DNA from: Fodinicola acaciae
GTDB taxonomy: Bacteria; Actinomycetota; Actinomycetes; Mycobacteriales; HKI-0501
Direction: 5' to 3'
Assembly (NCBI RefSeq): GCF_010993745.1
Contig: NZ_WOTN01000001.1
Coordinates: forward strand, 2,545,235-2,609,234
Length of the DNA: 64,000 nucleotides
The translations under genes and the position numbers were made by a program. The notes below the pieces were generated by a model. It did no database searches. It saw only the letters and a program-made list of their open reading frames with translations, and had not been told where the DNA came from. This document shows positions 1-64,000 of the stretch, piece by piece (the first letter of the stretch is position 1; each line of letters begins with the position of its first letter).

Positions 1-1
1 G

Positions 2-1102
2 ACGAAGTTCGGGCACGCCGACACGGCCGCGTTCCTGGAGGATTTCATGAAGTTCTCCCCCACCGAGGCCAGCCGATGCGTGCAGCGCGCACGGACATTC
101 TGCGGCAGCCGCGCACTGGCCACCGGTGAGAAGCTGGCGCCACAGTTGGAATACGCCGGCGAAGCGATGCGCCGCGGCGAGCTTGCCGATTCGCAGTTGG
201 ACGCGATCCGCACGATTATCACCAAGTTGCCGCGCCGGGTCGGTATCCAGGAGCGGCGGTTCGCCGAGAAAACGTTGGTCGACGCGGCATCGCAGTTGCG
301 TGTGCGTGAGTTGCACCAGCTCGGCAACCGCGTCCACGGCCACCTCGACCCGGACGGCACCATGCCGTCGGAAGAGGAGAACGCCAAGCCGCGCCGAGAA
401 TTGTATTTGCGCACCGGCACCGATGGTCGGCTCGCCTTCCGCGGCAGCCTCGATGCCGAGACCGGCAGCCTGATGCAGGAAATCCTGTCACCGCTGGCCA
501 AGCCACGCACCGACGACAAAGGCAAAACCAAAGACCGCCGCTCGGCCGCCGAGCGCAACGGCGACGCGTTGGCCGATGCGCTGAACCTGATCGCGGACAG
601 TGAGAAGCTGCCGATCCAGGGCCGCGAGCGCCCGCACCTGACCATCACCTTGTCCTGGGACATGCTCAGAGAGAAGCTCGGGCAGGTCCGCGCGTACGAA
701 AACACCGTCCTCAGCCCCGAAGCCGCCCGCCGGCTAGCGTGCGACTGCGACATCACTCCACTGGTGCTCGGCACCCAAAGCGAAGCATTGGACGTCGGCC
801 GCACCGAACGGCTGGTCACCGACGAGCTGCGCAAAGCGTTGATCGCGCGTGACCGCGGCTGCGCGATGATCGGCTGCACCCGACCCGTACGCTGGACGAA
901 AGCCCACCACGTGCGGCACTGGGCCGACGGAGGTGAAACCTCCATCGACAATTGCGTGCTGCTGTGCGAATTTCACCACCGACAGATCCACCACGGCGAC
1001 TGGCAAGTCCAGATCGTCGACGGCGTGCCGGAATTCATTCCACCGCAGTATGTGGACTTCGAGCAAAAGCCGCTGCGAAATACCTACCACCTGTTCAACT
1101 GA
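2..1102 (+). CDS. DUF222 / HNH endonuclease domain protein, 5' end outside the window
   Basis: The reading frame is open from the first bases of the window. The residues before the internal Met at 47 (HADTAAFLEDF, then FSPTEASRCV) match the conserved start of the DUF222 helical region, so the true start lies upstream and the Met at 47 is not the start. The C-terminus carries an HNH nuclease core around residues 270-330: CAMIGCTRP, then HHVRHWADGG, DNCVLLCEFHH and HGDW. Such proteins are numerous in actinobacterial genomes and probably nick or cut DNA; many sit in repeat-rich or mobile neighbourhoods, and their targets are mostly unknown. The family call is firm, the biological role is not. 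Confidence 0.85.
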   Translation, partial: TKFGHADTAAFLEDFMKFSPTEASRCVQRARTFCGSRALATGEKLAPQLEYAGEAMRRGELADSQLDAIRTIITKLPRRVGIQERRFAEKTLVDAASQLRVRELHQLGNRVHGHLDPDGTMPSEEENAKPRRELYLRTGTDGRLAFRGSLDAETGSLMQEILSPLAKPRTDDKGKTKDRRSAAERNGDALADALNLIADSEKLPIQGRERPHLTITLSWDMLREKLGQVRAYENTVLSPEAARRLACDCDITPLVLGTQSEALDVGRTERLVTDELRKALIARDRGCAMIGCTRPVRWTKAHHVRHWADGGETSIDNCVLLCEFHHRQIHHGDWQVQIVDGVPEFIPPQYVDFEQKPLRNTYHLFN

Positions 1103-1190
1103 ACAGAACAGGTGGCCCCTCACCCCCAAACCAGATCATCGAGTCAGGTAACGAAAACAGCGCTTCCTTCGTTACCTGCTCCTCCCCCGC

Positions 1191-1416
1191 ATGCATGCGA
1201 TGTTCTACAACTTCGCCGATGGCGAGGTGGCCCGCCACATTCCGAAGGCGCGGATGGCAGCTGTCGTCGAGGGCCTGCACGACCGTGGCGTGGTGGACCC
1301 GGCAGACCAGGGAGCGGATCGAGACGCTCACCGAGGAGCTGGCGGCGCCGGCGTACGACGTGCTCAGCGCGGACGAGCTGGTCGCGGGACTCGTGCCAAT
1401 CGCCATCAGGAGGTGA
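1191..1416 (+). pseudogene. Remnant of a SCO6745-like (MarR-like helix-turn-helix) gene
   Basis: Two short pieces in different frames look like the two ends of one gene. The first (from 1191) reads MFYNFADGEVARHIPKA, resembling the N-terminal part of SCO6745-family proteins. The second, in another frame, ends ERIETLTEELAAPAYDVL and terminates at 1416, like the C-terminal helix and tail of the same family. The middle of the gene is missing and a frameshift lies near 1305-1320. The family assignment is from memory of conserved motifs and is tentative; that the stretch is broken coding sequence is more secure. It overlaps the 3' end of the convergent hydrolase by about 10 bp. Confidence 0.5.
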
Positions 1417-2521
1417 GGTGTTGGCCGAGCCAGCCGAACGCGTGTGGGGCCATGTTCTGCCAGGCGGCCGTGCTGTGCCCGCCGGTCGCGATGAGAGCGA
1501 CGGTCACGCCGTCCGGTGCGCGTACGGCTTTGGCGAAGGCGAGCGCGGCGGTCAGGTCACCGTGGTGGTCCTTGGCCGCGGAGACGAAGAACGTCAGCGG
1601 TGCGTGCGGCCGGTGTGCGACCGACCAGAGCGGGCTGTTCAGCCGCCGCGCCGCGGCGTCGCCGTGGTAGAGGTCGCCGGTGGACGCGTCGGTGATGGCG
1701 GTGAAATATCCGGAGAGGCTGATCGCCTTGGAGAAACGCCGCGGGTGGCCGATCGCCAGGTTCGCCGCGCAGAACCCACCGGTCGAATAACCCATCACCG
1801 CCCAGCCGTCGCGGTCGGTCCGTACGCGGAACCGCGCGGCCACGGCGTCCGGGACGTCCTCGCCGAGGTAGGTGCCGGCGCGCGCGCCGCCGACCGCGTC
1901 CACGCACTCGCTGTCCCGCGGATGGTCGGGGTCCTGGCGCGGCATCACCGCGAGAACGGCCGGCATCCGTCCAGTGCGGATCTGCCTGTCCAGGACCTCC
2001 TTGAGCCGCAGCCGGTCCGGCCAGATCCGTGGCGTGCCGGGATAACCGGTGAGCAGCATGACGACCGGAAAACGCCGCTGCGCCTGGTCGGGGTGGAAGT
2101 AGGAACCCGGAACGTACGCGACGCCGGCGAGCCGATAGCCGGTACGCCGGCCGACCAGCGTGACGTTGACGATGCGACTCCGGCCGGCTTCGGTCCTGTC
2201 GATGGCGGCCGTACGCGCCGCACTGCCGGTCGGCGCCGGCCCCGGCCGTGTCGGCCGGGCCGACTGGTCGACGACCACCTGCACGTGCTCCGAGCGGTCC
2301 TGGACTCCGAACAGCGCCGGCCAGGTGGTGTAGAACTGCTGGTTGACGTTGATCACGGCCCCGAGGCTGACCAGCACCAGCAGCTCGATGGTGAAGGTGG
2401 CGACGAGGCGGCGGGCGAGCCGCCAACGTCGCACCTGCCAGGTCACGGCGGCGACGGCCGTCGCGATCACGGTCAGGTTGAGCACGATCGCAAGGAAAAC
2501 CCAGCTGCTCGGCCCGATCAT
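1406..2521 (-). CDS. Membrane-anchored alpha/beta hydrolase (esterase D / antigen 85-like)
   Basis: A 371-residue protein with two hydrophobic segments near the N-terminus (about residues 5-28 and 38-60), so the catalytic domain is probably outside the membrane. The nucleophile elbow GYSTGG (GxSxG) is followed by AANLAIGHPRRF. A plausible acid lies in SAAKDHHGD and the catalytic His in ATGGHST near the C-terminus, giving the triad order of the antigen 85/esterase family. Mycolyltransferase activity should not be assumed, because many actinobacteria without mycolic acids carry such esterases. It is monocistronic here, with no clear partner. The substrate is unknown. Confidence 0.75.
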   Translation of the reverse strand: MIGPSSWVFLAIVLNLTVIATAVAAVTWQVRRWRLARRLVATFTIELLVLVSLGAVINVNQQFYTTWPALFGVQDRSEHVQVVVDQSARPTRPGPAPTGSAARTAAIDRTEAGRSRIVNVTLVGRRTGYRLAGVAYVPGSYFHPDQAQRRFPVVMLLTGYPGTPRIWPDRLRLKEVLDRQIRTGRMPAVLAVMPRQDPDHPRDSECVDAVGGARAGTYLGEDVPDAVAARFRVRTDRDGWAVMGYSTGGFCAANLAIGHPRRFSKAISLSGYFTAITDASTGDLYHGDAAARRLNSPLWSVAHRPHAPLTFFVSAAKDHHGDLTAALAFAKAVRAPDGVTVALIATGGHSTAAWQNMAPHAFGWLGQHLTS

Positions 2522-2829
2522 CCCAGCGCCATCCCACCTCCACGGATCAGTCCAGCCTGCCTCGATCCGGTGCGGGATGCCTACGTCGGCGGACGGTCAT
2601 GATCCAACCGGCTGGCGGGGGTCGTATCCGCCGTACGACCGATCGAACCCGTCAGCTCATCACCGGGCCGGCGACGGCGGCGCCAGCGATCTTCAGCCCG
2701 GTCTGCGGATTTTTCTGTGCTGGCTCGGCGTTGCCGTTCGACCATGGCGCCGGTCGCTGGACGGGCTGCTGACCGAACTGCTGCTGTACGGCCCTACCGC
2801 CGTAGGGGTGCGCCGGCCGGTCGGATGTC
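2522..2829. other. Gene-free stretch
   Basis: About 300 bases between the hydrolase start and the broken two-component genes. I see no convincing reading frame, hairpin or repeat. The part next to the hydrolase (2522-2600) probably holds its promoter, but I could not pick a -10/-35 pair. Confidence 0.4.
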
Positions 2830-3529
2830 CCACGCTGGCTGGCAGGCTGGCGCGGAGCTCGAAGCCACCCTCGGTCGTCGGGCCGGCGGACAGGCTGCCA
2901 CCGAGCAACTCGACGCGCTCGCGCAGGCCGACGAGCCCATACCCGCCGTCGCGTCTGGCGCGTACTTCCGTGCGTTGGTCAGGGCTTCCTGCACGGTCCG
3001 GTCCGCCGCGCGTTCCAGCGTTTCCGGCCACGTGCGGGTGGCGATGGCGTCGGCCACGTCCAAACTGGCCGACATTCCGCTGTGCTCAACCAACGATGAC
3101 AGGTCAGCCAGCCGCGACGCCGGTGCCGGGTCGATCGCGATCAGGCTGACCTGGTGCGACACCACGTCGTGCATTTCCCTCGCCAACGCGGCACGTTCCT
3201 GCGTACGAGCGGCGGCCGTGAGCAGCTCGCGTTCTCGTTGCGCCGCTTGGCGGACGCGTACCAACTGGGCCGCCAACTGCCGGCGAGTACGCGCCAACAG
3301 CCGACCAACAACCACCAGCGCCGGCCGAAGCCAGCTTGGCCAGGATCGCGCTGACATACTCCTTCACCGTCGGCGTGGACAATCCCAGCCTGCGGGCGAT
3401 CTCCGGCTTCGGCAGTCCCAGGACCACCAGGCGGAGCACGTCCTTCTCGCGGGCTGTCAACGCGTACGGCGACTCCGCGGTCGACCCCAGCGCCGCCGAA
3501 TTCAGTTTGGGTGACCGCGCTGGGTCCAT
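2830..3529 (-). pseudogene. Collapsed NarL-type two-component system (response regulator and kinase remnants)
   Basis: Pieces of two genes lie joined on the minus strand. From 3529 the frame carries a LuxR/NarL helix-turn-helix (LTAREKDVLRLVVLGL, then EIARRLGLSTPTVKEYVS) with no receiver domain before it. Its last helix stops at about 3360, where a different frame begins with a HisKA_3 kinase: ERAALAREMHDVVSHQVSLI, with the phospho-accepting His, then RTVQEALTNARKYAP from the N box. A further frame change leads to the end of the ATPase domain (GYGLVGLRERVELLGG, about 2945-2840). Deletions and at least two frame changes make a working product impossible as read. Confidence 0.75.
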
Positions 3530-3616
3530 CTCCGGTCTCTACCGTCGTCGGGAAGCGGCCGCCAAAAGGCCGGCGTCGTGTACGTGACCACGGCAAGCTG
3601 CCGGCAATATAAGGAC

Positions 3617-4246
3617 ATGACCGACGACGATCCCGCGTTCATGTCCGCTCTCACCACCGAGCATTTCGTCCTTCAGACCGCCGCGAGCACGGCTTCCAGC
3701 GAGGAGTCGACAAGAGCCACCTTGTACGTGATGGCGTTGTCCAGCTCGCTGGTGGCCCTCGGCTTCACGGCGCCACCGTCGCCGGCGTTCACGCCGCTCG
3801 CGGCGACCATCCTGCCGGCGCTGGTGATTCTCGGCCTGTTCACCAGCGTGCGGCTGGTCGACACCGGCGTACAGAACATCCTGTGCCGCAGCTCGATGGC
3901 ACGCATCCGGCGCTATTACCGCACCCTGTCTCCACAAGCCGACGCCTACATCATCGCCTGGGCCGGCTCCGCCGAAGACGACCCGGTCGCGGCAGCCGCG
4001 GCCACCCTCGGCATCGGCCGGCGGCGCGACTGGCTCGTCGGCTTCTTCACCATCGCCACGATGGTCGCCGCCATCAACAGCATCGTCACCGGCGCGGGCG
4101 TCACCCTGCTCGCGGCCCAAGCGCTTCCGCTCGTCGCGGCGCTGGTCCTCGGCCTGCTTGCCGCGATCCTCCACCTCACCGCGTTCTACCTCTACCAACG
4201 CCGCCGCTATCGCAACCGCCCGACGCTGCCCGCCCTACCCGACTGA
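3617..4246 (+). CDS. Hypothetical membrane protein
   Basis: I do not recognise this family. The protein has about 209 residues with two hydrophobic pairs, roughly residues 30-85 and 140-200, suggesting four membrane spans with a soluble loop between (ARIRRYYRTLSP to GIGRRRDW) and a basic tail. The ATG at 3617 (MTDDDPAF) is preferred over the GTG at 3578 because it removes a cysteine-containing leader that looks like intergenic sequence, though the AAGGA just before it sits very close to the start. It stands alone; the next gene begins about 130 bp on. The long uninterrupted frame and the codon pattern support coding. Confidence 0.65.
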   Translation: MTDDDPAFMSALTTEHFVLQTAASTASSEESTRATLYVMALSSSLVALGFTAPPSPAFTPLAATILPALVILGLFTSVRLVDTGVQNILCRSSMARIRRYYRTLSPQADAYIIAWAGSAEDDPVAAAAATLGIGRRRDWLVGFFTIATMVAAINSIVTGAGVTLLAAQALPLVAALVLGLLAAILHLTAFYLYQRRRYRNRPTLPALPD

Positions 4247-4377
4247 CCGCCGGTCGGCACATTCGACGCTGGTCCATCCACGGGTTGAGGCCACGGTTCG
4301 AGCCACCGGTTGATGTGTCACCCGACCGCCGCGCGTACGGTCAGGTCGTCCGTGTTTCTCGTCATCGGGACAGTGAC

Positions 4378-4956
4378 ATGACGATCCGTATCCTCGGCCT
4401 GTTGTTTACCGCCAGCGCATTGGTCTGGCTGGTCGGCGAGGCGGGCCTGCAGATCGTCCAGTATTTCCGTGGCGGGCGGGTGAAGACCACCGAGTGGCGC
4501 AGCTTCGCCGTCCTCACCGTCGCCGGTGTCATCGCGGCGATCGCGGCCAACCTGCTGGCACGGCACGTACGACTGCCGATTTTCCCGACGCGTACGGTCG
4601 CGTTGGCGCTGGCGCTGCCGGTTTTCTGGGGTGGGATCGCGTTCCGGCTGTGGGCAATCCGGACACTGGGCCGGTTTTTCCGCGGTGTCGTCCATATTCA
4701 GGAGGACCACCAGGTCGTGGAGGCGGGGCCGTACAGGATCCTCCGGCATCCGTCCTACACCGGCCTCCTGCTCGCCATCATCGGCGTCTGCCTGGCCGCC
4801 GACAATGTCGCCGTTTTCCTGGTCGTCTTCCTGGTCGTAGTCGCCGCCCTGCTCTATCGCATCCATGTCGAGGAACGGACTCTGCTGCGGGAACTCGGCC
4901 AGCCGTACGCGGACTACGCCGCACAACGGTCACGGCTCATTCCCGGCATCTGGTAA
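4378..4956 (+). CDS. Isoprenylcysteine carboxyl methyltransferase (ICMT/PEMT-like) family membrane protein
   Basis: A 192-residue integral membrane protein with about five hydrophobic spans. The C-terminal signature of the ICMT/PEMT family is clear: VVEAGPYRILRHPSYTG followed by a hydrophobic helix and VEERTLLRELGQPYADYA. Family members transfer a methyl group from S-adenosylmethionine to lipid-like or membrane-embedded acceptors; bacterial members rarely have a known substrate. The ATG at 4378 opens a typical hydrophobic first span (MTIRILGLLFTASALVW). The frame stays open upstream, but that part reads as low-complexity Arg/Pro-rich shadow of the preceding gene. It ends about 70 bp before the M1 peptidase. 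Confidence 0.8.
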   Translation: MTIRILGLLFTASALVWLVGEAGLQIVQYFRGGRVKTTEWRSFAVLTVAGVIAAIAANLLARHVRLPIFPTRTVALALALPVFWGGIAFRLWAIRTLGRFFRGVVHIQEDHQVVEAGPYRILRHPSYTGLLLAIIGVCLAADNVAVFLVVFLVVVAALLYRIHVEERTLLRELGQPYADYAAQRSRLIPGIW

Positions 4957-5029
4957 CCGCGCCGGCACCCGTTTCACCGCCAACATCCTGCTATCGCGGA
5001 AAATCCACGCACGGCATAGGCTGGCCGTC

Positions 5030-6460
5030 ATGTTTTCTTGGCTCGCGTACGGTGGCGTCTCCAGCGCGGTGGTGCTGGCGCTGCTGCCAAGTCCGGCCGG
5101 GGTCGGCGACCCGGTTTTTCCGTCGTACGGCAACAATGGATATCAGGCGCGGCATTACGCCATCGACGTGACGTATCGGCCGGCTGACGGCCTGCTGACC
5201 GGCGTCACCGCGATACAGGCGTACGCAACGGAATCTCTGTCGCGATTCGACCTGGATCTGGTGTTGACGGCGACGTCGGTGACGGTCGACGGACAGCCGG
5301 CGCGGTTCCGCCAGTACGTGATTTCCGGCAATGGCCAGCATGGCGGGAAGTTGGAGGTCACTCCGGCGCGGTCGATACGGCGACATGCCGCCATGACCGT
5401 CGTCGTGCGATATGCCGGCACGCCGGAAAAACTGACGATCGACGGCACGAATCCCTGGTATCGGACGCCCAGTGGCGCCGTCGTGGAGGGTGCGCCGGAG
5501 GCCGCGGCCTGGTGGTTTCCGAGCAACGACCACCTCGGCGACAAGGCCGACTATTCCGTCTCGCTGACCGCGCCGAGCGACCTGGTCGGTGTCTCCACCG
5601 GCAGTCTTGTCAGTCAGCGGACCACGAATGGCTGGACCACGCGCCGATGGCGGGAGACCGCACCAATCGCGACCTACCAGGTCTTCGCCGCATTCGGCAA
5701 CTATCGGATCATCACCGGTCACAGTGCGACCGGGATCCCGTTGATGTACGCGATATCCGCCAACCCCGGCCCCGGCGGGGAGGCCGCCAAACGCGACATC
5801 CTGCATACCGGTGACGTGCTCGACTGGCTCGTCAGGCAGTGGGGCCCTTATCCGTACGCGTCCGGCGGCGGCGTACTGACCGACAACACCTGGGCCGGCC
5901 TGGAGACCGCGACCCATCCGATCTACGGCGACTATGTGTGGACCGACAAGTTCAAGAAGCCATTCCCACAGTGGAACGTCGTGGTGCACGAGAACGCGCA
6001 CCAGTGGTTCGGCGACAGCGTGACGCCGGCGGACTGGCGATATTTCTGGCTGTCCGAGGGCTTCGCCACCTACAGTGAATGGCTGTGGTCCGAACAGCAC
6101 GGAAATGACAGCGCCGCGACCGCTTTTGCCCAGATGTGGAGCAGATTCCCAGCTGGCAGTCCATTGTGGACGATTCACATAGGCGCGCTCCGCGACTATC
6201 CGGAGTGGGCCAGCGGCGCCGCGTACTTCCGTGGCGCCATGGCGCTCCAAGCGCTACGCGTACGACTCGGCGACGCGACCTTCTTCCGCCTCATGCGCGG
6301 TTGGGTTGCCTTACATCGCAACGGAAATGTCACCACCACGCAGTTCACCACGTTGGCCGAGCGGATCAGCGGGCAGGACCTGACCGGCTTTTTCCAGGCG
6401 TGGCTCTATACTCCGCGCCGCCCCGATCCCACTCCGGAGAACGGCATCCCGGTCGGCTAA
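5030..6460 (+). CDS. Secreted M1-family zinc metallopeptidase
   Basis: A 476-residue protein of the aminopeptidase N-like clan. The zinc motif is VVHENAHQWFGD (HExxH), followed about 18 residues later by the third ligand Glu in SEGFATYSEW. The substrate-side motif AGLET stands where GxMEN is usual. The N-terminus from 5030 (MFSWLAYGGVSSAVVLALL) looks like a signal peptide with a likely cleavage in the PSPAGVGDP area, so the enzyme is probably exported. It has the N-terminal beta domain and the catalytic domain but lacks the long C-terminal helical domain of full-size aminopeptidase N. An earlier in-frame start at 4865 lies inside the preceding gene and is rejected. Confidence 0.85.
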   Translation: MFSWLAYGGVSSAVVLALLPSPAGVGDPVFPSYGNNGYQARHYAIDVTYRPADGLLTGVTAIQAYATESLSRFDLDLVLTATSVTVDGQPARFRQYVISGNGQHGGKLEVTPARSIRRHAAMTVVVRYAGTPEKLTIDGTNPWYRTPSGAVVEGAPEAAAWWFPSNDHLGDKADYSVSLTAPSDLVGVSTGSLVSQRTTNGWTTRRWRETAPIATYQVFAAFGNYRIITGHSATGIPLMYAISANPGPGGEAAKRDILHTGDVLDWLVRQWGPYPYASGGGVLTDNTWAGLETATHPIYGDYVWTDKFKKPFPQWNVVVHENAHQWFGDSVTPADWRYFWLSEGFATYSEWLWSEQHGNDSAATAFAQMWSRFPAGSPLWTIHIGALRDYPEWASGAAYFRGAMALQALRVRLGDATFFRLMRGWVALHRNGNVTTTQFTTLAERISGQDLTGFFQAWLYTPRRPDPTPENGIPVG

Positions 6461-6479
6461 GCGCCAGGATCAGTCCCTG

Positions 6480-6819
6480 GACGCTGTCGTCATCAGCGAC
6501 TCGATGACCGTCGAACCTGGCGCCCCGTGGGCGTCGACGACGCGGGGGTGTCGCGCGCGGAAGCTCCGAAGGAGATCGCGCGGCTCAAGCAAGGCAGCGG
6601 CGGCGACCTGCTCATGTTCGGTAGTGCGACGACCTGGAATCCGCTGCTCGCGGAGGGGCTGGTCGATGAGTTGATCGTCCTCGTCGGTCGGCTCTCCTCG
6701 GTGACGGATCCAAGCTGTATTCGGGATCGCGGGCAGGCCTGAAACTGCTCACCGCCCGCGTACGCCCCGATTCGCGGCTGGTCGAGCTACGCTATGACGC
6801 GACCGGCGCAGGAGACTGA
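6480..6819 (+). pseudogene. Frameshifted dihydrofolate reductase / RibD C-terminal family gene
   Basis: The recognisable pieces fall in three frames. They are AVVISDSMTVEPGAPW near the beginning, then EIARLKQGSGGDLLMFGSAT and LLAEGLVDELIVLVG (about 6565-6695), and a final piece GSKLYSGSRAGLKLLTARV ending at 6819 with the tail RLVELRYDATGAGD. In intact relatives these motifs are consecutive in one frame: the GGDLLMFGSAT turn binds the nucleotide and VDELIVLV leads to the last strands. The N-terminal part of the family fold is missing and at least two frame changes separate the rest, so no working reductase is expected. Confidence 0.7.
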
Positions 6820-6994
6820 CTGAAACAACCGCCACCAGGCGCGGTGCGCACCGCATATTGTCGAGCATGTGGAGACTGGTCACCCGACGAGTTGGCCGTG
6901 CCGATCCTCGGCGCCGATCCGGCGGACACTTTTGCCGCCATACCGGCCGAGCGTGAGCCCGTCGTCCGTCGGATGCGACTGACAGTGTGCCCGA

Positions 6995-7060
6995 GTTGTT
7001 GATCACGGGATTGTCCCGCACTTTTGGTCCCGACATGCGGGAAATCCCATGATCAACAAC
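6995..7060. repeat. Long near-perfect inverted repeat
   Basis: The left arm (6995-7020) begins GTTGTTGATCACGGGATT and the right arm (7036-7060) ends AATCCCATGATCAACAAC. The 25-26 nt arms pair with only about two mismatches and one bulge around a 15-nt loop that itself contains GGTCCCGAC. It lies between two pseudogenes. The arms are too long, and lack a T tract, for an ordinary terminator; they may be a small palindromic mobile or repetitive element. Only one copy is seen in the window. Confidence 0.75.
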
Positions 7061-7093
7061 CAACTCCCGGCATATCCGACGCGGAGATCCGTA

Positions 7094-7640
7094 CTATCGT
7101 TGGGATTTCGGCGCCGCCGACGAATGGCACGGCGGTGCTGGATTTGTGGTGGTGAACCACATGACCGCATCGAGATAACGCGCCTTGTTGCCCGATTCGG
7201 GACCCGCGGGCGCGGGATTGTTCTGGGAGATCACGAATGCCAGCTGATGCCCGGGCGCCACCTTCCCAGTGAGCCTGAACGAGGTCGACCCGTCGGGTGC
7301 TCGGTCATTTCCCGCAGCCTCACCGGGTCGTCCAGGCGAGGACTCGGCCAGTTCTCGCCGCACCACTGTCCCGGCTGGAGGTAGTTGACGACCGACGGAT
7401 ATCCGGCCTCGGTCAGCTTGCGACCCAGCCCGTCGGCGTCACTCAGCTTGTTGATCGTCACGATCACGCTGCCATCGGCCTTCCGATCGACCGCGTACGC
7501 GGGGCTGGCGGACTGGCGACGGTGGCCGCTGCCGCCGCGGCCAACATCGCGGCGGCCTTCCGGAGAATCGGACTCAGCGAGCCGGACTTAGGATATCCGT
7601 CGATGGCGACCGCGGCCCGCAGGTCGAATCTCGCATTAAA
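7094..7640 (-). pseudogene. Frameshifted gene for a membrane-anchored hypothetical protein
   Basis: Three consecutive pieces on the minus strand fall in different frames. The first (about 7640-7540) has a short basic stretch then a hydrophobic segment (ILRKAAAMLAAAAAATVA), like an anchor. The second (about 7530-7310) reads AYAVDRKADGSVIVTINKL, then GLGRKLTEAGYPSVVNYL, a pattern I associate with small actinobacterial anchored proteins. The third (about 7300-7094) reads SFRLTGKVAPGHQLAFVISQ and ends SSAAPKSQR. Joining them needs two frameshifts. It could also be one gene hit by two sequencing errors, but the surrounding decay favours real loss. Confidence 0.55.
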
Positions 7641-7667
7641 CGGGCGCCGTCGCGCAAGCCGACCTGA

Positions 7668-9578
7668 TCAGAGGTGAATTGAGAAAAACTGATCGCCGGG
7701 CCGGGCGCCCACATTTGCGATGGGCGCGTCTCGTGCCGCGAGGGTGTCCTCGCCGAGGTCGAGCTTTTCCTGATAACCGCGGGCCTGTACGGCGAAAAGC
7801 TCGGCGTAATGGCCGCCGTAGGCGATCAGCTCGTCGTGGCTGCCTTTTTCGACGATCTTTCCGCCGTCCAGCACGACAATCTCGTCGGCCTCGCGGACCG
7901 CCCCCAGCCGATGTGACACCAGAAGGCTCGTACGATCCTGCCGATGCTGGCGCAGCCGTTGATGAATGTCATGCTCGGCTCTCGCGTCCAGACCCGAGCT
8001 CGGCTCGTCCAGGATCAGCAGGTCACGGCCGTCACGCAACAAAGTACGCGCCAGCGCGAGGCGTTGCCATTGCCCGCCGGAAAAGACGACGCCCGGCCCA
8101 TCCTCGTTGACTCCGAGAAAACTGCGGCTGAGCATCGTGTCGTAGCCGGCCGGAAGGGCGGCGATCGGCTCGTCGACGCCGGCTCTTTCGGCCGCTCTCC
8201 GGATCTGGTCGCGATCGGCGTCCAGATCGCCGAGCCCGATGTTCTCCGCCGCGGTGAGATCATACGACATGAAATCCTGGAAGAGCACACCCATTCGCCG
8301 ACGCAGCTCGGCCGGCGCAACGTCCCGCAGATCGACGCCGTCCCACTGGATCGAGCCACGGGTCGGATCGTAGAAACGGCACAGAAGTTTGACGAGCGTG
8401 CTCTTGCCGGCGCCGTTCAGTCCCACCAGCGCGATCGCCGCGCCCGCTGGAATTGTCAGGTCGACGCCCCGCAGCACCCACGGCAGGTTTTCGTCGTACC
8501 GGAACCAAACGTCCCGCAACTGGATCCCCTGCCGCAATGCCGGCAGTTTCCCGCCGTCGGTCACCGGCAGGTCCTGCGGAAGCGCCACGATGTCGTCGTG
8601 ATATTGGAAAAACAGCAGCGCCTCGTGTCCGATCGCGAGGCTGTCGACCAAGCCGGCCATGGCCGCCTGCGTACCTGCCACCGCCGCGACGAAAGCGGTC
8701 ACGTCGCCGAGGCTGAGACCGTTGTTCGCGGCAGAATGTACGGCCCAGAGCAGGCCGCCGCCGGCGACAGTCGCACCGAGCCCGACCAGCGCGGACTGGA
8801 CCAGCGCGCTTCGCCGGTCGAGGCCACGCTCGGCGGCCTGTGTCCTTGCCAGTTCGCCGAAAAGCCGGTTCTTCAGGAAGTCGCCGAGCCCGAGCAGCCG
8901 CACTTCCTTGGCCGCCCGCACGTCGGTGATGAGCGATCCGTAAAGCGACTGGCGACGGGCCGTACTCGCCAGATCGGCGATCATCCGGGTCCGCCGCTTC
9001 GACAGCATCAGCCGGGCGATCAGCGACGGCACGGCCGCGGCAACGACCAGAACGGCCATCACCGGACTCAGGATCCAGAGTGTGACGAGCATGCTCAGCA
9101 AGGTGACAGCGCTGCGGCCGGCGGTGAACATCCCCGTCATCGCCGGCATCATCGACGTACCGTTGACGTGCGCGGCCATCTGCAGTTTGTCAAGTATGGC
9201 GGGATTTTCGAAGCGCGACAGGCCCTGGAAGCGGATAACCGCACTGTAGAGCCGATCCTGCATCGTACGGTCGATCCGCCGCCGCAACTCGCCCTGTACG
9301 TACGTCGTCACCTGCGGCAGCACGCCGGTCGCCACACCAATGACCGCGAGTGCCGCCGCCATCGCGAGCAGGGTGATTTCGGTGCGGTGCGCGACAATTC
9401 CGTCAACGACGACCTTGGTCAGCCAGGCCGTCGCGGTCGGCAGCAGACCGCTGACCAGGTTGACGATCAGGGCCAGGAACAAAAGCGGCCAGCCGGCCGC
9501 CCAGCAGAGCCGGAGCATCGCGGCCGCCTGGCGGCCGCGCCGGGGACGGGGTTGTTCTCCCGGCCGGACAAACGTCAC
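7668..9578 (-). CDS. ABC exporter, fused membrane and ATPase domains
   Basis: A 636-residue half-transporter. Six membrane spans occupy about residues 20-310, followed by an ATPase domain with Walker A (GLNGAGKST), the ABC signature (FSGGQWQRLALA), Walker B (LLILDEPSSGLDA) and the switch His (LVSHRLGAV). There is no N-terminal C39 peptidase domain, so any leader removal must be done by another enzyme. The GTG start overlaps the stop of the thioredoxin-like gene by 4 bp (GTGA), showing tight coupling. With the upstream S26 peptidase and cysteine-rich peptide, the likely cargo is that peptide (inference from context). Other small substrates remain possible. Confidence 0.85.
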   Translation of the reverse strand: MTFVRPGEQPRPRRGRQAAAMLRLCWAAGWPLLFLALIVNLVSGLLPTATAWLTKVVVDGIVAHRTEITLLAMAAALAVIGVATGVLPQVTTYVQGELRRRIDRTMQDRLYSAVIRFQGLSRFENPAILDKLQMAAHVNGTSMMPAMTGMFTAGRSAVTLLSMLVTLWILSPVMAVLVVAAAVPSLIARLMLSKRRTRMIADLASTARRQSLYGSLITDVRAAKEVRLLGLGDFLKNRLFGELARTQAAERGLDRRSALVQSALVGLGATVAGGGLLWAVHSAANNGLSLGDVTAFVAAVAGTQAAMAGLVDSLAIGHEALLFFQYHDDIVALPQDLPVTDGGKLPALRQGIQLRDVWFRYDENLPWVLRGVDLTIPAGAAIALVGLNGAGKSTLVKLLCRFYDPTRGSIQWDGVDLRDVAPAELRRRMGVLFQDFMSYDLTAAENIGLGDLDADRDQIRRAAERAGVDEPIAALPAGYDTMLSRSFLGVNEDGPGVVFSGGQWQRLALARTLLRDGRDLLILDEPSSGLDARAEHDIHQRLRQHRQDRTSLLVSHRLGAVREADEIVVLDGGKIVEKGSHDELIAYGGHYAELFAVQARGYQEKLDLGEDTLAARDAPIANVGARPGDQFFSIHL

Positions 9579-10075
9579 ACCGACACCTTGCCTGCCAGCC
9601 CCGCCGCTTCTGTTTGCGCCTGCACAACCGTACCGGTGTCGTCCAGCCGCAGGAATGTCGGATAGGCGCGGATGCCAAGGCCGCGGGCGAATTCGCCGGC
9701 GCTCACGCCGGCAAGAACGCTCGCATCGCCGAACTGCAGGGCCAGCAGGTTGTCTTCAGCGTCCCGCCCGGATATCACCGCCAGCGCACGTTGACCGCGC
9801 AGTGCCGCGGCGAAAATCGGCGCCTGCTCGTGGCAGGTTTCGCAGTCCACCGAAAAAAACCCGACTAGCGTCGGCGACGTGTCCGTGACATCCGGAATCC
9901 GCCGGCCCAGCAACTCGGACACGTCGTAGTCGGTCAGCCGCATGCCAACCGCCTTCCTCAGCTGTTCCAGTTCGGCCTGCTGCTCCCGCAATCGCCGCAG
10001 GACAGCGAAAACCAGCACCAACAGGACCAGGCAGAGCACTCCGACCAGCGTGACCGCGGCCGCGAGGATGGGCAT
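9575..10075 (-). CDS. Membrane-anchored thioredoxin-like (TlpA/MauD-type) protein
   Basis: A 166-residue protein with one N-terminal span (about residues 3-26), a basic/coiled linker (RRLREQQAELEQLRKA), then a thioredoxin fold. The redox motif is C78-E-T-C81 in FFSVDCETCHEQAP, and the cis-Pro loop is IRAYPTFLRLD. The topology suggests the redox domain faces outward, where it could form or isomerise disulfides. It lies between the cysteine-rich peptide gene and the exporter, so acting on the six cysteines of the peptide is the natural guess. No MauE/DsbD-like partner that would recharge it is seen in the window. Confidence 0.8.
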   Translation of the reverse strand: MPILAAAVTLVGVLCLVLLVLVFAVLRRLREQQAELEQLRKAVGMRLTDYDVSELLGRRIPDVTDTSPTLVGFFSVDCETCHEQAPIFAAALRGQRALAVISGRDAEDNLLALQFGDASVLAGVSAGEFARGLGIRAYPTFLRLDDTGTVVQAQTEAAGLAGKVSV

Positions 10076-10108
10076 CGGTTATCTCTCTCGCTTTCCGATC
10101 GTAGGACA

Positions 10109-10134
10109 CCGGGTGGGCCAACCTGCCCACCCGG
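10109..10134 (-). terminator. Hairpin just after the peptide gene (possible attenuator)
   Basis: A perfect 10-bp stem, CCGGGTGGGC with GCCCACCCGG, encloses a 6-nt loop and starts 12 bases after the stop codon of the small peptide gene. No U tract follows on the minus strand, so it may protect the 3' end of a short peptide message or cause partial termination before the thioredoxin-like and exporter genes. Such hairpins often raise precursor expression over that of processing genes. Confidence 0.6.
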
Positions 10135-10145
10135 CGTTGCCACCG

Positions 10146-10334
10146 TCAGACCAGACAGTTCACATTCGAGTGATAAACACAGGCCGTACAGCCGCTGTCG
10201 TCGCAGTACTTGTAAACCCAGGTGTTCACGAAGTCTTCGCAGTAGCAGGCGTAATAAGCCCCCGCCTTCGCCTCCGCCTTGGGTACGAAACGCTGCAGCA
10301 GCTGATCACCGATCCGGTTCATGACTTTGCGCAT
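10146..10334 (-). CDS. Cysteine-rich small peptide, putative exported precursor
   Basis: A 62-residue product. The start at 10334 is chosen because GGGAG stands about 11 bases upstream; the longer frame to 10457 has no such site. A second Met at residue 5 is possible. Residues 1-24 look like a leader (MNRIGDQLLQRFVPKAEAKA) that is amphipathic rather than a Sec signal, since it lacks a hydrophobic core. It ends in AKA before GAYYACYC, a plausible cleavage site. The remaining 38 residues are aromatic-rich, with six cysteines (positions 30, 32, 44, 49, 52, 60), allowing three disulfides. No lanthionine, radical-SAM or YcaO enzyme is nearby. Function is unknown; bacteriocin-like, signalling or structural roles are all open. 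Confidence 0.7.
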   Translation of the reverse strand: MRKVMNRIGDQLLQRFVPKAEAKAGAYYACYCEDFVNTWVYKYCDDSGCTACVYHSNVNCLV

Positions 10335-10511
10335 ACCGAGAATTTCTCCCTTCCCCTGGACGCCGACAGCCGGCGCCCACGAGCGACAGACCGTAAATAG
10401 CCGCACCGGAGAAGTCCAGATAGACCACGGTTTTAGCGCCAAAACACCAAGTGGCATAGATCACACGTATTGCCGGAACTACCTCCGTAACGTCGCCTTT
10501 TGGCGCTTTCT

Positions 10512-10952
10512 TTACCGTTGCCCAACCTGCCGTATCACGACGCCAAGCAGTGCGTCCGCGGCATAGAAACCCCATGTCCGGGAATCGGAGCTGACCTGAC
10601 CGTCGCCGCGTACGACAAGTTTCCCCGGCGGCACGACGTCCGGGCCGCCGGCCGGCACGTCCCCCGGTGTCACCGGGTCACCCGGCATGGCCACCACGCG
10701 CTTGACGTTCCATCGGGTTTTGTCGTCGGGACTGGTCAGTGTCACCGGCGGCTCGAGTACGACGATGTCGCCGTGCCGCACCCTTTCCGGACCACGCCGG
10801 CGTACCAACACCCGGTCGCCGTGTCGCAACGTGGGCGTCATGCTGGTGCCCTCGACTGTCACCAGCACCAACTGCCGCCGCGCCCACAGAGCGGCGCCGG
10901 CCGCGCCAGCCAGCACGCCCACCGCCGCAACCGCCACCCAGGTCCGCCGCAT
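10512..10952 (-). CDS. S26-family signal peptidase
   Basis: A 146-residue protein with one N-terminal membrane span (about residues 5-25), then the S26 boxes: the serine nucleophile in VEGTSMTPTL, the lysine general base in WNVKRVVAMPGD and the downstream GDGQVSSDSRTWG region. It is shorter than a housekeeping LepB and lies at the head of the peptide cluster, so a dedicated role in trimming the peptide leader at the AKA site is likely (inference). The start at 10952 has AAAGGA a few bases upstream. About 180 bases separate it from the peptide gene, enough for a second promoter. Confidence 0.85.
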   Translation of the reverse strand: MRRTWVAVAAVGVLAGAAGAALWARRQLVLVTVEGTSMTPTLRHGDRVLVRRRGPERVRHGDIVVLEPPVTLTSPDDKTRWNVKRVVAMPGDPVTPGDVPAGGPDVVPPGKLVVRGDGQVSSDSRTWGFYAADALLGVVIRQVGQR

Positions 10953-11264
10953 GGCATCCTTTCAGTCGTAAGTCCCGAGAATTCCGCTGAATGACCCAGG
11001 CACGCGATTGCCTAGCCCAAAACGCCGACGCTGTTGGCGAGGACGCATTCAGTGCGAGCATCCCATGGCTGGCGACCGGATAGCGCCGTATTTGGTGAGG
11101 AGAATCTCGTCAGCGGCGGGTTCACGCTCAGGAGTCGGTCGTGGTGGAATCCGGCGGCCGGGCCATCGACAGTGCGGCCCTGAGCGGCGCACACTATCGA
11201 CGCCACGGCATCCAGGCGGAGCGAACGGCTCGCGAACCTCCGCGTACTTCCTCAACAAGGAACG
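10953..11264. other. Gene-free stretch
   Basis: Around 310 bases between two minus-strand operons. I see only short overlapping frames without family features, no clear terminator and no repeat. The part next to 10952 should hold the promoter of the peptide cluster. Confidence 0.4.
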
Positions 11265-12019
11265 TCAGGCGTCACGGCTTTGGGTGACCTTGATGGCGAG
11301 GAGCAGCAGCACGATCGCGGCCGCGACGGCGTACGCGGCGGCGAGCCAGGGATGGTAGGGAAGCGTGGCCGGGTCGAACTGGCCGCCGTCGACTTTTGGG
11401 TTGCCGGCGGCGAGAAAGTTCTCGGCCGCGGTGAAGGGCATCCAGGGTTGGATGCGCGGGCCGACGATCGGTATGAGTCCGATGATGCGATCGAGCAGGA
11501 TGGGTTCCAGCAGAACGATCGCGACGGCGGCCGCGGTGGTGCGTACGAGAGCGGCCACCGCGGTCGCGATGACCGCGGCAATGGCGAAAACCAGGCCCGT
11601 GCCAGCAACCGCGCGCAATGCCGGCTCAGTGTCGAGTGCCGGAGCGCCGCCAGGTGCGAGCACCGCGACGAAGGCCCACGCCGCGAAGGCCGTCACCACG
11701 CCGGCCGCTCCGGCCGCGATCGCGGTGATGGCGGCCTTGGCGATCAGCACCGGAGCGCGGCCGGGGACCGCGATGAAGCTGGTTTTGATGGTGCCAAAGC
11801 GGTATTCGCTCGCCACGAACGTCGCGGCCAGGACCAGGATCGCCATCATCGCGGTCGGCCGGCCGGTCTGGCTGGTCGCGATGGTGACGGCGGTGCCGGA
11901 CTGTCTGGCGGCCGCGGTGAATCCGCCGGCGAAGACCAGCGCCAACACCGGCGCCGCGGCCAGGCACCACCAGGTCGACCGCAGGGTCGTCAGCTTGATG
12001 CCTTCGGCGTGCAGGACGT

Positions 12020-12023
<4 letters not shown>
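11265..12023 (-). CDS. ABC-2 type exporter, membrane subunit
   Basis: A 252-residue protein with about six hydrophobic spans. The N-terminus MNVLHAEGIKLTTLRSTWW is the classic start of actinobacterial ABC-2 permeases: a short cytoplasmic helix with EGIKLTTLRS. It is followed by the ASEYRFGTIKTSF loop found in these proteins between spans two and three. The start overlaps the ATPase gene by 4 bp. With the ATPase at 12020-12937 it forms an export pump for an unknown small molecule or drug, probably controlled by the divergent TetR regulator. Confidence 0.85.
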
Positions 12024-12933
<910 letters not shown>

Positions 12934-12937
<4 letters not shown>

Positions 12938-14016
12938 GGCGTGTGCGCCGCGAGGTAGGCGATGACCGGGCGGTCGTCGGCGTCACGCGACACGAAACCG
13001 AGATGAGCATCTGGACGTACGACAAACAGCGCGTCACCGCCCAGGTCGGTGTCCACGCCGTACGCCTCGTCGGCCTTCCACTCGGCGTCGATCCGGTATG
13101 CCAGCGAGCCACCTCGCGCGGCGATCCACCGCGGCGTCTCCTCGTACGCGGAACCGAAGGCGAGCACCGTCCAGTGCGGTCCGCGGAACAGGTCGAACAG
13201 CCGGCCGCCGGTGTGCGCGTTGACGGCGTCCGGCGCCCGGTCACCGGCGGCGAGGCGATCACCCGGCTCGGTCGCGTACGTGAAGGTCAGGCCGGAGGTG
13301 TCACGGTCGGACAGGCCTTTCAGGCCGCCGGCGCCGTCGCCGTGCGAGCGCCGGCGGCGGACCTCGGAATCCTCCAGCACGCGCCGGCTATGCCTACGTT
13401 GGCCTGGTAGCGCGACAGCCAGGACGCCGATCGGAGGCGGTCGCCGGGAAGGCCGGTCACCTGCTCGAACACGCGCCGCAGGGGTCGCCACGGTCAGCTC
13501 GCCTTCCACGGCCGACGACTGGAACTGGAAGTCGTCGGTGCTCGGCAGCGGCCTGAGACCGAGAAACCCCCGCTCCGGATCAATCCACACGTGGCTGCGG
13601 TCGCGGTCGAGGCCGTCGACGCGTACGTCCGCGATCAGGCCCTGGTCCTCCTCCAGCGTCTCGCCGTCGAACGAGATACCGAGCAACCGCCGGACAGTGC
13701 TGCGCGCGCCGTCGCAGCCGACCACGTACGCGGCACGCAGCTCGATCTGGCGGCCGTCGCGTACCAGCGTCACCGTGACGCCGTCGCCGTCCTGTGCCAG
13801 CCCGACGACCTCACTGGAGCGCTCGACCTCGACATCCGACCGGCTCAGCAGTCCGCGAAGCACCTGCTCGACGCGCCACTGCGGCGTCCACAGCGGCAGC
13901 TCCGGACAGGGCACGGTCGGCCCGGCGTCCCAGCCGGAGGCGGTGAGCACCTCGCGCGCCAGCTCACACGCCAACGTGAGGCCGGTCGGACCAGCCCCCA
14001 CCACAAAGACATCCAT
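12934..14016 (-). pseudogene. Degraded FAD-dependent monooxygenase (PheA/TfdB-type)
   Basis: The frame is open for 360 codons but the protein is damaged. The FAD-binding GxGxxG (VVGAGPTGLTLACELAR) is present, then about 45 expected residues are missing before DAGPTVPCPELPLWTPQ. The DG motif (YVVGCDGARSTVRRL) is intact. From about 13475 the frame turns into an Arg-rich stretch, while another frame continues sensibly (RVFEQVTGLPGDRLRS, then WLSRYQANVGIA). The second FAD motif GDAAH is absent, and the C-terminal domain resumes at FTYATEPGDRLAAGDRAP. Intact relatives have about 500 residues. A working enzyme is unlikely, although start, stop and the 4-bp overlap with the next gene survive. Confidence 0.7.
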
Positions 14017-14031
14017 TGTCGTCCTCCATGG

Positions 14032-14071
14032 ACTTACAGTCGTAAGTTACGGTTAACTTACAGATGTAAGT
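14032..14071. promoter_or_regulatory. Two TetR-type operator copies between divergent genes
   Basis: Two 16-bp palindromes, ACTTACAGTCGTAAGT (14032-14047) and ACTTACAGATGTAAGT (14056-14071), share ACTTAC-N4-GTAAGT and lie 24 bp apart centre to centre. They fill the gap between the monooxygenase/ABC operon (minus, start 14016) and the TetR gene (plus, start about 14109), so the regulator probably represses both directions. Confidence 0.8.
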
Positions 14072-14108
14072 CTGGGGTGGCAAGCGTGACGGCGTACATT
14101 TCTTGGCC

Positions 14109-14753
14109 GTGAACGCTGTGCCACGTCAGCCGCTGTCGCGGCAGCGCATCCTGGACGCCGCGCTCCAGGTCGGCGACGAGCACGGCCTGGAGGCGATCTC
14201 GATGCGGCGCGTCGCCAAACAGCTCGGTGTCGAGGCGATGTCGTTGTACAACCACGTCCCCAACAAGGCGGCGATGGTCGCCGGCATGCTGGAGCACGTG
14301 TTCGGCAGCATCACCGTCCCGCCACGGGACGCGCCGTGGCCGGACCGGCTGCGCGCCCTCGGCCTGAGCATGCACCGAGAGCTCGCCGCGCATCCGGTCG
14401 CCGTCACGCTCATCGTGACCGATCGCGCCGCGCCACGGCACCGCGCCGCACTCCAGCCAATCGAGGAAATGTTCGCCGCGCTGCACGACGCGGGCCTGGA
14501 CGCCGCGCGAGCCGCCGTCACGGCCGAGGCGTTCACCGCGCTGATCTTCGGCACCGTACTGTTGCGGCCGGCTCGACAGACCACGTCACAGGCCGACCGG
14601 GACGAACTCGAATGGTTTCGGCACACGGTCACCGCAAACGACTTTCCGCACCTCCACAACGCTTTCGGCGCCGCCGGAACGGCAGCCGGCATCGGTTATC
14701 AGCTCGAGCTGCTGATCACCGGCATCCAGGTGCAGGCCAAGCGGCTGGCATGA
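14109..14753 (+). CDS. TetR family transcriptional regulator
   Basis: A 214-residue regulator. The N-terminal helix-turn-helix reads SRQRILDAALQVGDEHGLEA, then MRRVAKQLGVEAMSLYNHV, a very typical TetR pattern with the YNHV recognition-helix end. The C-terminal part (about residues 85-210) resembles the TetR_C domain of TetR/TetC-like drug-responsive repressors. The GTG at 14109 is chosen; a TTG at 14103 and a GTG at 14118 are alternatives, with the helix-turn-helix unaffected. Its operators are almost certainly the two palindromes at 14032-14071. It probably controls the divergent export operon, whose monooxygenase has decayed. Confidence 0.88.
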   Translation: MNAVPRQPLSRQRILDAALQVGDEHGLEAISMRRVAKQLGVEAMSLYNHVPNKAAMVAGMLEHVFGSITVPPRDAPWPDRLRALGLSMHRELAAHPVAVTLIVTDRAAPRHRAALQPIEEMFAALHDAGLDAARAAVTAEAFTALIFGTVLLRPARQTTSQADRDELEWFRHTVTANDFPHLHNAFGAAGTAAGIGYQLELLITGIQVQAKRLA

Positions 14754-14802
14754 GAGGCCTCCACGCGTTCAGCACATGCGTTGCCACAGGGGCCTGTGGG
14801 GC

Positions 14803-15222
14803 TCACGCCTCCGGTGCCGACCAGCCGTACTTGCGGATCAGGTCCTCGTCGAGCAACTGCATCTTCCCGCCACCGAGGGACCAGTCCTCCCGCTCGGACT
14901 CCCGCAGCAGGATCAGCACATCGTCCGGTCGTACGCCGACTTCGGACAGGTTGGCCACGATCGCCTGGTAGAGCGCGAGTTTCATCTCCCGGGTCCGGCC
15001 GCGGGTGAGCGTGATCTCCACCACCACCGGATCGCACCGATCACCGTCGAGATAGTGACGGTCTACGTGGAAGGCAGCAGCCGGCTGCGCATCGACGATC
15101 TGGAACCGATCGTCCGGTGGAACGCCGAGGGCGCTGACCAGCGCGCGGCGCACACCTTCGGCAACGGCTGCGCGCATCGGTTCGGGACGGTCCGTACTCA
15201 GCGTGATCCGGACGAACGGCAT
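14803..15222 (-). CDS. Tautomerase family protein (4-oxalocrotonate tautomerase-like)
   Basis: A 139-residue protein beginning MPFVRITLSTDRP. After removal of Met, Pro-1 would be the catalytic amino-terminal base of the tautomerase superfamily. The length and the pattern DRFQIVDAQPAAAF with VVVEITLTRGRTREMK fit the fused two-unit type (Tautomerase_2). The substrate is unknown; relatives act on enols, cis-3-chloroacrylate-like compounds or have only promiscuous activity. It stands alone between the TetR gene and the nitroreductase promoter. Confidence 0.85.
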   Translation of the reverse strand: MPFVRITLSTDRPEPMRAAVAEGVRRALVSALGVPPDDRFQIVDAQPAAAFHVDRHYLDGDRCDPVVVEITLTRGRTREMKLALYQAIVANLSEVGVRPDDVLILLRESEREDWSLGGGKMQLLDEDLIRKYGWSAPEA

Positions 15223-15409
15223 GCGAATCCCTTCGGTGGTTGAACTTCGCCGATTGTCGTACGCCCTCAGTGTCAGGCGATGATCCGCCTCTCGTCTACA
15301 CGCCCACCGAGCGCCGTGTCGTTCACGAGACGCGACGACTCAGGTCGTGGCGAAGCAGCGTCGGCCGGCCCGGCCTGGGCTGATCAGGGCTGCTCGTCCT
15401 GGCGGTTGG

Positions 15410-15423
15410 GGGACGCACGTCCC
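15410..15423. promoter_or_regulatory. DosR-like box upstream of the nitroreductase
   Basis: The sequence GGGACGCACGTCCC is a perfect GGGAC-N4-GTCCC palindrome, the core of the mycobacterial DosR (DevR) site. It lies about 55 bases before the nitroreductase start, where an activator site would work. The same core recurs upstream of many operons to the right. Confidence 0.75.
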
Positions 15424-15477
15424 TGCTCTGCGTCCGGCCTTCGTGCGACCGTCGAGCCAGGACACCAGGAGGAAGCC

Positions 15478-16470
15478 GTGGCGTACGACGGACCGGACGA
15501 GAAGACGCTGCTTTCGTTGCTGACGTTAGCCAGCCGAGCGCCGTCCATTCACAACAGCCAACCATGGATCTGGCGCATCGCCGAGCATTCCATTCATCTC
15601 TATCTGGATCGCGACCGGTGGCTGCCGGCCACCGACCCGGACGGCCGCGACGCGGTCATCAGCTGCGGCGCGATGCTGCACCACGTACGCGTGGCGCTCG
15701 CCGCTGCCGGTTGGTCGACCACCGTTCACCGGTTTCCCAACCCGGCGGAGGTCGACCACCTCGCCGCCGTCGAGTTCACCGCGAAATCTCCCACCGAAAA
15801 GGACATCGCTCTCGCCGGCGCGATCACCCGTCGACGTACCGACCGCCGCCGATACTCCTCCTGGCAGGTGCCGTCGGCATTTCTCAAGCTGCTGGCCGAT
15901 CGAGCAGCCAAGCAAGGCGCGATCCTCACAGCGACAACGGACTCGCGCGGGCACTACGCACTCGTGTCCCTGTTCGCGGAGGCCGCGCGCTTGCAGGAAG
16001 GCGATCCCGCGTACGCGGACGAGCTCGCTGTCTGGACCGGACGCCATTTCGGCTCCACCGACGGCGTTCCGTCGGCAAACACGCCATCCGGCTATGGCGA
16101 CTACTCCAGCGACCCGCGGCGTACGTTCGCGGACGGAACCCTTGCGCAGACCGAATCCGCCGACCCGGACGCCGGCGAACTGCTGATCATTGGTACGTCC
16201 TCGGACGATCCTGCCTCGCAACTGCGCGCCGGCGAGGCCACCAGCGCCGTCCTGCTCGGCGCGACCGACCTGGGTCTGGCCAGCTGCCCGCTCAGCCAGC
16301 CGCTCGAGGTCGCCGATACCCGCCGCCGGCTGCGCGACCAGGTCCTCGACGGTGCGCAATGTCCGCAGCTGGTAGTGCGAGTCGGCTGGGCCGCAGCGAC
16401 ACAGGAGCCCCTGCCGGTGACGCCTCGGCGGCCGGTCGGCAGTTTCGCCAACACACTTTCCGCGTACTGA
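15478..16470 (+). CDS. Acg-family (Rv3131/Rv2032-like) nitroreductase-fold FMN protein
   Basis: A 330-residue protein of the Acg family. Typical parts are LLTLASRAPSIHNSQPW at the N-terminus, the LDRDRWLPATDPDGRDAVIS block with CGAMLHH, ITRRRTDRRRY in the middle and the GEATSAVLLGATDLGLASCP helix near the C-terminus. Mycobacterial members are induced by hypoxia through DosR; at least one covers FMN with a lid and may store flavin rather than reduce nitro compounds. The GTG at 15478 is chosen because AGGAGGAAG stands directly upstream at 15467. The DosR-like box at 15410 supports hypoxic induction (inference). Confidence 0.88.
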   Translation: MAYDGPDEKTLLSLLTLASRAPSIHNSQPWIWRIAEHSIHLYLDRDRWLPATDPDGRDAVISCGAMLHHVRVALAAAGWSTTVHRFPNPAEVDHLAAVEFTAKSPTEKDIALAGAITRRRTDRRRYSSWQVPSAFLKLLADRAAKQGAILTATTDSRGHYALVSLFAEAARLQEGDPAYADELAVWTGRHFGSTDGVPSANTPSGYGDYSSDPRRTFADGTLAQTESADPDAGELLIIGTSSDDPASQLRAGEATSAVLLGATDLGLASCPLSQPLEVADTRRRLRDQVLDGAQCPQLVVRVGWAAATQEPLPVTPRRPVGSFANTLSAY

Positions 16471-16517
16471 CAGGACGGTGATCTTCGGTTCGCTGGGTTG
16501 AATCGCGGTCGGCGCAC

Positions 16518-16721
16518 TCACCGCAGTCGCAATGCGAGGCTCGGACAGTGATGGACGGCGGAACGAGCCTCACGGCGCAGGTGTCGCGGCACCGGCCCGG
16601 GACGCAGAATCGGATATCCCCATTCGTCGAGCTCGATGAGCTCGGGAAGCAACTCGGCGCACAGACCGTGGCCCTGGCAGCCGATCGGATCGACGGCCAG
16701 GTGGGATCGGTGACTGGTCAT
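16518..16721 (-). CDS. Ferredoxin, 3Fe-4S-type ligand set
   Basis: A 67-residue acidic ferredoxin. The ligands seen are Cys15 and Cys21 in GCQGHGLCAELL and Cys59 in HHCPSLAL, the C-x5-C...CP arrangement of single 3Fe-4S (or labile 4Fe-4S) ferredoxins that usually serve cytochromes P450. No P450 lies nearby. Instead it is the last gene of the ApbE/NuoF-like operon and overlaps the NuoF-like gene by 4 bp, so it probably takes or gives electrons to that protein. Confidence 0.85.
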   Translation of the reverse strand: MTSHRSHLAVDPIGCQGHGLCAELLPELIELDEWGYPILRPGPVPRHLRREARSAVHHCPSLALRLR

Positions 16722-17962
16722 CGGCGTCCGCCATTCGGCACGCGCGCACGTCCGACCGCGTCGCCGCGGGCCGAGTGCGTCGCCGGAATCTCGTCGGCGA
16801 AAGTGGAGAGCGCGCTGGCTGCCAGCCTGACCGCACCATCGGGATGCGCACACGCACCACGGCGCGTCAGCGTCTGCAGACGACGATGCAGTGGCGTGTG
16901 CGCCGCTGGTACGCCGCGCGTCAATCTCGCGAAGTCGTCGGCGATGGCCGGCAATCCGAACCTGCACGGACCGCATTGGCCGGCCGACTCGTCCGCCAGA
17001 TAGCGCAGCATCCGCGCGGTCGTACGCAGCCCGGACCGCTCGACAGGCAGGAAGTCCAGTGCGGCGATGCCGAGGCTCGCACCGGCCGCGCCGAGGTCCG
17101 CGTGGGTGAACGGCAGGCATTCGGCGATCGTGGCTGGCAGCCAGGAACCGGCGTACCCGCCGACGAGGACCGCGCGTATCGGTCCGGTCGGCCCGCCGGC
17201 GAGCGCGGCCAGGTCGCCGATGGTCGTGCCGAAGTCGGTCTCGTACACACCGGCGGCGGCGACGGCGCCGGACACCGTCACCAGTGTCGTGCCGGGCGAG
17301 TCGGCCGTGCCGCGTTCGCGGAACCAGCGTCCACCGTGACGGCTCAGCAGGGCCAGGTGCGCGAAGGTCTCGACATTGCAGACCAACGTCGGCCGGCCGT
17401 CGACGCCGCGCTCGTACGCGCGTGTCCCACCGCTGGTGGGGACGGCGCGGCCGGTGTTCAGGAAGTTGACCAGCGACGACTCGGCACTGGCGACATAGCG
17501 CGGCGGCAGGCCGGCGAGCTCGATCCGCAGCGGATCACGGCGCTGGGAAAGCGCGGCACGCACTGATCGGAGCCCTGGCGCGCGATCGTGCGTACACAGC
17601 ACGACCCGTGAGGCACGAGTCGCCACAGCGGTCGCGATCAGGCCGTCCAGAACGAGGTGCGGTGCGACGGCGAGCAGCGCGGCGTCCTTGCTGCTGCCTG
17701 GATCGCCTTCACAGCCATTGGCCACGACGACCGGCCGGCGATGCTCACCGACGACGGCCTGGAGTTTGCGTCCGGTCGGAAATCCGGCGCCGCCGCGACC
17801 GCGCAGTCCCGATGCGGCGACCTCGGCGATCCACCGGCGGCCGCCGGCAGCGGTGTCGAGACCGGACAGCGGCAGTGGACCGTGCTCACGCAAATGTGCG
17901 CTCAGCTGGATCGGACCGGCGGCCGACCAGCCGGACAGCAGCCGAGGCGACGCCGCGATCAC
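16718..17962 (-). CDS. NuoF-like FMN/iron-sulfur protein with SLBB domain
   Basis: A 414-residue stand-alone relative of the NADH-binding NuoF subunit. The NADH/FMN region shows GLRGRGGAGFPTGRKL and VVANGCEGDPGSSKDAAL; an SLBB segment follows (about residues 235-300). The C-terminal cluster motif reads ESAGQCGPCRFG with a fourth-position Cys in RRGACAHPDG, so the first of the four usual cysteines is Ala. No NuoE or NuoG lies nearby. The GTG start at 17962 overlaps the membrane protein gene by 4 bp. The operon suggests electrons from NAD(P)H pass to the ferredoxin or to the membrane haem protein, but direction and donor are inferred. Confidence 0.8.
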   Translation of the reverse strand: MIAASPRLLSGWSAAGPIQLSAHLREHGPLPLSGLDTAAGGRRWIAEVAASGLRGRGGAGFPTGRKLQAVVGEHRRPVVVANGCEGDPGSSKDAALLAVAPHLVLDGLIATAVATRASRVVLCTHDRAPGLRSVRAALSQRRDPLRIELAGLPPRYVASAESSLVNFLNTGRAVPTSGGTRAYERGVDGRPTLVCNVETFAHLALLSRHGGRWFRERGTADSPGTTLVTVSGAVAAAGVYETDFGTTIGDLAALAGGPTGPIRAVLVGGYAGSWLPATIAECLPFTHADLGAAGASLGIAALDFLPVERSGLRTTARMLRYLADESAGQCGPCRFGLPAIADDFARLTRGVPAAHTPLHRRLQTLTRRGACAHPDGAVRLAASALSTFADEIPATHSARGDAVGRARVPNGGRR

Positions 17963-18525
17963 CGGCGATCCCGCGCCGCGGCCGGCCGGACCCGAGCGTC
18001 CTGACGGCGTACGACCAGCCGCCAGGACACCGCGACGGTGACCGCGACCGCGCATCCGGCGGTGACGAGCAGCACCCACCAGAGTCGGCTGTCGGCGCCA
18101 CCGATGAGCAGTCCGTGAACGATCGCGACCGGCCAACAGACGTACGCCAGCCAATGCACGATCCGCCAGCCGCGAAGGCCGATCAGGGCCCGTGTCAGGC
18201 TCGTGACCAGCAATGCCAGCAGCAGGTCGAACGCAACCGCGCCCAGGCCGAGCGGCATCGGTTGATAGGCGGACGCGAACGGCACGACGGCGTCGACCCA
18301 GCGGATGCCGGCGTACGGATCCAGCACGGCGGAGCCGGCGTGGATCACCAGAAACACCAGGATCAGCAACGAGAGGTCGCTGTGCAGCGTCGACAACACG
18401 AGCCGGCCGCCGCGCGGGCCACGCAGCCGGCCGGTGTGCAGCGCACCGACCGTGACGGTCGCGGTCAGCAGCAGGAGCGCCACCAGTCCGGTGGCGCGGC
18501 TCGCGTACCAGAGCGCGTGGGTCAC
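17959..18525 (-). CDS. Ferric-reductase-like transmembrane (haem b) protein
   Basis: A 188-residue membrane protein with about six spans. It begins VTHALWYASRATGLVALLLL and has paired His residues on two helices (LHSDLSLLILVFLVIHAGS and WRIVHWLAYVCWPVAIVHG), the pattern of two haem b groups in the ferric-reductase/MsrQ-like family. The GTG start overlaps the ApbE gene by 4 bp. It lacks a flavin/NAD domain of its own; the adjacent NuoF-like protein could supply electrons. This would be a short transmembrane electron path with an unknown outer acceptor. Confidence 0.8.
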   Translation of the reverse strand: MTHALWYASRATGLVALLLLTATVTVGALHTGRLRGPRGGRLVLSTLHSDLSLLILVFLVIHAGSAVLDPYAGIRWVDAVVPFASAYQPMPLGLGAVAFDLLLALLVTSLTRALIGLRGWRIVHWLAYVCWPVAIVHGLLIGGADSRLWWVLLVTAGCAVAVTVAVSWRLVVRRQDARVRPAAARDRR

Positions 18526-19439
18526 GACCGGCCGTCCGGCCAGTCGGCGACCGACAGGCAATGTCCAGCCAGGGATCGCAGCCGAGCCGGCAGGCCGCGC
18601 GTCTCCAGCCAACCTGGCGCGGCCTCGCCGAGGACGATCGCCGCCGTACTCGCCGCGTTGGCGTCGAGGCAGCTGTCCGCCGCGACGCTGACATTGCCCC
18701 ACACCGGAGCGGGTAGGTCCCCGGTGCGGGGATCGACGATGTGGTGCAACTCGCGACCAGCCATTCGCCACCGGCGGCGCAGGACGCTGGAGGTCGCGAG
18801 TCCACCGGACCACATGGCGATGGTCGCACCGACACCGTGTGGTGGACCGTCGTCGACGCCGACCAGCCAGCCGCCAGCCGGCGCGTCACCGGCCACCGCG
18901 ATGTCTCCGCCGAGGTCCACCAGGACGCCGCAACGGGCCTCGGCGGCGACGCGCGCGGCGATCCGATCGGCCGCGTACGCCTTGGCCGTCGCGCCGAGAT
19001 CCACCTCGACTCCGGCCGGGATGACGACCTCGCGCCGGTCTGCGTCCAGCCGGATCTGCCACCAGCCAGGCGCTGGTCGCGGCCGGACCGTGGCCTGCGT
19101 ACGGTCGGTTGGCACCGCGGCGAAGTCCCGGTCGTAACCGAGACCGCGGACGGCGGCCCCGACCGTCGGGTCGACGAGCCCGCCGGTGGCCCTGGCGACC
19201 CGGAGCGCGCCGCCGAGCAGGCCGGTGAGCAACGGGCTCAGTCCGCTGGCCCGGCCCGGCCTGGCGGACAGGACCCGGAGCTCCGAGTCGTCGCGAAAGC
19301 GGCTGCAGGCCTGGTCGATCGCCGCTGTCTCCACCCGCAGGATCTCCTCCGCCAACGTCTGCCGGGTCGGGTCGGTGACCACGATCGACGCGGTGGTGCC
19401 GAAAATCTCGATGCCGGCCGGTTGTGACACGGCCGTCAT
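18522..19439 (-). CDS. FAD:protein FMN transferase (ApbE family)
   Basis: A 305-residue ApbE-type flavin transferase. Family blocks are FGTTASIVVTDP, ACSRFRDDSELRVL, VDPTVGAAVRGLGYDRDF, VEVDLGATAKAYAADRIA, VLVDLGGDIAVAG and HHIVDPRTGDLPAP near the C-terminus, which carries the metal-site Asp. These enzymes attach FMN through a phosphoester to a Thr or Ser of FMN-binding-domain proteins outside the cytoplasmic membrane. No such acceptor domain lies in this operon, which is odd, so its target must be elsewhere or of a new kind. Overlaps of 4 bp on both sides show tight coupling. Confidence 0.88.
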   Translation of the reverse strand: MTAVSQPAGIEIFGTTASIVVTDPTRQTLAEEILRVETAAIDQACSRFRDDSELRVLSARPGRASGLSPLLTGLLGGALRVARATGGLVDPTVGAAVRGLGYDRDFAAVPTDRTQATVRPRPAPGWWQIRLDADRREVVIPAGVEVDLGATAKAYAADRIAARVAAEARCGVLVDLGGDIAVAGDAPAGGWLVGVDDGPPHGVGATIAMWSGGLATSSVLRRRWRMAGRELHHIVDPRTGDLPAPVWGNVSVAADSCLDANAASTAAIVLGEAAPGWLETRGLPARLRSLAGHCLSVADWPDGRS

Positions 19440-19726
19440 GACGCGCGTGAGGTCGCGTGCCGGTGCGGATGAGACGGACTCGGCGTGGGTGGCACGGCCG
19501 GCGGCTGGAGAGCCGGCGGGGCTGGTGGTACGGCTGCAGGTGCCGACGGCGTGGATGATCCACTGGAGACACTGTGCGGCACCGTCGCGGCGGCCTGCGT
19601 GGCCTGACCGAACGCGAAGCTCAGTCCCGCCGCCAGCGTGGCGCTGGCCAGTGCGGCCGCGCTGGTGGCCAGTGTGCGGACACGCCTGGCGTGGCGACGA
19701 GCGGACTGGTGGTCGCGCATACGCAT
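19436..19726 (-). CDS. Small proline-rich membrane-anchored protein
   Basis: A 96-residue protein. AAGGAGT about 6 bases upstream fixes the start at 19726. A basic N-terminus (MRMRDHQSARRHARRVR) and one hydrophobic span (about residues 18-42, ending in FGQATQAAATV) are followed by a tail rich in Pro, Ala and Ser and ending with several His (SPSHPHRHATSRAS). It overlaps ApbE by 4 bp as first gene of the redox operon. I do not recognise the family. The His-rich exposed tail could bind metal or haem, or it could be only a spacer. Low-complexity composition limits what can be said. Confidence 0.65.
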   Translation of the reverse strand: MRMRDHQSARRHARRVRTLATSAAALASATLAAGLSFAFGQATQAAATVPHSVSSGSSTPSAPAAVPPAPPALQPPAVPPTPSPSHPHRHATSRAS

Positions 19727-19840
19727 CCGAGACTCCTTTCGACGGCTGGGATCAACCTTCGCCGCGAATCCTTGGAGCTTTTTTGGCCGGCGCGTCGTTA
19801 CTGTGGCCGAGGTGAGTTCGTCGGCCGACTGGAGCGGGAC

Positions 19841-20509
19841 ATGGGTGAGCGGCCGCGGGTCCTCGTGGTCGAGGACAACGCCGAGCTGGTGCGGATCCTC
19901 ACGACCGTGCTCGCCGACGAGGGCTACCAGGTCGAGGCCGCGGCCGACGGCCAGCGTGGCCTGCACGCCGGGCTCACGCGTGCGTACGACGTCATCGTCC
20001 TCGACCGCGGACTGCCGGCCATCGAAGGCGTCGACCTGTTGCAACGGTGGCGCGGCCGAGGCGTGACGACACCGGTGCTGATCCTGTCCGCGCTGGGTAA
20101 TCCGGCGGACCGGATCGAGGGCCTGGACGCCGGGGCCGAGGACTACCTGTCCAAGCCGTTCGACTTCGGCGAGCTGCTGGCCCGGTTGCGCGCGCTGCGA
20201 CGCCGTCACCTGGACGACGCTCGTACGCTGCCGGTCGGCGATCGGCTGCTCGACCTGGACACCAGGCAGTTGCGGCCACGCGGCGCGACCGCCGGTGTCC
20301 AGCTCTCCGAACGAGAGTGCGCGCTGCTGTCGGTCCTGGCCGGCCGGCCGGCGCGGGTCTTCAGTCGCCGCGAGCTGATCGGCCTGGTGTTCGCCGACGC
20401 CGACAGTGAGGTCGTGGTCGACACGTATGTGCACTATCTGCGCCGCAAGGCCGGGCGCGGACTGGTGCGCACGATCCGCGGCCGCGGCTTCCAGCTCGGA
20501 CCGGGATGA
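19841..20509 (+). CDS. OmpR/PhoB-type response regulator
   Basis: A 222-residue regulator starting MGERPRVLVVEDNAELVRIL. The receiver has the acidic pair in VVEDN, the phospho-Asp in DVIVLDRGLP and the conserved Lys in DYLSKPFDFGELL. The winged-helix DNA-binding domain shows LSERECALLSVLAGRPARVF and ends VRTIRGRGFQLGPG. It overlaps its kinase gene by 4 bp. The gene is divergent from the ApbE operon across a 114-bp gap, so it is a good candidate regulator of that operon. Confidence 0.9.
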   Translation: MGERPRVLVVEDNAELVRILTTVLADEGYQVEAAADGQRGLHAGLTRAYDVIVLDRGLPAIEGVDLLQRWRGRGVTTPVLILSALGNPADRIEGLDAGAEDYLSKPFDFGELLARLRALRRRHLDDARTLPVGDRLLDLDTRQLRPRGATAGVQLSERECALLSVLAGRPARVFSRRELIGLVFADADSEVVVDTYVHYLRRKAGRGLVRTIRGRGFQLGPG

Positions 20510-21711
20510 TCCGCCGGCAGGCTGGTGCGACGGAGGCCTCGCTGGTCCACCGAGCGGCTCGCCGGCTCGCTCTCCAGGTGGCCGGCACGGTCGCCGTGGT
20601 CGTGGTGCTGCTCACCGGCGTCGCGGTGTCGATCGTCGTACGCGAGCAACACACCGCGGCCGACTCGCTGTTGCAGCGCGCCGCGACGACCGCCGACGAC
20701 GTTGGCGACCCACCCGCCGGCATGTATCTGGCGATCCGGTCTCCGCACGGACTGGCGCGTACGCCGGGGACGCCATCTGGTGCGTTCGACACGGCGGCGA
20801 TCACGCGCGTGTCAGCGACCGGTGCCGCCGAGTTCGCCGATCGGCACGCCAGCGGGACAGAGTTTCGGATGTTCACCGTGCGCCGGCCTGGACGGACCGT
20901 CCAGGCCGTGCTGGACCTGACCGCCGACCACAAAGTGCGTACGCAGCTGGTCTCGGCTCTGGTCGGCGCAGGCGTCGCCGGTCTGCTGCTGGCCAGCCTG
21001 CTCGCGGCCTGGGTGAGCCGGCGGGTGGTCCAGCCGCTGTCGGACGCACTACACCTGCAGCGCCGTTTCGTCGCCGATGCGAGTCACGAGCTGCGTACGC
21101 CGTTGACGCTGCTCAGCGCTCGCGCGCAGCTGCTCGACCGGCTGTCCGGTGCGGACACCGGCAGCGCCTACCGCGCCGAGGTCGCCGGCCTGGTCGATGA
21201 CGCGCGACAGCTGGCCGGAACACTCGACGACCTGCTGGCCGCCGCCGACCCACGCGGCGCCGGTCCACCGGCCAGGCTCGATCTGGCCCTGATCGCCGCG
21301 AGCGTCGTGGCGGCCAGCGCGGGATTCGCCGACGACCGGCGGATCTCACTCCGCGACGAGTCCGACGGTCCGGTGCCGGTCGTCGGCGGCCCGGTGGCGC
21401 TGCGCCGAGCGATCACGGCGCTGGTGCACAACGGCGTACGCCACGCCGACAGCAGTGTTGTCGTAAGAGTGAGCCGCGAGCGTACGAATGCGGTCGTCGA
21501 GGTCATAGACGACGGGCCGGGGATCGACCCAGCGGTGCTGCCGCGGCTGTTCGGCCGGTTCGTTTCCGGCGCCGGCGCCACCCGGCGGTCCGGGCTCGGC
21601 CTCGCGCTCGTCAGCGACATCGCGCACCGGCACGGCGGCGCCGTCTCCACCCGCAGCCGTCCCGGCCAGACCGTCTTCTCGCTCGTCCTGCCGCTCGCCG
21701 ACCGGTCGTAG
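20506..21711 (+). CDS. Sensor histidine kinase, HisKA type
   Basis: A 401-residue membrane kinase. Two spans (about residues 20-45 and 148-170) enclose a roughly 100-residue outer sensor region. The dimerisation helix holds the H box RRFVADASHELRTPLTLLSA; the ATPase domain shows the N box (ALVHNGVRHAD), G1 (EVIDDGPGIDP), F box (LFGRFVSG) and G2 (RSGLGLALVSDIA). There is hardly any separate HAMP linker. It is the cognate kinase of the overlapping response regulator. The signal is unknown; its place next to the redox operon hints at an envelope redox or metal cue. Confidence 0.9.
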   Translation: MIRRQAGATEASLVHRAARRLALQVAGTVAVVVVLLTGVAVSIVVREQHTAADSLLQRAATTADDVGDPPAGMYLAIRSPHGLARTPGTPSGAFDTAAITRVSATGAAEFADRHASGTEFRMFTVRRPGRTVQAVLDLTADHKVRTQLVSALVGAGVAGLLLASLLAAWVSRRVVQPLSDALHLQRRFVADASHELRTPLTLLSARAQLLDRLSGADTGSAYRAEVAGLVDDARQLAGTLDDLLAAADPRGAGPPARLDLALIAASVVAASAGFADDRRISLRDESDGPVPVVGGPVALRRAITALVHNGVRHADSSVVVRVSRERTNAVVEVIDDGPGIDPAVLPRLFGRFVSGAGATRRSGLGLALVSDIAHRHGGAVSTRSRPGQTVFSLVLPLADRS

Positions 21712-21838
21712 CGCGGTTCCAAGCAAACTCCAAAAATCACCCGGCAGTCTTGTCCGGTGGTATGCGCCTTAGGGCCTGTTTCGACCCTAGCTGCCACCTA
21801 AGAGCCATCTATCAACCTCTCGACAGCAAGGTGGGTCG

Positions 21839-22369
21839 ATGCCGACTTTCATCAGCGGGTTGCCGTTGCATGTTCTCGTCGTCCACGCGGTCGTGGTCTT
21901 CGTACCACTGGCCGCGCTGAGCGCCGCTGTCTGTGCCGTCTGGCCGGCAGCGCGACGGCGGTACGGATGGCTCGCCGTCGCGGTCACGTTCGTTGCCACG
22001 GCGGCGATTCCGATCGCTACGAACAGCGGTGAGGCGCTGCGCGACCGGCTCCCCCGCGATCCGCTCATCGGTGCTCACGCCGAGCTCGGCGACCAGATGC
22101 TGGTGTACGTCGCACCGCTGTTGGTGTTGTTGGCCGGCCTGGTGACCGTCGAGCTGCTGCGTACACGTGCCATCACCGATGCCGGCGACGCGACGAACCG
22201 GGTCCAGGTCAGGTGGATGCGGCCAGCCACCATCGGATTGGCCGCACTCGTCGTCCTTTTCGCCGTACTGTCGTGCGTCCAGGTGGTCCGCGTTGGTGAC
22301 TCCGGCGCTCGCGCGGCATGGAGCGACACGCAGTACACCGCACCGAGCGACCGGGGCCAACGAGACTGA
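21839..22369 (+). CDS. DUF2231-type membrane protein
   Basis: A 176-residue protein with four spans. It starts FISGLPLHVLVVHAVVVFVPLAAL, where the LPLH and LVVHA His residues match the DUF2231 family (possible haem or metal ligands). A second pair follows about residues 85-105 and 125-150, with AHAELGDQMLVYVAPLLVLL between. The ATG follows CAGCAAGG at a short distance. It is alone, convergent with the aldolase gene, and its role is unknown. Confidence 0.75.
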   Translation: MPTFISGLPLHVLVVHAVVVFVPLAALSAAVCAVWPAARRRYGWLAVAVTFVATAAIPIATNSGEALRDRLPRDPLIGAHAELGDQMLVYVAPLLVLLAGLVTVELLRTRAITDAGDATNRVQVRWMRPATIGLAALVVLFAVLSCVQVVRVGDSGARAAWSDTQYTAPSDRGQRD

Positions 22370-22399
22370 CCACCACGTCGCGCACTCGTCGCGTTCCGG

Positions 22400-23293
22400 T
22401 CAGTGGCTGGGATATTTGGCCAGGATGTCGTGGAGACGCTCGACGAAACGGAGCGACTCGTCGTGGTCTCGCTGCCAGACGTTGCGGCCGAAGATCAGTC
22501 CGGTCGCGCCGGCTTCCATCGACTGACGCGCTTTTTCCAGCATCGACACGTCATCGTTGCGCGCGCCACCCGAAACCAGCAGCAGCGTACGGTTTGCCGA
22601 CCGGACAACCGAGTCGATCGCCTGCTGGCTGGTGAACTCGGTGTCGTACGCGCGTTGGACGCCGGTTCGCTTCTCCGGATGGGGAAAGTTCACCTTGACC
22701 AGATCGGCGCCGAGCTCGGCGGCCGTACGCGCGGCGTAGTCGACGGCATAAAACGAGTCCTTGCCGCCTTTCGCGTCGACGGCCGAGCCGCGCGGATAAG
22801 CCCAGACGATCAGCGGCATGCCGTAACGTTGAGCGTCCCGCCGGACCTGTTGGTACTGACCGAAATCCGCTTCCTGCGCCGGCGTGCCGACGTAAAGCGT
22901 GTAGCCGACCGCGTCGGCGCCGAGCCGTACCGCGTCGGCGACGGTCGCATGCAACGGCGACAGTGCGCGATCAGAAGACGGGATGTCGGTCTTGCCGTTC
23001 AGCTTGAGGATCAGCGGGATCTCGCCGGCGTAGTCCCAGTAGAACTTCTCGGCGAGGCCGATCTGGATCGCGATGCCGTTGAATCCGCCGGCGAGCGCGA
23101 GTCGCATGATGTATTTCGGGTCGCTCGCGGCCGGATTGGCGAAGAAGTCTCGCGGACCGTGTTCCAGCCCCTGGTCGTACGGCAGGAAAAGCGCGGTCCC
23201 GTTGCGAAGGCCGTGTTGGTGCAGGATGCGGTGCAGGCGGGCTTTCTTGCCGGCGCCGAGGCCGAGTTCGGCCAGATCCGCTCGTGTGCTCAT
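22400..23293 (-). CDS. Class I fructose-bisphosphate aldolase, DhnA/FbaB type
   Basis: A 297-residue aldolase of the DeoC/FbaB (archaeal-type class I) family. Visible motifs are LFLPYDQGLEHGPRDF near the N-terminus, GADAVGYTLYVG, the proton-relay region PLIVWAYPRGS, the Schiff-base lysine in GADLVKVNFPHP and the phosphate site LLVSGGARND with GLIFGRNVWQR. It interconverts fructose-1,6-bisphosphate with the triose phosphates. The start at 23293 (MSTRADLAELGLG) is preferred over a longer frame running into the stress-protein gene. Third gene of a DUF4389-USP-aldolase operon behind DosR-like boxes, it suggests glycolytic adjustment during hypoxia. Confidence 0.9.
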   Translation of the reverse strand: MSTRADLAELGLGAGKKARLHRILHQHGLRNGTALFLPYDQGLEHGPRDFFANPAASDPKYIMRLALAGGFNGIAIQIGLAEKFYWDYAGEIPLILKLNGKTDIPSSDRALSPLHATVADAVRLGADAVGYTLYVGTPAQEADFGQYQQVRRDAQRYGMPLIVWAYPRGSAVDAKGGKDSFYAVDYAARTAAELGADLVKVNFPHPEKRTGVQRAYDTEFTSQQAIDSVVRSANRTLLLVSGGARNDDVSMLEKARQSMEAGATGLIFGRNVWQRDHDESLRFVERLHDILAKYPSH

Positions 23294-23304
23294 CGACCGG
23301 CTCC

Positions 23305-23799
23305 CTAGAGCACCGGCGCCGGCGCGACCGACGGATTCGCGACCGCGTCGGGGACGGATTGCTTGAGCGGCGCGGGAATCACGACGACGGGACAGGCGGC
23401 GTGGCGGGTGCAGGCGGCGCTGACCGAGCCGAGCATCGCGCGCCGCAGCGGTCCGGCCCTGTGCTGTCCGACGACCAGCAAAGCGGCACGCTGCGAGGCC
23501 TCGCACAGCACGTGTGACGGCACGCCTTCGACCGCGACCTTCGCGATGACCGGTTCCCCGTCACGCATTTTCACCGCGCGGTTGACCTCATCGTCAAGCA
23601 GGTCGACCGCCGCGTCCTCCATCTCGTTGCGAGTCCTGGTGATGTAGGCACCTTCCGGCGCGTACGCCCACGCGTACACGACCTCCACGGCACAGCCGCG
23701 GATCGCCGCCTCCTCCAAGGCGAAAGCCAGCGCGCGGCGGCCCGTCTCCTCGCCGTCGATGCCAACCACGATCGGTTTACGGGTCGAGTTGTCGTTCAT
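23305..23799 (-). CDS. Universal stress protein, single domain
   Basis: A 164-residue UspA-domain protein: [20 protein letters not shown] at the N-terminus and [20 protein letters not shown] followed by ACPVVVIP at the C-terminus. The G-x2-G-x9-G(S/T) ATP loop is only partly kept. A C-terminal tail of about 25 residues is extra. The ATG at 23799 is chosen because AAAGGA precedes it; eight more residues would be added by the upstream start at 23823. It overlaps the end of the DUF4389 gene by 23 bp and is 11 bp from the aldolase. Confidence 0.85.
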
Positions 23800-24487
23800 C
23801 TTCGGTCCTTTCTGGGTCGTCACCGCCGAGCGCGAGGCGGAACGGCGGATATTGGTCGGTCATCAGCGCCGCGTATGCGACAACGCGCAGAATCCACCTG
23901 TTGACGCCAAGCACCAGGTCGAAAATCCCTCGCGGATAACGTCCGGTGAACAGCAGCGCGATCGCGACGAATATCACCAGCAGTGGCAGGAGCCCGAACG
24001 TCACCGGGCCGGACGTGCGCGTGCCGTCGCCAGCCGTGCCGGAAAGCACCAGCCCACCTGTGAAAACCGCGAGGACGAGGTAATGCGGGATCGCCAGCAG
24101 CCACCATTTCACCAGTACCTGGCCGCGGGACAGCCGCTCCGGATAGTCGACGTGCAAACGCGCTGGATAGTCAGGGACGTCGGCGAGGGTGAACGGCGGA
24201 TATCGGTCCGTCGCCAGCGCACCGTTGGCGTAGAACTGCACGCGCCAGTACCAGCGCAGCACACCGACGTTGAAATCGAAAAGCGGTCGAGGATAACGTC
24301 CCGTGAACAGTATCGCGAAGAGCGCGACCACGGTCAGTGCGACGAACGCGATCCCCAGGAAGAAAAGAATGACATAGTGCGGAACGGCGAGCAGCCATTT
24401 CACCAACCAGAGCCAACGCGACGGAGCGTGCTCCTGGCTGGCCTCGACGCGTACCGGATAGATGGCTGAAGAGGAAACCGTACTCAT
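23777..24487 (-). CDS. Tandem DUF4389 membrane protein
   Basis: A 236-residue membrane protein with two copies of the DUF4389 pattern. The first has [32 protein letters not shown] and [19 protein letters not shown]; the second has [28 protein letters not shown] and [19 protein letters not shown]. Each copy ends with a DRYPPF or DQYPPF motif. The function of the family is unknown. AAGGAGG about 5 bases before 24487 fixes the start. It opens the operon with the stress protein and aldolase, and its upstream region (24570-24612) holds DosR-like boxes shared with the divergent stress-protein gene. Confidence 0.85.
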
Positions 24488-24569
24488 CGGGCCTCCTTGC
24501 TGTCGAAGAACGCTTCCATCCTGCGAAAATCTGGCTCGACGCGGGCAGAGCAACAGGTCCCGCGTTGGT

Positions 24570-24612
24570 GGGACCGATGACCCGAAAGTCCTGGCGGTGG
24601 GCCGAAAGTCCC
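24570..24612. promoter_or_regulatory. Divergent promoter region with two DosR-like boxes
   Basis: Box one is GGGACCGATGACCC (24570-24583) and box two GGGCCGAAAGTCCC (24599-24612); a weaker overlapping copy, GACCCGAAAGTCCT, lies at 24579-24592. The centres are 29 bp apart, near three helical turns. They sit between the DUF4389 operon (minus) and the tandem stress-protein gene (plus), and could activate both. Confidence 0.75.
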
Positions 24613-24670
24613 GGCCTGGAGTGTCGTTTGCCGCTACCTGGCGTACGGACCGTCGAACACACTACGGAAC

Positions 24671-25549
24671 ATGACTGCACCCATTGTCGTAGGTGTGAAC
24701 GGTCGCGACAGCAACGACGACGCGGTCCGCTGGGCCGCGCGGCAAGCGGTGGTGAGCGGACGCCGCCTGCGGTTGGTCGCCGCGATCTGGTCGCCGGAGG
24801 ACGGTGACATCCAACTGTTGACCGACTCGCAGGCGACCACCGCCAGGATGGTCGACTCCGCGGCCCGGCTGGTACGCCAGATCGCGCCGGCCGTTGGCCT
24901 CAGTGCCGAACTCCGGATCGGCAACGCCGTAGACGTGCTCCTGGAACAAAGCCGCGATGCGTGGATCACCGTCATCGGCCGGGAGAACGGCTGGACGGCC
25001 GAACACATGGTGACCAACGTTGCCGCGGCGAATCTCATCGGACAACAGGGCTCACCGATCGCCGTCATCAACGCCGGGTTCGGCCTGTCACGGCCCGGGT
25101 CGCCGATTACCGTCGGCGTCGACGGATCGCCGGCCTCGTACGCCGCCGCCGAGTTCGCCGCGGACCTGGCGCGCATCCTCGCCGCGCCGATCGAGCTCCT
25201 GTCCGCGACACCGTCTGTGGATGGCGGTTCGGCCGACGCACACGCTCAGCATGTGGCCGCCGAACTGATGCTCGCCGACCTGGCCGGCCAATTGCTGCGG
25301 AGAGGGCCGTTGCCGCCGATCCACGCGACGGTCCGGCCGGCGTCGGCGGTCGCAGCGCTGCTCGAACGGTCCCGCCGATCACGCCTGCTGGTGCTTGGTA
25401 CGCGTGGACATTCCACGGCGACCGCGGCCGGCCCGGTCTGCCAGTCCGTCGTCGATCTCGCGGACTGTCCGGTGGTTGTCGTCAACCCGGCGGTCGCGGA
25501 GGCTCGTACGCCTTGCCGCGGATCCGTCGTCGAGGCCGGCTCGGCCTGA
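24671..25549 (+). CDS. Tandem universal stress protein
   Basis: A 292-residue protein with two UspA domains. Domain one starts PIVVGVNGRDSNDDAVRWAA and has lost much of its ATP loop. Domain two starts PITVGVDGSPASYAAAEFAA and keeps the loop as VLGTRGHSTATAAGPVCQSV with CPVVVVNP. The layout matches Rv2623-like proteins of the mycobacterial DosR regulon, which bind ATP and help growth arrest. It lies just after the divergent DosR-like boxes and before a CBS-BON gene on the same strand. Confidence 0.88.
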   Translation: MTAPIVVGVNGRDSNDDAVRWAARQAVVSGRRLRLVAAIWSPEDGDIQLLTDSQATTARMVDSAARLVRQIAPAVGLSAELRIGNAVDVLLEQSRDAWITVIGRENGWTAEHMVTNVAAANLIGQQGSPIAVINAGFGLSRPGSPITVGVDGSPASYAAAEFAADLARILAAPIELLSATPSVDGGSADAHAQHVAAELMLADLAGQLLRRGPLPPIHATVRPASAVAALLERSRRSRLLVLGTRGHSTATAAGPVCQSVVDLADCPVVVVNPAVAEARTPCRGSVVEAGSA

Positions 25550-25571
25550 TTCCCATGGATCGGAGATTCGC

Positions 25572-26243
25572 ATGCGGCACGTGAAAGTGCGTCACGTCAT
25601 GACCGACAACGTCGTGTCCGTCGCGACGCGCACGAGTTACAAGGAGATCGTCCGTCTGCTTGCGGGCAACAGGATCAACGCCGTGCCGGTGACCGCGGAC
25701 GACGGCCGGGTGGTCGGGATCGTCTCGGAAAGCGACCTGCTGCACAAGGAAGCCGCGCAGACGACGGATTCTCCGGCACATCACCTGCTGCGCCGACACA
25801 ACCGGGCAACAACCGCGAAAGCGGCCGCCACCCGGGCCGACGAGCTGATGACGACGCCGGTCGTGACGATTTCCGCGGACGACCGCATCGCCAACGCCGC
25901 GCGGCTGATGACCGTACACGCGATCAAGCAGCTGCCTGTCGTGGGCGATGACGGCGTTTTGGTCGGGATCGTGGCTCGCCGGGATCTGTTGCGTCTTTTC
26001 CTTCGTCCGGACGAATCCGTCGCCGCCGACGTACGCCGTGAGGTCTTCCGGCGCGCTCTCTGCGTGGACACGGCCGGACTGCGTATCGACGTTCGCGACG
26101 GTGTCGTCACACTGCGCGGCTGCCTTGAGCGCAAGAGCCTGGTGCCTGACGCGGTCGCGTTGACGCGGCGCGTGGACGGAGTCGTCGACGTGGTGAACGA
26201 ACTGAGCTACGCGGTCAACGACGCTCACACCAGCCGACGATGA
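25572..26243 (+). CDS. CBS-pair plus BON domain protein
   Basis: A 223-residue protein with two CBS motifs (VRHVMTDNVVSVATRTSYKE to VSESDLLHKE; ADELMTTPVVTISADDRI to VARRDLLRLFLR) and a C-terminal BON domain (about residues 150-215: DVRREVFRRALCVD to VVDVVNELSY). CBS pairs sense adenine nucleotides; BON domains often bind membranes or lipids. It is 22 bp after the tandem stress-protein gene and shares its promoter. A paralogue lies at 31992-32624. Confidence 0.88.
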   Translation: MRHVKVRHVMTDNVVSVATRTSYKEIVRLLAGNRINAVPVTADDGRVVGIVSESDLLHKEAAQTTDSPAHHLLRRHNRATTAKAAATRADELMTTPVVTISADDRIANAARLMTVHAIKQLPVVGDDGVLVGIVARRDLLRLFLRPDESVAADVRREVFRRALCVDTAGLRIDVRDGVVTLRGCLERKSLVPDAVALTRRVDGVVDVVNELSYAVNDAHTSRR

Positions 26244-26738
26244 ACCGTCCGGTGTGGGCAGCGTTCGTCAGACAGGGTCGGAGTCGAGGCTGACGCCGCG
26301 CACTATCCAGACACACATCGAGCCGGCAATATGACGTCCTGTGTCGAGGCCGGACGATTTCAGCGAGAGCGCGCCGCCTCCAGCAACGCGCCGAGCAATC
26401 TCGCCGGACCAGCATCGGCAGCGGCCGATTCCGTGGTCCGCACGTTTTGTAGCGCACCTACGCAATGACCTCCCGGAGTCCAAACGCGGCCTGGTCGTGT
26501 TGTCGGCAGCCGTCTAGGTCAGAAATTCGTTGGTTAGCTCGGGGATCCAGGCGGTGACTGAGCGCGCCGGAAAAGCGCCCTCATACCGGGCGTATTCGGG
26601 CGCGATGGCGGGGATCCGCAGCCAACTGCTGCCGCGCCTGCGACAGCGCCTCGGCCTGTCGAACAGGGTAAGCGGCCAAGGGGCGAGGATCCACCGATCG
26701 GCGCTCCGGACCTTCCAGGCTCGACCTCTACACAAATG
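26244..26738. other. Gene-free stretch between convergent operons
   Basis: About 495 bases. A minus-strand frame at 26514-26735 ends with a protein-like run (SWLRIPAIAPEYARYEG, then VTAWIPELTNEFLT), but its first half is Arg/Trp/Cys-rich and unlike the local genes. At best it is the tail of a lost gene. No strong terminator hairpin was found by eye. Confidence 0.4.
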
Positions 26739-27260
26739 TCAGGTGAGGTGGCCCGCACGGATCTGGAAACGGGTGCCGAGCATCGAACCCCATTCACGTG
26801 CTCGCATGAGCTCGCCGTCCTCCAGCGGTCCCGGCGTACCTTTGACGAAGAAGGAGGTCGGCACGGCGATCGGCAGGATGCCGTGTCGTTCCAACCGCCG
26901 CGCGGCCGCGTTGGCGGCTGATCCGGGTACGTGTTGCACTCGGGTGTCGAAGGTCGCAGCAACCGTGTGCCCGCCGGAAAGCTCCAGCTTGGCGAGCCAG
27001 TCCCGCAGACCGATGCCGGCCGACACCAGCGGCCGGTCGGCCTGTCTGGCCGCGTCCCGGCGCGTACTGGCCCGGCTCAGTCCGAATGCGTGTGTCGGTC
27101 CGCCGACGACCAGCAGGTCGAGGTCGGACGGCAGCCGCGTCGGTGCCGCGCCAACCTCCACGGTGTCGACATCGAGATGCCGGGACAGGCCGGCGGCGAT
27201 CGCCTTGGCGACAACCTGGGTGTTGCCGAACATGGACTCGTAAACGACGAGTGCGCGCAT
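26739..27260 (-). CDS. Flavodoxin-family protein
   Basis: A 173-residue flavodoxin-fold protein. The FMN phosphate loop is YESMFGNTQVVAKAIA, and the second loop is LLVVGGPTHAFGLSRAST. Such stand-alone flavodoxins carry electrons or act as quinone reductases. It is the last gene of the minus-strand operon that begins with the SQR-like protein; the preceding DUF2267 gene ends 15 bp upstream. As a low-potential carrier it could take electrons from PFOR under iron shortage, but that is only a possibility. Confidence 0.85.
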   Translation of the reverse strand: MRALVVYESMFGNTQVVAKAIAAGLSRHLDVDTVEVGAAPTRLPSDLDLLVVGGPTHAFGLSRASTRRDAARQADRPLVSAGIGLRDWLAKLELSGGHTVAATFDTRVQHVPGSAANAAARRLERHGILPIAVPTSFFVKGTPGPLEDGELMRAREWGSMLGTRFQIRAGHLT

Positions 27261-27275
27261 GGTCGTGTCCTTCCA

Positions 27276-27695
27276 CTATCTGAAGATGTCGCGTAATTCG
27301 AGCGGAAACTGGTCAAGTGCCTTCGTCACCACACCTGATCCGGTGCGACTGGCGACGACCGTCCGTACGATGGCCGCGGCCTTCGGTACGTCGCCGGCGG
27401 AAATTCCGGCCTGGTCGGCGAAATCCTCGATATAGCCGAGGATGTCGTGGCTGACCGGAACCGTGTGGGGATTCCAGCCGTCGTAGTAGACCCCTCGCCA
27501 GAGTTCGGGAAGCTGTGCGGCGAAGTGTGCGGCCATGGTGACGGTCAACCGGTCCCGTAAGGTGTGCAACCAGGCACGCAGCACCCGATAGGCGAATTGT
27601 TCGTCGTGCGTGTCGTAGGCCTTCGCGACATCACGAAGCCATTCCGCGGCGATCTGGGTGGCTCGTCCGAACGGCGCCGCCGTCGTCCTCGACAT
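27276..27695 (-). CDS. DUF2267 protein
   Basis: A 139-residue protein matching DUF2267: YRVLRAWLHTLRDRLTVTMA, then HFAAQLPELWRGVYYDGW, and IVRTVVASRTGSGVVTKA near the end. The fold is all-helical and the function unknown; members often sit in stress or hypoxia operons with CBS and stress proteins. It lies between the TIR-like gene and the flavodoxin, spaced 9 and 15 bp. Confidence 0.85.
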   Translation of the reverse strand: MSRTTAAPFGRATQIAAEWLRDVAKAYDTHDEQFAYRVLRAWLHTLRDRLTVTMAAHFAAQLPELWRGVYYDGWNPHTVPVSHDILGYIEDFADQAGISAGDVPKAAAIVRTVVASRTGSGVVTKALDQFPLELRDIFR

Positions 27696-27704
27696 GTTTG
27701 TCTC

Positions 27705-28199
27705 CTATTCTTCTGGCGGTGTCCAGCGCCGGCATCGTTCGGCGGCCTTGGCTATCCACAGGCCGAGATTGTCCGGTCCGCCGTCACGGACCCAGTCATA
27801 GGTCTGGCAGGACTCCGGCAACGGATTGTCGCCAGGCGGTTCGACCACACCCCACTGGTCCTTGATCCCGTGGATGTGGACGCCGATCAGGCTGTTGCCG
27901 CGTTCCAGGGTTTTGGCTATCTCATACGGCGTCCAGGGCCTGGCGCTGGTCCGGCTGCCGATCAACATGACGGTGACCACGGTGTCCAGGATCGCGTTGT
28001 ACAACAGCCTGCGGATGGCACCGTCCCCCTGCTGTTTCTCATACTGCCAGGCCCACGGCTCCACGTACGTCGGCCTGATCGTGGCGTCCTCCAGCGCATA
28101 ACGCAGGACCTGCGCCGCGCGGTCCGCGTCGTGGCCGTGGTGGTAGGAAAAGTACGCTCCCGTCGGCATCGCGACCGCCTCATCCACCGGCCGCGGCAT
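27705..28199 (-). CDS. TIR-like (MTH538/ThsB-type) domain protein
   Basis: A 164-residue protein (154 if Met at 28169 is used). It shows a TIR-like fold of the MTH538/ThsB family: AYFSYHHGHDADRAAQVLRY at the N-terminus, TVVTVMLIGSRTSARPWTPY in the middle with the YEIAKTLERGNSLIGVHIHG helix-strand after it, and a Trp-rich end (LGLWIAKAAERCRRW). In Thoeris defence, related ThsB proteins make an NAD-derived signal; others may bind or modify nucleotides in stress. No ThsA effector is nearby. It overlaps the truncated PPK2 gene by 20 bp within the hypoxia operon, so a housekeeping or stress role is as likely as defence. Confidence 0.75.
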   Translation of the reverse strand: MPRPVDEAVAMPTGAYFSYHHGHDADRAAQVLRYALEDATIRPTYVEPWAWQYEKQQGDGAIRRLLYNAILDTVVTVMLIGSRTSARPWTPYEIAKTLERGNSLIGVHIHGIKDQWGVVEPPGDNPLPESCQTYDWVRDGGPDNLGLWIAKAAERCRRWTPPEE

Positions 28200-28515
28200 C
28201 CCGGACGTACGTCTGCGGCTCGGTCGGCAGATGGTCCACGTATCGCTGGAAATACCGTTGCGTACGCTCAGGGCTGGTCGGCGCCGGCAACGCCACCGTA
28301 CGGACCACTCGCGGATTCAGATATTCGGTGAGCCGTTTGATCGCGCTCCCTTTTCCAGCGCCATCACGGGCCTCGAAGACGATCACCAGTCGGGCCGGTT
28401 CGTACCGGATCCATCCCCGCAACGCCATCAGCTTGTTCCGCAACCGGTCGAGCTCGCGTTCGTACGCCTCACGCGACAACTGCGCGCCGCCGGTCTCCGA
28501 CGTTCGCCTACCCAT
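28180..28515 (-). pseudogene. Truncated polyphosphate kinase 2 (N-terminal third)
   Basis: The 111 residues match the start of PPK2: REAYERELDRLRNKLMALRG, the Walker A region VIVFEARDGAGKGSAIKRL, and ALPAPTSPERTQRYFQRYVD. Then the similarity stops at HLPTE and a short unrelated tail ends the frame at 28180. The Walker B/lid part (usually FDRSWYNR) and about 170 further residues are gone, so no kinase is expected. The deletion joins it to the TIR-like gene, which overlaps its end. The start is intact and lies 6 bp after the M50 gene. Confidence 0.8.
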
Positions 28516-28521
28516 CCGGGA

Positions 28522-29709
28522 TCACTCCTTGCCGCTGAGCTCGCGAGGCGTCGGCTGGTCGGCCGGGTTTGGGTGCGCCGGACGCTTTCCCAGCTGTACG
28601 AGTTGGACCGCGCGGGAAAGGTCGGCCGCCGTGAGAATGCCGACCAGCCTGCCGTCGTCGACCACCAATACCGCGTCCGCGGGATCACGCAGGACGCCGG
28701 ATTGGGTCACGTCCGACAGCGCCTCCCCCGACGGCACGCTGTGTCCCGCGCCGAGCGGGCGCGCGATGTCGCGTACGCACAGATCCGGCCGGCGTACGCG
28801 TTGGCCGGCCACCAGGTCGCCGAGGCTGACCAGACCCACCGGTCGGCCGTCGAAGTCCACCACCGGAAACGTCCGGTGACCCAGTCCGCTGCCGGCGAGC
28901 CGGTCGACGAACGCGTCGACGGTCCACCAGGCGGGCACGACGACCGGCCGGCTCGACATCACGTCGTTCGCCGTTATGTCACGGAGTTTCCGTACGACCG
29001 GCAGGTTGCGCTCGGCGCTGGCGGCAACGACCAGGAACCAGCCGACCGCGGCCAGCCACAGACCGCCGAGCCATCCGGAAAGGAACGCGCCGGTCAGTCC
29101 GAACGCGATCATCGCGAGTCCGAGAATCCTGCCGGCGCCGGCCGCGACGGCCTCGGCTCGGTCGCGGTCACCGGTGACTTTCCAGACGATCGCTCGGAGA
29201 ACACGTCCACCGTCCAGCGGAGCGCCTGGCAACAGGTTGAACACGGCCAAAATCAGGTTGGACGCGGCGAGCCAGAACAACGTGACCAACACGATCGCCG
29301 GAAGGTGTGCCGCCGCCGCGACGAACGCGGATGCCGCGAACACCACAGCGGCCGCCAGACTGGTGAGCGGACCGGCCGCGGCGATCAGCAGATCCGATCC
29401 TGGCGACGCCGGCTCGTCCCTGATCTCCGTCACGCCGCCGAGCAACCACAGCGTGATCGACCGTACCCGACCGCCGTGGTGTCGAGCGGTGGCAGCGTGC
29501 GCGATCTCGTGCGCCAGTAGGGAAAAGATGAATGCCGCCGCGGCCAGCAGACCGGCCGTCCAGTACGCCGTCACCGGATAGCCGGCGACCGCCGCCGGCA
29601 GTGCGCTACTCGCCAGGATCCAGGCCACCAGGACGGCGGTCACGAGTACGGTCCAATGAGCCCGCAGCGGAATCCCGGCCCATCTTCCGATGGATATCGT
29701 CGCCTTCAT
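28522..29709 (-). CDS. Site-2-type M50 metalloprotease with CBS pair (Rv2625c-like)
   Basis: A 395-residue membrane protease. About six spans in the first 225 residues carry the zinc motif HEIAH (residues 67-71, in FSLLAHEIAHAATA) and the third ligand in LLPGAPLDGGRVLRA. A CBS pair follows (about residues 240-375; NDVMSSRPVVVPAW and VRDIARPLGAGHSV). It cleaves membrane-embedded substrates; the CBS pair may let adenine nucleotides gate it. Architecture and context match Rv2625c of the DosR regulon. The target is unknown. Confidence 0.88.
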   Translation of the reverse strand: MKATISIGRWAGIPLRAHWTVLVTAVLVAWILASSALPAAVAGYPVTAYWTAGLLAAAAFIFSLLAHEIAHAATARHHGGRVRSITLWLLGGVTEIRDEPASPGSDLLIAAAGPLTSLAAAVVFAASAFVAAAAHLPAIVLVTLFWLAASNLILAVFNLLPGAPLDGGRVLRAIVWKVTGDRDRAEAVAAGAGRILGLAMIAFGLTGAFLSGWLGGLWLAAVGWFLVVAASAERNLPVVRKLRDITANDVMSSRPVVVPAWWTVDAFVDRLAGSGLGHRTFPVVDFDGRPVGLVSLGDLVAGQRVRRPDLCVRDIARPLGAGHSVPSGEALSDVTQSGVLRDPADAVLVVDDGRLVGILTAADLSRAVQLVQLGKRPAHPNPADQPTPRELSGKE

Positions 29710-29779
29710 CCTCGGCCTTTCGACAGTGGAGGGATCGCGCTCTCCACGCGGATGTCACCGTCATCGACTCACGACGTGC

Positions 29780-30298
29780 TCAGATGAACAGCAGCTGCGC
29801 GCCGTCGGTCTTCTCGATGAAATCGGCGGCGCTGATGATGTCTTCGACGCCGTCGTACAGGTCCTCCAGGGACAGGTGCATCATGTCCGCCGACATCCGG
29901 CATCCCCAGAGGTGACCGCCGGAGGCCACGATCTGGTCGAGGAACTCCGGCACCTCGGGGACGCCGACGTCGGCGATCTGGTTTTTCATCATGTGAGTGG
30001 CCATCGCGGTCATCCCCGGCAGTCCGCCGAGGCCCTGTGGCAAATGCGTCGCGGTGTTCCCCAGCACGGTGAACTTCAGGCCGTCCATCCGCGCTTTGGT
30101 GATGATGTCGAAACCCCAGAAGGTGAAGAACAAATGGGTTTCGACGCCTTCGCCGAGGGCCGCGTTGGCGAGCACCAGGCCGGGATATGCCATGTCGAGG
30201 TTTCCCTTGGAACAGATGATCGCCAGCTTGCGGCCGATCGTCGACTCGTCGTCGAAACTGGGGACTCGCGCAGGCGCCGTCTCAGCGGTGGTGGTCAT
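29780..30298 (-). CDS. DsrE/DsrF-like family protein
   Basis: A 172-residue DsrE/F-like protein: GRKLAIICSKGNLDMAYPGL near the N-terminus with a Cys in the usual place, ETHLFFTFWGFDIITKA in the middle, and GGHLWGCRMSADMMHL, where the second conserved Cys sits. The protein resembles the sulfur carrier/peroxiredoxin-like branch (YrkE/Rv-type) rather than DsrE of sulfate reducers. Between the TusE-like and M50 genes, it probably relays sulfane sulfur or senses thiol state. The start at 30298 gives MTTTAETAPARV. Confidence 0.82.
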   Translation of the reverse strand: MTTTAETAPARVPSFDDESTIGRKLAIICSKGNLDMAYPGLVLANAALGEGVETHLFFTFWGFDIITKARMDGLKFTVLGNTATHLPQGLGGLPGMTAMATHMMKNQIADVGVPEVPEFLDQIVASGGHLWGCRMSADMMHLSLEDLYDGVEDIISAADFIEKTDGAQLLFI

Positions 30299-30312
30299 GT
30301 CGGCTCCTTTTC

Positions 30313-30627
30313 TCACACACAGCCGTGCGGCTTTGGCAGGCCGGCGATGTAGGCCATCTTCTTGGCCGGTTTTTTCGGAAAAAGCTGGAACAGTTCCTTG
30401 ATCGGGATGCCGCAAAGCTGTGCGGCGCGGCGGAGCGTGGCGGTCTCACCCTGACTCCGGTAGTCGCGGCGCAGGAAACGGATCGCCGTCCAGTGGCGGT
30501 CGGTCAGATCGACACCGATCAGCGCCGCCAACTGTTTGGCCAGGTCCTCGTCCCATTCGTCGTACTGGGTGAGGAAACCTTCCTCGTCGACATGGACCTC
30601 GCGGCCGCCGATCATGGTCGTTGACAT
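30313..30627 (-). CDS. TusE/DsrC-family sulfur relay protein
   Basis: A 104-residue DsrC/TusE protein: VDEEGFLTQYDEWDEDLAKQ, LTDRHWTAIRFLRRDYR and ELFQLFPKKPAKKMAYIAG, ending KPHGCV. The penultimate Cys (CysB) is present, but the Cys expected 11 residues before it (CysA) is Ala, so it can carry sulfur but cannot form the DsrC trisulfide bridge. This is TusE- or RspA-like. It is 15 bp from the DsrE gene and 2 bp after the SQR-like gene, a small sulfur-handling set without dissimilatory reductase. Confidence 0.87.
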   Translation of the reverse strand: MSTTMIGGREVHVDEEGFLTQYDEWDEDLAKQLAALIGVDLTDRHWTAIRFLRRDYRSQGETATLRRAAQLCGIPIKELFQLFPKKPAKKMAYIAGLPKPHGCV

Positions 30628-30629
30628 GG

Positions 30630-31868
30630 TCACTCCTCTGGGTGTTTTCCGGCCATCGTCAGATGCGACGGCAGCGGGACAGGCAGGCCGGGAAGCAGTA
30701 CGTGCCAGTAGATCCACCGGAAGGCGAGCTTTCCCCAGTGGTTCACCGGCGACTCGGCCAGCAGGCGGCACGGACCCAGCCACGGCAGCGGATAGCGCCC
30801 CGGCAACGGCTCGGTGTCGTAGTTGAAGTCGATCAGCAGGCCCTTTCCGGCGCCGGACTCGACAAAGCAGTTGGCGTGGCCGTCGAACCGCCTCAGCATC
30901 GGCTTGCCGCCGACATACCGTACGAAGTTGTCGGCGAACACCTCCACCGAGAAGTGCGCGACCGAGCCGGCCTTGGAAGCCGGCAGGTCGTTGGCGTCGC
31001 CGATCGCGAAGATGTTGGGGAACTGCTTGGAAAGCATGGTGTGCTTGTCCACCGCGACGTAATTGAGCTCGTTTCCCAGGCCGGACTTCGCGACGTAGTC
31101 AGCTCCCATGTTCAGCGGCACGGTGACCAACAGATCGAACGGTATTTCGCGTTCGTCATAGGAAACCAGCGTCTTGGTGTCCGGGTCGACGCTCTCGACC
31201 ATGAAGTCGGTTTCCAGCACGATCTTGCGTTCCTCCAGCATCGAACCGAGCCGGTGGGACGCGATCGGTTTGGTGAACGCTCCGGGCAACGGCGTGACGT
31301 AGACGAGCTCGACGTCGTCGCGAATGCCGCACTCGCGGAAGTACGCGTCCGCGAGAAAGGTGAATTCCAGCGGCGCCACCGGACATTTGATCGGCATGTC
31401 CACGACATGCACCACCATCCGGCCGCCGCGGAAGTCACCCAACGCCGATGCCAGCGCGACGGCGCCATCGTAGGTGTAGAAGTCGAAAACGCTGCTGCGC
31501 CACAGCCGCCCGTCGGCCATTCCAGGTGTCTGGTCCGGTCGCGGCGTCGTCCCGGTCGCGATGACCAGGTAGTCGTACGCCAACGCGCGGCCGTCGGTCA
31601 GCAGCACGCGGTTATGGTCCGGCTCGACCAACGCGATCTCGCCGTGGATCAGATCCACGTCGTCACGAAGCAGCCGGCGGCTCGGCCTGGAAACCTCGTC
31701 GGGCCGATACCGGCCGAATGGGATGAACAAATAACCCGGCTGGTAGAAGTGGGTCTCGCTCTGGTCGACGACCGACAGCCGCCACTCGTCCGGATGCAGA
31801 CGCCGCCGGAGCTTGTTCGCGGCCATCGTGCCGGCCGTGCCGGCGCCGAGGATGAGCAGCCGTTTCAT
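30630..31868 (-). CDS. Sulfide:quinone reductase-like FAD oxidoreductase
   Basis: A 412-residue flavoprotein. The FAD loop is LLILGAGTAGTMAANKL, with YLVIATGTTPRPDQTPG and the second FAD region NIFAIGDANDLPASKAGS. Cys residues occur in IKCPVAPLEFTF and in GHANCFVESG, near the two redox cysteines of SQR enzymes, and the C-terminal end has amphipathic helices for membrane contact. It probably oxidises sulfide or a persulfide to sulfane sulfur with quinone as acceptor. First gene of the long operon to 26739; the DosR-like box at 31931 is about 63 bp upstream. Confidence 0.85.
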   Translation of the reverse strand: MKRLLILGAGTAGTMAANKLRRRLHPDEWRLSVVDQSETHFYQPGYLFIPFGRYRPDEVSRPSRRLLRDDVDLIHGEIALVEPDHNRVLLTDGRALAYDYLVIATGTTPRPDQTPGMADGRLWRSSVFDFYTYDGAVALASALGDFRGGRMVVHVVDMPIKCPVAPLEFTFLADAYFRECGIRDDVELVYVTPLPGAFTKPIASHRLGSMLEERKIVLETDFMVESVDPDTKTLVSYDEREIPFDLLVTVPLNMGADYVAKSGLGNELNYVAVDKHTMLSKQFPNIFAIGDANDLPASKAGSVAHFSVEVFADNFVRYVGGKPMLRRFDGHANCFVESGAGKGLLIDFNYDTEPLPGRYPLPWLGPCRLLAESPVNHWGKLAFRWIYWHVLLPGLPVPLPSHLTMAGKHPEE

Positions 31869-31930
31869 CGTCGTCTCCTCGCGCTCTGTCCTGTGTTTCC
31901 GACGCTATTGCGCGACGGACACGCCGCGCA

Positions 31931-31944
31931 GGGACGGAGGTCCC
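31931..31944. promoter_or_regulatory. DosR-like box upstream of the SQR-like operon
   Basis: GGGACGGAGGTCCC fits GGGAC-N4-GTCCC perfectly. It lies between the start of the SQR-like gene (31868, minus) and the end of the CBS-BON gene (31992, minus). The same 14-mer occurs at 37129. Confidence 0.78.
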
Positions 31945-31991
31945 CGGCCGCCAAGGCCGACGGTCGGTGACGCTGGTCGCACGGCGCATCG

Positions 31992-32624
31992 TCAGCTGGC
32001 GGACGCCCGGCCGGACAGATAACGCAACTTGTTGCGTACGGCGACAACACCTGGAACGGCGGCCGTCAGCCGGCCGGCGATCTCGACCTCGCTTTCGCGG
32101 TCCAGGTGTCCTTCCAGCGTCACCAGGCCATCGACAACGGCGACATGGACGTCGCGCAGATCGGCCCACAGCGTCCGCTCGAAGACTTCGTGCAGCACAT
32201 TGGCGCGGACATCTTCGTCGGTGCGATCGTAGAGTCGCAACAGATCGCCGCGTGAGAGCACGCCGATCAGCCGGTTTTCGTCGTCCGTTACGAAAAGCCG
32301 GCGCCGTCCGGTGCGGCACAACTCCCGTGCCGCGGCCGCGTACGAAACGTCGGCGGTGATCGTGTCGACCGGGGTCGTCATGAGGTCCGCCGCCGTCCGT
32401 ACGACCGCGGGCTCGCTCGGCCGCCGGTGCCGCCGGCGCTTTTCTCGCCGTGGAATCAGATCGCCCTCGGCGACGACGCCGACCGGCGAACCGGAGTCGT
32501 CAAGCACGGCGACCGCGCCGATTTCACGCTCTACCAGCAGAACGACGATCGCCTTGACAGGCGTGTCCGGCCGTACCGTCACCGGACCGCGGGTCATCAG
32601 CTGCGCCACGGTTGGACCGCGCAT
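31992..32624 (-). CDS. CBS-pair plus BON domain protein
   Basis: A 210-residue paralogue of the protein at 25572. CBS motifs are VAQLMTRGPVTVRPDTPVKA to VVAEGDLIPRRE, and AADLMTTPVDTITADVSYAA to LSRGDLLRLYDR. A basic linker (REKRRRHRRPSE) separates them. The BON domain runs from DVRANVLHEVFERTL to VVAVRNKLRYL. It is 10 bp after the GltD-like gene as last gene of the PFOR operon, so it may tie that operon to the adenylate state. Confidence 0.88.
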   Translation of the reverse strand: MRGPTVAQLMTRGPVTVRPDTPVKAIVVLLVEREIGAVAVLDDSGSPVGVVAEGDLIPRREKRRRHRRPSEPAVVRTAADLMTTPVDTITADVSYAAAARELCRTGRRRLFVTDDENRLIGVLSRGDLLRLYDRTDEDVRANVLHEVFERTLWADLRDVHVAVVDGLVTLEGHLDRESEVEIAGRLTAAVPGVVAVRNKLRYLSGRASAS

Positions 32625-32634
32625 GACTGCCTCC

Positions 32635-34263
32635 TCAGTTTTCCTCCGGTTCCATGGAAATAGCGCCACACGGACATTCCTCGACGCAGATTCCGCAGCC
32701 CTTGCAGTAGTCGAGATCGATCGTGTAGCGGCTGCCCGGTCCGAGCTTGACGACCGCGTTGTCCGGACACACGCCGTAGCAGTTGTCGCATTCGAAGCAG
32801 TTGCCGCAGGACAGGCACCTGCGCGCCTCGAAAAGCGCGCTTTCGGTGTCCAGACCGCCGACGACCTCGTCGAAGGTCGAGATCCGGCGGGCCAGGTCCA
32901 GCTTCGGTCGTACGGTGGCCGGCGCGTCGGAGAAATACCAGGAGTTGATCCGCTCGGACGCGGCGATCGGATGCCGCGCCGACAGCTCCAACCGCTGGCC
33001 ACGCAACCACGCATCGATGTGCCGTGCGGCCTTCTTGCCGTGTCCGATGGCGCTGGTGACGGTGCGACTCGTCGGCACGACGTCGCCACCGGCGAACACT
33101 CCGGGGTGGCCGGTCATCAGGTCGGCTCCGACGGTCAGCTGGTCGTTTTTCCATTCCACGTCGGCCAGCCGCTCGACCAGTGACAGGTCCGCGCGCTGGC
33201 CGATGGCCAGGATGACCGTGTCCGCGCCGAGTTCGTCGTATTCGCCGGTCGGCTGCGGGAATCCGGAATCGTCCAGCCGCATCTTCTCCACCACGACCCT
33301 GCCTTCGTCGGCCTGAGCGATCGTGGACAGCCAGCGCAGCTGCACGCCTTCGGCCACCGCGTCCTCGATTTCGGCCGGTTCGGCCGGCATCCGATCACGC
33401 GTACGCCGATAGACGACGACCGCGTCGGCGGCGCCAAGCCGCCGAGCCGTACGCGCCGCGTCCATCGCCGTGTTTCCGCCGCCGTACACGACAACTCGGC
33501 GGCCGAGCTCAGGCGGGTGGTGCGTTTCGACGTCACGCAACATCGAGATGGCATCGAGGATCCGCGCCGAGTCGCCAGCCGGGAGATAGGTGCGGCGGCC
33601 GAGTTGTGCGCCGAGCGCAAGGAATGCCGCGTCGTATTGGCCGTCGGACATCGCACCGCCGATGTCGAAGATCGCCTCCGCCATCCGCATTTCCACGCCG
33701 AGATCGACAATCCGCTGGATCTCCGCGTCCAGCACCGTACGCGGCAGCCGGTATTCCGGAATGCCATAGCGCATCATGCCGCCAGGCAACGGGTTCGCGT
33801 CGTGAACCGTCACCTGGTGGCCGAGTAACGTCAGCTGGTAGGCGGCGGACAGGCCGGCCGGTCCGGAGCCGACGACCAGGACCCGGCGGCCGGACGGCGG
33901 CGACGGCACCTCGACTCTCCAGTTTTCCCGGATCGCCTCGTCACCGAGAAACCTCTCGACCGAGTTGATGCCGACCGCCTGGTCCAGCTGCGCGCGATTG
34001 CAAGCCGTCTCGCAGGGCCGGTAACAGACGCGCCCCATCACAGCGGGAAACGGGTTGTCGGCCATGATCTGCCGCCACGCGGCCTCGTAGCCGCCGGCCT
34101 CCGCGTGATACAGCCACTGCTGGATGTTCTCGCCGGCCGGGCAGGCGTCGTTGCACGGCGGCAGAAAGTCGTGATAGACGGGCCGTTCGGTGCGCCACGA
34201 GCCGGTGTGGTTGGCCTTGCTGGAACCGACGTCCAGAGTGATCGCGAACGGTTTCTCTCTCAT
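32635..34263 (-). CDS. GltD-like FAD/NAD(P) oxidoreductase fused to a 2[4Fe-4S] ferredoxin (PFOR partner)
   Basis: A 542-residue protein. The N-terminal iron-sulfur region has CNDACPAGENI and CYRPCETACNRAQLD. The FAD loop is GSGPAGLSAAYQL, the NAD(P) loop YGGGNTAMDAART, and the FAD-closing motif GVFAGGDVV. The C-terminus adds a two-cluster ferredoxin: CLSCGNCFECDNCYGVCP and CKGCGICVEECPCGAI. The first 30 residues (NHTGSWRTERPVYHD) resemble the PorD delta subunit. It follows porB with a 4-bp overlap. Likely role: accept electrons from PFOR and pass them to NAD(P) (inference), replacing separate PorD and ferredoxin:NADP reductase. Confidence 0.88.
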   Translation of the reverse strand: MREKPFAITLDVGSSKANHTGSWRTERPVYHDFLPPCNDACPAGENIQQWLYHAEAGGYEAAWRQIMADNPFPAVMGRVCYRPCETACNRAQLDQAVGINSVERFLGDEAIRENWRVEVPSPPSGRRVLVVGSGPAGLSAAYQLTLLGHQVTVHDANPLPGGMMRYGIPEYRLPRTVLDAEIQRIVDLGVEMRMAEAIFDIGGAMSDGQYDAAFLALGAQLGRRTYLPAGDSARILDAISMLRDVETHHPPELGRRVVVYGGGNTAMDAARTARRLGAADAVVVYRRTRDRMPAEPAEIEDAVAEGVQLRWLSTIAQADEGRVVVEKMRLDDSGFPQPTGEYDELGADTVILAIGQRADLSLVERLADVEWKNDQLTVGADLMTGHPGVFAGGDVVPTSRTVTSAIGHGKKAARHIDAWLRGQRLELSARHPIAASERINSWYFSDAPATVRPKLDLARRISTFDEVVGGLDTESALFEARRCLSCGNCFECDNCYGVCPDNAVVKLGPGSRYTIDLDYCKGCGICVEECPCGAISMEPEEN

Positions 34264-35261
34264 CGCGTGTCCCCTGTCAACAGGCCGAACCTGCGGATGT
34301 TGCGGTCGGCGATGGCCTGGATGCGCGCGATGGTGTTGGTCCGCGGCTGCGGCTTGAACAGATGCGCGTAGCGGCCCTGCAGCTTGAGATAGTCCTCCAC
34401 CGGCACCTGGCGGCGGATCCTCGTCACGTCCGTGATCTCGCCATGTTTGGCCTCGAAGACGGGAAAAAGTCCGCTCTCCACGGCGAGGCGAGCGACGCGT
34501 ACGGTGTGCTCGGCCGCGCTGACCCAGCCCAACGGACACGGCACCAGGATGTGCAGGTAACGCGCGCCGCGAAACTCCATCGCCCGCCGCACCTTGTCTT
34601 CGAGGTCGCGCAACTGCGCGACGGTCGCGGTTGCGACGTATGGGATCTCGTGCGCCATCGCGATCATCGGCAGGTTTTTCCCCTGTCCGAAGGCGTTTCC
34701 CGGCTCGTCACCGACCGCCGGTGTGGTGGACGTACGCGCCGCCGGTGGCGTCGAGCCGGAGCGCTGGACTCCGGTGTTCATATACGCCTCGTTGTCGTAG
34801 CAGATGTAGAGCACGTCGTCGTTTCGCTCGAACATCCCGGAAAGACAGGAAAGTCCAATGTCGACGGTGCCGCCGTCGCCACCTTGTGCGACCACCCGTA
34901 CGTCCTCGCGACCCTTGGCGCGCAGTGCCGCCGCGACGCCGGTGGCGACCGCGGCGGAGTTGCCGAACAGCGAGTGCAGCCACGGAATCTGCCAGGAGGT
35001 TTCCGGATACGGGGTGGAAAAGACCTCCAGACAGCCGGTTGCGTTCACCGCGACGACCCGGCCGGCGGCGGCGCGCATCGCGGCGTCCAACGCGTATCGC
35101 GCGCCGAGCGCCTCGCCGCAGCCGCGGCACGCGCGATGGCCGCTGTTCAGCGAGTTCGTCCGGTGCATGTCGGCCTGGATCGACCGGCGCGACATGTCCA
35201 GCAGCCGGTTGCCGACCGCGTGGCTGCCGACCTGGTAGAACTTTATTTCCTGGCTGGCCAT
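34260..35261 (-). CDS. porB: Pyruvate:ferredoxin oxidoreductase, beta (TPP-binding) subunit
   Basis: A 333-residue PorB-type subunit. TPP- and cluster-binding parts are GHRACRGCGEALGARYAL, VAQGGDGGTVDIGLSC and the NEAYMNTGVQRSG loop, which follows ICYD and is typical of pyruvate enzymes. Cysteines of the beta-subunit cluster appear in RACRGCGE, NATGCLEVF and LVPCPLGW. It oxidises pyruvate with CoA to acetyl-CoA and CO2, reducing ferredoxin. The start at 35261 (MASQEIKFYQ) is 4 bp after the porA stop. A 2-oxoacid enzyme of related type cannot be fully excluded, but the NEAYMNTG motif favours pyruvate. Confidence 0.9.
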   Translation of the reverse strand: MASQEIKFYQVGSHAVGNRLLDMSRRSIQADMHRTNSLNSGHRACRGCGEALGARYALDAAMRAAAGRVVAVNATGCLEVFSTPYPETSWQIPWLHSLFGNSAAVATGVAAALRAKGREDVRVVAQGGDGGTVDIGLSCLSGMFERNDDVLYICYDNEAYMNTGVQRSGSTPPAARTSTTPAVGDEPGNAFGQGKNLPMIAMAHEIPYVATATVAQLRDLEDKVRRAMEFRGARYLHILVPCPLGWVSAAEHTVRVARLAVESGLFPVFEAKHGEITDVTRIRRQVPVEDYLKLQGRYAHLFKPQPRTNTIARIQAIADRNIRRFGLLTGDTR

Positions 35262-35265
35262 CTGT

Positions 35266-36516
35266 TCATCCGATCCGGGAGGCCACGACGCCGAGGTCGC
35301 GGAGCAGGTTTTCCGCGGTGGGACCGGATCTGCGGCGGCGCGCCAGCCGCGCCAGTTCGCGTTCGATGAGACTGTCGTCCAGATCCAGGAACGTGAGCGG
35401 ATCGAGCCGTCCGGCGGCCGCGTCCAGCAACATCCCGCGCACGGAGGCTCGGGTGACGGCGCGGCCACCGAGACCGGCGACCACCGTCTGGACCGGGACC
35501 GCGCCATTCAGCGCTGTCACGACGTCGGCGGTCACCGCTCCCCCGACGCCGACCGAAAACGCCTTCTCCAGCACGATCAGGCGTCGCGCACCACGGACCT
35601 GCTGGCGCAGCCGCTCAGCCGGAAAAGGCCGGAAAGTGGTGAGGCCGAGCGCGCCGATTCTCTGGCCTTCGGCTCGCAGATCGTCGATCGCGTCCTGGAT
35701 GGTGCCGAGCACGGATCCGAGTGCGACGACGATCGTCTCGGCGTCCTCGGTCCGGTACGGCCGGACCAGACCGCCGGCATCGCGGCCGAACGAGGTGCGG
35801 AATTCATCGGCGACCGCGGGAATCAGCTCCAGCGCCTGGATTTGCTTGAGATGAGCCAGATAACGGACCTCGGTGAAGGCCTCCGGCCCGACCATCGCGC
35901 CGATGGAGACCGGCTCGGCCGGATCGAGGATCTGCCGCGGCTCGTACGGTGGCAGGAAACCGTCGACCGCCGGCTGGTCGAGCAGATCGACCTCCTCGTA
36001 CGCGTGCGTGAGGACGAAGCCGTCCATGCACACCATCACCGGCGTGGACAGGTCCTCGGCGATCCGGAACGCCTGCACGTGCAGGTCGGCCGCCTCCTGG
36101 TTGGTCGCCGCGTACAACTGGATCCAGCCGGAGTCGCGCTGCGACATGGAGTCGCTGTGGTCGTTCCAGATGTTGATAGGCGCTCCGATGGCGCGGTTGG
36201 CCACCGTCATCACGATCGGCAGGCCGAGGCCGGAGGCGTTGAACAGCGCCTCGGCCATGTAGAGCAGGCCCTGGCTGGCAGTCGCCGTGTATGCACGCGC
36301 ACCGGCGGCCGAAGCACCGATCGCCACCGACATCGCGGCGAATTCCGACTCCACGTTGACAAACTCGCAGGGCGTCAGCGCCTTTTCCTTCACGTGCGCG
36401 CTCAACGCCTCGACGATGTGGGTCTGCGGCGAGATCGGATAGGCGCAGATGACTTCCGGCCGGCACAGCGCGACCGTGTCGGCGACGGCCCGGGACCCCT
36501 CAATCTGCCGCAACAT
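35266..36516 (-). CDS. porA: Pyruvate:ferredoxin oxidoreductase, alpha subunit
   Basis: A 416-residue alpha subunit. Motifs are ICAYPISPQTHIVEALSAHV at the N-terminus, FVNVESEFAAMSVAIGASAA, the TATASQGLLYMAEAL TPP-side helix and VMTVANRAIGAPINIW, then VALGSVLGTIQDAIDDLR in the CoA-binding domain. These fit PorA rather than the 2-oxoglutarate enzyme. The start at 36516 ([13 protein letters not shown]) overlaps porG by 17 bp. It works with porB, porG and the fused GltD-ferredoxin. Confidence 0.9.
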   Translation of the reverse strand: MLRQIEGSRAVADTVALCRPEVICAYPISPQTHIVEALSAHVKEKALTPCEFVNVESEFAAMSVAIGASAAGARAYTATASQGLLYMAEALFNASGLGLPIVMTVANRAIGAPINIWNDHSDSMSQRDSGWIQLYAATNQEAADLHVQAFRIAEDLSTPVMVCMDGFVLTHAYEEVDLLDQPAVDGFLPPYEPRQILDPAEPVSIGAMVGPEAFTEVRYLAHLKQIQALELIPAVADEFRTSFGRDAGGLVRPYRTEDAETIVVALGSVLGTIQDAIDDLRAEGQRIGALGLTTFRPFPAERLRQQVRGARRLIVLEKAFSVGVGGAVTADVVTALNGAVPVQTVVAGLGGRAVTRASVRGMLLDAAAGRLDPLTFLDLDDSLIERELARLARRRRSGPTAENLLRDLGVVASRIG

Positions 36517-37090
36517 GACGCAGTTTCTCCTGTTCCTCGCATCCGAACGCGTACGCGCGTTCCGCGGCCGCGTGATTGGCCTCGGCGACCGCGCCGGCGA
36601 ACCGGTCGGCGATCGCCGCGTGTACGGCCGACAACGAGATTTCGCCGGTAACGGCGGTGAAACCACCGAGCAGCGCGGTGCCGGGCAACGGCCGGCCGAG
36701 GGTGTCCAACGCGATGGTCGTCGCCGGCACGACCAGCAGCCGGTCAGGCCGGCGACCGGCGGCGAAGTCGGCCAGGCCAAGGTCACCGAGGCCGCGGCTG
36801 GAGTTGATCAGCAGGTACGCGTCGTCTTCCAGGCCGGCGAACAGGTCCACCTGGTGAAGCAGGCTGGCGTCCTGGACGATCAGCGCGTCCGGATGGGTCA
36901 CCGGATCCCGGCCGCGGATGGGCCGCTCACCGATCCGGCAGAACGCGGTGACCGGCGCACCGGTGCGTTCCGGCCCGAAACTCGGAAACGCCTGAGCGTG
37001 CCGGCCGTCGCGGAACGCGGCCACCGACAACAACTCGGCGGTCGTCACGACGCCTTGGCCGCCGCGGCCGTGCAACCGTATCTCGAACAT
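36500..37090 (-). CDS. porG: Pyruvate:ferredoxin oxidoreductase, gamma subunit
   Basis: A 196-residue gamma subunit beginning [20 protein letters not shown], the family hallmark, with [20 protein letters not shown]. It helps form the CoA site. It is first gene of the operon porG-porA-porB-gltD/Fd-CBS. The DosR-like box at 37129 lies 39 bp before its start, between it and the divergent PEP synthase. Confidence 0.9.
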
Positions 37091-37128
37091 GTGACCAATC
37101 CTCGGCGCAGCACCCCGGCGGCTGGACA

Positions 37129-37216
37129 GGGACGGAGGTCCCGAGGTGCGTACGCCGTAGGTCGGTAGCCGCCGGGTGCGCAGGCTTTTGCCGGCCCCGG
37201 CAAGGCCTTTGGTCCC
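37129..37216. promoter_or_regulatory. Divergent promoter region with two DosR-like boxes
   Basis: GGGACGGAGGTCCC (37129-37142) is a perfect box close to porG. AGGCCTTTGGTCCC (37203-37216) is a variant 66 bp before the PEP synthase start. The pair sits between the PFOR operon (minus) and the PEP synthase-hydrogenase operon (plus), so one activator could switch on both halves of pyruvate and hydrogen metabolism. Confidence 0.75.
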
Positions 37217-37281
37217 TACCTGGCGGCCGGCCGCCAATTCGAAGGTGGGATCACCGATCCGACCCGACCCCCGGAGCCACC

Positions 37282-39552
37282 ATGGACCGCTACACCCGCC
37301 GCTTCGGCGAACTTGGCAAGGACGACACCGAAACCGCCGGCGGAAAAGGTGCCAACCTCGGTGAGCTGACCGGGGCCGGCCTGCCGGTGCCGAGCGGTTT
37401 CGTGCTGCTCGCCGGCGCCTACCTGGACTCCATGGACCGCGGCGGAATGCGCGAGGAGATACGGAAAACGCTGGAATCGGCGACCGAGGCCGTGGACCGG
37501 CCGGACGAGCTGGCATCGCTGTGCGAACGCATGCAGACGGCCGTACGCGCAGCCGGTGTGGCGCCGGAGGTGGCGAAGTCGATCGTGCACGCCTACCACG
37601 AACTCGGCTCCAACGTGACGGTCGCGGTCCGGTCGTCGGCCACGCTGGAGGACACCGCCGGTGCGTCGTTCGCCGGCATGAACTCGACCTTCACGAACGT
37701 CGCCGGCACCGACGACATCCTTGAGCGGCTGGTGGACTGCTGGGCCTCGCTGTTCACGCCGCGAGTGGTGTCCTACCGCGCCGGCAAAGGCATCAGCGCC
37801 GAACCGGCGATCGCCGTGGTCGTCCAGAAAATGGTCGACTCGGAGCGCTCCGGCGTGGCCTTCACCGCCGACCCCTCGACCGGCGACCGCGGTCACATCG
37901 TGATCGAGGCGGCGTTCGGCCTCGGCGAGGTCGTCGTCAGCGGCGCGGTCGAACCGGACACGTACGTGATCGACAAGGCCGGCCCGCGACTGCTCCAGAC
38001 GCGGATCGGCCACCAGACGCACAAGATCGTACGAGCGCCGAGCGGCGGCAACCAGACCGTACGCCTGGATCCGCAGACCGGCGGCGAGCGTGTCCTCACC
38101 GACGATGAGGCTCTCGACCTGGCCCGCCTCGCGATCCGGGTGGAGCAGCACTACGGCTCGCCGCAGGACCTGGAATGGGCCGTGGCGGAAGGAAAAACCT
38201 GGCTGGTGCAGTCGCGGCCGATCACCACTCTCGAGCGGATCGCGCCGCCGGCCGACGAGCCGGCCGGCGAGGTGTTGGTGCAGGGGCTGTCGGCCTCACC
38301 CGGTACGGCCGGCGGCGCGGCGGCGATCCTGGAGTCACCGGCCGACGGCCCACGGCTGCGCGACGGCGACGTACTCGTCGCCACCATGACCAACCCCGAC
38401 TGGGTGCCGACGATCCGCCGCGCCGCCGCGCTGGTCACCGACGGCGGCGGCATGACCTGCCATGCCGCGATCGTGGCACGCGAGCTTGGTGTGCCGTGTG
38501 TCGTCGGTACGCGCAACGCCACGACGGTGCTTCGCGACGGCGAGCTGATCACTGTCGACGGCACCGGCGGCCGCGTCCTCAGCGGAACGGCGCCGGTGCG
38601 TACCCGCGAACGCACGCCGGAGCCGACGATCCAGGCCGCACCGGAGACGCTCGGCACTCGGTTGTACGTGAACCTCGCCATCCCGGAGCACGCCGTGGAG
38701 GCCGCGGCGATGCCGGTGGACGGCGTCGGCCTGCTGCGTGCCGAGTTCATGCTGACCGAGGCCCTCGGTGGACAGCATCCGCGATACGTCCTCGCGCACG
38801 GCGGCCGGGACAAGTTCGTCTCGGCCATGGTCGAGTCGATCCTGCGGATCACCCGGCCGTTCGCGCCGCGGCCGGTGATCTACCGGACGATGGACTTTCG
38901 CACCAACGAGTTCCGCGGCCTGACCGGCGGAGCCGACTACGAGCCGCCGGAGCACAACCCGATGATCGGCTATCGCGGCTGCTACCGGTACGTACGCGAA
39001 CCCGACCTGTTCGAGCTGGAGCTGGAGGTGCTGGCGCGGGTCCGCGAGCAGACGCCGAACCTGCACCTGATGATCCCGTTCGTCCGTACGCTGTGGGAGC
39101 TCGAGGCCTGCCTGGCGATCATCGACAGGGGGCTGCTCGGCAAACAGCGCGGCCTGCGCAGGTGGGTGATGGCCGAGGTGCCGTCGGTCGCCTACCGGAT
39201 CCCGGCCTACGCCGACCTCGGCATCGACGGTGTTTCCATTGGCAGCAACGATCTGACGCAGCTGATGCTCGGGGTCGACCGCGACTCCGAGATCTGTGCG
39301 GAGCTCTTCGACGAGAGCGACCCGGCCGTCGTGGACGCGATCTCCCGGATCATCGGCGCCTGCCAGGATGCCGGCATCACCTCGTCGCTGTGCGGTCAGG
39401 CACCGTCGAACCGGCCGGAGTTCGCCGAGCACCTGGTGCGCGCCGGCATCACCTCGATCTCCGTCAACCCGGACGCCGTACCGGCCGCCCGCGCGGCGAT
39501 CGGTTCGGCCGAGCGCCGGCTACTGCTGGCCGGCGCCAGGCGGGCCACATGA
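37282..39552 (+). CDS. ppsA: Phosphoenolpyruvate synthase (pyruvate, water dikinase)
   Basis: A 756-residue full-length enzyme. The ATP-grasp domain begins [20 protein letters not shown] and has [18 protein letters not shown] and [15 protein letters not shown]. The swivelling domain has the catalytic His in [19 protein letters not shown]; the PEP barrel shows [16 protein letters not shown] and [20 protein letters not shown], with the acid/base Cys in [10 protein letters not shown]. It makes PEP from pyruvate and ATP with AMP and phosphate. It heads the operon that continues with hypF (ATGA overlap). Some two-step regulatory enzymes are similar, but the domain set fits PpsA. Confidence 0.92.
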
Positions 39553-41846
39553 CCACGCTGGATGCCATCACGACGCGGCGGATCGAGCTTTCCGGGACGG
39601 TGCAGGGCGTCGGCTTCCGGCCGTTCGTCTTCCGGCTGGCCGCTGAGCTTGGCCTGGACGGCGACGTACGCAACGACGGCGGCACGGTGGTGATCCGCGC
39701 GGCGGGCCCGCCGGCGCTGGTCGACCGGTTCCAGGCCGCACTGGTGGACCGGGCTCCCCAACACGCTCGCGTCGACGGCGTACGCGTCGAGCCGCTGGCC
39801 GATCCGCTGCCGGCCGGGTTTCACGTGCTGACCAGTGGCACGCCGGCCGGCGGCTCGGTGGCGACCCCGCCGGACCTGGCCACCTGCCGGTCCTGTCGCG
39901 CCGAGCTGTTCGACCCGTCCGACCGCCGCTATCGCTATCCGTTCATCACCTGCACCGACTGCGGACCGCGCGAGTCCATTGTGGACACACCGCCGTACGA
40001 CCGCGCGCGGACCTCGATGCGGCGTTTCCGTATGTGCAAACGGTGCTCGGCCGAGTACCACGACCCGGGCGACCGCCGGTTCCACGCCGAGACGATCGCC
40101 TGCGCCGACTGCGGCCCACGGCTGCGTTGGCACACGCGTGGACGTGCGGTCCGCGGCGATCGTCGTTCGCTGGCCGAGGCCGTGCGGGTCATCGCCGCCG
40201 GCGGGCTGATCGCGGTCAAAGGCATCGGCGGTTACCAGCTCGTCTGCGACGCGACCGACGCCGGCGCGGTGTCCCGGCTCCGTGCGGCCAAGCGCCGGCC
40301 GAGCAAGCCGTTCGCGGTGATGGTGTCGGACGTCGCCGCCGCCAACCAGCTCGCCGTGCTCGACGAGGCCGCGACGGCGGAGCTCACCAGCGCGGCAGCT
40401 CCGATCGTGCTGCTGCCGCGCCGGACCGACCTGCCGCTGGTCGCGCCGGGCCGCACCGAGATCGGCGTTTTCCTGCCGTACAGCCCGCTCCACCATCTCC
40501 TGTTGCACGACCTCGACCGGCCGCTGGTGGTGACCAGTGGCAACACCGCGGGTGAGCCGATCGCCGTCGACCGCGCCGGCGCGAGCCGGATGTTGCATCC
40601 GCTGGTGGACGGCACGCTCGACCACGACCGGCAGATCAGGTCGCGTGCCGACGACTCGGTCGTCCGGATCATCGACCGTCGGCCGATGACCGTACGCCGC
40701 GCTCGCGGACACGTACCAGAGCCGCTGCCGCTGCCGGTGCCAGCCCGTCGGCCGATCCTTGCGGTCGGTGCGCAGCTGAAGAACACGGCGGCACTGGCGA
40801 TCGACGACAACGCGATGCTCACCGCGCACCTCGGAGACCTGGAGAACACCGCGACGTTCGACGCGTTCGAGTCGTCGATCAGCCGGCTGCTGCGCGTCCA
40901 TCGGGTCGAACCGTCGTACTACGCGCACGACCTGCATCCGGGCTACCTGTCCACGGCGTATGCCAGGCGCTGGCCGGCCGACCGGCGGATCGTGATCCAG
41001 CATCACCACGCGCACGTCGTCGCCACGGCCGCCGAGCACGGCGTGACCGGTCCGTTCATCGGCATCGCGTACGACGGCCTCGGCATGGGGGACGACGGGA
41101 CGTTGTGGGGTGGCGAGATCCTGCTCGCCGACTACACCGGTTATCGCCGGATCGGCCGGGTCGGCACGGCACCGCTGCCAGGCGGCAGCGCGGCCGTACG
41201 CCGTCCGGCCAGGATGGCGCTCGGCTACCTGTACGGCGCCGAGGAGCTCTGCGACCGGCCACCGATCCACGGTGCGGCGGCCGGCTTCGTCAACCGGTTG
41301 CCGCGCAGCGAAGTGGCCACGATCCGCCAGATGGTCACCCAACAGGTCAACAGTCCACGCGCGTCGAGCGTCGGCCGGCTGTTCGACGCGATGGCCGCGC
41401 TGCTCGGCGTCTGCGACGACGTGTCGTACGAAGGCGAGGCCGCGGTGTTGCTGGAGGCCGCGGCGGCCGGATTCCCGGACGGTCCGACGCTGCACTGGCG
41501 ACTGGTCCGCCGTGACGGCCTGCACATCTTCGACCCGGTGTCGACCATCCACCACGCGCTGGAACTCGCCACGACCGAGCCCGTCGGGTCGGTGGCCGCT
41601 CGGTTCCACCGCACGCTGGTCGAGGCGACGCTGGCGATGGTCACCGAGGCGGCGCGACGCCACCGCGTCCGCACCGTCTGCCTCGGCGGCGGCGTCTTCG
41701 CCAACCGACGGCTGGCCGCCGGCCTGCTCGAGGGACTCGCCGGCGCCGGCCTGGTGGCGCACATCGGCGAGCGCGTACCGGTCAACGACGGCGGCATCAG
41801 CTACGGACAGGCCGTGGTCGCCGCTGCCCGGCTGCGCGGCAGGTGA
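39549..41846 (+). CDS. hypF: Hydrogenase maturation carbamoyltransferase HypF
   Basis: A 765-residue protein of full family length. The acylphosphatase domain is [17 protein letters not shown]. Two zinc fingers follow ([34 protein letters not shown]), then the YrdC-like domain ([24 protein letters not shown]) and the Kae1-like domain ([48 protein letters not shown]). It turns carbamoyl phosphate into carbamoyl-AMP and moves the group to the C-terminal Cys of HypE, giving cyanide ligands. The ATG overlaps ppsA by 4 bp; a longer frame upstream is a shadow of ppsA. Confidence 0.95.
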
Positions 41847-41851
41847 GCGCC

Positions 41852-42103
41852 ATGTGCCTCGGAATTCCCGGCCGGATCGTACGCGTCACCGACGACGACC
41901 TGCGGACGGCCGTGGTCGACTTCGACGGTCTGGAACGTACGGTGTGCCTGGCCTACACACCGGAGGCCGGCGCCGGCGACTACGTCATCGTGCACGTCGG
42001 CTTCGCGATCAGCCGGGTAGACGAGGCCGAGGCGGCCCGCACTTTCGCCGTGCTGAAGGCGATTCCGGACGCGTTGGACGCCGAGCTGGGACCACGCCGA
42101 TGA
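41852..42103 (+). CDS. hypC: Hydrogenase maturation chaperone HypC
   Basis: An 83-residue HypC. It must start [10 protein letters not shown] because Cys2, exposed after Met removal, binds the iron precursor; this selects the ATG at 41852 over the GTG at 41843. AGGTG lies about 7 bases upstream. Other features are [17 protein letters not shown] and [19 protein letters not shown]. It carries the Fe(CN)2CO unit with HypD and delivers it to the large subunit. It overlaps hypD by 4 bp. Confidence 0.93.
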
Positions 42104-43182
42104 AATACCTCGACGAATACCGCGACCCGGCGCTGGCCAGAAAGCTGCTCGCCGAACTGCGCGCGGTGGCGACCCGGCCGTGGACGATCATGGAGGTCTG
42201 CGGCGGCCAGACGCACACCATCGTGCGGCAGGGCATCGACGAGCTGCTGCCGGCCGGCATCCGGATGATCCACGGCCCCGGCTGTCCGGTGTGCGTGACC
42301 CCTCTGGAGCTGGTCGACGACGCGATCGCGATCGCCTCGCGGCCGGAGGTGATCTTCACCAGCTACGGCGACATGCTCCGCGTCCCCGGCAGCCGCGGCG
42401 ACCTGCTCGGCCTGAAAGCGCGCGGCGCGGACGTACGCGTGGTCTATACGCCGCTCGACGCGGTCGCGATCGCGCAGCGCAACCCCGACCGCCAGGTCGT
42501 CTTTTTCGCCGTCGGCTTCGAAACCACCGCACCGGCCAACGCCATGGCGGTGGTGCACGCGTCCCGCCTCGGCCTGCCGAACTTCAGCATGCTGGCCAGC
42601 CACGTGCTCGTACCACCGGCGATCACGGCGATCCTGGACTCACCTGACAACGAGGTGCGCGCGTTCCTGGCCGCCGGCCACGTCTGCGCGGTGATGGGCT
42701 GGACCGAGTACGAACCGATCGCGGCGAGGTACCGCGTGCCGATCGTGGTCACCGGATTCGAGCCGTTGGACCTGCTCGAAGGCATCCTGATGGCCACCCG
42801 GCAGCTGGAGGAAGACCGCGCCGAGGTGGAGAACCAGTACGTCCGAGCCGTACGCCGCAGCGGCAACGAGCACGCGCAGGCGGTGATCCGCCAGGTCTTC
42901 GAGATCGCGCCGCGGACCTGGCGTGGCATCGGCCCGATCCCGGCCAGCGGCCTGCGGCTGCGTGCCGACTTCGCCGCGTACGACGCGCAACGCCGGTTCG
43001 CCGTCGACCGTGCCAGCGTCCAGGAAGACCCGGCGTGCATCGCCGGCGCGATCCTGCGCGGCACCGCACTGCCGACCGCGTGCTCGGCGTACGGCACGCG
43101 CTGCACACCACGCAATCCGCTCGGCGCGCCGATGGTGTCCAGCGAAGGCACCTGTGCCGCCTTCTACAACGCCGGTCGCTGA
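42100..43182 (+). CDS. hypD: Hydrogenase maturation iron-sulfur protein HypD
   Basis: A 360-residue HypD. The key motifs are all present: [17 protein letters not shown] (iron-binding Cys), [16 protein letters not shown] (redox pair), [14 protein letters not shown], and the C-terminal 4Fe-4S and redox cysteines in [16 protein letters not shown] and EGTCAAFY. It is the scaffold, with HypC and HypE, where the Fe(CN)2CO unit is built. The ATG overlaps the hypC stop (ATGA). An upstream frame extension lies inside hypF and is not used. Confidence 0.95.
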
Positions 43183-43198
43183 ACACCATGGAGGAACG

Positions 43199-44257
43199 AT
43201 GACCGACCTGAGCCTGGATCCGGTACACGCGAGTTGTCCCGTGCCGCACGCCGAGACCGAGCGCGTCCTGCTCGGCCACGGCTCCGGCGGCCAGCTGATG
43301 GCCGAGCTGCTGGAGGACGTGATCACGCCACCGCTCGGCGGCCACGACGTACTCGAAGACGCGGCGATCATCGGGGTCGGCGACGCGAATCTGGCCTTCA
43401 GCACGGACAGTTTCGTTGTCACTCCACGGTTCTTCCCCGGTGGCGACATCGGCTCGCTGGCCGTCTACGGCACCGTCAACGATCTGGCGATGCGCGGCGC
43501 TCGGCCGCTCGCGCTCAGCCTCTCCTACATCCTGGAGGAGGGCCTGCCACTGGACGAGCTGCGGCGGATCACCGCCTCGGCCGCGGCGGCGGCTCGCGCG
43601 GCGGACGTCACGATCGTCACCGGCGACACGAAGGTCGTCGGCCGCGGAGCGTGCGACGGCATCTACATCACGACCACCGGCATCGGCGTCACCGAGGCGA
43701 ACGCGTGGCCGTCGGCGGCCGGTGGACAGCCAGGCGACTGGGTCCTGCTGTCCGGTCCGATCGGACAACACGGCGTCGCCATCCTGTCCGCGCGGGAGGA
43801 TCTCGGCTTCGACACCGAGATCCGGTCCGACTCGCAACCACTGCACCGGTTGGTCGAGGCCATGGTCGCGGCCGGCGGCGGTGGCGTACGAACGTTGCGG
43901 GATCCCACGCGCGGTGGGCTGGCCAGTGCGCTGAACGAGCTCGCCGCGGCATCCGGCGTCGGCGTGGAGCTCTTCGAGTCCGACATCCCGGTGCCGGCTC
44001 AGGTCGCGGCGGCCTGCGAGCTGCTCGGACTGGACCCGCTGCACGTCGCCAACGAAGGCTGCCTGGTGGCTTTCGTCGACCCGGCGGTCGGACCGGCGGT
44101 CACCGCGGCGATGCACAGCCTCGCCGAAGGCGCCTCGGCGCGGCGGATCGGCACCGTCACGCACGGCCCGGCCGGACGCGTCACGGCGCACACGCTGGTC
44201 GGCTCCACGCGGATCGTCGACATGCTGGTCGGCGAGCAGCTGCCACGGATCTGCTGA
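43199..44257 (+). CDS. hypE: Hydrogenase maturation dehydratase HypE
   Basis: A 352-residue PurM-like protein with the ATP loop HGSGGQLMAELLEDVI, DLAMRGARPLALSLSYILEE, VTGDTKVVGRGACDGIYITT and the C-terminus ending LPRIC. The last Cys receives the carbamoyl group from HypF and is dehydrated to thiocyanate. The start at 43199 is set by GGAGGA just upstream. It lies 16 bp after hypD and directly abuts the hydrogenase beta subunit gene. Confidence 0.95.
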   Translation: MTDLSLDPVHASCPVPHAETERVLLGHGSGGQLMAELLEDVITPPLGGHDVLEDAAIIGVGDANLAFSTDSFVVTPRFFPGGDIGSLAVYGTVNDLAMRGARPLALSLSYILEEGLPLDELRRITASAAAAARAADVTIVTGDTKVVGRGACDGIYITTTGIGVTEANAWPSAAGGQPGDWVLLSGPIGQHGVAILSAREDLGFDTEIRSDSQPLHRLVEAMVAAGGGGVRTLRDPTRGGLASALNELAAASGVGVELFESDIPVPAQVAAACELLGLDPLHVANEGCLVAFVDPAVGPAVTAAMHSLAEGASARRIGTVTHGPAGRVTAHTLVGSTRIVDMLVGEQLPRIC

Positions 44258-45358
44258 GTGTCCACAATGGACAGTCAGGTGATCGGGATGGCCGGGCTCG
44301 GGGCGCTGATCGACGCGCTGGCCGCGGCCGGCTATCGGGTCGTCGGTCCGACCGTACGCGACAGCGCGATCGTGCTCGACGAGTTGCGGTCCGTCGCCGA
44401 TCTGCCGTCCGGCTGGGGCGTGACCACCGCACCGGGCTCGTACCGGCTGCACCGCCGCGCCGACCCGATGGTCTTCGCGCACTCCGCCGGACCGCAGGCG
44501 TGGAAGCGGTTCCTGCATCCATCTCGGCAGCAGCTGTGGTCGACGGCGGCGGACGGCACGTACCAACCAGCAGAGCCGGACCCGAGCCGTTACGCGCTGC
44601 TCGGCGTACGAGGCTGCGATCTGGCCGCGATCCGCGTACTCGACGGCGTCCTGGCGAGGTCGCGGCCCTACGCGCGCCGCCGTCGGGATCTCTTCGTGAT
44701 CGGGGTGAACTGCACCGAGCCTGGCGGCGTGTGCTTCTGCGCCTCGATGCACACCGGGCCGGAGGTCGGCGCCGGCTACGACCTCGCGCTCACCGAACAG
44801 GTCGACGAGCGCGGCCACCGCTTCGTCGTCGAGGTCGGCACGTCCGAAGGCGCGAAGATCCTCTCGAGCCTCGACACCGCCGCGGCGACCGATGCGGAGA
44901 TCGGGCCGGCGCGCCGGGCGGTGGCCGACGCGGCCGGGAAGATGGGCCGCGAGATGCCGGCCGGCGACCTTCGTACGCTGCTGCGCGACGCGCGCGAATC
45001 CGCTCACTGGGACGACGTCGCGGGCCGGTGCCTCACCTGCGGCAACTGCACCATGGTCTGTCCGACCTGCTTCTGCACGACAACCGAGGACCTGACCGAC
45101 CTGGCCGGCGACCACACCGAGCGGTGGGAACGTTGGTCGTCCTGTTTCGAGCTGGACTTCTCGTACGTCCACGGCGGCAGCGTGCGTACGTCCGGCGCGA
45201 GCCGTTATCGCCAGTGGCTGACCCACAAGCTGTCCAGCTGGCACGACCAGTTCGGCGGCTCCGGCTGCGTCGGCTGCGGCCGGTGCGTCGCCTGGTGTCC
45301 GGTCGGCATCGACATCACCGAAGAGGTCGCACGGCTGGGAGAACGGACCGATGGTTGA
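44258..45358 (+). CDS. hyhB: Group 3b NiFe hydrogenase, beta (4Fe-4S dicluster) subunit
   Basis: A 366-residue HyhB-like subunit. The N-terminal domain binds neither flavin nor nickel in relatives. Cysteines in [29 protein letters not shown] and two ferredoxin motifs ([16 protein letters not shown] and [14 protein letters not shown]) mark a chain of clusters between the gamma and small subunits. The GTG at 44258 follows the hypE stop directly; the ATG at 44267 (MDSQVIG) is equally possible. It is first of the structural genes. Confidence 0.88.
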
Positions 45359-45764
45359 CATCTTCACCGACGTGGACCTCATCGAGGACGTCACTTTTGC
45401 CGCTGGTGAACGGATTTTCGCCGAAGGCGAGCCGGCGACGACGTGTTGGATGATCCGCGACGGCTTGGTGGCGCTGGACACCGTGGCACCAGGACGCGGC
45501 ACGCTGGTCGTCCAGACGCTCGGTCCCGGCGACCTGCTGGGTTGGTCGTGGCTGGTGCCGCCGTACCGCTGGCATTTCGGCGCGGTGGCGACGATCGAGA
45601 CCCGCGCGAGCGCCGTCGACGCTGCGCGGCTGCGGGACATCTCCGATGCCGACCCCGAATTCGGCTACGCGATGGCGAAAAAGCTGCTCGCCGCGTTGCT
45701 GGACCGGCTCCAACACACTCGTGCGCGACTGCTCGACCTCTACGCGGTGCCGCATGACCGGTGA
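45351..45764 (+). CDS. Stand-alone cyclic nucleotide-binding domain protein
   Basis: A 137-residue protein consisting of one CRP-like cNMP domain: [55 protein letters not shown] (in place of the usual GE phosphate cassette) and a long C helix ([20 protein letters not shown]). There is no DNA-binding domain. The ligand cassette lacks the standard RxS residues, so the ligand may differ or be absent. It overlaps hyhB by 8 bp and hyhG by 11 bp, so it is probably a regulatory subunit or sensor for the hydrogenase. Confidence 0.82.
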
Positions 45765-46584
45765 CCTGATGCTGCCGGCGCGGCACCGTGTCAGCCACCG
45801 CTGGCCGGAGACCGCGGACTGCGCCACGATCCGGTTGGAGCCACTGCGCGACCCGCTGCCGGCGTTCGCGCCCGGTCAGTTCACCATGTTGTACGCGCCG
45901 GGAGTCGGCGAGGTGGCGATCTCGATCAGCGGCGATCCGTCCACAGTGGACGGCACGGTGGTGCAGACCATCCGAAACGTCGGAGCGGTGAGCCGAGCAC
46001 TCAGCCAGGCCCGGCCCGGCAGCGTGCTCGGTGTCCGGGGTCCGTACGGGACCGGCTGGGACCTCGACTCGGCCGCCGGCCGCGATCTGGTCATCGTGGC
46101 CGGCGGGGTCGGGCTGGCGCCACTGCGGCCGATCGTACTCGGCGCACTCGCGCGTCGCGCGGCATACGGTCGCGTCGTGTTGATCGCCGGCGCACGTACG
46201 CCGGCCGACTTCCTGTTCGGCGACCAGCTCACCGGCTGGGCCGGCAACCCGGACCTCGAGGTGCACCTGACCGTGGACCGGCCGGCGGCCGGCTGGTCCG
46301 GACCGGTCGGATTCGTCACCGAACCACTCGCGTCGCTCGACCTGGATCCGGCGCGTACGACCGCGTTTCTGTGCGGCCCGGAACCGATGATGCGGTTCAG
46401 CGCGCGCGTGCTCCAGCGAGCCGGCGTCGCCGCGACGGACATCCGAGTCTCGTTGGAACGCAACATGAAATGTGGAGTCGCGCTGTGCGGCCACTGCCAG
46501 CTCGGCGAACTCCTGGTGTGCCGCGACGGGCCGGTCGTCGACTACTCCGTCGCCGAGCCGCTGCTGACCGTACCGGAGTTGTGA
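45754..46584 (+). CDS. hyhG: Group 3b NiFe hydrogenase, gamma (FAD/NAD(P)-binding) subunit
   Basis: A 276-residue ferredoxin reductase-like subunit. The FAD part contains [20 protein letters not shown]; the NAD(P) part has [16 protein letters not shown] and [19 protein letters not shown]-terminal 2Fe-2S motif reads [14 protein letters not shown], with a further Cys in LLVCRDG. It exchanges hydride with NADP(H) and passes electrons to HyhB. The start at 45754 gives [20 protein letters not shown] and overlaps the cNMP gene by 11 bp. Confidence 0.92.
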
Positions 46585-47342
46585 TGACGATCCCGACGCT
46601 CGCTGTCTGGAAGTTCGCCTCGTGCGACGGCTGCCAGCTGACCCTGCTCGACTGCGAGGACGAGCTGCTGGCCATCGCCGGCGCGGTGCGGATCGCGCAT
46701 TTCCTGGAAGCCTCCAGCGACGTGCGGCCGGGACCGTACGACATCTCACTGGTCGAGGGGTCGATCACCACGGCCGCCGACGCGGACCGTATCCGGTGCA
46801 TCCGTGCGGAGTCCAAGGTGCTCGTCGTCATCGGCGCGTGCGCGACGGCCGGCGGCGTGCAGGCACTGCGAAACTTCCGCGACATCGACGAATTCCGCTC
46901 GGTCGTCTACGCCAGGCCCGACTACATCGACACGCTGGCCACCTCGACACCGATCGCCGCGCACGTGCCGGTCGACTTCGAGTTGCGCGGCTGTCCGATC
47001 GACAAACGCCAACTGCTGGAGTTGCTGACCGCCTACCTCACCGGCCGCAAGCCAGACCTGCCGGACACCAGCGTCTGCACCGAATGCAAGCGCCGCGGCC
47101 TGACCTGCGTGATGGTCGCCGACGGTACGCCGTGCCTCGGTCCGGTCACACACGCCGGCTGCGGCGCGCTGTGTCCGGCCTACCGGCGCGGCTGCTTCGG
47201 CTGTTTCGGGCCGATGACCGGCCCCAACGTGCCGGCGCTGACCCGCCAGCTCAAGGTGCTCGGCATGGACGACCAGGCGGTGGATCTGGTGTTCACCACC
47301 TTCAACACGGCCGCTTTTGCCGAGGAGAGGACGACATCGTGA
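46584..47342 (+). CDS. hyhS: Group 3b NiFe hydrogenase, small (delta) subunit
   Basis: A 252-residue small subunit without Tat signal, as expected for a cytoplasmic enzyme. The proximal cluster ligands lie in [17 protein letters not shown] and in [15 protein letters not shown] and ELRGCPIDK; further cysteines ([35 protein letters not shown]) hold additional 4Fe-4S clusters. Its ATG overlaps the hyhG stop (TGATG). It links the NiFe site to HyhB. Confidence 0.93.
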
Positions 47343-48631
47343 CGCACCGGAGCCGGCAACTCAAGGTCAGCGCGTTGGCGCGGGTCGAAGGCGAAGGCGC
47401 GTTACACGTCAGCGTCCGGGACGGCGAGGTCGAACGTGCCGCGCTGCAGATTTACGAGCCGCCGCGGTTTTTCGAGGCCTTGCTGCGCGGACGCAAACAC
47501 ACCGAGCCACCGGACATCACCGCGCGCATCTGCGGCATCTGTCCGGTCGCCTACCAGCTCAGCTCCTGCAACGCGATCGAGGACGCCTGTGGCGTACGCG
47601 TGCCGGAACCGATCGAGCGGCTGCGCCGTCTGCTTTACTGCGGTGAATGGATTTCCAGCCACGCGTTGCACATTTATCTCCTGCACGCGCCGGATTTCCT
47701 CGGTTATCCGGACGCGGTCGCGCTGGCGAAGGATCACCGTGAGCTCGTCGAGCGCGGTCTGGCGTTGAAGAAGGCCGGAAACGCGATCCTGGAGATCGTC
47801 GGCGGCCGAGCGATCCATCCGATCAACATACGTGTCGGCGGGTTTTACCACACGCCAACGCGCACCGACCTCCGACCGTTGGCCGAGCAGCTCCGGCACG
47901 CGTTGGACGCCGCACTGGCGACCGTCCGGCTGGTGTCGACCTTCGATTTTCCGCATCTGCTGCTCGACCACGACCTGTTGGCGATGCAGCATGAGCAGCG
48001 ATATCCGATCGAGTCGGGCAGCCTGCATTCGGCCAGCGGACTTTCCTTTCCAGTCAACGAATTCTCCCGACACGTCGTCGAGCACCAGGTGCCGCATTCC
48101 ACCGCGCTGCACGCCACGCTCGACGGCCACCGCTACCTGGCCGGCCCGCTCGCGCGATATTCGCTGAATTTCCGGCAACTCTCACCGGCCGCCAGGCAGC
48201 TGGCCACGGAGGCCGGCCTGGGACCGCAATGCCGCAATCCGTTCCAGAGCATCGTCGTGCGAGCGGTCGAGACGTATTACGCCGTCGAGGAGTCGTTGCG
48301 GTTGATCGACGCGTACGAAAGGCCCGACCGCCCGTGCGTGGACGTGCCGCCGCGCGCCGGGACCGGCCATGGCGTCACCGAGGCACCGCGTGGCCTGCTC
48401 TACCACCGCTACACGATCGCCGCGGACGGGACCATCGAGGCCGCCACGATCGTTCCACCGACCTCGCAGAACCAGGCGGCGATCGAGGACGACCTGCGCC
48501 GGCTGGTCGCCGGCAACCTCGACCTCGACGACGATCCGCTGACCGCACTGTGCGAGCGAGCGATCCGCAACTATGACCCCTGCATTTCCTGCTCGGCGCA
48601 TTTTCTGGAGCTCACCATGGACCGCGGATGA
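47339..48631 (+). CDS. hyhL: Group 3b NiFe hydrogenase, large (alpha) catalytic subunit
   Basis: A 430-residue large subunit. Nickel ligands sit in the L1 motif [12 protein letters not shown] and the L2 motif [12 protein letters not shown]. The nine residues after SAH (FLELTMDRG) would be removed by the maturation protease encoded next, cutting after the His. Group 3b enzymes reversibly couple NADP(H) to H2 and in some organisms reduce sulfur. The GTG at 47339 overlaps hyhS by 4 bp; a longer frame upstream is a shadow. The catalytic residues appear intact. Confidence 0.93.
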
Positions 48632-49098
48632 AAACCGTCATCGGCATCGGCAACTCCTACCGAGGCGACGACGGCGTCGGTCCGGTCGCGATCGCGCGGC
48701 TGGCGTGCCGCGAGCTGCCGGACACCAGGCTGGTGGTCTCCGACGGCGAACCCAGCCAGCTGCTCGACGCCTGGACCGGCGCTGACCTGGCCGTCGTCAT
48801 CGACGCCGTGTCCTGCGAGCCGTCCACACCGGGACGGATCCACCGCACCGACGCCACCGGTCTGGTCAGCGGCCGAACGGCCAGCTCGCACAGTTTTGGC
48901 GTACCGGAAGCGATTCGGCTCGCCGAAGCGCTCGACCGCACGCCGGCACGACTGGTGGTCTATGCCGTCGAGGCCGCAGACCTCAACTTCGGCACCGAGC
49001 TGTCCGCGCCGGTCCGCGACGCGCTTCCGGACCTGGTCGAGGCGGTCGTCGCCGAACTCGGCCTGGCGCGGTCAGAAGAAGTCGGCGTCGAAGACTGA
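48628..49098 (+). CDS. Hydrogenase maturation endopeptidase (HyaD/HycI family)
   Basis: A 156-residue protease: VIGIGNSYRGDDGVGPVAIA (Asp binds the nickel of the substrate), AVVIDAVSCEP (second metal Asp) and SSHSFGVPEAIRLA (third ligand His). It removes the C-terminal tail of the large subunit once nickel is in place. Its ATG overlaps hyhL by 4 bp and it ends the operon, overlapping the convergent oxidase-like gene by 27 bp. It should be specific for the adjacent HyhL. Confidence 0.92.
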   Translation: MKTVIGIGNSYRGDDGVGPVAIARLACRELPDTRLVVSDGEPSQLLDAWTGADLAVVIDAVSCEPSTPGRIHRTDATGLVSGRTASSHSFGVPEAIRLAEALDRTPARLVVYAVEAADLNFGTELSAPVRDALPDLVEAVVAELGLARSEEVGVED

Positions 49099-49545
49099 CT
49101 GGCGTCGCCAATGCGCTGGACGGCTGACGTCGCCGGTCGCCGGCGGTCGGATCCGCCGGCCGCTGATGTCGTCGATGCTGACGCGTACGTATCGATCGCG
49201 CGGGTTGGGCGTCCACGGCTCGGTCCACGGATACGCCGCCAGAGCCCGCGGATCGGTGATTTCCTCGGCGCGGCCGGAAACGATCACGCTCCAGCCTCGA
49301 TGCGGCCCGTCCAACAGCTGGTCGGCCTCGAACTCGACAGCCGACCGTAACATCGCCGCCAACGTCGGACCGGAAACCGTACGGATCAAGAGAAAGTCGC
49401 CGTGTACGGCGAAGTTGACCGGCCGGATGCGACCACCGGCGACAACGCGGCCGACCTTCACTGTCGACAACAGCCGGAGGCATTCGGCGCGGTCCAGCAT
49501 CTCCATCCCTGCGGCGTCGTACACGGCAACCTCCTCGGCTTTCAC
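49072..49545 (-). CDS. Pyridoxamine 5'-phosphate oxidase-like FMN (split-barrel) protein
   Basis: A 157-residue split-barrel protein: LDRAECLRLLSTVKVGRVVA, RIRPVNFAVHGDFLLIRTVS and WSVIVSGRAEEITDPRALAA are typical of the small flavin-binding, F420- or FMN-type group found in actinobacteria, many of them in hypoxia regulons. The start shown is a GTG; an ATG at about 49507 or 49501 (MEMLDRAE) is also plausible. A weak DosR-like half palindrome lies at 49573. Substrate unknown. Confidence 0.82.
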   Translation of the reverse strand: MKAEEVAVYDAAGMEMLDRAECLRLLSTVKVGRVVAGGRIRPVNFAVHGDFLLIRTVSGPTLAAMLRSAVEFEADQLLDGPHRGWSVIVSGRAEEITDPRALAAYPWTEPWTPNPRDRYVRVSIDDISGRRIRPPATGDVSRPAHWRRQSVFDADFF

Positions 49546-49617
49546 GATAGGAGTTGCCCGATCACCGCCATAGCGCCGAATGACCCGATCACACCGCGAC
49601 GTTGGACCCTGGCTGAT

Positions 49618-51324
49618 CTAGGGTCTGTTGCGAGCGGTCCAGTGCAGGTGCGTTCCGCCGCCTGGCGGCGAGCCGATGTCAAGGCTGCCGCCGTGTCGTT
49701 CCGCGCGTTGTCGCAGGTTGGACAACCCGCTCAACCGCGACGTGTCGCCGATCCCCCGGCCGTTGTCGATCACTTCGACGACGATCGTGGCCGCGTCGGC
49801 CGCCACGTGGACGCCGACCGTGCTCGCGGCGGCGTGGCGTGCCGCGTTGGAGAGCGCCTCTCGTACGACGGCGACGATGTCGTCGGCGAGAGCGTCCGGC
49901 AGGTCGCCGCCGAAGCTGGCGAGGTCGGTGTCAGGTGCGAAGCCGAGCGCGGTGGACTGCTCGCTGATGACCTCCAGCAGGCGTCTGCGGACACCGTCCG
50001 CGCCGACCTTTCCGGACCGCAGCTGGAAGATCGTCGTGCGGATGCGCCGGATGGTGGCATCCAGCGAGTCGACGTAGCCGAGCACCTGGCTCTGCACGTC
50101 GGCGTCACGAATGCGCGGCGCGAGGCTCTGCAGTCCCATGCCGGTGGCGAACAGCTCCTGGATGACGTGATCGTGCAGGTCCGCGGCGATCCGGTCGTGG
50201 TCTTCGACCGTACGCAGGACGTCCTGGTCGGCGCGAGCCCTCGCCAGCGCCATGGCCATCCCCACGTGGCCGGTGAAGCCGGCGAGCTGCTCCAACTGCG
50301 CCGGGGTGAACGGCGGCCGATCCGGCGTACGAGCGACGGTGATCACACCGATCACCGCGTCGTCCTCGGCCAGCAACGGCACGGCAAGCGCGGTGTGGAC
50401 GGAAATGGCGCCGGCCGGATGCACGTCTCGCTGATAGTCGGTGACAATCGCCGGTTTGCCGGACCTGATGACCCGTCCGGCCAGCGTACGGTCAAGGTCG
50501 ACGACCTGGCCGACCACTTCGTCCGCATAAACCCCCGACGAAGCCCGTACGATCCATTCGCCGGTGTCCTCCGGCAGGATGAGGCTCGCGACGTCGGCGT
50601 CAGCGCCTTGGGCCGCGTATCGCAGGACAAGCTCCAACGGCGCTTCGTCGCCTTCGGTGAGCAGTTGCCGGGTCACGTCGGTGGAGGCGGCCAGCCACTG
50701 TCCGCGCTGCTCCACCTCCTGATACAGCCGCGCGTTGTCGATCGCGACGCCGGCGCTGCCGGCCAGCGCGACGACCAACTGTTCGTCCTCAAGGGTGAAC
50801 TCGCCATGTGCGCTCTCGGTCAGGTAGAGATTGCCGAACACCTTTTCGCGGATCCGGATGGGGACGCCGAGAAAGCTCCCCATCGGCGGATGGTGCGGCG
50901 GAAACCCGACCGCGGCCGGATGGTCACGCAGGTCAGGGATCCGGACCGGCACCGGATGGCGGATCAGCAGCCCCAGGATCCCCTGGCCCCTCGGCAGGTC
51001 GCCGATCCGGTCGACCACCTCCTGGTCCATCCCCACGTGAAGGAACTCCTCAAGCACGCCATCCTGCCCGATGACACCCAACGCGGCGTAGTTGGCACCC
51101 ACGAGCTCACGCGCCGCCGTCAGGATGTGCCGCAGCACCGAACGCAGGCTCAGCTCTCCAGCCACCAGGGAATTCGCCCGGATGAGCGCGCGGAGCCGGC
51201 CCTGTGCCTTCAGCACGTCGCGCGCGCGGTCACCGAGCTGCTCAAGCAACTCCTCCAACCGCATCTTCGGCAGCTCCGGAAAGGTCAGGCCGGAGGCCTC
51301 CTCGTTGTCAGGCGAGTCGGTCAT
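49618..51324 (-). CDS. DosS/DosT-like haem-GAF sensor histidine kinase
   Basis: A 568-residue soluble kinase: GAF-A (about residues 60-205), GAF-B (about 225-375), HisKA_3 and a HATPase. GAF-A contains VGFPPHHPPMGSFLGVP and VFGNLYLTE. The second His (145) and the Tyr (167) are 22 residues apart, exactly as the haem ligand His149 and the distal Tyr171 of mycobacterial DosS. The phospho-His is in DRIAADLHDHVIQELFATG, and the ATP site includes VREALSNAARHAAAS and VIDNGRGIGD. So it probably senses O2, NO or CO through haem and drives the DosR-like regulator. No DosR gene lies in this window. The start at 51324 (MTDSPDNEEAS) is chosen over a longer upstream frame. Confidence 0.88.
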   Translation of the reverse strand: MTDSPDNEEASGLTFPELPKMRLEELLEQLGDRARDVLKAQGRLRALIRANSLVAGELSLRSVLRHILTAARELVGANYAALGVIGQDGVLEEFLHVGMDQEVVDRIGDLPRGQGILGLLIRHPVPVRIPDLRDHPAAVGFPPHHPPMGSFLGVPIRIREKVFGNLYLTESAHGEFTLEDEQLVVALAGSAGVAIDNARLYQEVEQRGQWLAASTDVTRQLLTEGDEAPLELVLRYAAQGADADVASLILPEDTGEWIVRASSGVYADEVVGQVVDLDRTLAGRVIRSGKPAIVTDYQRDVHPAGAISVHTALAVPLLAEDDAVIGVITVARTPDRPPFTPAQLEQLAGFTGHVGMAMALARARADQDVLRTVEDHDRIAADLHDHVIQELFATGMGLQSLAPRIRDADVQSQVLGYVDSLDATIRRIRTTIFQLRSGKVGADGVRRRLLEVISEQSTALGFAPDTDLASFGGDLPDALADDIVAVVREALSNAARHAAASTVGVHVAADAATIVVEVIDNGRGIGDTSRLSGLSNLRQRAERHGGSLDIGSPPGGGTHLHWTARNRP

Positions 51325-51631
51325 AGTCCTTCCCCACCTGTTGCCTGCGCTGACCAAGACCGACACCACGATAGCGTCGCCGCCGCCACCTGAGAACACT
51401 TTCCCGTGCGGCATTTCCCGCCTTTGCCGTTACTTCCGCCAGCAACAACGGTAATCCGGCATCACGAGCGAAATATTGAAAAGTCGTCGTGTCGCTTTGC
51501 CGAGCCCAACCTTGGTCCTCGATCCGCAAGGCCGATCGGCTCTGTGCGCCCACGAGTGCGTCCGGTCTGCTGACAGGACAGTCCCGCGTACGCGCCGGGT
51601 CCGGTCCATCGCCGCGGCGAGGAGGAATTTC
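51325..51631. other. Divergent intergenic region
   Basis: About 306 bases between the DosS-like kinase and the amino-acid permease. It is more AT-rich in 51420-51490 (for example CGAAATATTGAAAAG) than elsewhere in the window, so promoters are likely there. A short GGACAGTCCC occurs near 51577 but with the wrong spacing for a DosR-like box. AGGAGGA at 51619 is the ribosome site of the permease. Confidence 0.5.
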
Positions 51632-52990
51632 GTGTCAGTCAAGGAAACGAACCCGGGGCCGGAGTCCGGTGGCCTGGGGGTGACGTCGGCGACCGGCCTG
51701 GTCGTCGGAAGTGTCATCGGCACCGGTGTTTTCACCATGCCGGCCGTACTGGCCGGTGCCGGCACCAGCTCGCTGATAGTGCTCGCCGTCGTGGCGGTCG
51801 GCGCGTTGCTGCTGGCCGCGTTGTTCGGTCAGCTCAGCCACCGGATCCCGAACGGCGACGGCGGTCTGTACGCGTACGCGCGACACGAGTTCGGCGACTT
51901 CGCCGGCTATCTCACCGGCTGGTGCTACTGGATTTCGGCCTGGGCCGGAAACGCGGCGATCGTCGCGTCCTGGGTTTTCTACGTCGAGGCTTTGCTCGGC
52001 GTGACGAAACCGTCCGGTTGGCTCAACTGGGGAATAGCGTTGCTCGGCCTGTGGATCCCGGCGGCGGTCAATCTGGCCGGCCTGCGGCAGATGGCCTGGC
52101 TGCAAAACCTCACCGTCGTGTTGAAATTCCTTCCATTGCTGTTCGTCGGCGTCATTGGCTGGTTTTTCGTGTCATACGGCAACTTCGGCGCCTTCAACTC
52201 CTCGGGCGGCAGCTTGTCCGGTGCGATCGCGGCGGCGGCCGGGGTGGCGTTGTTCTCCTTCATCGGCATCGAGGTCGCGGCCGTGACGGCACGCCGCGTA
52301 CGCGATCCGCGGCGCAATGTCGGCCGCGCGTCACTGCTCGGAACAGCCGCCAGCGCCGTGCTCTACCTGCTTGCCGCCGGCGCGGTGATGGGTCTGGTCC
52401 GCCACGACGTGCTGGTCGGCACCGGCGCGCCGTTCGTACCGGCTGTCGAGACGATTTTCGGTCAGGCGGGCTGGGCCGGCACGCTGGTCGCCGCCGTCGC
52501 GGTGGTTTCCGGGCTCGGCGCGCTCAACGGTTGGACGCTGGTCACCGCCGAGGTCTCCCGGGCCGCCGCACAGGATGGACTCTTTCCGAGCATCTTCGCT
52601 CGTACGGACCGGAAAGGAACGGCATGGTTCGGCGTCCTGCTGACCGCGCTGCTGCCGTCGTTGCTGATGTTGTGGAGATATTTGAGCGATTCCGGTCTCG
52701 CCGTTTTCACCTTCCTGGTGAACCTGTCGGTCGTGACGGTCGCGATTCCATACTTTTTCTCCGCCTGCGCGCAACTGACCTTTCTGCTCTCGCGCCGCGG
52801 CGTGCACGGTTGGCGGCTGACCCGCGACCTGCTGATCAGCGGCCTGAGTGTGTTGTTCTCGCTGTGGGTCACACTCGCCGCCGGTTCGCTGGCCGTCTAT
52901 CAGGCGTTGGTCATGGTGCTGGCCGGCGTGGTTCTTTACGCCTTCCTCAAAGCGCGTCGCGCCGGGCCGGCCAGACTCGGCACGCGATGA
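51632..52990 (+). CDS. APC-superfamily amino-acid permease / antiporter
   Basis: A 452-residue transporter with about 12 spans. The first helix has TSATGLVVGSVIGTGVFTMP, the APC substrate-loop signature; later parts include LTGWCYWISAWAGNAAIVAS and FSFIGIEVAAVTARRVRDPR. It resembles arginine:ornithine or arginine:agmatine antiporters (ArcD/AdiC type). The GTG at 51632 follows AGGAGGA. A carbamate kinase gene follows 33 bp on, which supports a role in arginine or citrulline catabolism, but no arginine deiminase or ornithine carbamoyltransferase is present. Confidence 0.85.
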   Translation: MSVKETNPGPESGGLGVTSATGLVVGSVIGTGVFTMPAVLAGAGTSSLIVLAVVAVGALLLAALFGQLSHRIPNGDGGLYAYARHEFGDFAGYLTGWCYWISAWAGNAAIVASWVFYVEALLGVTKPSGWLNWGIALLGLWIPAAVNLAGLRQMAWLQNLTVVLKFLPLLFVGVIGWFFVSYGNFGAFNSSGGSLSGAIAAAAGVALFSFIGIEVAAVTARRVRDPRRNVGRASLLGTAASAVLYLLAAGAVMGLVRHDVLVGTGAPFVPAVETIFGQAGWAGTLVAAVAVVSGLGALNGWTLVTAEVSRAAAQDGLFPSIFARTDRKGTAWFGVLLTALLPSLLMLWRYLSDSGLAVFTFLVNLSVVTVAIPYFFSACAQLTFLLSRRGVHGWRLTRDLLISGLSVLFSLWVTLAAGSLAVYQALVMVLAGVVLYAFLKARRAGPARLGTR

Positions 52991-53023
52991 CGGTCCGGCC
53001 ACGACGGTTTGTAGCCTGACGCC

Positions 53024-53920
53024 ATGCGAATCGTGGTGGCTCTCGGCGGCAACGCGCTGCTCCGGCGCGGCGAACATCCGGACTTTCGCGTGCAGAGTGG
53101 CCATGTGGCGCGGGCGGCCGCGGCGCTTGCCGCGCTTTCCGGACATCAACTGGTGGTCACGCACGGCAACGGTCCGCAGGTCGGCCTGCTGGCCGCCGAA
53201 AGCGAGCAGGACGGCGCGCTCAGCCGGCCCTATCCGTTCGACGTTCTCGGTGCCGAAACGCAGGGAATGATCGGCTATCTGCTCGTACAGGGCCTGGAAA
53301 ACGCCGGCCTGTCCGCCGCGTGCCTGCTGTGCCGCACGGTGGTACGTCCGGACGATCCGGCGTTCCTGCGTCCCACCAAGTTCGTCGGACCGGTGTACGA
53401 CGAGAAAACCGCGCGTCGGTTGGCGGTTGAGCGCGGCTGGACCGTGCGGCCGGATGGCGACGCCTGGCGCCGAGTCGTCGCCTCGCCGGATCCGATCGGC
53501 ATTCTGGAGCTGCCGCTCATCCGTACGATCGCCGCGACCGGCACCGTCCTGGTGTGCGCCGGCGGTGGTGGGATCCCGGTGCGGCAGGACGGCGACCAGC
53601 TCGACGGAGTCGAGGCGGTCGTGGACAAGGACCTGACGGCGAGTCTGCTGGCGGTCGCCGTCGACGCGGATGCGTTGCTGTTGCTGACCGACGTCGACGC
53701 CGTCTACACCGACTACGGCACCCCCGCCGCACGGCCACTACACCGCACGACGGTGCGCGACCTGCGTTCGCGTTCGTTCGCCGAGGGATCGATGGGACCG
53801 AAGGTCGAGGCGGCCTGCCGGTTTGCCGAGAAGACCGGTCGTGTGGCGGTGATCGGTCGGCTCGAGGATGCGGCCGCCGCGCTGGACGGCTCAGCCGGCA
53901 CGACCGTCACGGGCACGTAG
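53024..53920 (+). CDS. arcC: Carbamate kinase
   Basis: A 298-residue amino-acid kinase-fold enzyme: [75 protein letters not shown] with [12 protein letters not shown], and [15 protein letters not shown]. It turns carbamoyl phosphate and ADP into ATP, ammonia and CO2, or the reverse. Beside the permease it suggests fermentative ATP gain. Carbamoyl phosphate is also the substrate of HypF, so it could affect cyanide ligand supply (inference). Its 3' end overlaps the convergent ATPase by 30 bp. Confidence 0.93.
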
Positions 53921-56554
53921 AACCCAACGATAGAGCTCATCGACACCCCAGACGACGAAAGGAAAAGTCGCGAGCAGGCCGAGCGTCGGCCAGTCCAGCG
54001 GAGCGGTGCCGAACACGTCCCGGAGAAACGGCACGTACAACAGCGCCGCGGTGAAGACGAGCTCGAACCCGATCCCCCACAGCAGCAGCGGGTTGCTGAG
54101 CGGCCCGACGGCACGCAGCGAAGCCCGTTCGCATCGAGCGGCGAACGCCGTTCCGATCTGGCACGCGACGATGCCGGCGAAGGTGGCGCTGGTGGCCTCG
54201 AGATAGCCGGCGTGCAGCGGCGTGCCAGCACCGACCGGCGCGCCTGGATGCCAGCCGTGCCGCGCCAGTACGAAGAAAAACGCCGCCATCGTGAGCACCG
54301 CCGAGATCAGGCCGAGCAGCCCCCACGCGCGCCACAGCTCGCGGCCGCGGATCACGCCTTCCGAGCGCGCACGTGGCGGCCGGCGCATGATGCCTGGCTC
54401 GGCCGGTTCGCGGCCGAGGGCCAGCGCCGGCAGGGTTTCGGTGCCCAGGTCGATGGCGAGGATCTGCAACACGGTCAGCGGCAGCGGTACGAGTCCGCCG
54501 GACAGCGCGAAAACCAGGAACGGCACGATTTCCGGGGTGGCGTGCGCGAAGATGTAGAGGATGAACTTCCGTACGTTGTCGTAGACCTGACGGCCGGCGC
54601 GGATGGCGGTCACGATGGTGGCGAAGTTGTCGTCGGTGAGCACCATCGTCGCCGCCTCGCGCGCCACGTCCGTGCCGTTCCTTCCCATCGCCACGCCGAT
54701 ATCCGCGCGCCGCAGGGCCGGCGCGTCGTTGACGCCGTCACCGGTCATCGCGACGACCTCGCCGAGACCGCGCAACGCGTCGGCGATGCGCAGCTTGTCC
54801 TCCGGTGTCGTACGAGCGAACACCAGCTCGTCGCGGCCGGCGAGCAGTTCGTCGAGATCCTTCTCCGGCATCGCCGCGAGTTCGTCGCCGGTGATGCGGC
54901 GCAGTCCGCCACCGCCCGGCGGCCGGCCAATGCCGACGCTCGCCGCGATGGCCGCCGCGGTCAGCGGATTGTCGCCGGTCACGACATGGACGCGCAGGCC
55001 GGCGAGATGGCAGGTCGCCACCGCGTCGGCGACCTCCGGACGCGCCGGATCCACCAGCGCGACCAGGCCGAGCAGGCACAGCTCGCGTTCGAGCCCGTCG
55101 CGATCTCCGGTCGGCTGGTCCCCGAGCGCCTTGCGGGCCACCGCGATCACGCGCAAACCGCGCGACGCGAGTTCGTCGACCGCCGTGTCGACCCGCGACC
55201 GGATTGGCTCGTCGAGACCGCGCACACCGTCTGGCGTCATGATGCGCGTACACCGCGGCACGACCGCCTCTGGCGCACCTTTTGTGTGGACGTACGCGAC
55301 GCCATCGAGCAGGTCCACCGTCGACATCCGGCGGAGCCGAGGATCGAAGCGGTGGACCGTCTTCCTGTCACGCTCACGGCTGGACGGGTCCACGCGGGCG
55401 CCTGAGTCGGCGGCGTATCGCAGCAGGGCGATCTCGGTCGAATCGCCTTTGTTCGCGGTCGCCTCGCTGCACCGCGCCAGCGCGAGCAGGAGACCCTCCG
55501 GCGGCTCCGCGCTGTTTTCGCCAGCGTACGACCAGATCCGCTCCACCCGCATGCGGTTCGCGGTCAGGGTGCCGGTCTTGTCGGTGCAGATCACCGTGGT
55601 GGAGCCGAGCGTCTCGACGGCACTGATCCGCTTGACCACGGCACCACGGCGAGCCAGCACGCGAACGCCGACCGCCAGTGCGAGCGTGATGGTCGGCAGC
55701 AGGCCTTCCGGCACGTTGGCGACCAGCAGGCCGATGGCGAACAGGAACGCGGCCGCCAGCGAAAGCCCGGCGAGCACGCCGACGGGCAGAAACAGCGCGC
55801 CGACGCCGACGCCGACCGCGGCGATCAGCCAGGCCACTCGCCGCACCTGCTTCTCCAGCGGGCTCAGGTCACGTCCGACCCGGTGCGTCAGCGCGGCGAT
55901 CCGGCCCAGCTCGGTGGCCGCACCGGTGGCCCGCACGACCGCCTTCGCCTGACCAGAAACACAAGTGGTGCCACGAAAAACCGCGTACGGGGCGGTCAGC
56001 GAACCGCCGTCGACGCAGCCGTCCGCGGCCGTACGCAACACCGGCACCGACTCGCCGGTCAGCGCGCTGGTGTCCACCTCGACCGCACCATCGACGACGC
56101 GCGCGTCCGCCGGCACCTTGGCGCCTTCGGTGATCTCCACGACATCGCCAGGCACGACCTCGGTGGTGTCGATGTCCAGCAGCCGCCGGTCGCGCCACAC
56201 CAGAGCGCGTTCCGGGACGTACGCGGCAAGTGCCTCGACGGCCCTTTCCGCATGCCGTTCCTGCAAAAACGCCAGCCCGGCGTTGAGGACGACCACGGCG
56301 ACGATCGCCCCGCTGAGCACGGGTGTGCCGGCGATCCAGGCCAGGGCCGCGGCACACCACAGCACCAGCGCGAGCGGATGCACGACCTGGCGCAGCAGTT
56401 CGGCCGGCCAGCGCAGACCGCGCGTCCGCGGCAGGCTGTTGGGACCGTAGCGAATCAGCCGGCGCCGCGCTTCCCTGCCGCTGAGTCCGTCCCGCTGGGT
56501 GCCGAGCCGGACCAGCAGTGCCTCCAACGACTCGGGCTCGACCCGGTCCGGCAT
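53891..56554 (-). CDS. P2-type cation-transporting ATPase (CtpF-like)
   Basis: An 887-residue P-type ATPase. The actuator has [13 protein letters not shown]; the phosphorylation site is [20 protein letters not shown]; the nucleotide domain has [14 protein letters not shown]; the hinge has [20 protein letters not shown]. The fourth span carries [18 protein letters not shown], the PEGL pattern of calcium/sodium-potassium type pumps. About 10 spans are seen. CtpF-like pumps belong to the mycobacterial DosR regulon. ATG at 56554 or GTG at 56560. Last gene of the Hsp20 operon. The ion (Ca, or Na/K) is uncertain. Confidence 0.88.
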
Positions 56555-56592
56555 CGTCACCACGGTTTTCCCTTTGGTCTCGGAGAAACTCG

Positions 56593-56847
56593 CTACTGGT
56601 CGGTCCCGTGCAGCACGCGCAGCCGTTCCCGGTAGTCCTTCTCGTCGATCTCGCCGCGCGCGAACCGCTCGGCCAGGATCTGGTCCGGTGTCGGGCCGGC
56701 CAGCCGGCCCAACGGCCGGCCGGTGCCGCGCCCCAGATAGCCGACGAGGGCCAGGATGGCCGCGATGACCACGACCCAGAACAGCAACGTCCCGCCACCC
56801 ATGGCGAGCATGCCCCAGAAGTTCATCCCGTTTCCCCACCACATCAT
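56593..56847 (-). CDS. Small membrane protein with SHOCT motif
   Basis: An 84-residue protein: a Met/Trp-rich start ([19 protein letters not shown]), one membrane span (about residues 20-40) and a C-terminal SHOCT motif ([20 protein letters not shown]). SHOCT tails mediate contact with other proteins or membranes; the function here is unknown. It overlaps the ribosome factor gene by 4 bp and precedes the ATPase gene by 38 bp, so it may be an accessory peptide of that pump. Confidence 0.82.
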
Positions 56848-57203
56848 GACGATCTCTCCTCCACTCGTGCGCAGCGGTGGTCCAGCCGCCGGCCGCCGAC
56901 GGTCGCCGCCTGGCGTGCGATCTTGGCCATCACCAGGTCGACCGCCGCCACGGCGGTGCCAGCGGTGGCCTGTGCGCGTATCGGAGCACCGGCGATGTCG
57001 AGATTCACCTGCGCTCGCAACGGTTCGGTGACCGAGGGATTCATCGACCTGGTGAGGCGAACACGCGCGCTGATGACGCTGCCGTGGACGTGTTTGATCG
57101 CGACCCGCAGTTTGCGCCGCGCGTAGCTGGCGATGTCGGTGGCGATTCCTGATCCGACCGCGACCTGGATCGCCGGCGTCGAGTTGTCCATCAGCCTGGT
57201 CAT
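56844..57203 (-). CDS. Ribosome hibernation factor-like (HPF/RaiA) protein
   Basis: A 119-residue protein resembling the HPF/RaiA N-terminal domain: [20 protein letters not shown], then [35 protein letters not shown] and [17 protein letters not shown], i.e. beta-alpha-beta-beta-beta-alpha. Such proteins bind 30S subunits and silence ribosomes in dormancy; a divergent form (Rv0079-like) belongs to the mycobacterial DosR regulon. The start at 57203 ([10 protein letters not shown]) is preferred to a longer Arg-rich frame. No long dimerisation tail is present. Confidence 0.75.
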
Positions 57204-57214
57204 CGCCGCCGTCC

Positions 57215-57487
57215 TCAGGTGGTGTGCTTGTTCTTCTGTCGGTGGACTGCCTGTTGCACGAAGTCCAGCCGTTCCCGTTCGTTCTCGTCGATCTCGCGCA
57301 GCACCGCGGTGTCGATGATCTCTGCGTCCGGTCCCGGAAAAACCAGCGCTTCGTTGCCGTCCAGCCATTTGACCCGGTAGGGCGGCGTTCCGTCGGCGGA
57401 CCGCACTTCCAGAATGCGGCCGCGCTTACCTCGGTGGTCGACTTTTGGTCCGTACACGACCAGCCAGTCGCCGGTTTTCGCGTGCAT
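57215..57487 (-). CDS. DUF1918 protein
   Basis: A 90-residue protein with the full DUF1918 pattern: AKTGDWLVVYGPKVDHRGKR, RILEVRSADGTPPYRVKWLD and VFPGPDAEI. It is an SH3-like barrel of unknown role, common in actinobacterial stress regulons. The C-terminal extension (DENERERLDFVQQAVHRQ) is charged and helical. A strong hairpin (57502-57534) precedes it after the Hsp20 gene. Confidence 0.85.
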   Translation of the reverse strand: MHAKTGDWLVVYGPKVDHRGKRGRILEVRSADGTPPYRVKWLDGNEALVFPGPDAEIIDTAVLREIDENERERLDFVQQAVHRQKNKHTT

Positions 57488-57501
57488 CAGCTTCCTTTCG
57501 T

Positions 57502-57534
57502 CGCCGGACCGGCCGCGACACGGCCGGTCCGGCG
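57502..57534 (-). terminator. Strong hairpin between Hsp20 and DUF1918 genes
   Basis: A perfect stem of about 14 bp (CGCCGGACCGGCCG with its complement) around a 5-nt loop, a few bases after the hsp20 stop codon (57540). No T tract is seen. It could stabilise the hsp20 message or cause partial termination so that Hsp20 is made in excess over the four downstream genes. Confidence 0.65.
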
Positions 57535-57539
57535 AGCCG

Positions 57540-57950
57540 TCACGAGCCGGTCTCGATCCTGACCTCCACCGGCTTCTGCTCGGCTTTTTCGACCATCGGC
57601 ACTCGCACCTCGAGAATTCCGTTGCGGTATTTGGCTGTCACACCGGCGGTGTCGATGCCGGCGGGCAGCGCCACCTCTCGATAGAACGAGCCATAGCGAA
57701 ACTCCGAGCGCTTGCCTTCCTGCGCCGTCTCCTTGCGTTCGGCGGCGATCGCCAGCCGACCGTCGAAGGTCGTGACGTGGATGTCGGACGGGTCCAGGCC
57801 CGGCAACTCGGCGCGGATCAGCGTGCCATCCTTGTCCGTCACCTCCTCGATGTGCACCGGATGACGGTCTCCGAACGGCCAGGCGGCGTCGAACAGGTCG
57901 AAGACGTCCGGCAGGAACGGTCGGCCGGTCGGCCGGATGAGAGTCGCCAT
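57540..57950 (-). CDS. Hsp20 / alpha-crystallin family chaperone
   Basis: A 136-residue small heat-shock protein. The alpha-crystallin domain runs from VHIEEVTDKDGTLIRAELPG to YRNGILEVRVPMVEKAEQKP, with DIHVTTFDGRLAIAAERK and FYREVALPAGID between; the C-terminal IxI-type motif is replaced by VEVRI. An N-terminal stretch (FDLFDAAWPFGD) is short. It resembles HspX/Acr of the mycobacterial DosR regulon. AAAGGAG precedes 57950. It holds unfolded proteins without ATP and heads the operon to 53891. Confidence 0.92.
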   Translation of the reverse strand: MATLIRPTGRPFLPDVFDLFDAAWPFGDRHPVHIEEVTDKDGTLIRAELPGLDPSDIHVTTFDGRLAIAAERKETAQEGKRSEFRYGSFYREVALPAGIDTAGVTAKYRNGILEVRVPMVEKAEQKPVEVRIETGS

Positions 57951-58019
57951 CTTGACTCCTTTCGTCGTCCACATTTCCCCTACACGGTCAACAAAACACC
58001 GACGCGAAAAGGCGGAACA

Positions 58020-58087
58020 GGGACCAACTTCCTTATCCCGGCGGGACAAGTCCTGCCGCACCGCGATCGTCAGGGGCCGGACAGCCC
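58020..58087. promoter_or_regulatory. Divergent promoter region with weak DosR-like boxes
   Basis: GGGACCAACTTCCT (58020-58033) and GGGCCGGACAGCCC (58074-58087) each keep the left half of the box and part of the right half. Between them lies GCGGGACAAGTCCTGC, a palindrome with shorter spacing. They separate the Hsp20 operon (minus) from the CBS gene (plus). The match is weaker than at the other promoters. Confidence 0.5.
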
Positions 58088-58138
58088 TGCCACACCCGGC
58101 GTGAATCTGCTGTGCTGACACCGAAAGGAGGCGCCGAC

Positions 58139-58690
58139 ATGAAGACCGCGATCCGACCGACACCACCGGACGCCGTACTCGGCGAGCCAACCGCACAGGA
58201 CATGATGCGTACGGCGTTGTTCGCTGTCGACGAGCGCGCCAAACTCCTGGACGTCGCCGCGGCGCTGCGTCGCACCGGCGCCGGCGTGGTCCTCGTCCTC
58301 GTTGACGGCGTCCCGGTGCGGGTCGTCAACGAGCGGACCGTACGGAAGGAACTGTTGCGCGCGCTGAGCGCCGGCCAGGATCCGGTGATCGGCGCCGTCG
58401 CCGCCGGCCGCGGTCCGCGCGTGCCGGCGGCCGCTCCGGTGTCGATGGTCGCCGCCGCGTTGCTGCACGCACCGGCCGGCGCCGTGCTGGTGCATGACGC
58501 CGGCACAGTCGTCGGCCTGATCACCGCCGGCGATCTGCTGCGCTGCCTGGCCGGACAGCGACCTGCCGGTACGCGCACGCCATGGACCGGCGCGGCCACC
58601 ACCATCGCGGTGGAGCCTGCGCCAGCGGCGGACCCGCGGCACCGGCCGTGTCCACCTGGATTCCATGCCGACTCCGCGGCACCTGCTTGA
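58139..58690 (+). CDS. CBS-like domain protein with extra tail
   Basis: A 183-residue protein with a degenerate CBS pair: TAQDMMRTALFAVDERAKLL to VRVVNERTVRKELL, and PRVPAAAPVSMVAAALL to VVGLITAGDLLRCLAG. A Pro/Ala-rich tail of about 35 residues (PGFHADSAAP) follows. AAAGGAG stands about 8 bases before 58139. It probably binds adenine nucleotides. The gene is divergent from Hsp20 and ends at a strong bidirectional terminator. Confidence 0.75.
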   Translation: MKTAIRPTPPDAVLGEPTAQDMMRTALFAVDERAKLLDVAAALRRTGAGVVLVLVDGVPVRVVNERTVRKELLRALSAGQDPVIGAVAAGRGPRVPAAAPVSMVAAALLHAPAGAVLVHDAGTVVGLITAGDLLRCLAGQRPAGTRTPWTGAATTIAVEPAPAADPRHRPCPPGFHADSAAPA

Positions 58691-58698
58691 GGTTTCAC

Positions 58699-58745
58699 GA
58701 CAGACGCCGGCGGCGGGGACGTGTCACCCGCCGCCGGCGTTTGTC
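58699..58745. terminator. Bidirectional terminator hairpin
   Basis: A stem of about 19 bp (14 perfect, ACGCCGGCGGCGGG with its complement, then five more with one G-T pair) around a 9-nt loop. It fills the gap between two convergent genes (58690 and 58748), so it serves both strands. Confidence 0.85.
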
Positions 58746-58747
58746 TG

Positions 58748-59578
58748 TCAGGTCAGGTCGGAGCAGGAGCGTACGACGGCGAACGGCGCGTCGATCGCAC
58801 CGGCGGCGCGGCGTACGAACGACTGCGAGTCGAAGCCGTCGTTTCCTTCGCCGTCGTGGCAGCCGATCACCACCAGCTGCGCGTCGCCGATCGCGTCGAG
58901 CAGGTGTGCCGCGTCCTTCACACTCCTGGAAAGCACCGGCAGGTCCGGGAACTTCGCCCGCCAGCGCTGGAAAATCTCGGCGCGACCCGGATCAGGACCG
59001 GTGCTGACCGCGAGGATCGGCGCACCCCGCACGTCGGCTTCCTCGAAGGCGAAGCCGATCATGTTCTCAGTCGTCGCTGTGCCGTGCGCGCCGGCGAAGA
59101 CCAGCGCGATCGGCGAGCTGGTACGCCGGTCCAGGTGCGGCAGGCCCGGTACGGCCACGACGACGCACCGGCCGTGCCGGAAGAGCGCGTAACCGGTGGC
59201 TCCGAAGACATCCGGCCGCGGTTCGGCGTCGGCCGTCCCGGTGACCACGAAGTAGGCGTCCGCGGCCACCTGGCCGATCGCCACCGTGTCGTCCGCACGC
59301 AGCAGTTCCCAGGACACCTCGACTCCCGGCGCGACGAAGGCGGCATGCGCCTGCGCGCTTTCCAGGAACCTGCCGCCGGCATGGAACGCCGCCTGGCCAC
59401 TCGGGAAGTCCGCCAGGTCATCGGCGGCGCGGACAGTGTCGACCAGGTGGACCAGGCGCAGCCGCAGGCCGCGGTCCGCCGCCTCGGTCGCGGCCCACCG
59501 GACGGCACCCCACGGGTTGGCGTCCGGATCCACACCGACGACGATCGCGGTGGTGGTCGAGCTATCCCTGCTGATCAT
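58748..59578 (-). CDS. Tandem universal stress protein, divergent
   Basis: A 276-residue protein with two UspA-like domains. The first begins TAIVVGVDPDANPWGAVRWA and includes AYFVVTGTADAEPRP; the second begins SPIALVFAGAHGTATTENMI and ends LVVIGCHDGEGNDGFDSQSF with APFAVVRSC. The second domain ATP loop is altered, so nucleotide binding is uncertain. The start at 59578 (MISRDSSTTTA) is closest to the DosR-like box at 59643. It is monocistronic, ending at the terminator. Confidence 0.82.
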   Translation of the reverse strand: MISRDSSTTTAIVVGVDPDANPWGAVRWAATEAADRGLRLRLVHLVDTVRAADDLADFPSGQAAFHAGGRFLESAQAHAAFVAPGVEVSWELLRADDTVAIGQVAADAYFVVTGTADAEPRPDVFGATGYALFRHGRCVVVAVPGLPHLDRRTSSPIALVFAGAHGTATTENMIGFAFEEADVRGAPILAVSTGPDPGRAEIFQRWRAKFPDLPVLSRSVKDAAHLLDAIGDAQLVVIGCHDGEGNDGFDSQSFVRRAAGAIDAPFAVVRSCSDLT

Positions 59579-59642
59579 CGGTCCAGTCCTCTCGGTGGTT
59601 GGCTCCACCTCGACCGTACGCAGCCGCTCCTCGCCGCCAGCA

Positions 59643-59656
59643 GGGACGAATGTCCT
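59643..59656. promoter_or_regulatory. DosR-like box upstream of the tandem stress-protein gene
   Basis: GGGACGAATGTCCT fits the GGGAC-N4-GTCC(C/T) pattern with one mismatch. It is 65 bp before the start at 59578 and just after the end of the next stress-protein gene (59674). Confidence 0.7.
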
Positions 59657-59673
59657 GCCGGCACTGGAAAAAG

Positions 59674-60150
59674 TCAGCCGCGACCGATCCGCACCATGGC
59701 CCGCGGATCGATCGCCCCGAGATCCCTGGCGGCCGGCACGATCAACACCGGACAGGACGCGTGCCGCGCGCAGTGCGCGGCGACCGAGTCCGGCGAGGAC
59801 AGGCCCGGCCCGTGACGCGCCGGCTGGCCGAGTACGAGCATCGCGGCCTGACCGGTCATCTCGACCAGCTTCTCCCCCGGCGCGCCTTCCGCGACGACAG
59901 CGCGTACGACCGAGGTCAGGCCCTCGGCGCGCACGATGTCGGCGAGCAGGCCGGCGTACTCGCCGCTCGCCATGGTGACCGCCGGCGCGGGTCCGGCGGC
60001 GATGGTGACCGGCCGGAACACCAAGACCGCCAGGACGGGACCACCGAGCCGCGCGGCCCAGCGCAGCGCGCCGATGCTGGCCGGCGAGCCGCTGACGCCG
60101 ACCACGATCGTCCCGTCGACACCACGGCGTTGCCCAAACGCACTCGACAT
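59674..60150 (-). CDS. Universal stress protein, single domain
   Basis: A 158-residue UspA protein: GTIVVGVSGSPASIGALRWA, GPVLAVLVFRPVTIA, and AMLVLGQPARHGPGLSSPDS with CPVLIVPAARD. The ATP loop is altered (PARHGPG-LSSPDS). The start at 60150 (MSSAFGQRRG) is 16 bp after the acyl-CoA synthetase stop. It is the last gene of the GAPDH operon. The C-terminal tail (DPRAMVRIGRG) is short and basic. Confidence 0.85.
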   Translation of the reverse strand: MSSAFGQRRGVDGTIVVGVSGSPASIGALRWAARLGGPVLAVLVFRPVTIAAGPAPAVTMASGEYAGLLADIVRAEGLTSVVRAVVAEGAPGEKLVEMTGQAAMLVLGQPARHGPGLSSPDSVAAHCARHASCPVLIVPAARDLGAIDPRAMVRIGRG

Positions 60151-60166
60151 GGCTCCGTCCTCTCTC

Positions 60167-62836
60167 CTAGCGCAGCCGGCGCAGCAGCGGATCCTGTTGT
60201 ACGCGCGGCAAAATCCGGACCCGCGCATCGACCGCGACACACCCGTCCGGCCGTACGACCAGCGGGTTGAGATCGAGTTCGGCGACCTCCGGCAGCAGCT
60301 CGGCCATCCGTCCGATCCGGATCAGGCAGTCCCGCACCGCCGCGGTGTCGGCCGGCGCGGCACCCCGATAACCGGACAGCAGCAAAGAAACCCGTAACCC
60401 GCCAACCATCTCCGCTGCGTCGACATCGGTCACCGGCGCCAGCCGGACGGCACGGTCAGCAAGCAGGTCCGTGGTCACCCCACCGGCGCCGAAGACCACC
60501 AGCGGACCGAAGACCGGGTCGCTGACCACGCCGGCCAGGGTCTCCACGCCTGGCTCGGCCATCGCCTGCACGGCGACTCCGCGCAACCGCTCACCGAACG
60601 TCGCGGCCAGCTGTTCGTAACCGGACCGCACTTTGCTTGCACCGTCGCGACCGAGCAGCACGCCACCGGCGTCGGATTTGTGCGTCATGCCGTCGACGAC
60701 GGCCTTCATGGCCACGGCGCCGCCACCGAGGCTCTCGGCCGCGCGGATCGCCGCGTCGGCGGAGGTGACGACGACGGTTTCGGCCACTGGTACGCCGAAA
60801 GACCGCAGCAGCCGGACCGTCAGGTCAGGTGGCAGCCAACCACCGCCGGCGTGCTCGTCCAGCATCCCGGCGACGATTCGCCGCGCGGCCGGCAGATCGA
60901 CATCGGGAAGGTCTGGCTGTTCACCCCAGGCACGCTCGCGAATCTCCGCGTACGCGCACGTCCGCGCGTACGCGGCGACCGCCACCGCCGGGTCGTTGAA
61001 TCGCGGGACACGCCACTGCCGACCGCCGATGCTGGGGAGAGCGACGGCCTCGGCCTGGCCGAGCCGTACGGCCAACACCGGTTTGTCGCCACCGCTCGGC
61101 ACGGCGGCTCCCGCGCCGGGATCGCCGAGCGCCGTCGGCACCGAGATCGCGATGACACCGTCGACGGCATCGTCGGCCAGAACCGTCCGGATGGCAGCGC
61201 CGAACGTACGCGCGTCGACGGTCGCCGTGGTGTCGACCGGATTGGCGACGCTGGCGCCGGCCGGCAGCAGATCCCGCAGGTCCGCGCGAGTCTGCGCGGA
61301 GAACTCCGGGACGACCAGGCCGGCCGACGCCGCAGCGTCGACGGCCACCACTCCACCACCGCCGGCGTTGCTGACGATCGCCAACCGCCGGCCGGCCGGC
61401 AGCGGCTGACTGGCCAGCGCTGCGATGAGCGCCGTCAGCTCGCCGAGCGTGTCGACCGCCACCACGCCCGCCTGCCGGAACAGGGCGTCGCGGATCGTGG
61501 CCGACGACGCGCTGGCGGCTGTGTGCGAGGCCGCGGCGCGCTGTCCGGTCTCCGAGGTGGCGGCGCGCAACGCGATCACTGGTTTGCGCGCCGAGAGCCG
61601 GCGCGCGAGCCGGGAGAACTTGCGTGGGTTGCCGAAGGATTCCATGTAGAGCACGCACAACCGGGTCGCCGGGTCGCGGCTCCACCACATCAGCAGGTCG
61701 TTGCTGCTCAGGTCGTACTTGTCACCGGTCGAGGCGAAGGTCGACAGCCCGATCCGCAGCCTGGCCAGCTCCTCCAGCACCGCGATGCCAATGCCACCGG
61801 ACTGGGTCACCAGCCCGACACCACCGGGGATCGCCTGCGCGTGGCCGAAAGTGGCGTTCAGGATGCCACCGTCGCCGGCGCTGATGACGCCGAAGCAGTT
61901 GGGACCGACCATCCGCATGCCATAGCGGCCGACCGCGGCCTTCAACCGGTCGGCCAACTCCGGCTGGGCCGTGATGCCGGAGGTCAGGACGACCAGGGCG
62001 CGTACGCCGCGCGCGCCGCATTCTTCGGCCACCACTGGCACGGCCGCGGCCGGCACGCAGATCACCGCCAGGTCGGGCACCTCCGGCAGGTCACCGATCG
62101 AGGCGTACGCCGGCAGCCCGGCCACCGCCGCCGCGTGCGGGTTCACCGGATAGACGCGGCCGTTGAAGCCGCCGCGGCTCAGATTGCGCAGCACGGCGTG
62201 GCCGACGGTGTCGCAGCGGCGGCTGGCGCCGACCACCGCGACCGTCGACGGCCGGAACAACGCTCCGAGGCTGGCGATGTCGGCGACCGACTCACGACCG
62301 GCGATCGCCTCCAAGTAACCGTCGTCGGGCTCCAGCGGGATCTCGAAGTCGGTTTCGACGCCGTTGCGATGACCGCGGACCTGCAGGCCGGCGTCGGCGA
62401 TCACCTTGAGCATTTTCGCGTTCTCCGCCAGGACTTCGGCGACGAACCGGCCGATGCCGTCGCGCCGCGCGGCCGAGGCCAGATGCTCCAACAACAGCGT
62501 GCCGACACCACGCGAATGCACGTCGTCGGCGACGGTGAAGGCCACTTCGGCCACCTGCCGGTCGCCGAGCGCGGAATAGCTGCCGAGCGCCACGAGCTCC
62601 CCGGCCAGCTCGACCACCAGCGCGCCGCATCCCGGATGGTCGATCTCCTCGGTCACGTGCCGCACGTACTGTTCGGCCGTACGGCCACCGACGCTGAAGA
62701 AACGCAGATATGTGCTGCGTTCGGTCAAATCCCGGTGCAGCGCCAGTGCGGCGTCCTGGTCACTTCGCGCGTACGGCCGGATGGTCGCCACCGCGCCGTC
62801 GACCAGCAGGACCCGCATCGGTTCGGTCGCGATCAT
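60167..62836 (-). CDS. GNAT acetyltransferase fused to acyl-CoA synthetase (ADP-forming)
   Basis: An 889-residue fusion. Residues about 1-175 form a GNAT domain (ALHRDLTERSTYLRFFSV, AFTVADDVHSRGVGTLLLEH). Then the CoA-binding domain (STVAVVGASRRCDTVGHAVL), the ligase domain with catalytic His (ETGQRAAASHTAASAS) and a C-terminal ATP-grasp (MKAVVDGMTHKSDAGGVLLG) make a complete ADP-forming acetyl-CoA synthetase. It can make ATP from acetyl-CoA, or activate acetate. The GNAT domain may acetylate proteins, perhaps its own enzyme. The start at 62836 gives MIATEPMRVLLVDG. It follows gapA with a 14-bp gap. Confidence 0.9.
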   Translation of the reverse strand: MIATEPMRVLLVDGAVATIRPYARSDQDAALALHRDLTERSTYLRFFSVGGRTAEQYVRHVTEEIDHPGCGALVVELAGELVALGSYSALGDRQVAEVAFTVADDVHSRGVGTLLLEHLASAARRDGIGRFVAEVLAENAKMLKVIADAGLQVRGHRNGVETDFEIPLEPDDGYLEAIAGRESVADIASLGALFRPSTVAVVGASRRCDTVGHAVLRNLSRGGFNGRVYPVNPHAAAVAGLPAYASIGDLPEVPDLAVICVPAAAVPVVAEECGARGVRALVVLTSGITAQPELADRLKAAVGRYGMRMVGPNCFGVISAGDGGILNATFGHAQAIPGGVGLVTQSGGIGIAVLEELARLRIGLSTFASTGDKYDLSSNDLLMWWSRDPATRLCVLYMESFGNPRKFSRLARRLSARKPVIALRAATSETGQRAAASHTAASASSATIRDALFRQAGVVAVDTLGELTALIAALASQPLPAGRRLAIVSNAGGGGVVAVDAAASAGLVVPEFSAQTRADLRDLLPAGASVANPVDTTATVDARTFGAAIRTVLADDAVDGVIAISVPTALGDPGAGAAVPSGGDKPVLAVRLGQAEAVALPSIGGRQWRVPRFNDPAVAVAAYARTCAYAEIRERAWGEQPDLPDVDLPAARRIVAGMLDEHAGGGWLPPDLTVRLLRSFGVPVAETVVVTSADAAIRAAESLGGGAVAMKAVVDGMTHKSDAGGVLLGRDGASKVRSGYEQLAATFGERLRGVAVQAMAEPGVETLAGVVSDPVFGPLVVFGAGGVTTDLLADRAVRLAPVTDVDAAEMVGGLRVSLLLSGYRGAAPADTAAVRDCLIRIGRMAELLPEVAELDLNPLVVRPDGCVAVDARVRILPRVQQDPLLRRLR

Positions 62837-62850
62837 CGTCGTCCTCCGGG

Positions 62851-63849
62851 TCAGAGCCGCGCACCGACATAGCCGGCCAGGTCGGCCAGCCGCGCGGTGT
62901 AGCCCCATTCGTTGTCGTACCAGCCGAAAATCTTCACGAAGTCGCCGTTTGCCTGCGTGAGCAACGAATCGAACACGCACGATGCCGAATCGCCTATGAC
63001 GTCACGGGAAACGATCGGGGCGGTCGCGTACCGGAGCACGCCGGCCAACCGTCCTCCGGCGGCGTTTTCGAAGGCCTCGTTGATGTCGTCGGCGGTCGCC
63101 GGCCGGTCCAGCAACAGCGTCAGGTCGGTCAGCGATCCGTCCTCGACCGGCACGCGTACGGCGATGCCGTCGACCGCGCCGTCGAGTTCGGGGATGACCA
63201 GGCCGACCGCGCGGGCCGCTCCGGTGCTGGTCGGAATGACGTTCACCGCGGCCGAGCGCGCTCTGCGCAGGTCCTTGTGCGGACCGTCCAACAGCGACTG
63301 GTCGTTGGTGTAGCCATGGATCGTCGTCATCAGGCCTTTGCCGACACCGAAACTCTCGTGCATCACGTGGATCATCGGGACCACGCAGTTGGTCGTGCAG
63401 GAGGCGTTGGAAACGATGTCGTGGCGATCCGGGTCGTACGCGTGATGGTTGACCCCCATCACGACCGTCAGGTCGACACCTTTGCCCGGCGCGGAAAGCA
63501 GGACCTTGCGCGCGCCGGCCTTCAGGTGCGCACTCGCGGCCTCGTAGGTCCGGAACCTGCCGGTCGACTCGATGACCACGTCCACGCCACGGTCACCCCA
63601 GTCGAGCCGGCTCGGCTCGTGCTCGGCGGTGACGGCGATTTCCCGGCCGTCGACCAGCAACGAGGTCGGCGTGTGGTCGACCGGCCGGTCCAACGTGCCG
63701 TACGTCGAGTCGTACTTGAGCAGGTGCGCCAACGTCGCGGGTCCGGTCACGTCGTTGACCGCGACCACCTTCAGCTGCGAATCCAGCGTCTGGCGCAAGA
63801 AATTGCGTCCGATGCGGCCAAAACCATTGATCCCTATGCGCACGGTCAT
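62851..63849 (-). CDS. gap: Glyceraldehyde-3-phosphate dehydrogenase, type I
   Basis: A 332-residue enzyme of standard length. NAD-binding start VRIGINGFGRIGRNFLRQ, catalytic Cys in DIVSNASCTTNCVVPM, the phosphate site NVIPTSTGAARAVG and the C-terminal WYDNEWGYTARLADL. The specificity residue after VVAVND is Asp-Val-type, so NAD is favoured over NADP. GAGGAGGG precedes 63849. This copy, in a DosR-like operon with ADP-forming acetyl-CoA synthetase and a stress protein, may be a hypoxia-specific paralogue; whether another gap gene exists cannot be seen. Confidence 0.92.
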   Translation of the reverse strand: MTVRIGINGFGRIGRNFLRQTLDSQLKVVAVNDVTGPATLAHLLKYDSTYGTLDRPVDHTPTSLLVDGREIAVTAEHEPSRLDWGDRGVDVVIESTGRFRTYEAASAHLKAGARKVLLSAPGKGVDLTVVMGVNHHAYDPDRHDIVSNASCTTNCVVPMIHVMHESFGVGKGLMTTIHGYTNDQSLLDGPHKDLRRARSAAVNVIPTSTGAARAVGLVIPELDGAVDGIAVRVPVEDGSLTDLTLLLDRPATADDINEAFENAAGGRLAGVLRYATAPIVSRDVIGDSASCVFDSLLTQANGDFVKIFGWYDNEWGYTARLADLAGYVGARL

Positions 63850-63908
63850 GCGACCCTCCTCAACCTCGTCGGCATCTCCATCCGACCCTCGGCAGCCGTA
63901 CGAATGCA

Positions 63909-63977
63909 GGGACGAACGTCCCGAAATGACCGGGCTGTGCTGTCCCAGGCACCATCGGAAGGCGGGACTTTCGGCCA
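63909..63977. promoter_or_regulatory. Two DosR-like boxes upstream of the GAPDH operon
   Basis: GGGACGAACGTCCC (63909-63922) is a perfect box 60 bp before the gap start. GGGACTTTCGGCCA (63964-63977) is a variant 55 bp further upstream. Nothing else is recognisable to the window end at 64000; the start of a divergent gene may lie just beyond. Confidence 0.75.
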
Positions 63978-64000
63978 TGTCGCGGCAAATGAGCACCGAG

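What the first reader, a model, noticed from the sequence alone, without database searches (positions are those of the whole stretch)
7668..10952. Compact cysteine-rich peptide export cluster without known RiPP-modifying enzymes
Seen: four minus-strand genes in order, S26 signal peptidase, 62-residue peptide with six cysteines, membrane thioredoxin-like protein with CETC, and an ABC exporter lacking a C39 peptidase domain. The peptide leader has no Sec hydrophobic core and ends AKA before GAYYACYC. No lanthipeptide, radical-SAM or YcaO gene is near. Inference: the exporter moves the peptide, the S26 enzyme trims it and the thioredoxin-like protein sets up to three disulfides. This combination is not a standard named class I know. 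It is intact amid pseudogenes, suggesting selection.
Basis: partly seen in the sequence, partly recalled or inferred. Interest (0 to 1): 0.8.

Follow-up and report, generated by a model that had tools for sequence, protein, structure and literature searches.

The report
Exported disulfide-rich peptide maturation cluster
A soil actinomycete carries a four-gene cluster that very likely makes, exports, trims and oxidises a small cysteine-rich peptide, and relatives of the peptide's leader mark many such clusters with ever-changing cores in other actinomycetes, a largely unexplored group of secreted mini-proteins.

Summary
All four minus-strand genes are open: an S26 peptidase, a 62-residue peptide with six core cysteines, a membrane-anchored TlpA/ResA-like thioredoxin, and an ABC exporter without a C39 domain. 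The host genus is probably Fodinicola (contig-length match). The peptide matches no Pfam, NCBIfam or PHROGs model but belongs to a broad actinomycete family with one leader (about LADRLLxxFVPKxTAxA) before a highly variable core.

A leader profile was tested on 40 fetched loci: 39 lie beside this machinery, 35 with TlpA, ABC and S26 together; 0 of 20 arbitrary control windows do. One of the 40 repeats a training locus; the miss is a false match. MauE is the usual fifth gene and is missing from the window cluster. Cores have an even cysteine count in 84 of 91 cases. The window peptide is under stronger purifying selection than its cluster mates (dN/dS 0.03).

Best reading: a RiPP-like, ABC-exported, S26-trimmed, disulfide-bonded secreted peptide of unknown activity. 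decRiPPter (2020) flagged mauE-containing Streptomyces candidates that probably overlap this group; my searches found no characterised member.

The parts
10512..10952 (-). S26 (type I signal peptidase-like) membrane peptidase, 146 aa; proposed leader peptidase
   Evidence: PF10502 73.7 bits, TIGR02227 69.4 bits against cut-off 47; Ser37 present in 55 of 56 aligned relatives (1 gap) and Lys84 in 56 of 56
10842..10844 (-). codon of the predicted catalytic Ser37 (S-M-x-P motif)
   Evidence: alignment of 56 relatives; role recalled from the S26 family
10701..10703 (-). codon of the predicted catalytic Lys84 (K-R motif)
   Evidence: alignment of 56 relatives; role recalled from the S26 family
10346..10352 (-). 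probable ribosome-binding site (AAGGGAG) of the peptide gene
   Evidence: sequence printed
10146..10334 (-). precursor peptide gene, 62 aa
   Evidence: no Pfam, NCBIfam or PHROGs match; orthologue in Fodinicola feengrottensis and paralogues elsewhere in the same genome
10263..10334 (-). leader, residues 1-24, ending A-K-A
   Evidence: leader profile A3: D10, P18, A22 nearly invariant, A24 invariant in 43; own score 53.9 bits (this row is in the profile)
10149..10262 (-). predicted mature core, 38 aa, six Cys
   Evidence: 35 of 38 identical to the F. feengrottensis core; dN/dS 0.03 over 43 codons, five of them leader
9575..10075 (-). membrane-anchored TlpA/ResA-like thioredoxin protein, CETC, 166 aa
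   Evidence: profile search of PDB sequences hits thioredoxin-family chains (E 1.1e-13) and ResA (2.7e-10); AlphaFold model pLDDT 77.6 with Foldseek hits to DsbE, CcmG and ResA; C78, C81, P139 invariant in 18
7668..9578 (-). ABC exporter (membrane domain fused to ATPase), 636 aa, no C39 peptidase domain; start overlaps the TlpA stop
   Evidence: PF00664 and PF00005; an ABC relative (E below 1e-80) in 35 of 40 leader-hit loci

Best explanation
The four genes make and mature one secreted peptide. The ribosome makes the 62-residue precursor (inferred). Its 24-residue leader, shared across the family, is the handle for the dedicated ABC exporter, which moves the peptide across the membrane without the Sec pathway (inferred from the leader, the missing Sec core and genetic linkage). 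The S26 peptidase stands in for the missing C39 domain: it cuts after A-K-A and frees a core of about 38 residues (inferred; site and catalytic residues are conserved). The TlpA-like protein, normally with a MauE membrane partner that this genome keeps in other clusters, shuttles thiols so that the six cysteines end as three disulfides (inferred from the even cysteine counts and the linked thiol enzymes). The family keeps the leader and changes the core, as RiPP and bacteriocin precursors do. The product is most likely a stable extracellular mini-protein used against or towards competitors (activity inferred; roughly even odds of antagonism against signalling or another role).
For: Linkage: hits of a leader profile (first 34 residues) from the class search were fetched; 39 of 40 loci have machinery, 35 of 40 have TlpA+ABC+S26, 36 of 40 MauE, against 0 of 20 controls (one locus repeats a training locus, the miss is a P-type ATPase). 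The 39 nonredundant held-out precursors reach at most 0.71 similarity to any training row over 34 residues. Own genome: seven leaders at E<=4.8e-7, next 0.059 (six of the seven were training rows), all in loci with machinery. Disulfides: even cysteine counts in 84 of 91 nonredundant cores, 37 of 39 among precursors taken without a cysteine filter. Selection: dN/dS 0.03 for the peptide against 0.26 TlpA, 0.34 S26, 0.12 a piece of ABC. Cut site: A at -3 in 87 of 91 and at -1 in 81 of 91 (partly set by the pattern used). S26 Ser and Lys conserved. TlpA is a thioredoxin-fold protein. SARP-type regulator in the fetched stretch of 25 of 38 held-out loci, 0 of 20 controls.
Against: Nothing is shown by experiment. 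The window cluster and its orthologue have no MauE match. No SARP regulator was found in the first 25 kb of the window, and only 17 of 45 discovery loci have one. By charge, TlpA is N-out/C-in in 62 of 62 usable proteins, and the MauE CxC loop also lies on the positive side, which puts the thiol chemistry on the cytoplasmic face rather than outside. In F. feengrottensis the precursor frame is interrupted in the leader and the ABC gene is in three frames; that draft is 74% complete, so sequencing error is likely, but decay is not excluded. The core has no confident fold (pLDDT 60.5) and no PDB sequence relative. No immunity gene was recognised. 7 of 91 cores have odd cysteine counts.
Confidence: 0.8

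Rival explanations
1. The thiol enzymes act on the cytoplasmic face before export: TlpA and MauE keep the precursor reduced and unfolded, or pre-form a disulfide, and final oxidation happens outside with general enzymes.
For: In 62 of 62 distinct TlpA-like proteins with a clear anchor and a start codon before it there are fewer K/R before the anchor (mean 0.03) than in the 15 residues after (median 4). The CxC of MauE (69 of 69 distinct proteins) lies in a positively charged loop. Both point to C-in by the positive-inside rule (recalled).
Against: The positive-inside rule is only a tendency. ResA, CcmG and MauD relatives are described as extracytoplasmic (recalled). The charged stretch may be a juxtamembrane helix.
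Confidence: 0.3
2. The core is a metal-binding or structural peptide (metallothionein-like, or a surface component), with the thiol enzymes keeping its cysteines available for metal.
For: Cys-rich core. One relative (L062) shows a weak zinc-ribbon likeness (18.8 bits, cut-off 31.3; 19.2 bits, cut-off 34.4). The leader resembles that of nickel SOD, a metalloprotein.
Against: Cysteine spacing differs between subfamilies while the leader stays (sequences). Even cysteine counts in 84 of 91 cores. SARP regulators and plasmid copies suggest specialised metabolism.
Confidence: 0.1
3. The peptide is an export-coupled signal (pheromone) sensed by the SARP/NB-ARC regulators next to many clusters, not an antagonist.
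For: SARP-type regulators in 25 of 38 held-out loci, one with BTAD, NB-ARC and TPR domains. No immunity gene was recognised.
Against: The regulator was not found near the window cluster. High core variation and several precursors per genome fit an arsenal better. G156 has at least nine dispersed precursors and one machinery locus.
Confidence: 0.25
4. A general thiol exporter and redox module (CydDC/CcmG-like) sits by chance beside a small ORF that is not a product.
For: The ABC protein scores against CydC/CydD among many models, all those shown below cut-offs. Small Cys-rich frames occur by chance in this window (6 counted, this one included).
Against: dN/dS 0.03 for the frame. Leader-first search finds the machinery in 39 of 40 loci and 0 of 20 controls.
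Confidence: 0.02

Closest known systems
decRiPPter mauE/mauD candidate RiPP families of Streptomyces (PLoS Biol 2020, PMC7794033)
   Same: MauE, in one family also MauD, with a precursor of at least 8 cysteines; a modification role proposed there, with disulfide bridges mentioned for MauE (passages read)
   Different: A term search of its main text gave no 'signal peptidase' or 'thioredoxin', and the passages shown describe no shared leader. Its precursor sequences are in a supplement I could not open, so identity with this family is likely but unverified. No product of these families is described in the passages read.
Pediocin-like (class IIa) bacteriocin operons (recalled)
   Same: Small Cys-containing precursor, thiol-disulfide accessory protein, dedicated ABC exporter
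   Different: There the ABC protein carries a C39 peptidase that cuts a double-glycine leader; here there is no C39 domain, the leader ends A-x-A and an S26 enzyme is present. Cores here carry 6 or 8 cysteines in 74 of 91.
Class I lasso peptide clusters with disulfides and DoxX-type genes (siamycin/humidimycin/aborycin type; search listing and recall only)
   Same: Actinomycete peptide clusters with DoxX-type or thiol genes and an ABC exporter
   Different: No lasso cyclase or B1/B2 genes among the families found here; leader removal is by an S26 candidate
Nickel superoxide dismutase leader and its maturation protease SodX (S26-like; pairing recalled)
   Same: Short leader with hydrophobic residues, P and a final A-x-A before H-C; the own-genome NiSOD leader scores 12.4 bits on the peptide PSSM (1.5e-5 of 200,000 random 18-mers reach that)
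   Different: The median of 30 NiSOD leaders is -5.2 bits, and with A-x-A kept 5.5% of shuffles reach it. The window S26 scores better as signal peptidase I (69.4 bits, over its cut-off) than as SodX (37.1 bits, cut-off 63.25). The genome's best SodX-model match is another gene, beside NiSOD (38.9 bits, also under the cut-off).

Membership tests
RiPP (broad sense: ribosomal precursor with leader and core, matured and exported) | Conserved leader before a variable core in relatives | tested here: met
   Leader alignment of 43; 91 nonredundant cores. In nine close precursors pN/pS is 0.083 in the leader and 0.456 in the core
RiPP (broad sense: ribosomal precursor with leader and core, matured and exported) | Dedicated maturation and export genes beside the precursor | tested here: met
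   39 of 40 loci against 0 of 20 controls
RiPP (broad sense: ribosomal precursor with leader and core, matured and exported) | Post-translational modification of the core demonstrated | not testable with these tools
   Only inferred disulfides (even cysteine counts)
Lanthipeptide / sactipeptide / thiazole peptide | Lan, radical-SAM or YcaO enzyme in the cluster | tested here: not met
   None in the four cluster genes (for the ABC protein the best 25 of 193 NCBIfam rows were shown) nor among 20 neighbouring frames scanned with Pfam
Class II bacteriocin with double-glycine leader | C39 peptidase domain on the exporter and GG cut site | tested here: not met
   No C39 family at E<=1; leader ends A-K-A
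Sec-secreted peptide | N-terminal hydrophobic core of a signal peptide | tested here: not met
   8 of 24 leader residues charged, highest 8-residue hydropathy mean 0.19; no signal-peptide predictor was available
Type I signal peptidase (S26) | Ser/Lys catalytic dyad and family score | tested here: met
   TIGR02227 69.4 bits over cut-off 47; Ser37 in 55 of 56, Lys84 in 56 of 56
TlpA/ResA-like thioredoxins | Thioredoxin fold with CxxC and the loop proline | tested here: met
   Pfam Redoxin alone stays below its cut-off (18.5 against 26.6)
decRiPPter mauE candidate families | Same precursor sequence family | not testable with these tools
   Their precursor table is a supplement that could not be opened
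decRiPPter mauE candidate families | mauE homologue in the cluster | tested here: not met
   No MauE match at the window cluster; present in 36 of 40 leader-hit loci

The most novel reading that the evidence does not exclude
A large, unnamed class of actinomycete secreted mini-proteins works like a venom arsenal: one leader, recognised by a dedicated ABC exporter and S26 peptidase, carries endlessly diversified disulfide cores. The leader may be borrowed from, or converged with, that of nickel SOD. The thiol pair TlpA/MauE may act on the cytoplasmic face, and in some genomes one machinery locus serves many dispersed precursors.
Probability: 0.35. Interest if true: 0.88.

Novelty: new variant of a known kind. 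Interest (0 to 1): 0.75.

Why it matters
Actinomycetes are the main source of known antibiotics, yet the window peptide and ten relatives tested from this family reach no Pfam or NCBIfam cut-off and, but for one weak match, no PHROGs family. The leader profile turns the family into something that can be mined at once: it points to precursors and machinery together. It also raises a testable question of mechanism, namely an ABC exporter paired with an S26 signal peptidase in place of the usual C39 domain, and a thiol pair whose side of the membrane is unclear. Stable, hypervariable disulfide scaffolds are of practical use as leads for antimicrobials and binders.

Tried and rejected
Searches with the peptide alone (Pfam, NCBIfam, PHROGs, PDB) gave nothing; ten relatives gave nothing over a cut-off and one weak PHROGs match, 17.8 bits, for L062. 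The four-row profile A1 at E<=0.05 gave 52 of 397 genomes in the order, with chance matches among the weak ones (several listed loci hold no Cys-rich frame), so no prevalence is claimed from it. Profile A3 at E<=0.1 gave 207 of 394 genomes in the class, many of the weak ones inside long unrelated frames; at E<=2e-4 I count 21 of 394 genomes, including the window's own, one false match (G469) and one not inspected (G638). First looks score only some candidates per genome, so counts are lower bounds. A phylum sample of 296 genomes, some of the same class, had only the window's genome at E<=2e-4.

Common descent of the nickel SOD leader and the peptide leader was considered; the likeness could be shared cut-site needs. 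A PADLOC scan gave only matches to the ABC protein. AlphaFold on the core was not informative. An all-against-all neighbour clustering of 86 loci was confounded by antisense frames; only the SARP lead was followed, so a conserved immunity gene may have been missed. My first count of TlpA charge (68 of 68) took the start codon nearest the anchor, even inside it, which favours the result; it is replaced (62 of 62; 83 distinct proteins, 21 without a usable start set aside). Literature: ten answered paper runs in an open-access library; several listed only part of their hits. I saw listings only, apart from passages of PMC7794033 and PMC11118758 (unrelated). Only the former is a direct precedent.

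Rows left out before a count: ABC matches weaker than 1e-80; TlpA, S26 and MauE rows weaker than 1e-9; S26 and MauE hits of 80 residues or fewer, and repeats, and the same for MauE. The 63 discovery peptides were filtered to at least 4 core cysteines; the 45 typed for one search were not, but the false match L226 and the repeat L194 were not among them. The leader profile runs about 10 residues into the core.
Full report
What is there. The window holds four adjacent minus-strand genes in the order S26 peptidase, 62-residue peptide, TlpA-like protein, ABC exporter. The S26 gene scores 69.4 bits as signal peptidase I against a cut-off of 47. The peptide has no match in Pfam, NCBIfam or PHROGs, and its core none in PDB sequences. 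The TlpA-like protein stays below Pfam cut-offs on its own, but a profile of 18 relatives hits thioredoxin-family and ResA chains at E down to 1.1e-13, its model (pLDDT 77.6) matches DsbE, CcmG and ResA, and C78, C81 and P139 are invariant. The ABC protein has the membrane and ATPase domains and no C39 domain.

The peptide is real. A small Cys-rich frame alone proves little: six such frames, this one included, exist in the window. The same peptide exists in F. feengrottensis in the same gene order. Over 43 codons it has 39 identical residues, 16 synonymous and 4 nonsynonymous changes, dN/dS 0.03, against 0.26 for TlpA, 0.34 for S26 and 0.12 for a piece of the ABC gene. Synonymous change is high (dS 1.07-1.31) and only two sequences are compared, so the order of these values matters more than the numbers. 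The precursor frame is interrupted in the leader in that draft, which is 74% complete and has its ABC gene in three frames; sequencing error is the likely cause.

A family with one leader. The window's genome has seven such precursors at E<=4.8e-7 with the next match at 0.059 (six of the seven were rows of the profile), in the window locus and three other loci (L013, L083, L085), all with machinery; L084 is a further locus with MauE, TlpA and S26 in which no precursor was detected. From 43 precursors I built a profile of the first 34 residues: D10, P18 and A22 nearly invariant, A24 invariant. A class-wide search gave 41 loci outside the window's genome at E<=2e-4, of which I fetched 40. In 39 of 40 at least one machinery gene lies in the fetched stretch; TlpA 38, S26 38, MauE 36, ABC 35, and TlpA+ABC+S26 together in 35. 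Of 20 arbitrary windows in five of the same genomes, none has any. One of the 40 (L194) repeats a training locus (L090) and four more come from that same genome (G518); the miss (L226) is a P-type ATPase. The 39 nonredundant held-out precursors reach at most 0.71 similarity to any training row over 34 residues. In one genome (G156) at least nine precursors lie scattered with no TlpA, S26 or MauE match in the fetched 13-kb stretches, only weaker ABC matches, while the single TlpA match of that genome sits with S26, ABC and MauE in one locus.

Disulfides. Of 91 nonredundant cores 84 have an even number of cysteines, 74 of them 6 or 8; among those taken without a cysteine filter it is 37 of 39. 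Sequences are related, so the binomial value in that call overstates the case. In nine close precursors of one unnamed genus all 10 cysteine columns are invariant while 19 of 47 core columns vary; pN/pS is 0.083 in the leader and 0.456 in the core.

Mechanism. Shown: gene content, linkage, conservation, selection. Inferred: export by the ABC protein, cut by S26 after A-x-A, disulfides made with TlpA and MauE. A sits at -3 in 87 and at -1 in 81 of 91, which partly reflects the pattern used to find them. The S26 Ser and Lys are conserved. One result cuts against the simple picture that oxidation happens outside: by charge all 62 usable TlpA-like anchors are N-out/C-in, and the MauE CxC (69 of 69) is in a positively charged loop. 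I keep cytoplasmic-side chemistry as a rival at 0.3. The window cluster has no MauE match; other clusters of the same genome do, so it may be supplied in trans.

Role. SARP-type regulators lie in 25 of 38 held-out loci, 0 of 20 controls and 17 of 45 discovery loci, but were not found in the first 25 kb of the window (family identity of one). Copies occur on Streptomyces plasmids, with precursors seen in three of them. No immunity gene was recognised; a two-gene ABC transporter (ATPase, weak ABC-2 permease match) upstream of the window's S26 gene (11268-12937) is not seen beside the F. feengrottensis cluster (ORF list). The best guess is an extracellular peptide acting on competitors, with signalling close behind.

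Leader and nickel SOD. The genome's own NiSOD leader (RLFRWFTPSITASA before HC) resembles the peptide leaders and scores 12.4 bits on their PSSM, which 1.5e-5 of random 18-mers reach; but the median of 30 NiSOD leaders is -5.2 bits, and 5.5% of shuffles that keep A-x-A reach that median. The NiSOD protease SodX is itself S26-like (recalled), and a gene with a SodX score of 38.9 bits, under the cut-off, lies beside NiSOD here. I treat this as a lead, not a result.

Known or new. decRiPPter (PMC7794033; passages read) listed three mauE-containing Streptomyces candidate families, one with mauD, with precursors of at least 8 cysteines, and proposed a modification role. That is the nearest precedent and probably overlaps this family in Streptomyces; its precursor table could not be opened. 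Ten literature searches (named in Tried and rejected) listed no paper that I recognised as characterising a member. I rate it a new variant of a known kind: it works like a RiPP or disulfide bacteriocin system, with an S26 peptidase and A-x-A leader where class II bacteriocins have a C39 domain and double glycine (recalled).

Noticed in passing
L255 and L073-L082 (G156): One genome has a single machinery locus (S26, ABC, TlpA, MauE) and at least nine precursors dispersed elsewhere, as if one exporter served many peptides in trans.
   Followed up: partly
L089 (window's own genome, C2:1536361-1536723): The nickel SOD leader resembles the peptide leaders, and a gene with a SodX-like score under the cut-off lies beside it (C2:1536915-1537130).
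   Followed up: partly
L013 9846-10388: In the second cluster of the same genome the MauE gene is split between two frames; decay or sequencing error.
   Followed up: no
window 11268-12937: A two-gene ABC transporter (ATPase and weak ABC-2 permease match) on the same strand upstream of the S26 gene; a possible immunity exporter, not seen beside the related cluster in Fodinicola feengrottensis.
   Followed up: partly
L202 2625-6128 and 24 other held-out loci: SARP-type regulators lie next to many of these clusters; the one in L202 has BTAD, NB-ARC and TPR domains.
   Followed up: partly
L119 4192-4684, L120 4467-4673, L121 4466-4687: The cluster is carried on Streptomyces plasmids (S. clavuligerus, Streptomyces sp. 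NBC_00053, S. atratus) with the precursors annotated only as hypothetical proteins.
   Followed up: partly
window 12937-14016: FAD-binding monooxygenase frame whose Pfam match begins at profile position 92, so it looks truncated or rearranged.
   Followed up: no
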